From Rhodothermales bacterium (GTDB taxonomy: Bacteria; Bacteroidota; Rhodothermia; Rhodothermales; JAHQVL01): a stretch of 36,380 nucleotides of DNA. Shown here piece by piece: positions 1 to 36,380 of the stretch. The notes below the pieces were generated by a model. The model was not told where the DNA came from and ran no database searches. It worked only from the letters and a program-made list of their open reading frames with translations. The position numbers and the translations under genes were made by a program. The stretch is from contig JAWXAX010000019.1 in assembly GCA_034439735.1 (NCBI GenBank), forward strand, positions 1 to 36,380, given 5' to 3'. Within the stretch, counting starts at the first letter, position 1. Every line of letters starts with the position of its first letter.

Positions 1-370
1 CGCCGGGGGGGAGAAAGGGCGTGAAGGGGGCGAGGCGTTCGAGGATTTCAGGCCGGGAGAGGCCGTAGACGCTGCCGATGAAGGACAGGAATTCGAGCGG
101 CGAGAGGTAGTCGAGCAGGAAGGAGCTGTCCAGATAACTGCCGACGTGGCGCTTCCATTCTTCCGCCAGGGCGACCGGTTCGTCGTCGATGAGGACCTCG
201 CCGTCGTCGGCCGGCAGCAGATCCAGCAAGAGGCGAAGGAGCGTCGTCTTGCCGGCGCCGTTGTTGCCGACGAGGCCAAACGACTGCCCGCGCTCGATCG
301 ACAGGGCCGGCACATCGAGCGCAAAATGGTCGCTGTAATGTTTCTTGAGCCGGTGGACCTCAATCTTCAT
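1..370 (-). CDS. ABC transporter ATP-binding protein, 3' part outside window
   Basis: ATPase subunit of an ABC transporter, expected to power the membrane protein encoded just upstream. Translating from the ATG at 370 gives a start MKIEVHRLKKHY and a clear Walker A motif GNNGAGKT near residue 35, followed by the usual small-exporter text (LLRLLLDLLPADDGEV). About 123 residues lie in the window; the Q-loop is probably within this part, while the signature, Walker B and switch histidine lie beyond position 1. Its ATG overlaps the TGA of the permease gene by 11 nt, so the two are almost certainly translationally coupled. The substrate is unknown. The family assignment is secure; the exporter role is inferred from the partner. 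Confidence 0.9.
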   Translation of the reverse strand, partial: MKIEVHRLKKHYSDHFALDVPALSIERGQSFGLVGNNGAGKTTLLRLLLDLLPADDGEVLIDDEPVALAEEWKRHVGSYLDSSFLLDYLSPLEFLSFIGSVYGLSRPEILERLAPFTPFLPPG

Positions 371-1880
371 ATTTCCTGAACCCCATCGCCATCTGATATT
401 TTCGGCTGAGGAGTTGTTGGGTGAAGTATTCGCTCCATTTCCTGGAAAACACGAGGCTGGCCACGCCTACGCCCCCGATGAACAGCAGCGCCGTCCAGCG
501 GATGTTCTGCAGCAGAAACAGGGTGATGGCCGGCGGCAGGACGGTTGGGACGATCCAGAGCCAGTGGGAGAGAGAGAACCCCTCATAATTAAAAAAGCTT
601 CCGCTCCGCGCGATATCCACCCGGTGCTGGTTGCGGACCGCCAGCGCGAGCATGAGTACGCTGGTGACGCCGGCGTTGTAAAACAGGAACGTCACGTGCA
701 ACAGCAGCAGATCCGGGTTCAGCCAGATGAACAGCGGCAGGCTGATCAAGAAAAACAGTAAACACGAGCCCTGGAGGATCATCAACTTCGCCAGCACCAT
801 CTCCTCTGGACGGATCGACCGCGCCAGGAAGCCGTCGAAATAGATGCTCTCCCACGCAAACATCAGCTGGCCGTAGTTGAGCGCGAACGTGCCCGAGGCG
901 AACAATCCGATCACCGCATTGATGGCTTCGCTCTGAAACATGTCGGTATCCGCCAGCATCAGCGAGATATAGGCCAGCGCAAAGACGACGCTGAGCAGGA
1001 AATAGTGTTTCGGGCGCTTGTTGCGCCAGATCATGCGTAATTCGAGCATGATGAGGTTCATGACCTGGCCGCGTTTCGGTCCAAAAAAAATCGCCCTCCG
1101 CAGGACGCGCGGGCTGCCGTTCGCCTCGGGCGTCGAACGAAGGTTCTGACGGATGACAGCGCTGGAATACAAGAAGATGCTGACGGTGCATGCCGCGATC
1201 AAGCCCAGAAAATACAGGTTGCCTGCCGCGAGTTGCCCGAACAACACAAACGACATCAGGCTCACGAAGTGGGTCTGAATCACCTGGTCGATCACCAGCA
1301 ACGAGGCCATCGCGGAGATGGCGATCAGAAAGTGGAGCGAGTTGCGGCTGAGGACCGTCCGCAGCAGGTTGATGGCGAAGTGGGAGAGGAAGAGAAACAG
1401 CGTAAAGCCGGCCAACCACGTCAGCGACCCACGCAGCTCGTAGCCGCCGGCAATGAAATACCGCAGCCAGAACGGTAGAACGAACAGGTAGGGGATGACG
1501 TTGTGGAAGCTGAGAAGCGAAAACAGCTGGTAGAAGCGGACGAGGCTTTTACGCGGAATGGGCAGATGCAAGTAGGGACGAATCTTCATCCGTGGCCCCT
1601 GTTGCAGGAAAAATCGCATCGAAAACATCCCCAACAACACTTCGATCAGGTGCTGGTTGAGGAAGCTGACGGAGTCGATCCCCGCCGGCGTGCCCCGAAA
1701 GACTTCCTTGAAAAAGAAGCCCATCCCGCCGAGCAGTACCGTCACGTACAGCATTACCATCCCGCCGGCCAGCACCGTCAACCACCGATTACGCCGGCTC
1801 AGCGATCGCGTGAAGCTCTTCCAATGATGGGCAAGCAGATGACGATACACCGCCATCGTCGGCGGGGCGGGATGGAACAT
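360..1880 (-). CDS. ABC transporter permease, DUF5687-like membrane protein
   Basis: Polytopic membrane protein of 506 residues with roughly ten to twelve hydrophobic segments (for example around residues 33-55, 150-172, 180-200, 222-240 and several in the C-terminal third). I recognise it as the DUF5687 type of permease that is common in Bacteroidota beside an ABC ATPase; the typical length is about 490. It runs straight into the ATPase gene with an 11-nt overlap, giving a two-gene exporter operon. An alternative start is ATG 1856 (MAVYRHLLAHH), which matches how relatives begin; neither start has a visible Shine-Dalgarno. The substrate cannot be read from the sequence. Confidence 0.85.
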   Translation of the reverse strand: MFHPAPPTMAVYRHLLAHHWKSFTRSLSRRNRWLTVLAGGMVMLYVTVLLGGMGFFFKEVFRGTPAGIDSVSFLNQHLIEVLLGMFSMRFFLQQGPRMKIRPYLHLPIPRKSLVRFYQLFSLLSFHNVIPYLFVLPFWLRYFIAGGYELRGSLTWLAGFTLFLFLSHFAINLLRTVLSRNSLHFLIAISAMASLLVIDQVIQTHFVSLMSFVLFGQLAAGNLYFLGLIAACTVSIFLYSSAVIRQNLRSTPEANGSPRVLRRAIFFGPKRGQVMNLIMLELRMIWRNKRPKHYFLLSVVFALAYISLMLADTDMFQSEAINAVIGLFASGTFALNYGQLMFAWESIYFDGFLARSIRPEEMVLAKLMILQGSCLLFFLISLPLFIWLNPDLLLLHVTFLFYNAGVTSVLMLALAVRNQHRVDIARSGSFFNYEGFSLSHWLWIVPTVLPPAITLFLLQNIRWTALLFIGGVGVASLVFSRKWSEYFTQQLLSRKYQMAMGFRKYED

Positions 1881-1973
1881 TCGCGGGTGGAATTACATGT
1901 ACGCGAGGCGAGAAATACGCTACCCATACCCGGCGCGCGCATCCGGGTGGCGGGCGTAAGGTAACAACCAGTC

Positions 1974-2769
1974 ATGACACTTTCAGCTAGGCGGCGGAAT
2001 GACGCATCCGTGCGAGGACGGTACGCCCCGTCACCTACGGGCCGGATCCACCGGGGCAACGCCCGCACGGCGCTGTCGGCGTGGCTGTCCGCTCGTCGTC
2101 AAGGCGGCGCATTCGTCTGGCGCCTGGAGGATCTGGACACGGCGCGCGCGGACCCGGAGCTGGCACGGGCGGCGATCGACGACCTGCGGTGGATGGGAAT
2201 CGCCTGGGACGAAGGGCCGGATGTCGGCGGCCCGTTTGGACCTTACACGCAGTCCGAACGCACGGCTTTGTATAATGACGCTCTCCGCAACCGGAGGCGA
2301 AGTGGGGTTTGTGGATCGGGTGTTCGGGATCGTGCGCGAAACCGTGGCCGATGCCGTGGGGGACATCGTCCTCCGCCGGCGAGGTGGCTACTATGCGTAC
2401 CAGCTCGCCGTCGTGGTGGACGATCTGTTGATGGGCATCACGGAGGTCGTCCGCGGCGCTGACCTCCTCTGGTCCACCCCCCGTCAGATACAGCTCATCG
2501 AGGCCCTCGGCGGCACGCCGCCGGCCTACGCGCACGTCCCGCTGATGCTCAACGCAGACGGCCAGAAGCTCTCCAAACGCAACGCCGGCCTCACGCTCGC
2601 TTCCCTGCGCGATGCCGGCGCGCGGCCCGAACAGGTCGTGGGGTATCTGGCATACTCCCTGGGGCTACTGCCCGCGCCCCGGCCGGCGACGGCGGTTGAG
2701 CTGATCCCGCTGTTCGATTGGGGGATGATCCGCCCCGAGGATTGGGTGTTGCCGGCGGAATTCATGTAG
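1974..2769 (+). pseudogene. gluQ: glutamyl-Q tRNA(Asp) synthetase, internal deletion plus frameshift
   Basis: GluQ-type enzyme (truncated glutamyl-tRNA synthetase paralogue that glutamylates queuosine in tRNA-Asp). Frame 1 from 1974 has the class I motif APSPTGRIHRGN, then EDLD and PYTQSERTALYNDALRN. Frame 2 then gives GEVGFVDRVFG, YAYQLAVVVDD, ADLLWSTPRQI and the KMSKS equivalent KLSKRN, ending at TAG 2769. The switch happens near 2280-2300. Compared with full enzymes, about 55-80 residues are missing there, including the Cys-rich zinc loop, and the loss is not a multiple of three. Both halves are otherwise well conserved, so the lesion is recent or is an assembly error. As written the product is non-functional. 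Confidence 0.85.
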
Positions 2770-2789
2770 GGCCACGCCCTGGCGTGGCC
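2770..2789. repeat. 9-bp perfect palindrome after the gluQ stop
   Basis: GGCCACGCC at 2770-2778 and GGCGTGGCC at 2781-2789 form a perfect 9-bp stem directly after the TAG of the gluQ remnant. It lies in the 29-nt gap between the convergent gluQ and rnr genes and may act as a bidirectional terminator. Its TAGGG lead-in resembles the palindromes at 16633-16707. Confidence 0.6.
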
Positions 2790-2798
2790 GTTCAACGT

Positions 2799-5003
2799 TC
2801 AACGCGTTTTTTGCGTTTGCGCAAACCCGAAATCGATCTCGCCCGTGTTCGGATTCGCGCCTTCCACGCGGACGCGGACGGCCAGGCCGGGGTGGTAGGA
2901 CTTACCGTTGTGCGACCCGATCAGCGCGAAGCGCAACTCGTCGTATTCGTAATAATCGTCGTCCATCTCCCGCACGTGGATGAGCCCTTCGAGCAGGAGT
3001 GACGGGATTTCGACGAAGATCCCGAAACGCGTCGCGTTCGTGACCACGCCCTCGAACGTGTCGCCCAGGTGTTTGAGGGCGTAGAGGGCCTGTTTCTGTT
3101 TGATCGAGTCGCGCTCGGCTTCTTCGGCCTTCCGCTCGCGTTCGGAGCAGTACTCGCAGCGGGACTCCAGGTCCTCGTTCGCCGGCCCGCCGGCGGCCAT
3201 CCCTTTCAGGAGCCGGTGCGCCATCAGGTCCGGGTACCGGCGGATGGGGCTCGTGAAGTGCGCATAGTGGCTGAACCCGAGGCCGTAGTGGCCCACGTTT
3301 TTGGTGCTATACGCGGCCTTGGCCATGGAGCGGAGGGCGGCGTATTTGATGACCGGCTCGGCCGGCTTGCCGCGGACGGCTTCCATGAGCGCGTTCAGAT
3401 CCTGCGGTCGCACCCGGCCATCCTTCAGCGGGAGCATGAACCCGAAGGCCTTGACGTAGGTGGCAAGGTTCGTGAGGCGCTCGGCGTCCGGGTGGTCGTG
3501 CACGCGGTAGACACCTTTGCCGCCCTCGGCCTTGTGCCGGCCTTTCGCCAGCTCCTGCGCCGCCATCTTGTTGGCCAGCAGCATCAGCTCCTCGATCAGG
3601 AAATGGCTGGCGATCCGGTCCTTGCGTTCGATGGCCACCGGGTTGCCGGCGGCGTCGAGGCGGACGCGCGTCTCGGGCATGTCAAAATCAATAGAACCCT
3701 GCGCGTGTCGCTTCTTACGGAGTCGCTCGGTGAGCCGGGCCGCGCGCTGGATGTCCGGCGCGAAGGGCTCGCCGGCGAGGCCGCCATCGATCACCGCCTG
3801 GGCTTCCTCGTAGGTGAAGCGCCGGCCGGAGTGAATGACGGTTTCATGGAAGGCGTAGTCCGTCACCTCATCGTTGGCATCGAGCGTGAACAGGCAGGAA
3901 AACGCCAGCCGGTCCTCGTTGGGTCGGAGTGAGCACAGGTCGCCGGAGAGGCGCTCGGGCAGCATCGGGATGGCGCGGTCGGCCAGGTAAACGCTCGTGG
4001 CCCGGAGGTACGCCTCGCGGTCGAGCGCGCTGCCGGGGGACACGTAGTAGCTCACGTCCGCGATGTGCACCCCGATATCGACCCCGCCATCTGCCCGTTC
4101 CTCGATGTGGATCGCGTCGTCGAAGTCGCGCGCGGTTTCGGGGTCGATGGTGAAGATGCGGCGGGCGCGGAGGTCGGTCCGCCGGCGGATTTCAGCCTCC
4201 GGGATGTCACTTGAAATGCCATCGGCCTCTTCGAGCGGGGCGACGGGGAAGCGTTCCGTGAGGCCATGCCGGCGCATGAGGGCGCGGGTGAGCGTATCCG
4301 GGTCGTCGGCGGCGCCGAAGAGTTCGACGATGTGGCCGTTGAACTGGCGGCGGAAGGCGTCGAAGTCGTCCAGCCCGACGAGCGCTTTCTTGAAATGCAG
4401 CGGCTGGTCCGCCGGCGCACTCGTCACGTTCACCTTGTGCGGGAAGGTCGGGTCGTCCGCCTCCAGGTAGACGAGTTTGCCCTTCTGGTAGAGCGTCCCG
4501 ATCAAGTCCATCTTCGCCCGTTCGAGGATCTCGACGATGACGGCCTTACGCCGGCCGCCGCTCGTGCGGGCATCGCCGAAGCGGATGCGGACGCGGTCGC
4601 CATTCATGGCCGAGCCGGCGTCGTCGGGGCGGACGGCGAAGCCGTCTTCATACCCCTCCACCTCCACATAGCCGAACCCCTCGCGGTTGAGGCGGAGAAG
4701 CCCTTCGGCCAACTCGCGCCGACTGCTGCCATACTGGATCCGAGCGCCGACGGATTTTATCTCCTCCTGCTTTTTCATCTCGTCCACGACGGTCAGAAAC
4801 GTCTTGTGCGCTTCGTAGGTCGAGTAGCCGAGGAGTTTGGCGACTTCTTTCGGATGGAACGAGCGCGCGCCGTTGTCGCGCAGGATCTTGAGGATGTCGG
4901 CTTTGATGGCGCCGGGTTTGACGTTACCGGGCTTGATATTACCGGGCTTGATACTACTGGACCTGGGGCTTTTGCCGCCGGCCTGCTTTCTGGGTGTTGC
5001 CAC
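2799..5003 (-). CDS. rnr: Ribonuclease R (RNase II/VacB family)
   Basis: 3'-5' processive exoribonuclease of 734 residues, cytoplasmic, degrading structured RNA. Order seen: basic repetitive N-terminus (residues 1-35); a winged-helix-like segment (about 35-80); cold-shock OB domains (about 95-230); the RNB catalytic domain, with metal-binding aspartates D287, D293, D295 and D296 in TIDPETARDFDD; and a C-terminal S1 domain (about 645-730). It has the normal family length but lacks a long basic tail. A cysteine pair (CEYC) lies before S1. The start is GTG at 5003 with no Shine-Dalgarno. It lies 94 nt downstream of tamB and is probably cotranscribed from aroB. Residues 17-35 are three near-copies of a KPG-containing pentapeptide. 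Confidence 0.95.
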   Translation of the reverse strand: MATPRKQAGGKSPRSSSIKPGNIKPGNVKPGAIKADILKILRDNGARSFHPKEVAKLLGYSTYEAHKTFLTVVDEMKKQEEIKSVGARIQYGSSRRELAEGLLRLNREGFGYVEVEGYEDGFAVRPDDAGSAMNGDRVRIRFGDARTSGGRRKAVIVEILERAKMDLIGTLYQKGKLVYLEADDPTFPHKVNVTSAPADQPLHFKKALVGLDDFDAFRRQFNGHIVELFGAADDPDTLTRALMRRHGLTERFPVAPLEEADGISSDIPEAEIRRRTDLRARRIFTIDPETARDFDDAIHIEERADGGVDIGVHIADVSYYVSPGSALDREAYLRATSVYLADRAIPMLPERLSGDLCSLRPNEDRLAFSCLFTLDANDEVTDYAFHETVIHSGRRFTYEEAQAVIDGGLAGEPFAPDIQRAARLTERLRKKRHAQGSIDFDMPETRVRLDAAGNPVAIERKDRIASHFLIEELMLLANKMAAQELAKGRHKAEGGKGVYRVHDHPDAERLTNLATYVKAFGFMLPLKDGRVRPQDLNALMEAVRGKPAEPVIKYAALRSMAKAAYSTKNVGHYGLGFSHYAHFTSPIRRYPDLMAHRLLKGMAAGGPANEDLESRCEYCSERERKAEEAERDSIKQKQALYALKHLGDTFEGVVTNATRFGIFVEIPSLLLEGLIHVREMDDDYYEYDELRFALIGSHNGKSYHPGLAVRVRVEGANPNTGEIDFGFAQTQKTR
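4911..4955 (-). repeat. rnr: 15-bp tandem repeat inside the rnr N-terminus
   Basis: Three consecutive 15-nt units (4911-4925, 4926-4940, 4941-4955) of the form accgggcttgatatt. They encode repeating I/V-K-P-G-N/A pentapeptides in a probably unstructured basic leader. The unit length keeps frame, so copy-number change would only lengthen or shorten the leader. Confidence 0.8.
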
Positions 5004-5097
5004 GCTGGGAGAGGGTAGGTAAGGATTGCCGCTATTGTACCCGGGGTGGGCCGGGAGGTTGCCGGGGGATGCGCCGGCGAGCTTTCGGGCGGGCTCC

Positions 5098-8000
5098 CTA
5101 CCGCCGCGCCACCGGCTCCGCCGCCTCTCGCCTCCCGAACAACCGCCCCCACAACCTCCGCCACGAGGAGAACTGGGTTTGGTACGACAACCCCGCGCCG
5201 CGAGTGCTGGTCAGGGCGTTTTCGGCGAGTACGTCGCCCTCGCGGCGGAGGAAGACCTCCACGGACACGCTGGGATTGAGGCGGACTTCCACGGTGAACT
5301 CGCCCTCGAGGCCGCTCTGGTACTGGGTCTGTTCGTTCTGGTAGACGCCCTGGCCGCGGATCACCAGCCGCTCGTCGAGCAGGTAAAGGGCCACGCCGGC
5401 CGTCACACCCGGGTCCTGCAGGCTCTCGCCCTGGAGGCCGAGGTTGAAGTCGATGTTCGGGATGGCTTCGTTCAGAAACCGGTTCAACTGGCTGGCCACC
5501 AGTTGCGACACGCTGCTAAACGCCAGCTGCTCGCCCGAACTCGTGAGCGCACTTCCGCCGCCGCCGGCGACATTTTCGGTGGTGAGCAGGAACGAGTTGG
5601 TGAGGAGCACGCTCGTCGCAAAATCCGTCGAGCGCTCGGGTTGGTTGAAGATGGCCTCGATAGCGGCGTAATTGCCGCTGTAGTTGCGGTCGCTCCGGTC
5701 GGTCTCCAGTCGCAGCGCCACTTCCGGGGTGGAGACGCGGCCCGTAACGTCGAGCTTCACGATGAGGGGGATGAAGGTCGTTTCGCTGAGCGCCTGCCCG
5801 GGCAGGCCGGCCGGCGAGGCGCGGGTCTTGTACGAAGCCGGAATGTGGATCGCGGCGTCGGTGGGGTTGCCGTCCCAGGTGAGGGTGCCTCCGCTGTCGA
5901 TGAGGAACCGCCGTGCGAACACCTCGCCGGCAGTGAACAGGTAGTCGCCGGAGTCGATGTTGAGCGTCCCGTACGTCGTCAACTCGCCCTCCCTTCGCTG
6001 GAGCTGAATGCGGCCGCTACCGACGGCGTTCATCACATCCCCCAGCAGCGGATCGAACACGAGGTGGATAGTGGAGCCGGATGGGGCGAAGATGTTCAGA
6101 TCCATCGATAACCCCTCGATGAACCGCCGTTCCCCCACGGGGCGCTTCGAAAACAGATTCGGGCGGTACGTCAGCCGGCGGTAGTCCGGCACGGCACCCG
6201 TCGAATCGGCGTAGATGAGGAAGCCGACATCCGACAACTCTTCTTCCTCGGTGATCGGAATGTAGAGTTCGCTGCTGGAGGTGGTGACGGCGTTGTTGGA
6301 TACCAGGAAGGCGTTGGAGGTGGGGCCGGTGAGGGTCGTGTTACCGGAGGCCCAGATCTGCCCAAAAAACGGCAGGTCTTCTCCGGTGGTGCGGTTCATG
6401 ATCAGAAACTCGTCGAGCACGCCGCGGAGGTCGAAGGAGAAATACCGGTAGTCGTTGAACAGGAACGACCCCTCGATCCGCGCCGACCCGCCTGTCTGGT
6501 CGCGGACAATGGCGTTGCCGAGGTGGATGCCCCGCCGGTCGACGGTGATGGGCGACGCGGCGTCGCGCAGCGCGAGGTTGAATCGGGGGATGTCCAGCGC
6601 CCCGTCGTGAAGGGCGAGTTGCGCGTCGAAGAGCGGGTAGGAAAAGTCGCCGGCGATGGTGCCGTTGCCGGCCACATAGCCATTCACGTTGCGAAGCAGA
6701 TCGGGGAAGATGAACTCGAAGAAAAAGACATCGGCCCGTTCTATGTTCACGTCCAGGTCCAACGATCCGGCATCCACGAAGCCGGTCCGCTGGCGGTTGT
6801 AGACGGGCAGCCGGCTCGTGCCGGCGATCTGCAGGGCATTTTCTTCGTAGTTGGGCGTCACGGCCGCGTCGGGAAGTAACAGGCGGCGCTCCCCTTCGGG
6901 CACGGGGGCGAGGTCGATCGTGAGGCCGACATCCGGCAGGCCGGGCAGGTAGCGGCTGGTGAGGGTGAGGTTGCCCAGCACCCGGTTGTCGAGCGAGAGG
7001 TGGTCGATCGCGAGGGCGCCGGTAAATTCGGGCTGCAGGTCGTGTGAGGTAAAGGCAAGCCGGCCGCTGACGAGGCCGCCCATGGGGATGATCATGTTCG
7101 CGAACTCCGAAAACGGGCGGATGCCAATGTCGTCTACATGGATGAACGTCGTGTCGGCGCTGCGGGCGGAGAGCACGCCGCTGGTGCGGATGCGCTGGGT
7201 GCCGCCGGCCAGGGCGGACGGGCTTTCGAGCACGAACTCGGGCAGGACGATGGCGTCGCTGTAGACGTCGATGGGGCCGGACGAGACGGTGGTCCAGGCG
7301 GAGGAGCCGATGGACAGGGCGAGGTCCTGCAGGGTGAACCGGTTGCGGTCCGGCAGTAGATCAAGCCGCGCCGACAGGCGCTGGGAGCCGGATCGCGGGC
7401 CGCTCTGGGTGAGCACGGTGAAGCGTCCGCTCCGCCGGCTGAGGGTGACGGCCATAGAGGGGTGCCGGAAGTAGTGGCCGGCGAACAGGAGGGAGTCCGC
7501 GGCGAGGGACGCCTGCATCTCCAAATTGTCCATCAACGGCGTGTCGAGGTGGCCGGTGAGATGGAATTCGATGTGGGGGGACTGGCTCTTGGTCAGCGCG
7601 GTCTCGAGGGAATCGCCCGAGAAGATGCCGGCGATCCCCAACACGTCGGGCCCTACATCGATGCGCGCCTCGCCGTGGAGGTCGGTGTCGAGTTCGGCGA
7701 AGGTCGGCGGGAAGGCGCCGATCAGGAGGTCCGACCGGTGCAACGCAAGCCGGATGTCGATGTGGAGGATGGAATCCGCCTCGGCCTCGGCGATACGCTG
7801 TCGGGCGTGGCGCTGGAGCTGTTCCCGGTAGAGGGCATCGATGGTGGACGCGAAGGCGCGTTCGGTGAGGGCGTCTTCTGCCTCGTTGGGCGTGAGCGCC
7901 GGCATCCGCGGCTTCTTGCGCTCCTGCTCGAAGGCGCGCGCCAGGCTTTCGCCCCAGAGCCTGCCCAGCGCCACGAGCGGCGCCGCGAGCACGTCGCCTT

Positions 8001-9837
8001 CCGCCGTGAGGGTGAGGGCGTCGCCATCGAGTTCGAGCCGGCGCTGGCCTACTCCCCATTCCTGGAGCGTGAGGGTACTCGTGTTGGCCAGAATAGGGCG
8101 CGGCTCGTTGTCGCCATAGGCCACGGAGGACGAGTCGATGGCGACCTGGACGCGGCCGAGGAGGTCGTTCCAGGTGAGGCCCTCGCCGCGGATTCCGAAA
8201 CGCGCGTTGAGATCGGTGCGGAGCGAGTCGTTGCCGAGCGCCGCGCCGAGGTCGAGCCGGCGCAGCGACAGTTCGCCTGAAAACGCCGGCGTGGCGGCGC
8301 CGAGGTCGAGCCGGCCCTCGGCCTCGATCCGGCCAGCGCCGTCGCGGTTGGCGAAAAGAGCGGCATCCCAGATGCCGTTGCCGGCGGCCACATAGACGTC
8401 CAGCGTATCGACGCGGTGGCGGTTGATAGACGACGGGCTCAAGGTGAGCCGCAGCTCGCCGCCGGCGCGGGGCAGCGTCGCGCCGTCGCCATACAGCAAC
8501 AGCGCGCCGTTCAGATCGGTCGATGGGGCGTCTTCGACGGCGATGGAAAGGTCGAGGGAGTCGACGGCCAGGTCGGCCCGGTAGGTGAACGTCTGGCTGG
8601 CGTCGCGCGCGAGGTCGAGCGAGCCGGCGAGGTGGCCGGCCGGGCTGTGCGCGTCGAGGGCGAGGGCGACGGAGAACGGCGCGGCGCCTTCGCCGGCGAC
8701 GGGGTGGAACGCGCCGCGCACATCCAGACGGTCGATCTCGATGGTCCCGAGCGCCTGGATCGAGGCGAAGCGGCCGGCGGGGAAGAACGCCTGGAGGTCG
8801 TGGCCGGAGAAGCGGCCGGGGTCGATGCTGAGGGCCAGCTGCAGCGAGTCCGGGTACCCGACGGCGCTGGCGGTGCCAGAAATCGCGGTGACGCCGCGCC
8901 GCAGGTTGAAGGCCGGCACCGCAAAGTCGCTCAAGGTGCCCCGGAGCCGTGCCGAGACCTCCAGGGTGTCCGCGGCGGTCAGCCGGGGGAAAAAAGAGCG
9001 GAAGTCGGCCGGCGCGATCCGGCTGTCCATCAGTTCGAGGTCGATTTCGGCGTCGCCCGGGATGTCGGGGAAGTGGGAGATGTGGTCCAGGCGCCCCGTC
9101 ATCGTCAGCGACGTGCCCCCGAACTGCAGCCCCACCTGGTTCAGCTCCACCTGGTCATCCATGATCACGAACTGACCGTGGACGTTTTCGATGTGCTGAC
9201 CGGTGGACGGGAGGTCGCTGGAGAAAAAATCGACATCCAACAATTTGATGTTGGAGACCCACTCGACGTTCATCCGCGTCTGGATGTGGGTCGTCTGGAA
9301 CCGGGTATAATCGAACAGCCGGCCTTCAGCGACGGCTGTCGGCGTGGCGCCGAGGTTGTGCGTGTGGACGGCCCCGTCCATGATCCGGATGTCGGCGGAC
9401 GTGAACTCCCAAGGATCGTCGCGGATGCGCGGGTTTCGGCGTCTGAAGAGGTCGCCGATGTTCCAGGAACTGTCCGGCCGGAGCATCAGGTTGAGCTCGG
9501 GCTGGATGAGCGTGATGCTGTTGAGGGACACCGTACGGCGGAGGAGATCCTGCCAGCGGAGCCGGACGACGGCGGCGTCGATGGAGGCGACGAGCGCGCC
9601 GTCTCCATCAAGGAGGTGGACATTGTGCGCGTAGAGGGTGTTGAGCAGGTTGCCCTGCAGCTGGCCGATCCGCAACTCCCCGTGAAACGCCTGCCCGAAC
9701 TGCCGCTCCAGCTGGATCCGCAACCCGTCCCTCCCGACCTGCGTGCGCGTCAGGGCGAGGAACAGGACCGCGCCGGCGACGACTGCATACACGAGGCCTT
9801 TAAGCACGCCGCGTGGAATGTTGAGCAGTGCGCGCAT
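5098..9837 (-). CDS. tamB: TamB-like translocation and assembly protein (DUF490 C-terminal domain)
   Basis: Very long envelope protein of 1579 residues. Residues about 10-28 form a single N-terminal membrane anchor; the rest is the low-complexity, beta-rich, LDLxA/GxLxL-patterned sequence typical of AsmA/TamB-like proteins. The last ~400 residues carry the TamB C-terminal (DUF490) domain, for instance TYGTLNIDSGDY, ALRLETDR and FNLGLQGESLQDPGVTAG near the end. Family members form a beta-taco channel across the periplasm for phospholipid transport or outer-membrane protein assembly; which applies here cannot be told. It sits 66 nt after aroB and 94 nt before rnr on the same strand. No BamA/TamA-like gene is in the window. 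Confidence 0.9.
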   Translation of the reverse strand: MRALLNIPRGVLKGLVYAVVAGAVLFLALTRTQVGRDGLRIQLERQFGQAFHGELRIGQLQGNLLNTLYAHNVHLLDGDGALVASIDAAVVRLRWQDLLRRTVSLNSITLIQPELNLMLRPDSSWNIGDLFRRRNPRIRDDPWEFTSADIRIMDGAVHTHNLGATPTAVAEGRLFDYTRFQTTHIQTRMNVEWVSNIKLLDVDFFSSDLPSTGQHIENVHGQFVIMDDQVELNQVGLQFGGTSLTMTGRLDHISHFPDIPGDAEIDLELMDSRIAPADFRSFFPRLTAADTLEVSARLRGTLSDFAVPAFNLRRGVTAISGTASAVGYPDSLQLALSIDPGRFSGHDLQAFFPAGRFASIQALGTIEIDRLDVRGAFHPVAGEGAAPFSVALALDAHSPAGHLAGSLDLARDASQTFTYRADLAVDSLDLSIAVEDAPSTDLNGALLLYGDGATLPRAGGELRLTLSPSSINRHRVDTLDVYVAAGNGIWDAALFANRDGAGRIEAEGRLDLGAATPAFSGELSLRRLDLGAALGNDSLRTDLNARFGIRGEGLTWNDLLGRVQVAIDSSSVAYGDNEPRPILANTSTLTLQEWGVGQRRLELDGDALTLTAEGDVLAAPLVALGRLWGESLARAFEQERKKPRMPALTPNEAEDALTERAFASTIDALYREQLQRHARQRIAEAEADSILHIDIRLALHRSDLLIGAFPPTFAELDTDLHGEARIDVGPDVLGIAGIFSGDSLETALTKSQSPHIEFHLTGHLDTPLMDNLEMQASLAADSLLFAGHYFRHPSMAVTLSRRSGRFTVLTQSGPRSGSQRLSARLDLLPDRNRFTLQDLALSIGSSAWTTVSSGPIDVYSDAIVLPEFVLESPSALAGGTQRIRTSGVLSARSADTTFIHVDDIGIRPFSEFANMIIPMGGLVSGRLAFTSHDLQPEFTGALAIDHLSLDNRVLGNLTLTSRYLPGLPDVGLTIDLAPVPEGERRLLLPDAAVTPNYEENALQIAGTSRLPVYNRQRTGFVDAGSLDLDVNIERADVFFFEFIFPDLLRNVNGYVAGNGTIAGDFSYPLFDAQLALHDGALDIPRFNLALRDAASPITVDRRGIHLGNAIVRDQTGGSARIEGSFLFNDYRYFSFDLRGVLDEFLIMNRTTGEDLPFFGQIWASGNTTLTGPTSNAFLVSNNAVTTSSSELYIPITEEEELSDVGFLIYADSTGAVPDYRRLTYRPNLFSKRPVGERRFIEGLSMDLNIFAPSGSTIHLVFDPLLGDVMNAVGSGRIQLQRREGELTTYGTLNIDSGDYLFTAGEVFARRFLIDSGGTLTWDGNPTDAAIHIPASYKTRASPAGLPGQALSETTFIPLIVKLDVTGRVSTPEVALRLETDRSDRNYSGNYAAIEAIFNQPERSTDFATSVLLTNSFLLTTENVAGGGGSALTSSGEQLAFSSVSQLVASQLNRFLNEAIPNIDFNLGLQGESLQDPGVTAGVALYLLDERLVIRGQGVYQNEQTQYQSGLEGEFTVEVRLNPSVSVEVFLRREGDVLAENALTSTRGAGLSYQTQFSSWRRLWGRLFGRREAAEPVARR

Positions 9838-9903
9838 GAGAACGGGGTTTCAGCGAACGGGGATCTGGCGGTAGGGAAGGCGTCTATCGAGCGGGGGGAT
9901 CGA

Positions 9904-10995
9904 TCAGGCCTGGCTGGCATATTCCCACGCCGCGTCGATTGTTTCCTCCGTCACCTGCTCGGCCACGGTGGCTTCGCCGATGCGATGGAGGACGACGAAA
10001 CGCAGGCGGCTGCCGGCTTTTTTTTTGTCGGCCTGCATCGCCTCCCGCAGTGCTGACCGGGAAAACCCGGACAAGGTTCCTGACACGGGGATGCGGCGGA
10101 CCAGCCGCTCGGCGCCGGCGATGTCCAGCCCGGGGTGCACGGCGCGCGATAGGTGCAGCGCGGCGATCATCCCGATAGCCACCGCTTCGCCATGGGTGAA
10201 CGTGCCGTATCCGGCCACCTTTTCGATGGCGTGGCCAAACGTGTGGCCGAAATTGAGGATGGCGCGCCGGCCGGACTCGCGCTCGTCCTCCTGAACCACG
10301 TCGATCTTTATCTGCGCCGCGCGGTGCAGGATGCCGGGGATCAGCACCATGTCGCGGGCCAGCACACGGTCCCAGTGCCGATCCAGCGTTTCAAACAACG
10401 CCGCGTCCGCGATGAGCGCGTGTTTGACGACCTCGGCGAGGCCGCTGAACCACTCGCGTTCGGGGAGGGTGCGAAGGGTTTCGAGGTCGGCATACACAAG
10501 GTGCGGCTGGTGAAACGCCCCGATCAGGTTTTTGCCGGCCGGATGGTTGATGCCGGTTTTTCCACCGATGGCGCTATCGACCAGTGCGATGAGTGTCGTC
10601 GGGATCTGGACGAGCGGCACGCCGCGCAGGAGGGTGGCGGCGGCGTACCCCGCAAGGTCCCCCACGACCCCGCCGCCGAGGGCGATGACGGGCGTCTTGC
10701 GGTCGATGCCGGCTTCCAGCGCGGCGTCGTAGATGTGCTGGAGGTATTCGGGGGACTTAGAGGTCTCGCCGGCCGGCAGGGTCACCAGCCGCGGCCACCA
10801 GCCGGCCGCCTCCAGCCCCCGCCGCAGCGCCTCGCCATACAGCGGCGCCAGATGCGCATCGGTCACTAGAAGGCAGAGCCCCGCCGGCAGCCCCGCCTCA
10901 CGCATCCGAGCGGGCAATTCGGCCAGCGGGCCCAGGACGTAGGCGTAGCGCCGGCCGTCCGGCAACACTACCGGGATCGGAGGGAGAACGGACAT
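9904..10995 (-). CDS. aroB: 3-dehydroquinate synthase
   Basis: Second step of the shikimate pathway, converting DAHP to 3-dehydroquinate with NAD+ and a divalent metal, in the cytoplasm. I chose ATG 10995 (MSVLPPIPVV), giving 363 residues, the normal size; the open frame upstream runs into repetitive intergenic DNA. Visible motifs are the NAD-binding GGGVVGDLAGYAA (107-119), PTTLIALVDSAIGGKTGIN (132-150), metal ligands E188 (AEVVKH), H251 (NFGHTFGH) and H268 (THGEA), plus catalytic H255. The usual Q in PTTLLAQVDS is A here, a minor change. It is probably the first gene of aroB-tamB-rnr and is divergent from the quinone oxidoreductase. Confidence 0.96.
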   Translation of the reverse strand: MSVLPPIPVVLPDGRRYAYVLGPLAELPARMREAGLPAGLCLLVTDAHLAPLYGEALRRGLEAAGWWPRLVTLPAGETSKSPEYLQHIYDAALEAGIDRKTPVIALGGGVVGDLAGYAAATLLRGVPLVQIPTTLIALVDSAIGGKTGINHPAGKNLIGAFHQPHLVYADLETLRTLPEREWFSGLAEVVKHALIADAALFETLDRHWDRVLARDMVLIPGILHRAAQIKIDVVQEDERESGRRAILNFGHTFGHAIEKVAGYGTFTHGEAVAIGMIAALHLSRAVHPGLDIAGAERLVRRIPVSGTLSGFSRSALREAMQADKKKAGSRLRFVVLHRIGEATVAEQVTEETIDAAWEYASQA

Positions 10996-10996
10996 G

Positions 10997-11203
10997 GGAT
11001 TAGCGAGTAGCGATTCGTGCTTAGCGAGTAGCGATGGGTCGGGATCGGTTGGGGAGGTTGACCGTTCAACCCGCGGTATTGGCGTTGGTCGCAATGTACC
11101 GCGTATCCTCGTCAAAGCCAGTACCACTGGATCGGAATCAGTAACTCGAACCACCTCGGCGCACATCGCCAATCGCCAATCGCTAATCGTTACTCGCTAA
11201 TCC
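10997..11203. repeat. Inverted repeat filling the aroB/qor divergent intergenic region
   Basis: ATTAGCGAGTAGCGATT-type sequence at 10997-11015 is matched, 18 of 19 bases, by its reverse complement at 11185-11203. The left arm starts one base upstream of the aroB ATG and the right arm ends one base upstream of the qor ATG (11205). Further copies of TAGCGAGTAGCGA lie at 11021-11034 and CCAATCG repeats at 11169-11180. Any promoters for the two genes must lie between or within the arms; I cannot point to a convincing one. Confidence 0.8.
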
Positions 11204-11204
11204 A

Positions 11205-12185
11205 ATGCACGTGATCCATGTAGACGGCGCCGGCTCCCACAGTCGGCTGGTGTTTGAAGAGCGCCCGATACCGGCATTCGGGCCCAATGACCTGTTGGTG
11301 CGTGTGCGGGCGACGGCGTTGAACCGGGCGGATTTGTTGCAGCGGAAAGGGATGTACCCTCCGCCAGAAGGGGCGAGCCCGATCCTTGGCCTCGAAATGG
11401 CCGGCGAGGTGGAGGCGGTCGGGCATCACGTGCGGGGCCGGCGCGTGGGCGACCGGGTCTGTGCGCTACTGCCGGGTGGGGGGTATGCGCAGTACGCCGT
11501 GGTGCCGGCGGAAATGGCGATGACGCTGCCAGACACGCTGTCCTTCGAGGAGGCGGCTGCCATTCCGGAAGTGTTTCTCACGGCGTATCAGGCGCTCGCC
11601 TGGCTCGGAAAGCTCCAGGCCGGCGAGACGGTGCTCGTCCATGCCGGAGCGAGCGGTGTCGGCACGGCGGCTATCCAACTCGCACGTACGATGGGCGCGC
11701 GCGTCATCGTCACGGCGTCGCGCCCCAAACACGCCGCCTGCCTGGCGCTCGGCGCCGAGGCCGCTATCGACTACCGCGAAGAGTCGTTTGACGCCGAGGT
11801 GATGCGCCTCACCCACCGGCACGGGGTCGATGTCGTGCTCGATGTGGTCGGGGCGGACTACTTCGAGCGCAACATCGAGTCCCTCGGGGTCGACGGCCGG
11901 CTCGTCATCCTCGCGCTCATGGGCGGCAGCCGCGTCGAATCCATCAGCCTGCGGCACATCTTCCGAAAACGGCTCCACATCCTCTGCTCGACGCTTCGCA
12001 ACCGGAGTGACGTGTACAAACTCGCACTTACTCGGGACTTTAGCACCGAAATGCTTCCCCGTTTCCAGGCGGGCGAACTCGCTCCGGTCATCGACACGGT
12101 CTACGACTGGACCGACGCCGAGACGGCGCACAGCCGCATGGAGGCCAACCTGAATACGGGGAAGCTGGTGCTTCGGGTTACCTGA
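11205..12185 (+). CDS. NAD(P)H:quinone oxidoreductase, zinc-free MDR family (PIG3/QOR type)
   Basis: Medium-chain dehydrogenase/reductase of 326 residues lacking the structural zinc cysteines. N-terminal GroES-like catalytic domain with ALNRADLLQRKGMYPPP (38-54) and GLEMAGEV (62-69), then a Rossmann domain with the nucleotide-binding AGASGVGTAA (147-156), and ends LNTGKLVLRV as PIG3 homologues do. The family reduces quinones or other alpha,beta-unsaturated carbonyls with NAD(P)H; the physiological substrate here is unknown. The ATG at 11205 follows the inverted repeat by one base and has no Shine-Dalgarno, so it may be leaderless or depend on the repeat for its 5' end. Confidence 0.92.
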   Translation: MHVIHVDGAGSHSRLVFEERPIPAFGPNDLLVRVRATALNRADLLQRKGMYPPPEGASPILGLEMAGEVEAVGHHVRGRRVGDRVCALLPGGGYAQYAVVPAEMAMTLPDTLSFEEAAAIPEVFLTAYQALAWLGKLQAGETVLVHAGASGVGTAAIQLARTMGARVIVTASRPKHAACLALGAEAAIDYREESFDAEVMRLTHRHGVDVVLDVVGADYFERNIESLGVDGRLVILALMGGSRVESISLRHIFRKRLHILCSTLRNRSDVYKLALTRDFSTEMLPRFQAGELAPVIDTVYDWTDAETAHSRMEANLNTGKLVLRVT

Positions 12186-12201
12186 AGGGTGTTTCGCGGG
12201 G

Positions 12202-12269
12202 CCTGCAAGGACACGCAAAATATGGCGTCTCTACGGTTTGGAAACCGACGTTTTTGCCTGTTTCTGACC
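12202..12269 (+). repeat. 68-nt two-hairpin dispersed repeat, copy A
   Basis: One of three copies in the window (others at 30113-30180 and, reversed, 35853-35921). Layout: an imperfect GACACGCAA/TGGCGTCTC stem, then ACGGTTTGGAAACCG as a second hairpin, then GTTTTT and a conserved tail CTGTTTCTGACC. It sits 17 nt after the quinone oxidoreductase stop. The first stem has decayed compared with copy B. Confidence 0.85.
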
Positions 12270-12286
12270 CTCGCGCGTATCGTCGC

Positions 12287-13150
12287 TTACTTAACTCGCA
12301 TCATCTGACGGATGGCTACATAGTCCGCCGTCTCCAGGCGGTAGACGTAGAGGCCGGAGGCGACGCGCGAGCCATCGAACGCTACCTCGTGGTAGCCGGC
12401 CGGCAGCAGGCCATCCACCCGATCATCGACTCGTTCAGGGTGACGCGGCGGCGTAGGCCGTGCCGTATTATCCGTAGAAATCCGATTGGATGAGGCTACT
12501 CGGCGACGTCGTCAGCGTGCTGGCCTTCATGGCCACATCGAACCCGCCGATCAGATTCCAGCCGGCGACGAGCGGCACCGAGAAGAGGTTCCAGCCGGCT
12601 TAAACCGAGATGTCCTCACATGGCCCCTCGGCGTACTTTTCGATGACAAGCGTCGTGATCTCCTGGTCACTCAAGACGTACTTTGTGGTGGTGGCCATGT
12701 CGATATTGACGATGCCGCCATTGATCGTATCTTTACGTCGAAAATCGCCCGCCAGCAGGGTGGTCGGGTCCCACGTAAACGTGAACGAGTGGGTGCCCGA
12801 TAACGTAATCGTCCAGGTCGCCCGGGCGGAGGCGTTGCTGCGGTAGTCGGTATCCGAAAACGTTTTCCCATCCGGGAAGCGGAAGCGAGCGCCGAAAATC
12901 CCGGGTGGCGGGTTGGGCGGCGTTTCGGTCTCTCCGCAAGCGGCATTCATTGCATCCGAGGCGGGGGAGGACTGGCCAATAGTCAACGTGGCGACACTTT
13001 TCTTCGCGTCCTGCACAAGATCGGCGTTTCCCATGCCGCCCCGCAGGCTGACAGGGCAGGCACCGGCTGGGCGCCAGGGACGGCGAACGATGTCAGAATC
13101 GCAAACGTGAGGAAAGCGCGTACCACGAGGCACGATGTAACAGAGGACAT
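12287..13150 (-). pseudogene. Decayed secreted protein with T9SS-like C-terminal sorting domain
   Basis: Reading on the minus strand, an ATG at 13150 opens a signal peptide (MSSVTSCLVVRAFLTFAI...AQP). The frame then shifts near 13060-13080, and the mature part continues in another frame (NADLVQDAKKSVATLTIG to GPCEDISV) until an in-frame TAA at 12600-12602. The text goes on in that frame (AGWNLFSVPLVAGWNLIGGF) to a second TAA, a TGA and another frameshift. It ends in a third frame with LLPAGYHEVAFDGS...ASGLYVYRLET...QMMRVK, the type A/FlgD-like end used for type IX secretion in this phylum. At least three lesions make it a pseudogene. Original function unknown, cell-surface or secreted. Confidence 0.75.
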
Positions 13151-13300
13151 AATCGCCTAATGCCGGTTTGCCGTCAAAACGGGGTGCAACAAAAAGGTGG
13201 GGTTTGGTTCGAGTAAGCGGTCTGGCGGAAGGAATATTTATGTGATGGGCAAGTAATTCCGTGCTCGGTCTGGCACGTCACCAGTGGATCGATCAGGTTT

Positions 13301-16300
13301 ATGGATGGGCTAGAATGGTTGATCGCCGGCGTGGCTGCCGGCGTAGGTGTTTGGATAGGCCTCTTTCTGGGCGGAAGACGGGTCATTACCCCCGCGCCGC
13401 CATCGACGGCGCCCGTGGAGGACGACCCGGCCGTGGCCCTGTACGCCCTGGCCGAAGGTCTCGAAGCCTTCGTGCACCGCTCGGCGCATCCACGCGACCT
13501 CCTCACACACCAACCTTTCCTGGAAGGCGTCGAACGACTTACCGTGACTTCGTTTGACGATGAATCATTGCTGGGTTATGCATTGGGAGAGAACCTCCCC
13601 ATTTCCTGCATGGCCTTCGAGGCGCTCGCGCGCCGGCCGGCCGACCCGTCGATCGCCGACCGTCTGCTCCTTCAGCTCGAGCGGATCTATCTGTGGCCCC
13701 TCTTTTTTGCCCTCCGCGCGCTGAGTGCCCATGTCGGGCCGGCCGGCATCGGCCGGCTCGTCGCCTCCGGGCAGGAGTGGTGGACTCAGCAGCCTCAGGT
13801 ACTGGAATTTTTGAGAGGGTGGATCGAGGAGCGGCTCGCCGCGGGCGAAGCGCCGGCGTTCCATGGAGCGCTGGACCTCGTCGACGACGAGCAGATGGAT
13901 GGGATCGAGGCGGTGCTGGCGGCGCTCAAAATCGACCGGCTGGGGCCGATGGTGGCGGAGGCGCGCGCCTGGCGCGAAGTCCGCATCGACCGCGACGCCC
14001 TGGCCCGCATCGGCGCCGTTTGGGCCGAGCCGCCGTCGGACGACACGATCCCGCATGACGCCCTGACGCGGCTGCGCCATCTGGCGCTGGAAGCGCTCCG
14101 ACAGGAGCGGCCCCGGTCGGTGCTGCTTGTGGGGGAACCAGGCGTGGGGAAGTCGACCCTTATCCGTGCCATCGCGGGTCAACTGTACGCGGAGGGGTGG
14201 ACGATTTTTGAAGCCGGCGCCATGGAGGTGGTGGCCGGCCAGATGTACATCGGGCAACTCGAGGAGCGCATGCAGGAGCTGATTCGCAACCTCGCCGGCA
14301 GACGGCGGGTGTTGTGGATGGTGGGCAATGCGCACGACCTCATTTTCGCCGGCTGGCACCGCGACAATCCACGCAGTGTACTGGACATGATTGCCCCGTA
14401 CATCGAAAAAGGCGATATCACGGTGATCGGAGAGGTCGAGCCGGCCGCCTACGAGCGGATCGTGCAAGTCCGACCCCACCTGCGCGCCGGCCTCAAGACG
14501 GTCACCGTCGATCCCCTCGACGATGCCGGCACGCTCGCTCTCGCCCGTGCGTGGTGCGTAAAACGCAACGCCGCGCTGTCGGACTACGCGCTACAGGAAG
14601 CCTTTCAGATGGCTCGAAACTACCTGGACCGGTCCGCCGCCCCCGGCCATCTCCTCGCGTTTCTGCATCTCGCGCTTGCCGCTCACGCCGCCACGGGACG
14701 GACAGATCCGCCGGCCGTCGACGACATGATCGCTACCTTATCGGACCTGACGGGTCTCCCGGTGTCGTTGCTGAACGATCGGGATCGGCTGGATCTCGGC
14801 GCGTTGCGGGAAACCTTCGAGAAGTCCGTCCTGGGGCAACCCGAAGCGGTCGACTGCCTCGTCGAGCGTGTCGCCATGCTCAAGGCCGGCCTCTGCGACC
14901 CCACCCGGCCGGCGGGCGTCTTCCTCTTCGTCGGCCCGACGGGCACGGGCAAGACGGAGATCGCCAAAACCCTGGCGACGTTTCTGTTTGGAGCGCCGGA
15001 GCGGATGATCCGGCTCGACATGAGCGAATTCATGACGGAGGACTCCCTGCTCCGGCTCCTGGGCGAGGCGGAGCGCGGGTCGGACGCCGTGGCCCTGGTC
15101 AACCAGATCCGAAAACAGCCGTTTTCGGTTGTCCTGCTGGATGAGTTCGAGAAGGCGCACCCGAGCGTGTGGGACCTCTTCCTGCAGGTGTTCGACGACG
15201 GCCGGCTTACGGACCGGCGCGGCCAGACGGCCGATTTTCGCCACGCCATCATCATACTGACGTCCAACCTGGGCGCGGCCGTGCCGGCCGGCGCCGGCGT
15301 GGGTTTCGGTGGCGAAAAACGGGTTTTTTCAGCGGAAAGCGTCCGCCGCGCCGCGCAACAGACGTTCCGCCCCGAATTCCTGAACCGCCTCGACCGGGTC
15401 GTCGTCTTCCGTCCGCTCAGCCGGGTAATCGCGCGGGACATCCTCCAGAAAGAGCTGCGCGATGTGCTCACGCGGCGCGGGTTCAGAAGTCGCGAGTGGG
15501 CGGTTGAGTGGGAGGAGTCTGCCCTCGATTTTTTACTCGAGAAGGGGTTCAGCGACGAGCTGGGCGCCCGGCCGCTCAAACGAGCCATCGAGCGCTACGT
15601 GCTTTCGCCGCTGGCGCTCACGATCGTCAATCACCAGTTTCCGGAGGGCGACCAGTTTCTATTCATCCGTAGCCGGGGCGATGGGTTGGATGTGGAGTTC
15701 ATCGACCCGGACCAGCCCGACCCCGAACCGCCCGCGACCCGCTCGGGCAAATCGGCCGGCCAGAAATTCTCCCTGGAGCCGCTCGTGCTCGAGCCGGCGG
15801 GCACCCGGGCGGAAGTCGATGGCCTGTTCGATCGCTACGAAGCCCTGGAAGATCGGATCGATTCCAATGCCTGGGTCCAGGACAAAGCGGAGGCGCTGGC
15901 CCGCACGGCCGATCCGGCCTTCTGGGGCTGGGAGGGCCGGTTCGAGGTCCTGGCCAGGGTGGAATTCATGGACCGGATCGAACGCGCCATGGGGACGGCC
16001 GATGCGCTGCTCGGCCGGCTCGGCGGGGATGGGAAAGAGGATCGCGCCGCGTATTCACCCGTGTTGGTGCAACGGCTCGCGCAGCGCCTGTATGTGCTGG
16101 AGCAGGCCCTGGGGCAGGAGGCGACCGGCCGGCCGCGCGACGCGTTCTTGCGGATCGAGGCGCGCGGGGCTGAAGCAAACGTTTTCGCGCGCACACTGGC
16201 CGCGATGTATGTCGCCTGGGCCGAAAAACGCCAGATGCGCCACGTAGTGCTTCAGCCACTGGCCGAAGTCCCGACAGCCGAAGGGCGGTTTACCCTCGCG

Positions 16301-16636
16301 GTCGCCGGCTTCGGGGCGTATGTTATCCTCGCCAGAGAAGAAGGCTGGCATGTGTGGGAAGCCCCGCGCGAAGGCAAGACCTTCACGCGCGTCAAAGTCC
16401 GGGTACGGGTGGAGCCACAGCCCCTGGCCGTGGCGGATACCGTCGCAGGGCTGCGGACCCAGGCCGACCAGGGGTTCCTCGGGATAAAAGCCTCCGAACG
16501 GTCGCCCGCCGACACGATCGTTCGACGCTACCGGGAGGCGCCGTCACCCCTGGTTCGGGATAGCCGCGGCGCCTGGCGCACCGGCCGGCTGGATCGGGTA
16601 CTCGCCGGCGATTTCGACGTGATGGGCGGGTTGTAG
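13301..16636 (+). CDS. Membrane-anchored ClpB/ClpA-like double AAA+ ATPase fused to a GGQ-less release factor 2-like module
   Basis: 1111 residues, no close family name known to me. Residues 7-24 form one membrane anchor, replacing the Clp N-domain. About 45-245 is helical and unrecognised. AAA+ module 1 (about 250-470) has Walker A GEPGVGKST (278-286) and pore loop QMYIGQLEER (314-323), but Walker B reads VLWMVGNAHDL (337-347) without the acidic pair. Module 2 (about 500-790) has Walker A GPTGTGKTE (545-553), Walker B VVLLDEFEKAH (610-620), sensor 1 TSNLG, NRLDR and sensor 2 GARPLKRAIER, yet lacks the GYVG pore loop. Residues about 838-1111 align by eye with RF2: DPAFW (871-875), AFLRIEARGAEANVFARTL (948-966), GWHVWEAPREG (1015-1025, where RF2 has SPF), and the RF2 tail VRRYREAPSPLVRD to LDRVLAGDFD. 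The GGQ domain is absent. It converges on htrA. Confidence 0.85.
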   Translation: MDGLEWLIAGVAAGVGVWIGLFLGGRRVITPAPPSTAPVEDDPAVALYALAEGLEAFVHRSAHPRDLLTHQPFLEGVERLTVTSFDDESLLGYALGENLPISCMAFEALARRPADPSIADRLLLQLERIYLWPLFFALRALSAHVGPAGIGRLVASGQEWWTQQPQVLEFLRGWIEERLAAGEAPAFHGALDLVDDEQMDGIEAVLAALKIDRLGPMVAEARAWREVRIDRDALARIGAVWAEPPSDDTIPHDALTRLRHLALEALRQERPRSVLLVGEPGVGKSTLIRAIAGQLYAEGWTIFEAGAMEVVAGQMYIGQLEERMQELIRNLAGRRRVLWMVGNAHDLIFAGWHRDNPRSVLDMIAPYIEKGDITVIGEVEPAAYERIVQVRPHLRAGLKTVTVDPLDDAGTLALARAWCVKRNAALSDYALQEAFQMARNYLDRSAAPGHLLAFLHLALAAHAATGRTDPPAVDDMIATLSDLTGLPVSLLNDRDRLDLGALRETFEKSVLGQPEAVDCLVERVAMLKAGLCDPTRPAGVFLFVGPTGTGKTEIAKTLATFLFGAPERMIRLDMSEFMTEDSLLRLLGEAERGSDAVALVNQIRKQPFSVVLLDEFEKAHPSVWDLFLQVFDDGRLTDRRGQTADFRHAIIILTSNLGAAVPAGAGVGFGGEKRVFSAESVRRAAQQTFRPEFLNRLDRVVVFRPLSRVIARDILQKELRDVLTRRGFRSREWAVEWEESALDFLLEKGFSDELGARPLKRAIERYVLSPLALTIVNHQFPEGDQFLFIRSRGDGLDVEFIDPDQPDPEPPATRSGKSAGQKFSLEPLVLEPAGTRAEVDGLFDRYEALEDRIDSNAWVQDKAEALARTADPAFWGWEGRFEVLARVEFMDRIERAMGTADALLGRLGGDGKEDRAAYSPVLVQRLAQRLYVLEQALGQEATGRPRDAFLRIEARGAEANVFARTLAAMYVAWAEKRQMRHVVLQPLAEVPTAEGRFTLAVAGFGAYVILAREEGWHVWEAPREGKTFTRVKVRVRVEPQPLAVADTVAGLRTQADQGFLGIKASERSPADTIVRRYREAPSPLVRDSRGAWRTGRLDRVLAGDFDVMGGL

Positions 16637-16707
16637 GGGCGCACGACCGTGCGCCCCTTGATACCAACCCGAGATTTTTGCGAGCACGCACGGCCGTGCG
16701 CCCCTAC
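16633..16707. terminator. Nested palindrome between convergent AAA+ and htrA genes
   Basis: GTAGGGGCGCACGACCGTGC (16633-16652) pairs with GCACGGCCGTGCGCCCCTAC (16688-16707), 19 of 20 bases. Each arm is itself palindromic (for example GGGGCGCACG...CGTGCGCCCC). The TAG stops of both genes (16634-16636 on plus, 16704-16706 on minus) lie inside the arms. A run of five T follows at 16674-16678. A bidirectional terminator role is likely but inferred. Confidence 0.65.
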
Positions 16708-18266
16708 GGCTTCGTCAGCGCCGTCAGGAACGACACCGGATCGCCATTTTGTGAACGGACAACGCGTACGAGGAAGGATTCGCCGGCCTTGATGTCCCGG
16801 TAGATCCGCAGGAATTCGCTTCGAGAGTCCACCGGTTTGCGATCCACCTCGGTGATGATATCTCCGCGGCGCAATTCGGCGCTTCGGAACGCCTGGCTGC
16901 TCTCGTTGATGCCGGTGATCACGACGCCCGTAATCTCCTGTTGTTCGAGCCCCAGACTCTGGAGGATCTCATCGGACACGTCCCGCAGGTTTGTCAACCC
17001 GAGCGCTTCGACGCCGGATTCGGCTTCGCGTTCGGCGTCGGGCCGGTTGTTGGCGACAGCCTCCTCATCGGGGCGCTCGCCGAGGGTAACGTCCACCGTA
17101 CGTTTCTGGCCGGTTTCCTGATTGATGACACCCAGGCTGACCGATTCCCCCGGCTGTTTGTTGCCGATCGTCGTGCGCAGCTGGTTGGCGTCCAGCAGGT
17201 CCTGGCCATTGACGGAGACGATGATTTCGTTCTGCTTCAGGCCGGCCTTTTCGGCGGCGCTGCCATCCGTCACGCGTGTAATCTGAGCCGCGCCACGGGG
17301 GACATCGAGCAGGTTCGAAAGCGCCTCGCTGACGCCGTCAAAGTTGACCCCCAGCATGCCGCGGCGGACACTGCCGTGTTCGATCAGCTGGTCGGCCACG
17401 TTCTGCACGACATCCACCGGGATCGCGAAGCCGATGCCCTGATTCCCGCCGGAGCGAGAAAAGATGGCGGAATTGATCCCGATGAGCCGGCCCTGGAGAT
17501 CCACCAGCGGTCCGCCCGAGTTCCCCGGGTTGATCGCCGCATCGGTCTGGATAAAGCTCGCATACACGTTGAGCTGCGAGATCTCGTTACTCGTCCGCCC
17601 CAGCGCGCTCACGATGCCGGCTGTTACCGTGTTGCCCAGATCCTCGCTCAGCGGCGAGCCAATGGCCATCACCCACTGCCCGACGCGCAGCCGATCTACG
17701 TCGCCAAAGGATACATGAGGCATATTGGCGCTTTCGATCTTGATGACCGCCAGATCGCTTAGGGGGTCCGCACCGATAACGGTGGCATCGAAGAATCGGC
17801 CATCGGAGAGGCGGACCTTGAGCTCGTCGGCTCCATTGATCACGTGGTTGTTAGTGATGATGTAGCCATCCGCACGAATCAACACGCCGGATCCGAGCCC
17901 GTCGGATCGGAACTCTTGCTGCGGGCTGTCGCCGCCGCCTCCGAAGGGATTAAAGAACTCCTCAAACGGCGTCCCTTCCAGCATCTGTTGCTGGCTGACC
18001 ACCTTTTCCGATCGGACCTGTACGACCGTCGGAGTGACGCTTTCCGCCACCAGGGTGAACGCTTCCTCCAACGCCAGCGCAGGCGCAACTCGCTCCCGGT
18101 CAATGGCGGTCGTTCCACCCTCCTGGCCGGCTGTCGAAGCGGCGTGGGTATTCGTCGTAATCGCTTCGTCCGAGAACAGATTCGAACCGGCAGTCATGAA
18201 GAAAATGCCCCCCAGGAACGACGCGATAACAAATAACGCGATAGGAATCGTTCGTTTCACACTCAT
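16704..18266 (-). CDS. degQ: Deg/HtrA (Do-type) periplasmic serine protease
   Basis: Envelope protease/chaperone of 520 residues. A membrane anchor or uncleaved signal lies at about residues 7-27. The trypsin-like domain carries the catalytic triad H141 (TNNHVI), D171 (SDLAVIKI) and S250 (NPGNSGGPL). Two PDZ domains follow (about 300-390 and 430-515), the second short. A glycine-rich LA loop (NPFGGGGD, 106-113) precedes the histidine as in Deg proteases. The ATG at 18266 has a clear Shine-Dalgarno. It is monocistronic, convergent with the AAA+ gene. The symbol is generic: DegP, DegQ and DegS cannot be told apart safely, though two PDZ domains argue against DegS. Confidence 0.93.
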   Translation of the reverse strand: MSVKRTIPIALFVIASFLGGIFFMTAGSNLFSDEAITTNTHAASTAGQEGGTTAIDRERVAPALALEEAFTLVAESVTPTVVQVRSEKVVSQQQMLEGTPFEEFFNPFGGGGDSPQQEFRSDGLGSGVLIRADGYIITNNHVINGADELKVRLSDGRFFDATVIGADPLSDLAVIKIESANMPHVSFGDVDRLRVGQWVMAIGSPLSEDLGNTVTAGIVSALGRTSNEISQLNVYASFIQTDAAINPGNSGGPLVDLQGRLIGINSAIFSRSGGNQGIGFAIPVDVVQNVADQLIEHGSVRRGMLGVNFDGVSEALSNLLDVPRGAAQITRVTDGSAAEKAGLKQNEIIVSVNGQDLLDANQLRTTIGNKQPGESVSLGVINQETGQKRTVDVTLGERPDEEAVANNRPDAEREAESGVEALGLTNLRDVSDEILQSLGLEQQEITGVVITGINESSQAFRSAELRRGDIITEVDRKPVDSRSEFLRIYRDIKAGESFLVRVVRSQNGDPVSFLTALTKP

Positions 18267-18273
18267 GTTCTAA

Positions 18274-18279
18274 CCTCTT
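18274..18279 (-). promoter_or_regulatory. Shine-Dalgarno of htrA (AAGAGG)
   Basis: AAGAGG on the minus strand ends 7 nt before the ATG at 18266. This is notable because most genes in this window show no such site, and it supports the chosen start. Confidence 0.75.
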
Positions 18280-18478
18280 GGCTTATCTGAGTCATTACGC
18301 AGACGATCTGTCACCTTTACAAGCAGGTTCACCAACCGTGGGGGCGCCCATGCGCCAATCTGTCAGTCAGACCCGGTGAACCCGGTGTCAGTCGGGGAAT
18401 GAAAAAAGTATGCCGCGGCGCGGGTTCGTAGCGTAAACGCGGGGGGCCAGGGGTTTAGTATGGCTCGCTGCGGAAGCC

Positions 18479-19876
18479 TCAACCGGGGATCCCGGGCTCG
18501 GTCATGTCGCGGACGTTGAGGTAACGGTCGAGCGTTTCGTCGGACAACAGCCCCATTTCTCTGGCGACGGTGCGGACGGATTTCCGCTCGCGGGCGGCGG
18601 TCTTAGCGACGGTGGCGGCCTTGTCGTAGCCGATGGCAGCGTTGAGGGCGGTGGCGATGGATGGGTTCAGTTCGAGCAGCTCGCGGCAGCGGTCGCGGTC
18701 CGCCTCGATGCCTTCGAGGCAGTTGGTGCGGAAGGCATCGCACGCGCCGGCGAGAATCATGATGCTCTCCAACATGGCGTGCGCCATCACCGGCATCATC
18801 ACGTTGAGCTCGAAGTTGCCATGCTGGCCTCCGACGGTGATCGTGGTGTGGTTGCCCATCACGCGGGCGCAGACCATCATCAGGGCCTCGCTCATCACCG
18901 GGTTCACCTTGCCGGGCATGATGGACGAGCCGGGCTGGATGGAGGGGAGGCGGATCTCGGCCAGGCCGCTCGTCGGGCCGCTGGACATGTGGCGGAGGTC
19001 GTTCGCGATCTTCATCAGGGAGACAGCCACCGTATTCAGCGCGCCGGCGGCCATCACGAAGGCGTCCTTGGCGGCCTGGGCCTCGAAGTGGTCTTCCGCC
19101 TCGCGGAACGTCAACCCAGTCGCTTCTCCGATCAGGTCGATGGTCTTGCCCGGGAAGTCGGGATGGCAGTTGATGCCGGTGCCCGTGGCCGTCCCGCCGA
19201 GCGCCAACTCGGCCAGTTCACCGGACGCGTACTCCAGCCGGCGGATGCCGTGTTGGATCTGCGAGGCGTAGCCGGCAAACTCCTGGCCCAGCCGCACCGG
19301 CGTCGCGTCCATCAGGTGCGTGCGACCGCTCTTGAGCACATCGTCGAACGCCACCGCTTTGGCGGTCAGCGCTTCGTGGAAGCGCTGCAGCGCCGGCACC
19401 AGCTCCCGCGCGAGCGCTATCCGCGCCGAGACGTGCATCACCGTCGGGATCACGTCGTTGGACGACTGCGACATGTTCACGTGGTCGTTCGGGTGGATCG
19501 CCTTACTCCCGCGCCCCCCGCCGACTTGCTCTGAGGCGACGTTCGCGATCACCTCGTTCGCGTTCATGTTGGTCGACGTCCCACTCCCCGTCTGGAAGAT
19601 GTCCAGCACGAACTGGTCGTCGAACCGGCCCTCGATCACCGGCTGGCAGGCCGCGATGATGGCCTCGGCCTTGCCGGCGTCCAGCAGTCCCAGCGCCTGG
19701 TTCGCGCGCGCCGACGCCTGCTTGACAATGCCCAGTGCCTCGATAAACAGGCGGGGAAAGCGGATGCCGCTGATCGGGAAATTTTCGGCGGCACGCTGAG
19801 TCTGTGCGCCATACAGCGCGTCGGCGGGCACCTTTACCTCGCCGAGCGAGTCCTTTTCGATGCGATATTCTGACAT
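18479..19876 (-). CDS. fumC: Class II fumarate hydratase
   Basis: TCA-cycle enzyme interconverting fumarate and malate, cytoplasmic homotetramer, no iron-sulfur cluster. I chose ATG 19876 (MSEYRIEKDSLGEVKVP), giving 465 residues, the standard length; the open frame upstream merely runs antisense to panC. Visible motifs: TGSGTSTNMNANEV (97-110), the active-site histidine in RTHLMDA (H187), GGTATGTGIN (228-236) and the flexible catalytic loop GSSIMPGKVNP (316-326) with S318. It is divergent from panC, 105 nt apart. No Shine-Dalgarno is obvious. Confidence 0.97.
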   Translation of the reverse strand: MSEYRIEKDSLGEVKVPADALYGAQTQRAAENFPISGIRFPRLFIEALGIVKQASARANQALGLLDAGKAEAIIAACQPVIEGRFDDQFVLDIFQTGSGTSTNMNANEVIANVASEQVGGGRGSKAIHPNDHVNMSQSSNDVIPTVMHVSARIALARELVPALQRFHEALTAKAVAFDDVLKSGRTHLMDATPVRLGQEFAGYASQIQHGIRRLEYASGELAELALGGTATGTGINCHPDFPGKTIDLIGEATGLTFREAEDHFEAQAAKDAFVMAAGALNTVAVSLMKIANDLRHMSSGPTSGLAEIRLPSIQPGSSIMPGKVNPVMSEALMMVCARVMGNHTTITVGGQHGNFELNVMMPVMAHAMLESIMILAGACDAFRTNCLEGIEADRDRCRELLELNPSIATALNAAIGYDKAATVAKTAARERKSVRTVAREMGLLSDETLDRYLNVRDMTEPGIPG

Positions 19877-19957
19877 AAGAAACGAAGTCGGAATGGTGTT
19901 TTCGTGGTTGCCGGACGTATACTCGGCCAGCGCAGACAAGTTTATCGGTTCACGCTT

Positions 19958-19981
19958 CAAAGTTTGAGGATCAAGGTTTGT
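19958..19981. repeat. Simple-repeat segment abutting the panC start
   Basis: The bases up to 19981 read CTTCAAAGTTTGAGGATCAAGGTTTGT and run directly into the panC ATG at 19982. They share the word-like pattern (GAGGATTAAGGTT) of the hairpin at 25690-25762. The repeat leaves no room for a Shine-Dalgarno. Confidence 0.5.
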
Positions 19982-20848
19982 ATGGAAGTGATCGCCACCG
20001 TGCCGGAAATGCAGCGCAGGGCGGATACCCAACGGGCCGCCGGCCGCCGGCTTGCGCTTGTGCCCACCATGGGCGCCCTCCACGAGGGGCACCTCTCGCT
20101 CGTCCGGAAAGCCCGCGAGGTGGCGGACGACGTGGCGGTGTCGATCTACGTCAATCCCACCCAGTTTGTCGCGGGGGAGGACCTGGACAAATACCCCCGC
20201 CCGGTCGATGAAGACCTCCTCAAACTTCGCGCGTCGGGCGCGGACGCGGTATTCCTGCCGGCGGACCGTGCGATGTACCCCGACCCCACGCACGGGCAAC
20301 TCACCTGGGTGACGACCGACCACCTCGGCCGTCACCTCTGCGGCCGCTACCGCGACGGCCATTTTCGGGGGGTGACAACGGTGGTGACCAAGTTGGTCAA
20401 TGCCTGCCGGCCGCACGTGGCGCTCTTCGGCCTCAAGGACGCCCAGCAGTTTGTCATCCTGAAGCGAATGTTCTTCGATCTGAATACCGGCGTCGACATC
20501 CTGGGCGTACCCACCTACCGCGAGGCCGACGGGCTGGCGGCTTCGTCGCGCAACATCTACCTCTCGCCGGCCGAACGCGCCCAGGCGCCTATCCTCCATC
20601 GGGCGATTCAGGAAGCCGAGGCGGCGATTCAGGCCGGCGCCGCGGATGCCGCGGCCGTGCGCGAGGTGCTCGCCAGCCGGATCGCTGAAGCCCCCGATGC
20701 GCGGGTGCAATACGCCGAAATCGTCGACACTGACGCGCTACAGCCTGTGGAAACGATCGCTCGAGGGCAGGAAGTGCTGGTGGCTGTGGCTGTGTTTTTT
20801 GGTAAAACGCGGTTGATCGACAACGCCTTCATTGTCGCACAGGGCTGA
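19982..20848 (+). CDS. panC: Pantoate-beta-alanine ligase (pantothenate synthetase)
   Basis: ATP-dependent condensation of pantoate and beta-alanine, last step of pantothenate (vitamin B5) synthesis, cytoplasmic. 288 residues from ATG 19982; a GTG at 19904 would add a non-conserved 26-residue tail. The adenylate-forming HIGH-like motif is PTMGALHEGH (28-37). Further family text: YVNPTQF, the pantoate site in VTTVVTKLVNACRPH, GLKDAQQF and SSRNIYLSPAER (KMSKS-region equivalent). No panB or panD is adjacent, so the pathway is dispersed. Confidence 0.97.
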   Translation: MEVIATVPEMQRRADTQRAAGRRLALVPTMGALHEGHLSLVRKAREVADDVAVSIYVNPTQFVAGEDLDKYPRPVDEDLLKLRASGADAVFLPADRAMYPDPTHGQLTWVTTDHLGRHLCGRYRDGHFRGVTTVVTKLVNACRPHVALFGLKDAQQFVILKRMFFDLNTGVDILGVPTYREADGLAASSRNIYLSPAERAQAPILHRAIQEAEAAIQAGAADAAAVREVLASRIAEAPDARVQYAEIVDTDALQPVETIARGQEVLVAVAVFFGKTRLIDNAFIVAQG

Positions 20849-21020
20849 CAGGCTGGCGTCTCCGGCGGATGGGGCGGTTTTTTTATCCGGCAAGCCCTAC
20901 ATTGGGTCCGCGACCACGTCGCCCACCACCACGGAGATACAGCGTCCACCCCACGGTTCGCCTCCGCAAGCTCTCCCCACCCACTTTTCGATACGCGCAC
21001 GCATGCAGGGTTATTCGTTC

Positions 21021-22025
21021 ATGCCGTCGATCCCGTTCTGCCGGCTTCTTGTGTTGATCGCCAGCCTCTTCTCCATTCCCGATGTCGCCGCGCAGGCGCT
21101 ATATCCAGCCCGCATAGGGGACGCGTACGGCTTCATCAACGCGTCAGGCGATGTGGTCATCCAGCCGAGATACGATCTGGCGAGCGATTTTCAGGATGGC
21201 CGGGCGCCCGTCCAGCTGGGCGGCTTCTGGGGGTTTATCGATACAGAAGGGCAGATCGTCGTCGAGACCATGTACGAAAAGGTGTTTCCGTACTCGGAAG
21301 GATTCGCACGGGTGTCGAGCCGCGGTCAGTGGCTCTTTATCGATGAGGCCGGCGAACCCCTTACAAAGCAGAGGTACCTGGCGAACCTCGATTTCTCCGA
21401 TGGCGTCGCGCCGATCCTTCGCAAGCGGAAGGCCAAGCCCCAGTGGGGATACCTCGGGGTGGATGGGGTTGAACGCATCATTCCCCGATTCCAGAGCGCG
21501 CTGAGTTATTCGGAAGGGCTGGCGCCGGTCGAAGAACGCCGGCAGGTGGTATTCGTGAAAACCGGTTCGCGCTGGGGGTATATCGATACGGCCGGAGTCT
21601 ACGTCATCGAGCCGCGCTTCGACGCGGCGAAGGCTTTCTCGGAAGGCCTGGGCCTGGTGCACGTCGATGGAAGTTATGCCTTTATCGATCGCAGCGGGGC
21701 CATCCTGTTTACAGCGCCGTACGGCCAGGTGTTTAGCTACGTCGGCGGATTCTCGCGTGTCTACCAGGAAGGTCTGTGGGGCTTCCTGGACAAACAAGGC
21801 GAGCTGGCAGTGGACGTACAGTTCGATTTCGCCAACGACTTCTCGGAAGGCCTCGCGCTGGTCCGCTACGGCAACCTGTGGGGCTTCATCGGGCCGGATG
21901 GCGTCTACGCCATCCAGCCCCGCTTCAGCCGGGCCTGGAGCTTCGTCAGCGGCCTGGCCCGAGTACAGATCGAAGGGGAAACCGCCTACATCGACAAAAC
22001 CGGCGTCGTGGTCTGGCCGAAATGA
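21021..22025 (+). CDS. Secreted WG-repeat (KWG) protein
   Basis: 334 residues with a signal peptide (MPSIPFCRLLVLIASLFSI, cleavage probably after AAQA). About nine units of ~35 residues follow, each with a core like WGFIDTEGQIVV...F.YSEGFARV, such as WGYIDTAG, WGFLDKQG and WGFIGPDG. The protein is essentially all repeat and ends in the ninth, shortened unit. WG repeats form a beta-propeller-like or solenoid fold of unknown biochemical role. I prefer ATG 21021, which has AGGG ten bases upstream, over ATG 21003. It follows panC by about 170 nt and converges on phoH with a 27-nt gap. Confidence 0.88.
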   Translation: MPSIPFCRLLVLIASLFSIPDVAAQALYPARIGDAYGFINASGDVVIQPRYDLASDFQDGRAPVQLGGFWGFIDTEGQIVVETMYEKVFPYSEGFARVSSRGQWLFIDEAGEPLTKQRYLANLDFSDGVAPILRKRKAKPQWGYLGVDGVERIIPRFQSALSYSEGLAPVEERRQVVFVKTGSRWGYIDTAGVYVIEPRFDAAKAFSEGLGLVHVDGSYAFIDRSGAILFTAPYGQVFSYVGGFSRVYQEGLWGFLDKQGELAVDVQFDFANDFSEGLALVRYGNLWGFIGPDGVYAIQPRFSRAWSFVSGLARVQIEGETAYIDKTGVVVWPK

Positions 22026-22052
22026 GCCCTGCCCTCGGGGTTCAGCACACCC

Positions 22053-23093
22053 TCAATGCCTGCCGTTTGGCGGCACAGGCTGTGTTTCCGCGTGGCGCTC
22101 GTAGGCGTCGATGATGTCCTTCACGAGACGATGGCGAAGGACATCCGTCCGATTGAAGTGGACGAACGCGATGCCATCGACTCCTTCCAGGATACGCTGG
22201 GCCTGGACAAGTCCGCTCTGTTCCAGGCTGGGCAGATCGGTCTGCGTCACATCCCCCGTGATGATCGCCCGGCTGTTGGCGCCCAGCCGCGTCAGAAACA
22301 TCTTCATCTGCTGACGCGTGGCGTTTTGTGCCTCATCCAGGATCACAAATGCCGAGTTGAGGGTGCGCCCGCGCATGTACGCCAGCGGCACGATCTCGAC
22401 GATGTGTTGCTCCAAGTAATTGGCGAGCTTGTCGTGCGAGAGCATATCCTCGAGGGCGTCGTACAGAGGGCGGAGGTAAGGATCCACCTTGTCCCGGAAA
22501 TCGCCGGGCAGGAAGCCGAGGCGTTCGCCGGCTTCGACGGCAGGCCGGCATAACACGATGCGTTTCACCTGACGCGTCTTGAGCGCCGCGACGGCGAGGG
22601 CGACGGCCGTATAGGTCTTACCCGTGCCGGCAGGCCCGACGGCAAACACAAGGTCGTTGTCCCGCGCCACAGCCACCAGCTTGCGCTGATTCGCGGTCTT
22701 GGCTTTGACTACGCCGCCGTTTGGCGTAAAGAGCACGACATCCTCGGCGAGCGTGTCCGCCGGCAGGGAGGACCCCCCGCTTGTAGACACAGCCAGAACG
22801 GTCTCGACATCGTTGTCAGTGAGTTGCTTGTTCCTGTTCAGCACGAGAACGAGTTCGTTCAAAACACGCTCGACATGGTCTACATCGCTCGTAGCACCGC
22901 GCATCATCACCTGGTTGCCCCGCGCGGTAATTTGGGTGCTGGGAAAGGCCGCTTCAATCTTTCTCAGGTGGGTGTCGTTGAAGCCGTACAGCAACAACGG
23001 CTCGACACGGTCGATAATCAGTTTTTTTTCAGTCAAATTGACGATTGGCGAAACGTTAGGTAAAGGGAGACAATAACCGGCTCTGAAGTACAA
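22053..23093 (-). CDS. phoH: PhoH-like P-loop ATPase
   Basis: Cytoplasmic ATPase of the PhoH/YbeZ family, 346 residues, associated in other bacteria with RNA metabolism next to YbeY; ybeY is not here. An N-terminal KH-like/PhoH-specific region (about 30-100) precedes the P-loop GPAGTGKT (153-160), CRPAVEAGERLGFLPGD (182-198) and Walker B FVILDEAQN (249-257). The start is uncertain: TTG 23093 (MYFRAGY) or TTG 23036 (LTEKKLII). An A8 tract at the EKK codons lies right after the second candidate. Divergent from dapF; convergent with the WG-repeat gene. Confidence 0.92.
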   Translation of the reverse strand: MYFRAGYCLPLPNVSPIVNLTEKKLIIDRVEPLLLYGFNDTHLRKIEAAFPSTQITARGNQVMMRGATSDVDHVERVLNELVLVLNRNKQLTDNDVETVLAVSTSGGSSLPADTLAEDVVLFTPNGGVVKAKTANQRKLVAVARDNDLVFAVGPAGTGKTYTAVALAVAALKTRQVKRIVLCRPAVEAGERLGFLPGDFRDKVDPYLRPLYDALEDMLSHDKLANYLEQHIVEIVPLAYMRGRTLNSAFVILDEAQNATRQQMKMFLTRLGANSRAIITGDVTQTDLPSLEQSGLVQAQRILEGVDGIAFVHFNRTDVLRHRLVKDIIDAYERHAETQPVPPNGRH

Positions 23094-23315
23094 GCGCCTC
23101 GTTAAAGGTGTCTTGTTATCCTTGCCGTATCACAAGCTGGGTCGTGTAACGCACCGCGATGTAACCGACAGCATGCGCGCACGCCGCTCGCAGAGCCTGG
23201 CTCCACCCATTAACTGGCCGGGTGGATATCTGGTTTCTGCATGGCCTACGGCACGAGCCGGCACAATGTTCACGACCCCTCCACAATACGCCACCCGCAC
23301 TCAGCGATCAACAGT

Positions 23316-24182
23316 ATGACGTCCCCACGCGCGCTTGTCCTGGAGTTTACCAAAATGAACGGCGCCGGCAATGATTTTATCGTGATCGATAATCGGTTTT
23401 ATTATTTCAACGCCGAGGAATTGTCCAATCTCGCCCGTCGCTTCTGCCCGCGACGCACCGGGGTGGGGGCGGATGGCCTCCTGGCGTTTTCGACTCCCGA
23501 AGGGCCGGAGGCGCATTTCAGGATGCGGTACTACAACGCCGACGGCAGTCTGGGGACGATGTGCGGCAACGGCGCCCGGTGCCTCGTGCGGTTCGCGCGT
23601 CTGGCCGGGATGATGGACGAGACGCTGGTGTTCGAGTCCGACGCCGGCGTCTACCGTGCCGTCGCGGGGCCGGCCGCGTCGGATCCCGTCCGCCTCTTCG
23701 TGCGCCCGCCCGAGCGCTTCTCCCGGGCCATCCGGCTGGCGTCCGAGAGCGCGCGGAGCGCCGGCGCCTGCCATTTCATCTGGACAGGGACGGAGCACGC
23801 GGTGTGTTTCGTGGACGAGGTGACGCATGCTCCCGTGGAGCGGTGGGGCCCGGCCGTACGAAAAGACCCGGCCCTGCAGCCGGCGGGCGCCAACGTGAAC
23901 TTCGTCCAGGTTGACGACCGCGGCGGGGCGGGCCATCCCGCCCGGATCACCGTCCGCACCCACGAAAAAGGGGTGGAGGCGGAAACCCTGGCATGCGGCA
24001 CGGGCGCCATGGCCTCTGCCGTCGTGGCGCGCCTCGAAACGCGTATCGATACCGACGAGGTGGAGGTGACGATGCCGGGCGGGGTGCTCCGGGTGGGGTT
24101 TCAACTGGAGGCCAGCGAGGTGCGGGACCTGTACCTGGAAGGGCCGGCGGATGTGGTCTATCGCGGCACGCTGGAGGTGTGA
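23316..24182 (+). CDS. dapF: Diaminopimelate epimerase
   Basis: Converts LL- to meso-diaminopimelate for lysine and peptidoglycan synthesis; cytoplasmic, cofactor-free, two-cysteine mechanism. 288 residues from ATG 23316 (MTSPRALVLEFTKMNGAGNDF). The two catalytic cysteines are C83 (TMCGNGARC) and C227 (ACGTGAMAS). The segment GANVNFVQV matches the substrate site of the family. The stop lies 4 nt from the stop of the convergent M28 peptidase gene, so there is no room for a separate terminator. Confidence 0.96.
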   Translation: MTSPRALVLEFTKMNGAGNDFIVIDNRFYYFNAEELSNLARRFCPRRTGVGADGLLAFSTPEGPEAHFRMRYYNADGSLGTMCGNGARCLVRFARLAGMMDETLVFESDAGVYRAVAGPAASDPVRLFVRPPERFSRAIRLASESARSAGACHFIWTGTEHAVCFVDEVTHAPVERWGPAVRKDPALQPAGANVNFVQVDDRGGAGHPARITVRTHEKGVEAETLACGTGAMASAVVARLETRIDTDEVEVTMPGGVLRVGFQLEASEVRDLYLEGPADVVYRGTLEV

Positions 24183-24186
24183 CGCG

Positions 24187-25506
24187 TCAATCGCCGGCGT
24201 CGAACCGGCGCAGAAAGGCCCTGGAGAGCTCGAAAACGGCCTCGAAGTCGTCCCACTCGAGCGTCTCCGGCACGTCGTCCACGCTGTGGTAGGGCTGGGT
24301 GCCGCGGTTGGTATAGAGGAAGAACCCGGGCACGCCGGCCATCAGGAAGGGGTAGTGATCACTGTTGGGCGCATTAGGCCGTTTGCCGATCCGTCCGACG
24401 TTGCCCGAAGCGTCCCCCGTGGAGGCGGACGCCGTAAGCAGCGCAAAGGCATCCGGGAAATCGGCGCCGCCCACGGCCATCACGCCGTCCTGCCCCGAGG
24501 CCACCATGTCCATGTTGAGCAGAAAGTCGATCGAAGTGAGCGGGACGGGGGGCTCCGCCGCCATCACGCGGGAGCCGATCAATCCCTGTTCCTCGCCGGA
24601 AAAGGCCACGAAGAGGAGGGAGCGACGCAACGGCTCTCGCGCGAAATGGCGCGCCAGACTCAGTATCATGGCCACGCCGCTCGCATTGTCGTTGGCGCCA
24701 GGAAAGTACACCTGAGGACCGAGTTGGCCGACATGATCGAAATGCGCTGTCACGAGGAGGTACCGATCGGGTAGCTCTGTCCCGGGCAAAAAGGCGACGA
24801 CGTTGTGCGTCTCGGTGGGCACATCCTGAGCGGTCGTGAGGGTATAAGCGACATCACGCGATCCTTCGATTCCCACTTCGGGCCAGTAGCCGCGCTGGAT
24901 GAGGAAGCCGGGAATGGAGGTGTTCTGCGGAAAGGGACCGTGGGATAAGGTCTCGCTCAGGAAGAAGACGGCGCGCGCGCCCATGGCGGCCGCGGCCTCC
25001 ACACGGTAGAGCAGGGTGCGGGCCGCCGGCGGCATCCCCTCGGGCGCCGGCGTGGGGAGTGCTTCTTCCAACACCACGATAGCGCCGGCGGCATCCACCC
25101 CCGCATAGTCGTTGATGCCGGCCTCTGGGGCGTAGAGCCCGGCGCCGGCTCGCACCAGTCGGGCGTCGCCCGCATACGAAGCCGAGGGGCTGGAGGCGAT
25201 GGGTAAAAAGCCGCGGCCCGGTGGGATCGACCGCCCGTTCAGGTGCAACTCAGGCGTCCCACGAACGAGGTCGACCGTGAAGGTAAACGGCTGCCGGTAG
25301 CCGGCGCCGGTGGGCTGCAGGCCGGCCTCGCGAAACGCCGACTCGATGTAGGCGGCGGCGCGGAGGTGGCCATCACCCTCATACCCGCGGCCCGCCATCA
25401 CCGGGGACGCCAGGGTATCCACATCGCGCATGGCGGCATCCAGCCACGACTGGGCGTTCGCCGTGTGGGCCATCAGCACGAGCGCCAGGAGCAGGATCCG
25501 CCTCAT
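24187..25506 (-). CDS. Secreted M28 family zinc aminopeptidase
   Basis: 439 residues from ATG 25506, with a signal peptide MRRILLLALVLMAHTANAQS. A protease-associated insert lies at about 105-230. The M28 catalytic part has the expected di-zinc ligands: H255 (TAHFDH), bridging D273 (ANDNASG), E305/E306 (SGEEQG), D333 (NMDM) and H407 (PYHSVDD). It probably removes N-terminal residues from peptides in the periplasm or outside. Its ATG overlaps the TGA of the small lipoprotein ORF (ATGA), so initiation may be coupled to that remnant. Confidence 0.92.
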   Translation of the reverse strand: MRRILLLALVLMAHTANAQSWLDAAMRDVDTLASPVMAGRGYEGDGHLRAAAYIESAFREAGLQPTGAGYRQPFTFTVDLVRGTPELHLNGRSIPPGRGFLPIASSPSASYAGDARLVRAGAGLYAPEAGINDYAGVDAAGAIVVLEEALPTPAPEGMPPAARTLLYRVEAAAAMGARAVFFLSETLSHGPFPQNTSIPGFLIQRGYWPEVGIEGSRDVAYTLTTAQDVPTETHNVVAFLPGTELPDRYLLVTAHFDHVGQLGPQVYFPGANDNASGVAMILSLARHFAREPLRRSLLFVAFSGEEQGLIGSRVMAAEPPVPLTSIDFLLNMDMVASGQDGVMAVGGADFPDAFALLTASASTGDASGNVGRIGKRPNAPNSDHYPFLMAGVPGFFLYTNRGTQPYHSVDDVPETLEWDDFEAVFELSRAFLRRFDAGD

Positions 25507-25685
25507 GGGGTTTCGGCGGAGTAGACGATCCGGCCGCCCTCTACTCGCAGGGCTTCGACCCACTTTTGAGCCGGGTTGCCCGTCCAGATGCGGGCTTTCA
25601 CGACGGCGTAGGACGCGGGCTCCCGTTGTGGAGCGGCGGAAGAGCAGGCGGCGAGGAGGAGAAGCAGGAGGGTAAATCTGGACAT
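25503..25685 (-). CDS. 60-residue lipoprotein, probably the N-terminal stub of an amidohydrolase
   Basis: A lipoprotein signal peptide with lipobox LAAC (C14) is followed by AVVKARIWTGNPAQKWVEAL and GGRIVYS, the typical first strands of a YtcJ-like amidohydrolase. The open frame then stops with TGA, which overlaps the M28 peptidase ATG. No metal-binding HxH or catalytic part exists, so it cannot be an enzyme. Either a deletion fused an amidohydrolase 5' end to the peptidase gene, or the stub survives as a translated leader. Being coding is plausible; an enzymatic function is not. Confidence 0.6.
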   Translation of the reverse strand: MSRFTLLLLLLAACSSAAPQREPASYAVVKARIWTGNPAQKWVEALRVEGGRIVYSAETP

Positions 25686-25689
25686 GGCG

Positions 25690-25762
25690 AAGGGTTTGAG
25701 GATTAAGGTTCGAGGTTCAAGGGGCAGTACCTTAAACCTCGAACCTTAATCCTTAAACCCTT
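25690..25762. repeat. 33-bp inverted repeat filling the ppiD/lipoprotein gap
   Basis: Arms 25690-25722 and 25730-25762 are complementary at 31 of 33 positions with a 7-nt loop. The right arm ends at the base next to the ppiD stop codon (25763-25765), and the left begins 4 nt from the lipoprotein ATG. No T-run follows in the direction of transcription, so it is not a standard terminator; an RNA-stabilising or attenuating hairpin is possible. Confidence 0.85.
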
Positions 25763-27859
25763 TTACTGTAGAAAGAGCCGGCGGCGGTCTTCGATATCCG
25801 CCTGGTCGCGGAGTGCGGTCAGCCATTCGGTGGTGACCTGCTGACGGCGCTGCATGAGCAGTTCGTTGCGCAGGCGTTCGCGTTCGGCTTCCGAGATGGC
25901 CGGCGGGACCACGACTTCCGTGGCCTGTACGATGAAGGCTGCGTTGGCGCCCCGGGTCACTTCCGATACCTTTCCCTGGTCCATGGCAAGCACAAGGCCT
26001 TTAAACGCGAGGTCGTTGCCCAGTTCGCTGACGGCGCGTGTCGCATAGGTGACCAGCGACGCCACGCGGTGCGTGGTGTTGAGCGGGCCGGCGGCGCCTT
26101 CGAAGCCGTGTTGCGATACGGCATCCGACAGTTTCTGGAACTGGATATCCTCTTTCCGAGCCAGCCGGGCGCGGGGTTCGATTTCGGCCTTTACCTCATC
26201 AAACGAGCGGTAGCCTTCAGGCAGGATATCGACGAGCTGCGCGAGGACGAAGCTGTTGTCTAGTTCGACGACTTCGCTGTACGCTTCGAGCCGGCCGGCT
26301 TCCATGAGGTTGTGCAGCATCCGGCTGTTGCCGAGACCGGGGATGCAGGCCTGGTCTTTCTGAACCTGCACCTCGCTGACCGTCAGGCCGCGGCTTTCCG
26401 CTTCAACGGCGAAGTCACCGCTTTCGGTGGCAAAATACAGCAAGTCGTCCAGGCGTTCGACGATAGCGGTTTCAGTGTCGATGCTCGGGGTGACGCGCTG
26501 GGCATATACGGCCAGCCGCACATCCTGCTCGCTGCGCTGGGTGACCTCGATGAGGTGGAGCCCGAAAGACGTCTCGACGGGGCCGACCACCTGGCCGACA
26601 GTGGCGGCGAAGACCGCGTTTTCGAAGGGCTCGACCATGGCGCCGCGACCGAACCAGCCGAGATCGCCGCCGGCGTTCGAGTTCGAGTTGTCGCTGCTGA
26701 AGAGCCGGGCCATCGTCGCGAAGTCTTCCCCATTGCGGATGCGATCCCGCACTTCGATGGCTTGCTGACGGGTTGCCGCATTGGCGGCATCGTCTGCGCC
26801 GGAGGTGCGGAAGAGGATGTGGCGGGCGCGGACGACGGTTTCTTCGCTCGGGGCCGTCTCCTGGATCTTGATGATCCGATACGAATCGCCCACGAGCAGC
26901 GGCCCGACGATGCGGCCGGGCGTGAGGTCATCATACACCAGCGCGGAGACCTCTTTTTCTAGATCGTCCGCTTTGAAGAAGGCGCTTGTATAGGGCAGGT
27001 CGGAGACATGACGGGCGAGGAAGAGCGAGTCGTCTTCGGCTGCCGCAAAGGTCGTCTTGAGCTGCTCGAGCTCGGTCAGGATCGCGAGGGTGTCTTCCTT
27101 CGAAGGGGCCCGTGGGATGCTCACGTACTTGAGCGTATAGGCCTGCTTGCGTTTGAATTCCTCGCGGTTGGCGTCGTAGAAGCTGCGGATATCACGATCG
27201 GCGAAGGCGATCGAGTCATCTGGCACCGCGGCGTAACGTAGGGCGAGGTAGCGGGCGTTCACCTTGCGGTTGCGGCGCTGATACTCTTCCTCTACATCCT
27301 GGTTGGAGATATGGACGGTGGCTTCCATCAACTTCTGCAGCTTCTCACGCCGGCGCACGTCGCGCAGCTGCTCCTCGAACACGATCCAGCTCTGGCTGGC
27401 CTCCACATCTTCCAGATAGCTGCGGATCAGGTTGCGGTCCACGCCGCCCTGGCCGTCGCTGAAGGCCGGCGTGCTGGCGACCATCGGATGCGGGTTGTCG
27501 CCCAGCACCAGGTCGTACAGCTCTTCGTCGGTCACGGTGATCCCGAGCCGGTCCATCTCCTTCTCGATCAGCAGGCCGTCCACAAGCTGATTGTAGACCA
27601 TGTCCCGCGTATTATCCAGCATCTGGGGCGACATGCTTTCCCCGTTGCTGCGCTGGTAGCTATCGAGCTGGTTGTTGAGCACGTTGCTGTATTGCTCGTA
27701 ACTGATCACCTCGCCGTCCACGACGATGATGTCAGTCCCGGCCGTCCCGACGACGTCGAACATTCCGGTATCTTGCAACATCCACAACACACCGAATGAG
27801 ATGACGAGGAAGTACAACACATACTTCGTGTTCTCCCTCATTTTGTTCATCATTCCCAT
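25763..27859 (-). CDS. ppiD: PpiD/SurA-like peptidyl-prolyl isomerase, membrane-anchored
   Basis: 698 residues. A single membrane anchor lies at about 12-28 (YVLYFLVISFGVLWML) after a short basic stretch, then a SurA-N-like chaperone region (about 45-230). The parvulin domain (about 342-443) contains RARHILF, ATRQQAIEVRDRI, GGDLGWFGRG and FGLHLIEV. The C-terminal half is a second chaperone segment. In other bacteria PpiD sits beside the Sec translocon and helps fold exported proteins. The start is one of several close ATGs (27859, 27853, 27850, 27841). The gene precedes the lipoprotein stub and M28 peptidase on the same strand. Confidence 0.92.
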   Translation of the reverse strand: MGMMNKMRENTKYVLYFLVISFGVLWMLQDTGMFDVVGTAGTDIIVVDGEVISYEQYSNVLNNQLDSYQRSNGESMSPQMLDNTRDMVYNQLVDGLLIEKEMDRLGITVTDEELYDLVLGDNPHPMVASTPAFSDGQGGVDRNLIRSYLEDVEASQSWIVFEEQLRDVRRREKLQKLMEATVHISNQDVEEEYQRRNRKVNARYLALRYAAVPDDSIAFADRDIRSFYDANREEFKRKQAYTLKYVSIPRAPSKEDTLAILTELEQLKTTFAAAEDDSLFLARHVSDLPYTSAFFKADDLEKEVSALVYDDLTPGRIVGPLLVGDSYRIIKIQETAPSEETVVRARHILFRTSGADDAANAATRQQAIEVRDRIRNGEDFATMARLFSSDNSNSNAGGDLGWFGRGAMVEPFENAVFAATVGQVVGPVETSFGLHLIEVTQRSEQDVRLAVYAQRVTPSIDTETAIVERLDDLLYFATESGDFAVEAESRGLTVSEVQVQKDQACIPGLGNSRMLHNLMEAGRLEAYSEVVELDNSFVLAQLVDILPEGYRSFDEVKAEIEPRARLARKEDIQFQKLSDAVSQHGFEGAAGPLNTTHRVASLVTYATRAVSELGNDLAFKGLVLAMDQGKVSEVTRGANAAFIVQATEVVVPPAISEAERERLRNELLMQRRQQVTTEWLTALRDQADIEDRRRLFLQ

Positions 27860-28126
27860 AAAATACGCTTGCCGCTAAGGATTGGTCGCGAACAGGGCCT
27901 GCTGCCGGTACCGTCCCGGTGCACGGCCTGAACCGCGTGCTGGATGGCCGCTACGTGGGGTGAAACAATCTTCCGGCTCCTCGCCGCACAGGGGTGGCGA
28001 CAAGGGGGCCGTTTAGTAGCGTCGAATTTCGAGCGGGCTACTACTACGCGACTGCCGTTTTGTTCGAAAGCGGCCGGCGAAGCCCTGAAGAATTGGTGCG
28101 AAGCATCCGCCGAGGCTCCGGGAGGC
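27860..28126. other. 267-nt gap upstream of ppiD
   Basis: No gene, tRNA or recognisable repeat. It separates ppiD from fliA on the same strand and probably carries the ppiD promoter and the end of the flagellar transcript. I could not identify a specific -33/-7 pair or a clear hairpin. Confidence 0.5.
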
Positions 28127-28888
28127 TCAGCTTACGAGCGACTTGCTGTTGGCGAGGTGGTTACGGAGCGTGGCGAGCACCTTACCCAGGATCTGCGAGA
28201 TGCGGGCTTCGGTGAGGCTGAGCAGCTCTGCGATTTCACGCAACGTGAGGCTTTCGAAGTAATACAGGGCGAGGATCGTCTGTTCGCGTTCGGGGAGTTC
28301 TTTGATGAGCGTGCTGAGGTAGGCATGGAGCGATGCCTTCTCGATCCGGTCGAAGGCGATCATGGCATCGTCGTTGGGGAGCGTCTCCACGACGGTTTGT
28401 TCGCCCTCGCTGCTGGCGGTGTCGTAGAGCGAGAGCGCGAAGCGGCACTGGGCGTCGGTGAGGAGGGTATGGTAGTCGGGCAAGGTGAGCCCGAGGTACT
28501 CGGCCACCTCATGATCGTGTGGTTCGGCGCCGAGGGATTGGCGCAGGGTTTCGACGGCCTGTTGGGCTTCGGCGAGCTGGCGCCGGCGTTCGCGGGGCAG
28601 GGCGTCGATGGAGCGGAGATAGTCCACCAGCGCCCCCCGGATGCGGCCATAGGCATAGGAAACGAAAGGGGTGCCGCGCTCGGGGTCATACCCGTCCAGC
28701 GCCTGGAGCAGCCCCAGCAGGCCGACATTTTCCAGGTCCTCTCGCGAGGCCAGTGGATGATCGGGGATGCTGAGCCGGCCAACGAGTGAACGGACCAGGG
28801 GGATCGCGGCGATCACGACGGCTTCCCGATTCTTTGGAGTCGGCGCGGCGGCATGGAGTGCGGCGAGGCTTTGAAGGTCGTGCGTCAT
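28127..28888 (-). CDS. fliA: Flagellar sigma factor FliA (sigma-28)
   Basis: Sigma-70 family factor of 253 residues directing RNA polymerase to late flagellar genes. Region 2 contains ASREDLENVGLLGLLQALDGYDP and TPFVSYAYGRIRGALVDYLRS, with region 2.4 near LPRERRR. Region 3 follows (EVAEYLGLT), and region 4 is LPEREQTILALYYFESLTLREIAELL with its helix-turn-helix. This is the normal length for FliA. It ends the block that begins with fliQ. An FlgM anti-sigma gene is not visible in the window. Confidence 0.93.
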   Translation of the reverse strand: MTHDLQSLAALHAAAPTPKNREAVVIAAIPLVRSLVGRLSIPDHPLASREDLENVGLLGLLQALDGYDPERGTPFVSYAYGRIRGALVDYLRSIDALPRERRRQLAEAQQAVETLRQSLGAEPHDHEVAEYLGLTLPDYHTLLTDAQCRFALSLYDTASSEGEQTVVETLPNDDAMIAFDRIEKASLHAYLSTLIKELPEREQTILALYYFESLTLREIAELLSLTEARISQILGKVLATLRNHLANSKSLVS

Positions 28889-28961
28889 GGGGACGTATAC
28901 GGATATCGGCGGCGAGAAAAGGGCAGTGGGCTCAGCGTGTCACGGGTCGGACGGATGCGGC

Positions 28962-29198
28962 TCATCGCTCGCTCACGGTCTCGGAGGACACTCTGGCGTC
29001 TTCGGTCTGTGCAGTTGCCGGGATCGAGAGGAGGATGCGCTGGATGAGGCTACCGCCGATCGTGAGGATCAAATACACCAGGGCGCCCAGGCCCACGCTC
29101 ACGAAGAGGGTGCGTTCTATCGAAGCGTTGTTCCAGATCAGATTCAAGAAACTGACCACGCCGACGAGGCCGCTGAGTTGGATGAAAAGGGCTTGCAT
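28962..29198 (-). CDS. Small membrane protein of the flagellar cluster, unknown function
   Basis: 78 residues from ATG 29198 (MQALFIQLSGLVG). Two hydrophobic segments lie at about 3-20 and 32-53, with a short polar tail (ATAQTEDARVSSETVSER). An ATG at 29270 would add 24 residues. No family recognised. It lies between flhG (108 nt upstream) and fliA (73 nt downstream) on the same strand, so a flagellar role is suggested only by position. Confidence 0.6.
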   Translation of the reverse strand: MQALFIQLSGLVGVVSFLNLIWNNASIERTLFVSVGLGALVYLILTIGGSLIQRILLSIPATAQTEDARVSSETVSER

Positions 29199-29306
29199 CG
29201 TTCGTAGGATAGACGAGAAGGTGATGTGCTGGAAAAAGACAAGATGTGTGCCAGCGGATGAGGGATGCATGTGGCGAATGTGTCACGCCGCCGGCGTCCC
29301 ACGCGT

Positions 29307-30080
29307 TCAGTTGAAGCTGATCGGCTCGAGCGCTAGCTGCCGCCCCTTCACGAGGTTGTGGCACATGGTGCGAAAGGCTTCTTGAACCGGGCCGGGCGTG
29401 CGTACGGCCGGCTCCTGGACGGACACCGAGCGTCGGATGAGCGGGGAAAAAGGTACCCAACCCAAGTAATTAGTTGCCCGGCCGGTGAAGTGACGCGTCA
29501 CCTTCCCAAATCGATCGGCGACGCTGGTGGCGTCCTCCTCGGAGTCGGCGAAGTTGACGACCGCGCACATCGGATAGTCCGGGTCGAATTCCCAGATCAT
29601 CCGCGCCAGCCGGTAGGCGTCGGAGATGGCGGTGGGCTCGCCCACGAGGACGAGCATGCCCACGTCGGCGCGGTCCATGGCCCAGCGCACGGCGCCTTCG
29701 GTGCCGGCGGGGGCGTCCAGAATGATGAAGGCGTGGTCCTGCCGGAGCTCGTGAATGAGTTCGTCCAGCGCGTCGAACAGCCGGCCCTCGCGGGTCTCGG
29801 TTCGCCCCGCCTCGGCGGCGCCCATGATCAAGGTGATGCCGGCGGCGGTGCGATGAAGCACCTGCTCCTTCCGGGTGGTCTTGCGGACGAGGTCGATGAC
29901 GCTCCCGGCCGGCTGCTCGTTGAGCAGCAGCGCACACGCTCCCTGGCCGAGGTCTACATCGATCAGCGCCACCTGATGCCCCTCGGCCGCGAGGGTCTCC
30001 GCGAGGTTGACGCTGACGATGCTTTTGCCGACCCCGCCTTTCCCGCTGGCGACGGCGATAATCGTTGAAGTACGTTTCAT
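29307..30080 (-). CDS. flhG: FlhG/FleN-like MinD family ATPase
   Basis: 257 residues. Deviant Walker A SGKGGVGKS (12-20) at the N-terminus, then LIDVDLGQGACALLL and DYPMCAVVNFADSEED, as in MinD/FlhG proteins. FlhG counters FlhF and limits flagellar number, acting as an ATP-dependent dimer at the membrane. No DQAxxLR FlrA-binding N-terminus is present: the protein starts directly at the P-loop domain, and I see no clear amphipathic membrane-targeting helix at the C-terminus (ends ALEPISFN). It is downstream of flhF across a 154-nt repeat-filled gap. Confidence 0.9.
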   Translation of the reverse strand: MKRTSTIIAVASGKGGVGKSIVSVNLAETLAAEGHQVALIDVDLGQGACALLLNEQPAGSVIDLVRKTTRKEQVLHRTAAGITLIMGAAEAGRTETREGRLFDALDELIHELRQDHAFIILDAPAGTEGAVRWAMDRADVGMLVLVGEPTAISDAYRLARMIWEFDPDYPMCAVVNFADSEEDATSVADRFGKVTRHFTGRATNYLGWVPFSPLIRRSVSVQEPAVRTPGPVQEAFRTMCHNLVKGRQLALEPISFN

Positions 30081-30112
30081 GAATTGCTATTAAATACTGG
30101 CGTTACGCCGGG

Positions 30113-30180
30113 TCTGCGAGGAGACGCAACGTTTTGCGTCTCTACGGTTTGGAAACCGGCGTTTTTACCCGTTTCTGGCC
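30113..30180 (+). repeat. 68-nt two-hairpin dispersed repeat, copy B
   Basis: Best-preserved copy: GGAGACGCAA, a short loop, TTGCGTCTC, then ACGGTTTGGAAACCG and GTTTTTACCCGTTTCTGGCC. It occupies the flhF/flhG junction, in antisense to the operon transcript. Same family as 12202-12269 and 35853-35921. Confidence 0.88.
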
Positions 30181-30204
30181 GCCGCTGCGTAACGTCATTT
30201 AAAT

Positions 30205-30236
30205 ACCTGGAACCTGCAACCTGGAACCTGCAACCT
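30205..30236. repeat. 14-nt tandem repeat at the flhF stop
   Basis: Two copies of acctggaacctgca (30205-30218, 30219-30232) plus a partial third that merges with the flhF TAG (30235-30237). It is one more simple-repeat tract that reaches a codon at a gene border. Confidence 0.8.
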
Positions 30237-31629
30237 ACATCAGCTGCATCATCTCCTCGACAAACCAGCTCGGCGAAAACGCGCCGACCCCATCTGGGAT
30301 GCGCGGGCTCGAGGAGGCGAACTGAACGGGAAGTTGGATCTGGATCATCCATTCGGCGATGCGGCCCCAGCTCCGTGTCTCGTCGAGGTGCGTGAGCGCC
30401 ACGGCGTCCGGCTGGAGGGGCATCCGCTTGAGGTAGTCGGGGTCGAAGTCCTCCAGCGCCCGCGTGGCGTTGAGCACCAGATGCACTTGAAGCGGCATCA
30501 GCGGCTCGACGAGCCGTTTGAGGTGCTGGAGCGTCTTACGGGCGGCGGCTTCGTGGACCGGCAGCGGGGGGGTGTCGATGAGTACTTTTTCGAAGGTCTG
30601 GGCGCGGTCCAGGGCCTGGATCATCTCCTCGGGAGTGCGCACGCTCTGGACGGGAATGCCGAACTGCCGAAAGTAGTCGGTCGGGTTGAGGTACGGCAGG
30701 GCGCGGTCGTCCTCCGGCATGATCGAGATCACCGTCGTGTGATGCCGGCCAAAAAAGCTGGGATGTTTGGCCAGTTTGAGCAGGGTCGTGGTCTTGCCGG
30801 CGCCGCTCGGCCCGATCATCATCAGGGGGCCGTTGTACCGCTTGGAGACGGTGGGCTCGAGCGCGAGGCGAATCTCCTGGGCGAGCGCCCAGCGGACCTT
30901 CTCTCGATCCCCATCGGGCTCGTACCCGCGGGTGATGAGCGCGTCGAACAGGCGGGTCACGGTGGAGGGGCGCATGCCCTGGCGGAGCAGCTTCGCGTAA
31001 TACACGTTGGCCATCCAGCGTTGGCCGGCGCCGATGATCGAGCTCTCGAAGCGCCGATCCAGCATATCCAGCCGTTCGTGCAGGACACGGAGCTGGGCCT
31101 CGAGCAACTCTTCGAGCCGCTCGGGCAGCGTGGGCACGAGGGCCTGCGCCGGCTGCGGCATGTTCGACCCCGAGGGCATCGTGCCGGTATAGAGCCGGTT
31201 GCGCCCGGCGGCTGGACCGCCGCCCGTGGCGGGCACGACGGCTCGCTGTTCGGCGGGTGGGCGGGTCGTCGGCGGTAGATCGTAGGAGAATAACCCGGCG
31301 TCGGATGTCGCTGCGCCTCCGGCATGGGCGTGCTGCGGCTGTTCGACGGCGCGCGGCCGGGGCTGTGTCCGGTTCTGTGTCCGGTTCTGTGTCCGAGCGT
31401 AGCCATACCCCGCCGCCGCGGGTTCGGCGAGCGGTTTCGCCGGCGTCTGCTGAGGCAGCCTACGGCCGGCGTTCAGATTGGCCGGCACATCGACCATCAC
31501 AGTGATGCGCGCCGGGGTGTCGCCCTCGGCGGGAATGGATTCGAGAAGCACCACGTCGTCGCCCAGCAACCGACGCGCTTCGATCAGCGCCGCATGGATG
31601 CTGGTGCCGGTGAGTGTTTTGACTTTCAT
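30235..31629 (-). CDS. flhF: FlhF, SRP-type GTPase for flagellar placement (divergent)
   Basis: 464 residues. Basic N-terminal B-domain (MKVKTLTGTSIHAALIEARRLLGDD), a long low-complexity linker (about 50-165) with a QNRT repeat, then the N and G domains. G1 is GPSGAGKTTTLLK (273-285). The usual DTYRIGA of G2 is replaced by IMPEDDRALPYLNP; G3 reads IDTPPLPV, G4 THLDE, and the closing loop SSPRIPDGV. The fold is clearly SRP-GTPase, but the altered G2 suggests changed nucleotide handling. FlhF marks the site of flagellar assembly with FlhG, encoded next. It lies 71 nt downstream of flhA. Confidence 0.9.
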   Translation of the reverse strand: MKVKTLTGTSIHAALIEARRLLGDDVVLLESIPAEGDTPARITVMVDVPANLNAGRRLPQQTPAKPLAEPAAAGYGYARTQNRTQNRTQPRPRAVEQPQHAHAGGAATSDAGLFSYDLPPTTRPPAEQRAVVPATGGGPAAGRNRLYTGTMPSGSNMPQPAQALVPTLPERLEELLEAQLRVLHERLDMLDRRFESSIIGAGQRWMANVYYAKLLRQGMRPSTVTRLFDALITRGYEPDGDREKVRWALAQEIRLALEPTVSKRYNGPLMMIGPSGAGKTTTLLKLAKHPSFFGRHHTTVISIMPEDDRALPYLNPTDYFRQFGIPVQSVRTPEEMIQALDRAQTFEKVLIDTPPLPVHEAAARKTLQHLKRLVEPLMPLQVHLVLNATRALEDFDPDYLKRMPLQPDAVALTHLDETRSWGRIAEWMIQIQLPVQFASSSPRIPDGVGAFSPSWFVEEMMQLM

Positions 31630-31700
31630 GTACGGCGAAATCCTAATGTGGAAAAAAGACTAGCGTAGTGAAATGACCGGTCGGTACCCGCCAGACGGGA

Positions 31701-33800
31701 TCAGGCCAGTTGCTTCAATTTGAGTGGCTCGATGACCTCTACCGAGATGCTGGGGATCAGGTCGTTGTACGACAATACCGTGATGTCCGCCAGCATGGGC
31801 GAGAGGAAGTTGAACAGCGTGGCGCGAAGCACGGGCGACGTGAGGAGCACCGGCGCGCGGGCGTTACTGATAAGCTTTTTGGTCAGCCGATCGGCCTCTT
31901 TGACGAGGCGTTCCATCTCGGCCTGTTGCAGCCCGAGCGTGCTCGGATTTAGCTCGCCCTGTTGGGCCTTTTCGAGCAACAGTTGTTCCAATTCGGGGGC
32001 CAGCACGATCGCGTGGAGCGTACCGTCCGTGCCGGCGTATTGCCGGCTGATCGTCGCCGACAACGCCGCGCGGGCGTATTCGGTGAGCACATCGATGTTT
32101 TTGGTGAGTGTTGCGTGGTCCGCCAGCGATTCGAGGATCGTGACGAGGTCCCGGATGGGCACCGTTTCCTGCAACAACCGCTTCAAGACTTTCTGGATGG
32201 CGCCCACGGACAGCAGGTTGGGCGACAACTCTTCCACCAGTGCCGGCGCCGTTTCGGAAACCTTGTCCACCAGCTTCTTCACCTCCTGCCGGTCGAGCAA
32301 CCGGTAGGCGTTTTTGCGGAGTACCTCCAGCAGGTGCGTGGTGATCACGGCCGGCCCCTCGACCACCGTCAGCCCGAGGCGTTCGGCCTCCGGCAGGTTG
32401 CGTTCGGCGATCCACAGGGCCGGGAGCCCGAACGTGGGGTCCTTGACCTTGATGCCGGACGGCGGGTTCTTGATGTCGTCGGGCAACAGCGCGAGGTAAT
32501 ACCCCGGCATGATCTCGCCTTCGCCGATCGGGTTGCCGCGCAGCTTGATGGCGTACTGGTTGGCGCCCATGCTGACGTTGTCGCGGATGCGCACGGGCGG
32601 GATGACGATGCCCAGCTCGAGCGCCAGCTGCTGACGCAGCATCCGCACCCGGTCCAGCAAGTCGCCCTGTTGATTGGGGTCGACGATCGAGATGAGCGCG
32701 TAGCCTATTTCGAGTTCGAGCGGATCCACAAGCAACAGGTCGGTCGCGGTATCGGGCATCTCGCTCGGCGCCGGCGCGCCGGCCAGCGTGGCGTGCTCGT
32801 CGGCGCTGCGGAGATCCTCGACGATCCGGTGGCGGCCCAGGAGCACCATGGCGCCGGCCAGCAGCCAGAACGGCAACAACGGCAGGCCGGGGACGAGGCC
32901 GAGCGCGGCCAGAAACAGACCGGTGATGAGGATCGGATGGGGCTTGTTGAAGAGCTGTGTCTTGAACTCACTTGCCCAGTTCGAGGCGTTGCTGGCGCGG
33001 GAGACGATGAGACCGGCCGATGTCGAGATGAGCAGCGAGGGGATCTGGGCGACGAGGCCGTCGCCGATCGAAAGCAGCACGAAGGTCTCGGCGGCATCGG
33101 TAAAGGACATGCCCTGTTGGAGCATGCCGACGATCAGGCCGCCGACGATGTTGATTGCGGTGATGATCAGACCGGCGACCGCGTCGCCGCGGACGAACTT
33201 GCTCGCGCCGTCCATCGCGCCGTAGAAGTCGGCCTCGCGGGAGACCTCCTCGCGCCGCTGCCGGGCCTCGGTTTCGTCGATCAGGCCGGCGTTTAACTCG
33301 GCGTCGATCGCCATCTGCTTGCCGGGCATGGCGTCCAGGGTGAAGCGTGCGCCCACCTCCGCGATACGGCCCGAGCCTTTTGTGATGACGACGAAGTTGA
33401 TGATCACCAACACCAGGAAGATGATCGCGCCGACGACGTAGTTGCCCGCGACGACGAACTGGCCGAAGGCGGTGATCAGCTGGCCGGCCTCGCCCTCGCT
33501 CAGGATGAGGCGGGTGGAGGCGACGTTCAGCGACAGCCGGAAGAGCGTCGTCATCAACAACAAGCCCGGGAAGATCGCGAATTCCAGCGGCCGGACGGCG
33601 TAAAACGCCGTGAGCAAGATGCCAATGCTCAGGGCGATGTTCGTCGCGAGCAGCATGTCCAACACGAAGCCCGGCAAGGGCACGACCATCACGAACAGAA
33701 TCATGATCATCGTGACGGCCATCAGGCCTTCGCCGTTGAACAGCTTGAATGCCGGCGGTGCCTCGAGGGTGGGCGAGCCGGAAGGAAGTAGACGTGCCAC
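31701..33800 (-). CDS. flhA: Flagellar export gate protein FlhA
   Basis: 699 residues. Eight-helix N-terminal membrane part (about 25-330), containing the conserved cytoplasmic FHIPEP-region equivalent (GSGRIAEVGARFTLDAMPGKQMAIDAELNAG, given here only as the stretch near 140-170), then a linker and the soluble C-terminal chaperone-docking domain (about 360-690). FlhA uses the proton motive force with FliP/Q/R and FlhB to export flagellar subunits. The start is GTG 33800. flhB ends 56 nt upstream and flhF starts 71 nt downstream. Confidence 0.96.
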   Translation of the reverse strand: MARLLPSGSPTLEAPPAFKLFNGEGLMAVTMIMILFVMVVPLPGFVLDMLLATNIALSIGILLTAFYAVRPLEFAIFPGLLLMTTLFRLSLNVASTRLILSEGEAGQLITAFGQFVVAGNYVVGAIIFLVLVIINFVVITKGSGRIAEVGARFTLDAMPGKQMAIDAELNAGLIDETEARQRREEVSREADFYGAMDGASKFVRGDAVAGLIITAINIVGGLIVGMLQQGMSFTDAAETFVLLSIGDGLVAQIPSLLISTSAGLIVSRASNASNWASEFKTQLFNKPHPILITGLFLAALGLVPGLPLLPFWLLAGAMVLLGRHRIVEDLRSADEHATLAGAPAPSEMPDTATDLLLVDPLELEIGYALISIVDPNQQGDLLDRVRMLRQQLALELGIVIPPVRIRDNVSMGANQYAIKLRGNPIGEGEIMPGYYLALLPDDIKNPPSGIKVKDPTFGLPALWIAERNLPEAERLGLTVVEGPAVITTHLLEVLRKNAYRLLDRQEVKKLVDKVSETAPALVEELSPNLLSVGAIQKVLKRLLQETVPIRDLVTILESLADHATLTKNIDVLTEYARAALSATISRQYAGTDGTLHAIVLAPELEQLLLEKAQQGELNPSTLGLQQAEMERLVKEADRLTKKLISNARAPVLLTSPVLRATLFNFLSPMLADITVLSYNDLIPSISVEVIEPLKLKQLA

Positions 33801-33856
33801 GGGGATTGGAGTTGTCGGCGAGCGGCGTGCGCCCGGCGTGCGTTAGAGAGGCGTTG

Positions 33857-34933
33857 TCATCCTGCTTTCGGGACGCCGCCCTTACGCTTCCGGTAGATGG
33901 AAGCGAGGATCGTCGCGACGGCCGGGTACAGGTCCTCGGGTATGATGTGTTCTTCTGGAACGCTGCGATACAAAGCGCGGGCCAACGGCGGCTCTTCGAT
34001 CACCGGGATGCCCTCAGCGATGGCCAGGTCGCGGATGCGGAGCGCCCGTTTGCGGATCCCCTTCACGAGCACCTGCGGCGCCGGCGCCACGCCGGGGTCG
34101 TACCGGAGCGCCACCGCGTAGTGCGTCGGGTTCGTGATCACCACATCCGCCTTGCTCACGGCGTGGTCCAGCCGCGGCCGGCGTAGCAGTTTCATGGCCA
34201 GCTTGTAGCGCTGCTTCTTGACCTTCGGATCCCCCTCGGATTGCTTCCGCTCGTCCTTCACTTCCTGCTTGGACATCTTCAGGTTCTCCTTGAATTTGAA
34301 CCGCTCGTAGGCGACATCGATTATGCTCAGCACGACGAGCATCGAGATGATCTTAAAAAACAGGCCCATGATCCAGACAGCCGCCGCGCTGAAGATGGCC
34401 GGCAGCGGCAGGGTGTGTAGTAACAGAATATGGGGAAACAGGCCTTCGATGTGGAAGTAGGCGATCGGGCCGACGATGGCAATTTTGAGGAACGACTTGA
34501 AGAAGTTGAAAAGCCCGGTCTTCGAGAAGATGCGCTTCGCGCCGTTGATGATGCTGACCTTCTTTAATTTTGGGGCCAGCGGCTTGGCGGTAAAGTTCCA
34601 TCCGGATTGGGCGATGTTGAGTACGACCCCCGTCGCCATCAGGATGAGTAGGAACGGGAGAATGATCGCGCCTGTACGCAGGATCAAATCGCGAAAGAGG
34701 CTCTGGACCGAGGCGCTGTCCAGGCTCGTCTGGCTGGACGCAAAAAGCAGGTCGGACATGATATTCTGCATCCGCTCGAAGCCCCAGCCGGCGCCGCCTG
34801 CAAGCACGCTGATGCCGATCAGCAACATGCCGACCGACAGCACCTCCTGCGACTTGAAGACCTGGCCCTGGCTGCGGGAGTCGGACTTCCGTTTTGATGT
34901 GGGGTCCTCTGTGCGTTCGTCTTTTTCTGCCAT
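33857..34933 (-). CDS. flhB: Flagellar export switch protein FlhB
   Basis: 358 residues from ATG 34933 (MAEKDERTEDPTSKRKSDSR), the canonical FlhB opening; earlier in-frame codons to 34999 are not conserved. Four membrane segments lie at about 30-50, 85-107, 145-165 and 180-205. The cytoplasmic domain follows, with the self-cleavage motif NPTH at 268-271 (ADVVITNPTHYAVALRYDP). FlhB sets export substrate specificity, switching from rod/hook to filament subunits after cleavage between N and P. It sits between fliR (115 nt upstream) and flhA. Confidence 0.96.
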   Translation of the reverse strand: MAEKDERTEDPTSKRKSDSRSQGQVFKSQEVLSVGMLLIGISVLAGGAGWGFERMQNIMSDLLFASSQTSLDSASVQSLFRDLILRTGAIILPFLLILMATGVVLNIAQSGWNFTAKPLAPKLKKVSIINGAKRIFSKTGLFNFFKSFLKIAIVGPIAYFHIEGLFPHILLLHTLPLPAIFSAAAVWIMGLFFKIISMLVVLSIIDVAYERFKFKENLKMSKQEVKDERKQSEGDPKVKKQRYKLAMKLLRRPRLDHAVSKADVVITNPTHYAVALRYDPGVAPAPQVLVKGIRKRALRIRDLAIAEGIPVIEEPPLARALYRSVPEEHIIPEDLYPAVATILASIYRKRKGGVPKAG

Positions 34934-35048
34934 CGTCGGAAGACCTGGATAAGGAAGCGTCGTGAGCCGGCGAACCGGAAAAAATGCATCTCGTGCCAAA
35001 CCCTTTTTTCCGGCTTGGCGTGACGCGTCATCTGCCGCGTGTCAAGCC

Positions 35049-35825
35049 TTATCGGGGAGCGATGGCCTCGATCATAGCGGACATGTCCTCCACCATCTGC
35101 ACGAAGAGCTCGGGGACGATGGGGAGGAAATGCTGGACGTAGAAAAAGGTGATCGCGAGGCCGACCAGCAGCTTGAGCGAAAGGCTCAGGGAGAAGATCT
35201 CGGTCTGCGGAGCCACGCGGGCGAAGATCCCCAGCGTCATGTCCACCAGGAAGATGGTGAGCATAAACGGCGCCGCGAGCCGCAGCGCCGTCACAAACAG
35301 ATCGCCCGTCCACGACATCATCACCGGGCCGGCCAGGTGCAAGTCCGCGCCGGCGAGCGGCACCACGTAGAAGGACGCATTTAGCGCCCTGATCACCTGA
35401 TGATGCCCGTCCAGGATCAGGAAAAGCAGTAGGGTGAGCATCGTCAACAGGTTGCTGATCGGGTTCGACGCCTGGCCATCCGCCGGGCTGATGACCTGCG
35501 AGATGCTGAACGCCATCTGAAAGCCGATGAAGTCGCCGGCAAACCGGATCGCAAAAAAGATGAACCGCGCCGCGAGCCCGAGCACCGCCCCCGTAAGCGC
35601 CTCCACGATCACGTAATACGCGAGCGCGATAGGCACCGTCGGCGTCAGCCCCTCGGGCATCGGCACGATGCCGGCCAGACCGTACGCCATCGTGATGGCG
35701 AGCATCACTTTCACCCGCACCGGTATAAACGGCTGCTCGAAAAAGGGCGAAGCCATGAGCAAGCCGGCGATCCGTACGAACACCAGGAAGATGTACAGCA
35801 GGTAATGCGGATCGAGGATGGACAA
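35049..35825 (-). CDS. fliR: Flagellar export gate protein FliR
   Basis: 258 residues with about six membrane segments. Family text includes FVRIAGLLMASPFFEQPFIPVRVKVMLA near the N-terminus and GDFIGFQMAFSI in the middle. The likely start is TTG 35825; an in-frame TAA at 35841-35843, inside a TAATCGC repeat, bars any start more than five codons upstream, and no ATG or GTG lies between. FliR forms the export gate core with FliP and FliQ. fliQ is upstream across a repeat-filled gap of 153 nt. Confidence 0.95.
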   Translation of the reverse strand: MSILDPHYLLYIFLVFVRIAGLLMASPFFEQPFIPVRVKVMLAITMAYGLAGIVPMPEGLTPTVPIALAYYVIVEALTGAVLGLAARFIFFAIRFAGDFIGFQMAFSISQVISPADGQASNPISNLLTMLTLLLFLILDGHHQVIRALNASFYVVPLAGADLHLAGPVMMSWTGDLFVTALRLAAPFMLTIFLVDMTLGIFARVAPQTEIFSLSLSLKLLVGLAITFFYVQHFLPIVPELFVQMVEDMSAMIEAIAPR

Positions 35826-35827
35826 AA

Positions 35828-35850
35828 TGGCGATTAGCGATTAGCGATTA
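35828..35850 (-). repeat. TAATCGC triplet repeat at the fliR start
   Basis: On the minus strand three successive TAATCGC words end in CCA two bases before the fliR TTG. The same words occur before qor (11169-11203). The repeat contains the in-frame TAA that limits the fliR start. Confidence 0.75.
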
Positions 35851-35852
35851 AC

Positions 35853-35921
35853 GGCCACAAACGGGTAATAATGCCGGTTTAAAAAACCGTGGAGACGCAA
35901 CACATTGCGTCTCCATGCAAG
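35853..35921 (-). repeat. Two-hairpin dispersed repeat, copy C (reverse orientation)
   Basis: On the minus strand: GGAGACGCAA, four-base loop, TTGCGTCTCC, then ACGGTTTTTTAAACCGG and TTACCCGTTTGTGGCC. It matches copies at 12202 and 30113 with one inserted base. It lies in the fliQ/fliR junction, sense to the operon. Both stems are intact. Confidence 0.86.
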
Positions 35922-35978
35922 CCCCCCGTACCATCGATTAGTACCGTGAAACAAGTCCGTGCATGATTGTGACGATTG

Positions 35979-36248
35979 TCACCGCGAGACCTGGGGGATG
36001 AATTGCATTACATGCGTCGTGAAGTCGGTCAGCATCTCCAGCATCCAGGGCGCCAGTAACAGCAGCACGACGGCGATGGCGAGGATCTTCGGGATGAACG
36101 AGAGGGTCATCTCCTGGATCGAGGTCATGGCCTGAAACAGGCTTACCAGTAGCCCCACGACGAGCGCCGTGCCCAGCAAGGGCGCGATGATCATCAAAGC
36201 GGTACGGATAGCCTCCTGCACCCAGAATAGCGCGACGTCGGTGTTCAT
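35979..36248 (-). CDS. fliQ: Flagellar export gate protein FliQ
   Basis: 89 residues, two hydrophobic hairpin helices (about 13-40 and 52-75) with the typical QEAIRTALMIIAPLLGTALVVGLL opening region and SIQEMTLSFIPKILA in the middle, the usual FliQ length. Four FliQ copies wrap the FliP/FliR core of the export gate. ATG 36248. The next gene upstream is probably fliP, beyond the right edge. The 5' side is simple-repeat DNA: AACCTTGAATATTAAACC, then the 7-nt array. Confidence 0.94.
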   Translation of the reverse strand: MNTDVALFWVQEAIRTALMIIAPLLGTALVVGLLVSLFQAMTSIQEMTLSFIPKILAIAVVLLLLAPWMLEMLTDFTTHVMQFIPQVSR

Positions 36249-36285
36249 CTGGTTGGTTTAATATTCAAGGTTTAATGTTCAACCG

Positions 36286-36380
36286 TTCACTTTTCACTTT
36301 TCACTTTTCACTTTTCACTTTTCACTTTTCACTTTTCACTTTTCACTTTTCACTTTTCACTTTTCACTTTTCACTTTTCA
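36286..36380. repeat. Heptanucleotide (TTTTCAC) tandem array, cut by the window edge
   Basis: From 36291 there are twelve perfect copies of TTTTCAC plus a six-base partial copy to 36380, preceded by TTCAC. There is not a single mismatch, so the array is young or actively homogenised. It lies about 40 nt upstream of the fliQ ATG. The true copy number is unknown because the sequence ends inside it, which may also be a contig end. Confidence 0.97.

Follow-up and report, generated by a model that had tools for sequence, protein, structure and literature searches.

Bacterial MITEs such as NEMIS/Correia, RUP, ERIC, Nezha and BrickBuilt are short, non-coding elements with inverted ends that lie between genes in tens of copies, and BrickBuilt, from Porphyromonas gingivalis, also contains a minisatellite (PMC4596501). 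A second kind of dispersed repeat is represented by the GTAG REPs (PMC3733652) and REPINs (PMC3116915), which are short palindromes with GTAG at one foot and a covarying stem, set head to head in REPINs. REP units may also sit within a second palindromic repeat or be joined to one, and passages in PMC3733652 describe GTAG-15 dimers within long palindromes in A. variabilis and double inverted repeats in P. putida.

Here we analyze an intergenic repeat from a Rhodothermales bacterium that combines features of both kinds. The repeat is very probably a non-coding MITE of about 102 bp with 12-bp inverted ends, mobilized by a presumed DDE-type transposase and carrying a REP-like hairpin as a passenger. 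It resembles the MITEs named above in being short, non-coding, bounded by inverted ends, intergenic and present in tens of copies, and a related element in the same genome holds a minisatellite as BrickBuilt does (PMC4596501). It differs from them in its CTGACGTTACGC ends, its 7-bp duplication and its embedded GTAG hairpin. Its embedded hairpin is also reminiscent of the A. variabilis and P. putida arrangements, but the passages on those cases describe neither target-site duplications nor families with unrelated interiors and common ends (PMC3733652), both of which are found here. We regard the element, with its embedded REP-like hairpin, as a new MITE family whose kind is ordinary and whose composition is mildly unusual. 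A Bacteroidota lineage with sparse sampling thereby gains a set of MITE families that share their ends, and the case shows that a REP-like hairpin can reside within a transposon.

Anatomy and genomic distribution of the element

Intact copies of this family, termed family A, are 101-102 bp long and non-coding, and have 12-bp inverted ends of the form CTGACGTTACGC ... GCGTAACGTCA-N. The left inverted repeat is followed by a short GC-rich GGGCCTGCAAG, stem I (GAGACGCAA-N4-TTGCGTCTC), stem II (TACGGTTTG-AAACCG), GCATTTTTACCCGTTTCTGG and the right inverted repeat. In the family alignment, 86% of the cells in the 11-12-bp terminal inverted repeats are paired. The same genome contains a second A subfamily with the stem GAGACACGA/TCGTGTCTC, and the stems of the two subfamilies differ by compensating changes.

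The window, which is the whole 36,380-nucleotide stretch analyzed and the entire contig C19 of a 5.13-Mb draft genome in 304 contigs, carries three copies. The initial annotation had described these as a 68-nt two-hairpin element present in both orientations and always between genes, and all three were recovered where it had placed them. The 68-nt limits correspond to the conserved middle of the element and not to its boundary, with the alignment extending well outside them. The stem is perfect in the copies at 30113 and 35853 but not in the copy at 12202, where there are two mismatches (GACACGCAA/GGCGTCTC). None of the three copies is spanned by an open reading frame of more than 104 aa.

The copy at 30097..30198 (plus strand, 102 bp) is full-length, with inverted ends and an exact duplication, and scores 119 bits over positions 1-102 of the covariance model. 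Its left terminal inverted repeat, CTGGCGTTACGC (30097..30108, plus), pairs in the family alignment with the right one, GCGTAACGTCAT (30187..30198, plus), which was also found in the end-motif search. The element is flanked by the target-site duplication TTAAATA, which is the same at 30090..30096 on the left and 30199..30205 on the right (both plus). Stem I is the REP-like hairpin GAGACGCAACGTTTTGCGTCTC (30121..30142, plus), whose 3'-side CTACG tag reads CGTAG on the opposite strand and which was found independently in other genomes. Stem II, CGGTTTGGAAACCG followed by GCGTTTTT (30145..30158, plus), was delimited by the family alignment, stem pairing and a terminator scan. This copy occupies the flhG-flhF gap, between the genes for an FlhG-like ATPase (29307-30080, minus) and an FlhF-like SRP54 GTPase (30235-31629, minus).

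A second copy lies in the gap between fliR (35049-35825, minus) and fliQ (35979-36248, minus), confirming that two copies are inside the flagellar operon; all four flanking genes are on the minus strand. This copy (35852..35936, minus; 79 bits with the covariance model, and included in the family alignment) is missing its right end, and a (GCGATTA)3 heptamer array identified in a repeat scan (35830..35850) adjoins the lost end. The arms of its stem I (35892..35913, minus) are perfectly palindromic. Tandem arrays with periods of 7 or 14 occur at gene borders throughout the window, at 2789-2804, 11001-11034, 11165-11202, 25693-25759, 30205-30236, 35830-35850 and 36255-36380. Their units differ (TAATCGC, GGTTCGA, ACCTGCA, TTCACTT and others), two arrays adjoin MITE copies and one reaches the contig end. 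The period of 7 equals the length of the MITE duplication, which is a candidate link only.

The third copy (12186..12286, plus) is full-length, scoring 92.7 bits over positions 1-102, and its flanks at 12179-12185 and 12287-12293 agree at 4/7 bases. The alignment places its stem I, with the two mismatches, at 12210..12231 (plus). The neighbors are an alcohol dehydrogenase gene (11205-12185, plus) and, converging on it from the minus strand, the tail of a decayed gene. The dehydrogenase stop codon (12183-12185) sits in the left flank and the stop of the minus-strand frame (12287-12289) in the right, so the insertion spared both gene ends. The adjoining region at 12287-13306 (minus) contains reading-frame remnants in multiple frames that end in a C-terminal stretch, GLYVYRLETADYVAIRQMMRVK, resembling a type IX secretion signal, and is probably a decayed gene.

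We searched the genome for further copies. The best blastn match to the 30113 copy had E = 4.7e-29, and there were nine good matches together with several short ones. A covariance model built from eleven copies gave 19 matches in the genome, about 15 of them strong, on different contigs; it detected the three window copies at E = 3.8e-30, 1.9e-22 and 1.6e-18. The BLAST and covariance-model E-values therefore exclude chance. Copies lie in both orientations and are mostly intergenic. The initial annotation had held that its reading would be refuted if only three copies existed in the genome and sister genomes had none: about 15 copies are present, but the sister genomes searched gave none. Blastn did not find family A in 39 relatives, nor did the covariance model in 79 further genomes of the order, except for stem-I hairpins in one of them (G022). 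Exact CTGACGTTACGC was listed for the source genome but for no relative among five. The MITE group looks lineage-specific as far as it was sampled, among genomes that included no congener.

Target-site duplications and sister families with common ends

We counted 44 occurrences of the end motif GACGTTACGC in the genome, compared with 3 of its reversed control. A search for paired ends with similar flanks revealed exact 7-bp AT-rich duplications at many independent loci. Nine of 18 elements with the shared ends have flanks that are identical at 7/7 positions, and 98 of 126 flank bases agree overall. We generated a null distribution by permuting right flanks among the elements 20,000 times; among the permuted flanks, exact matches averaged 0.5 and peaked at 5, and 98 agreeing bases were never reached. 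Shifting the flank by 1-3 bases left 0 exact duplications. Within full-length family A, the duplication is exact in 4/8 copies, and the remaining four, the 12186 copy among them, match at 3-5/7 flank bases; one family-B copy matches at 1/7. A good part of the copies thus have no visible duplication, which counts against the MITE reading. The copies with degenerate flanks, including the one at 12186, look older.

The same ends bound other elements in the genome, among them at least two further families. Family C is about 123 bp long (L033, L053, L062, L071 and L076) and has an interior unrelated to that of family A; its 7-bp duplication is exact in 4/5 copies and matches at 6/7 bases in L071. 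The elements of family B (L046 and L047) are about 153 bp long and again combine these ends with an unrelated interior. A single transposase acting in trans would be expected to leave such a pattern, in which the interiors are unrelated but the ends and the duplication length are shared. Family-B copies reach four contig ends (L041, L044, L051 and L069), suggesting recent copies of high identity. The minisatellite-bearing element (L037; contig C21, about 23892-24207) is a 318-bp MITE in which the interior is a CATGTAACCCGG-type minisatellite, both ends are intact and the 7-bp duplication (CTCTTAA) is exact. Tandem arrays with a period of about 73 bp, in which the unit is the left half of an A-like element, occur at L072 (C256) and L184 (C203). 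Beyond this genome, plasmid searches with the A and C elements gave no match, viral contigs contained no paired MITE ends, and a GTDB scan with the family-C end gave one match only, in a Nitrosomonas MAG, which by eye lacked the family-C interior.

The element is thus short (100-102 bp) and non-coding, with inverted ends, a fixed 7-bp duplication and dispersed copies. The proposal that it is MITE-like is borne out by the inverted ends and exact target-site duplications. The parallel description of it as REP-like applies to the inner hairpin, which exists independently, but not to the whole unit, which has inverted ends and a duplication. In the mechanism that we propose, a DDE-type transposase, produced by a partner transposon that is now absent or unassembled, would recognize the CTGACGTTACGC ends and excise or copy the element. 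Insertion would then take place at AT-rich sites cut with a 7-bp stagger, perhaps with a preference for TTANNNA-like sequences, and copies that land between genes would survive because they are harmless there. Stem I would be a GTAG-tagged REP-like palindrome that was captured by the MITE and multiplied along with it, and if the two copies in the flagellar operon affected mRNA at all, they would do so incidentally.

The stem I hairpin outside the MITE

The pattern GAGACGCAA-N2-6-TTGCGTCTCTACG is present in 12/395 genomes sampled across the phylum, with 0 for the controls. In the hairpin contexts printed, MITE ends accompany the hairpin in the source genome only, and elsewhere it is solitary. 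A pattern that specifies only the foot, GAGAC-N10-16-GTCTCTACG, matched in 12/12 genomes examined and its control in 0/12; the inner stems recovered in this way include GCGA/TCGC, GTGA/TCAC, AGGG/CCCT and GCCC/GGGC, among others. In 40 distinct hairpins, the four inner pairs are 95% paired and have 22 doubly changed cells compared with 4.3 in shuffles, counts that reflect diversity and not frequency because the hairpins were picked by hand from listings as distinct sequences. When the stem-I pairing of these 40 hairpins was slid, none of the slid versions came near the true register.

Read on the complementary strand, stem I is CGTAGAGACGCAA-N4-TTGCGTCTC, a palindrome within the 20-40-nt range and with the GTAG tag of a REP. 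The CGTAG beside the palindrome fits the GTAG REP definition as worded in PMC3733652, and further points of resemblance to GTAG REPs (PMC3733652) and REPINs (PMC3116915) are its short length, covarying stem and head-to-head pairs elsewhere in Bacteroidota. One genome (G189) contains seven such pairs, six of them spaced 15-17 nt apart in a REPIN-like arrangement. Unlike GTAG REPs and REPINs, the hairpin here lies near no examined RAYT, and about half of its copies in the source genome are locked in the transposon. The papers listed by a literature search on the stem-I hairpin sequence dealt with unrelated subjects.

The hairpin pattern was also found in 59 stretches of viral contigs. At several IMG/VR loci (L200, L203, L242, L254 and others), the GTAG hairpin is present in phage contigs in up to several copies per 13 kb. 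These hairpins are sometimes at the ends of structural genes, and in L200 the hairpin adjoins capsid and protease genes. In another genome (G193), at L116, L125 and L131, a conserved CCTCGTTGAAC...GTTCAACGA stretch precedes the hairpin, and this is perhaps another composite element. We tentatively suggest, as an idea that may well prove wrong, that the GTAGAGAC-stem-GTCTC hairpin is a palindrome with independent mobility that spreads horizontally in Bacteroidota and phages, that its mover is not one of the RAYTs examined, and that one or more MITE families have captured it and now multiply it. In that case, like the CGTC-tagged REPs, it would be a mobile unit for which no transposase is known. 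Its patchy distribution across the phylum and phage contigs, without a flanking RAYT, bears on the means by which REP-like palindromes spread when they have no transposase dedicated to them.

Candidate transposases and alternative readings

We ran the transposase profiles PF01609 (DDE_Tnp_1) and PF01797 on the genome. The single PF01609 match is an IS5-family gene without the MITE ends, and this candidate mover was rejected. The open reading frames that adjoin unpaired ends encode ordinary proteins and no transposase. Thus, no transposase-bearing element with CTGACGTTACGC ends was found in the 304-contig draft using PF01609, PF01797 and the open reading frames near unpaired ends. Likewise, the loci examined contain no long element with ends up to 3 kb apart and an exact or near-exact duplication, the longest being the 318-bp minisatellite-bearing element. 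In the IS4 family, IS50/IS10-type ends begin with CTGA, and the ISPepr1 group makes 7-8-bp duplications. The terminal CTGA and 7-bp duplication seen here recall parts of that family, which we take as a lead only, but no such transposase was found in this assembly.

We considered the possibility that the elements are retained as functional RNA or DNA structures, such as terminators, attenuators or mRNA-stabilizing hairpins, that tune the flagellar operon. Transcripts of the 30097 copy fold better than shuffles (z = -3.8 for the plus strand and -3.1 for the operon strand), but strong folding on either strand is expected from the long inverted ends alone. The 35852 copy, which is sense with respect to fliQ-fliR, has a terminator-like match in which an 11-pair stem is followed by CGGTTTTTTA; yet the region has 9 such matches compared with 6.3 in shuffles (sd 2.8), which is no excess. 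Moreover, relative to the operon the two flagellar copies are oriented oppositely to each other, the 30097 copy being antisense, and the remaining copies are scattered beside unrelated genes. Stem covariation within the source-genome family alignment is slight (4 doubly changed cells), and Rfam gave 0 matches in the window at the family gathering score. These observations make retention for such a function improbable as an account of the family. Given the sense terminator-like match, the lack of excess over shuffles and the opposite orientation of the 30097 copy, a regulatory role is possible for the 35852 copy and unproven for all. Even less plausible, to the point where we give it almost no weight, is that the three copies are leftovers of an ordinary intergenic repeat spread in tandem or by recombination, without transposition. 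Heptamer arrays do adjoin two copies, and one such array replaces the right end of the 35852 copy, but this origin is contradicted by the precision of the ends, by exact 7-bp duplications at loci independent of one another and by the sharing of the same ends among unrelated interiors.

The remaining alternative is that the entire 102-bp unit is a REP/REPIN-type element moved by the genome's RAYT, a Y1 transposase. Stem I is what such an element would contain, being a GTAG-tagged palindrome of 20-30 nt whose stem covaries; hairpins are paired head-to-head about 16 nt apart in G189, and the source genome encodes one RAYT (NCBIfam NF047646, 186.5 bits) in addition to one IS200-type Y1 gene. However, Y1 transposition is not expected to give inverted ends with 7-bp duplications. 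The initial annotation had raised mobilization by a RAYT-type transposase, and this is not supported: across nine genomes, 30 Y1 genes were examined and none had the hairpin within 1.5 kb, a count that leaves out five weaker Y1 matches. Twenty-eight of these genes are from eight other hairpin-bearing genomes. At the two Y1 genes of the source genome (L016 and L017), neither hairpin nor ends lie within 1.5 kb on each side, or within the shorter distance available at contig ends, and both candidates were rejected as movers. Taken together, this makes movement of the whole unit by the RAYT very unlikely, and mobilization as a MITE by a DDE-type enzyme remains the reading that we prefer. The downstream side of the RAYT is barely seen, as the contig stops about 60 bp past the gene. 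The repeats beside both Y1 genes of the source genome are of other kinds. Upstream of the RAYT lies a GTAG-GCCGGGTTAGGTCCC... palindrome, and a 13-nt array follows on its downstream side. The IS200-type gene (L016, contig C199) has five copies of another two-hairpin repeat (GGCCGGCGTTAAAACACCGGCC ... GCATCGCGCGGCGATGC) on one side and two on the other.
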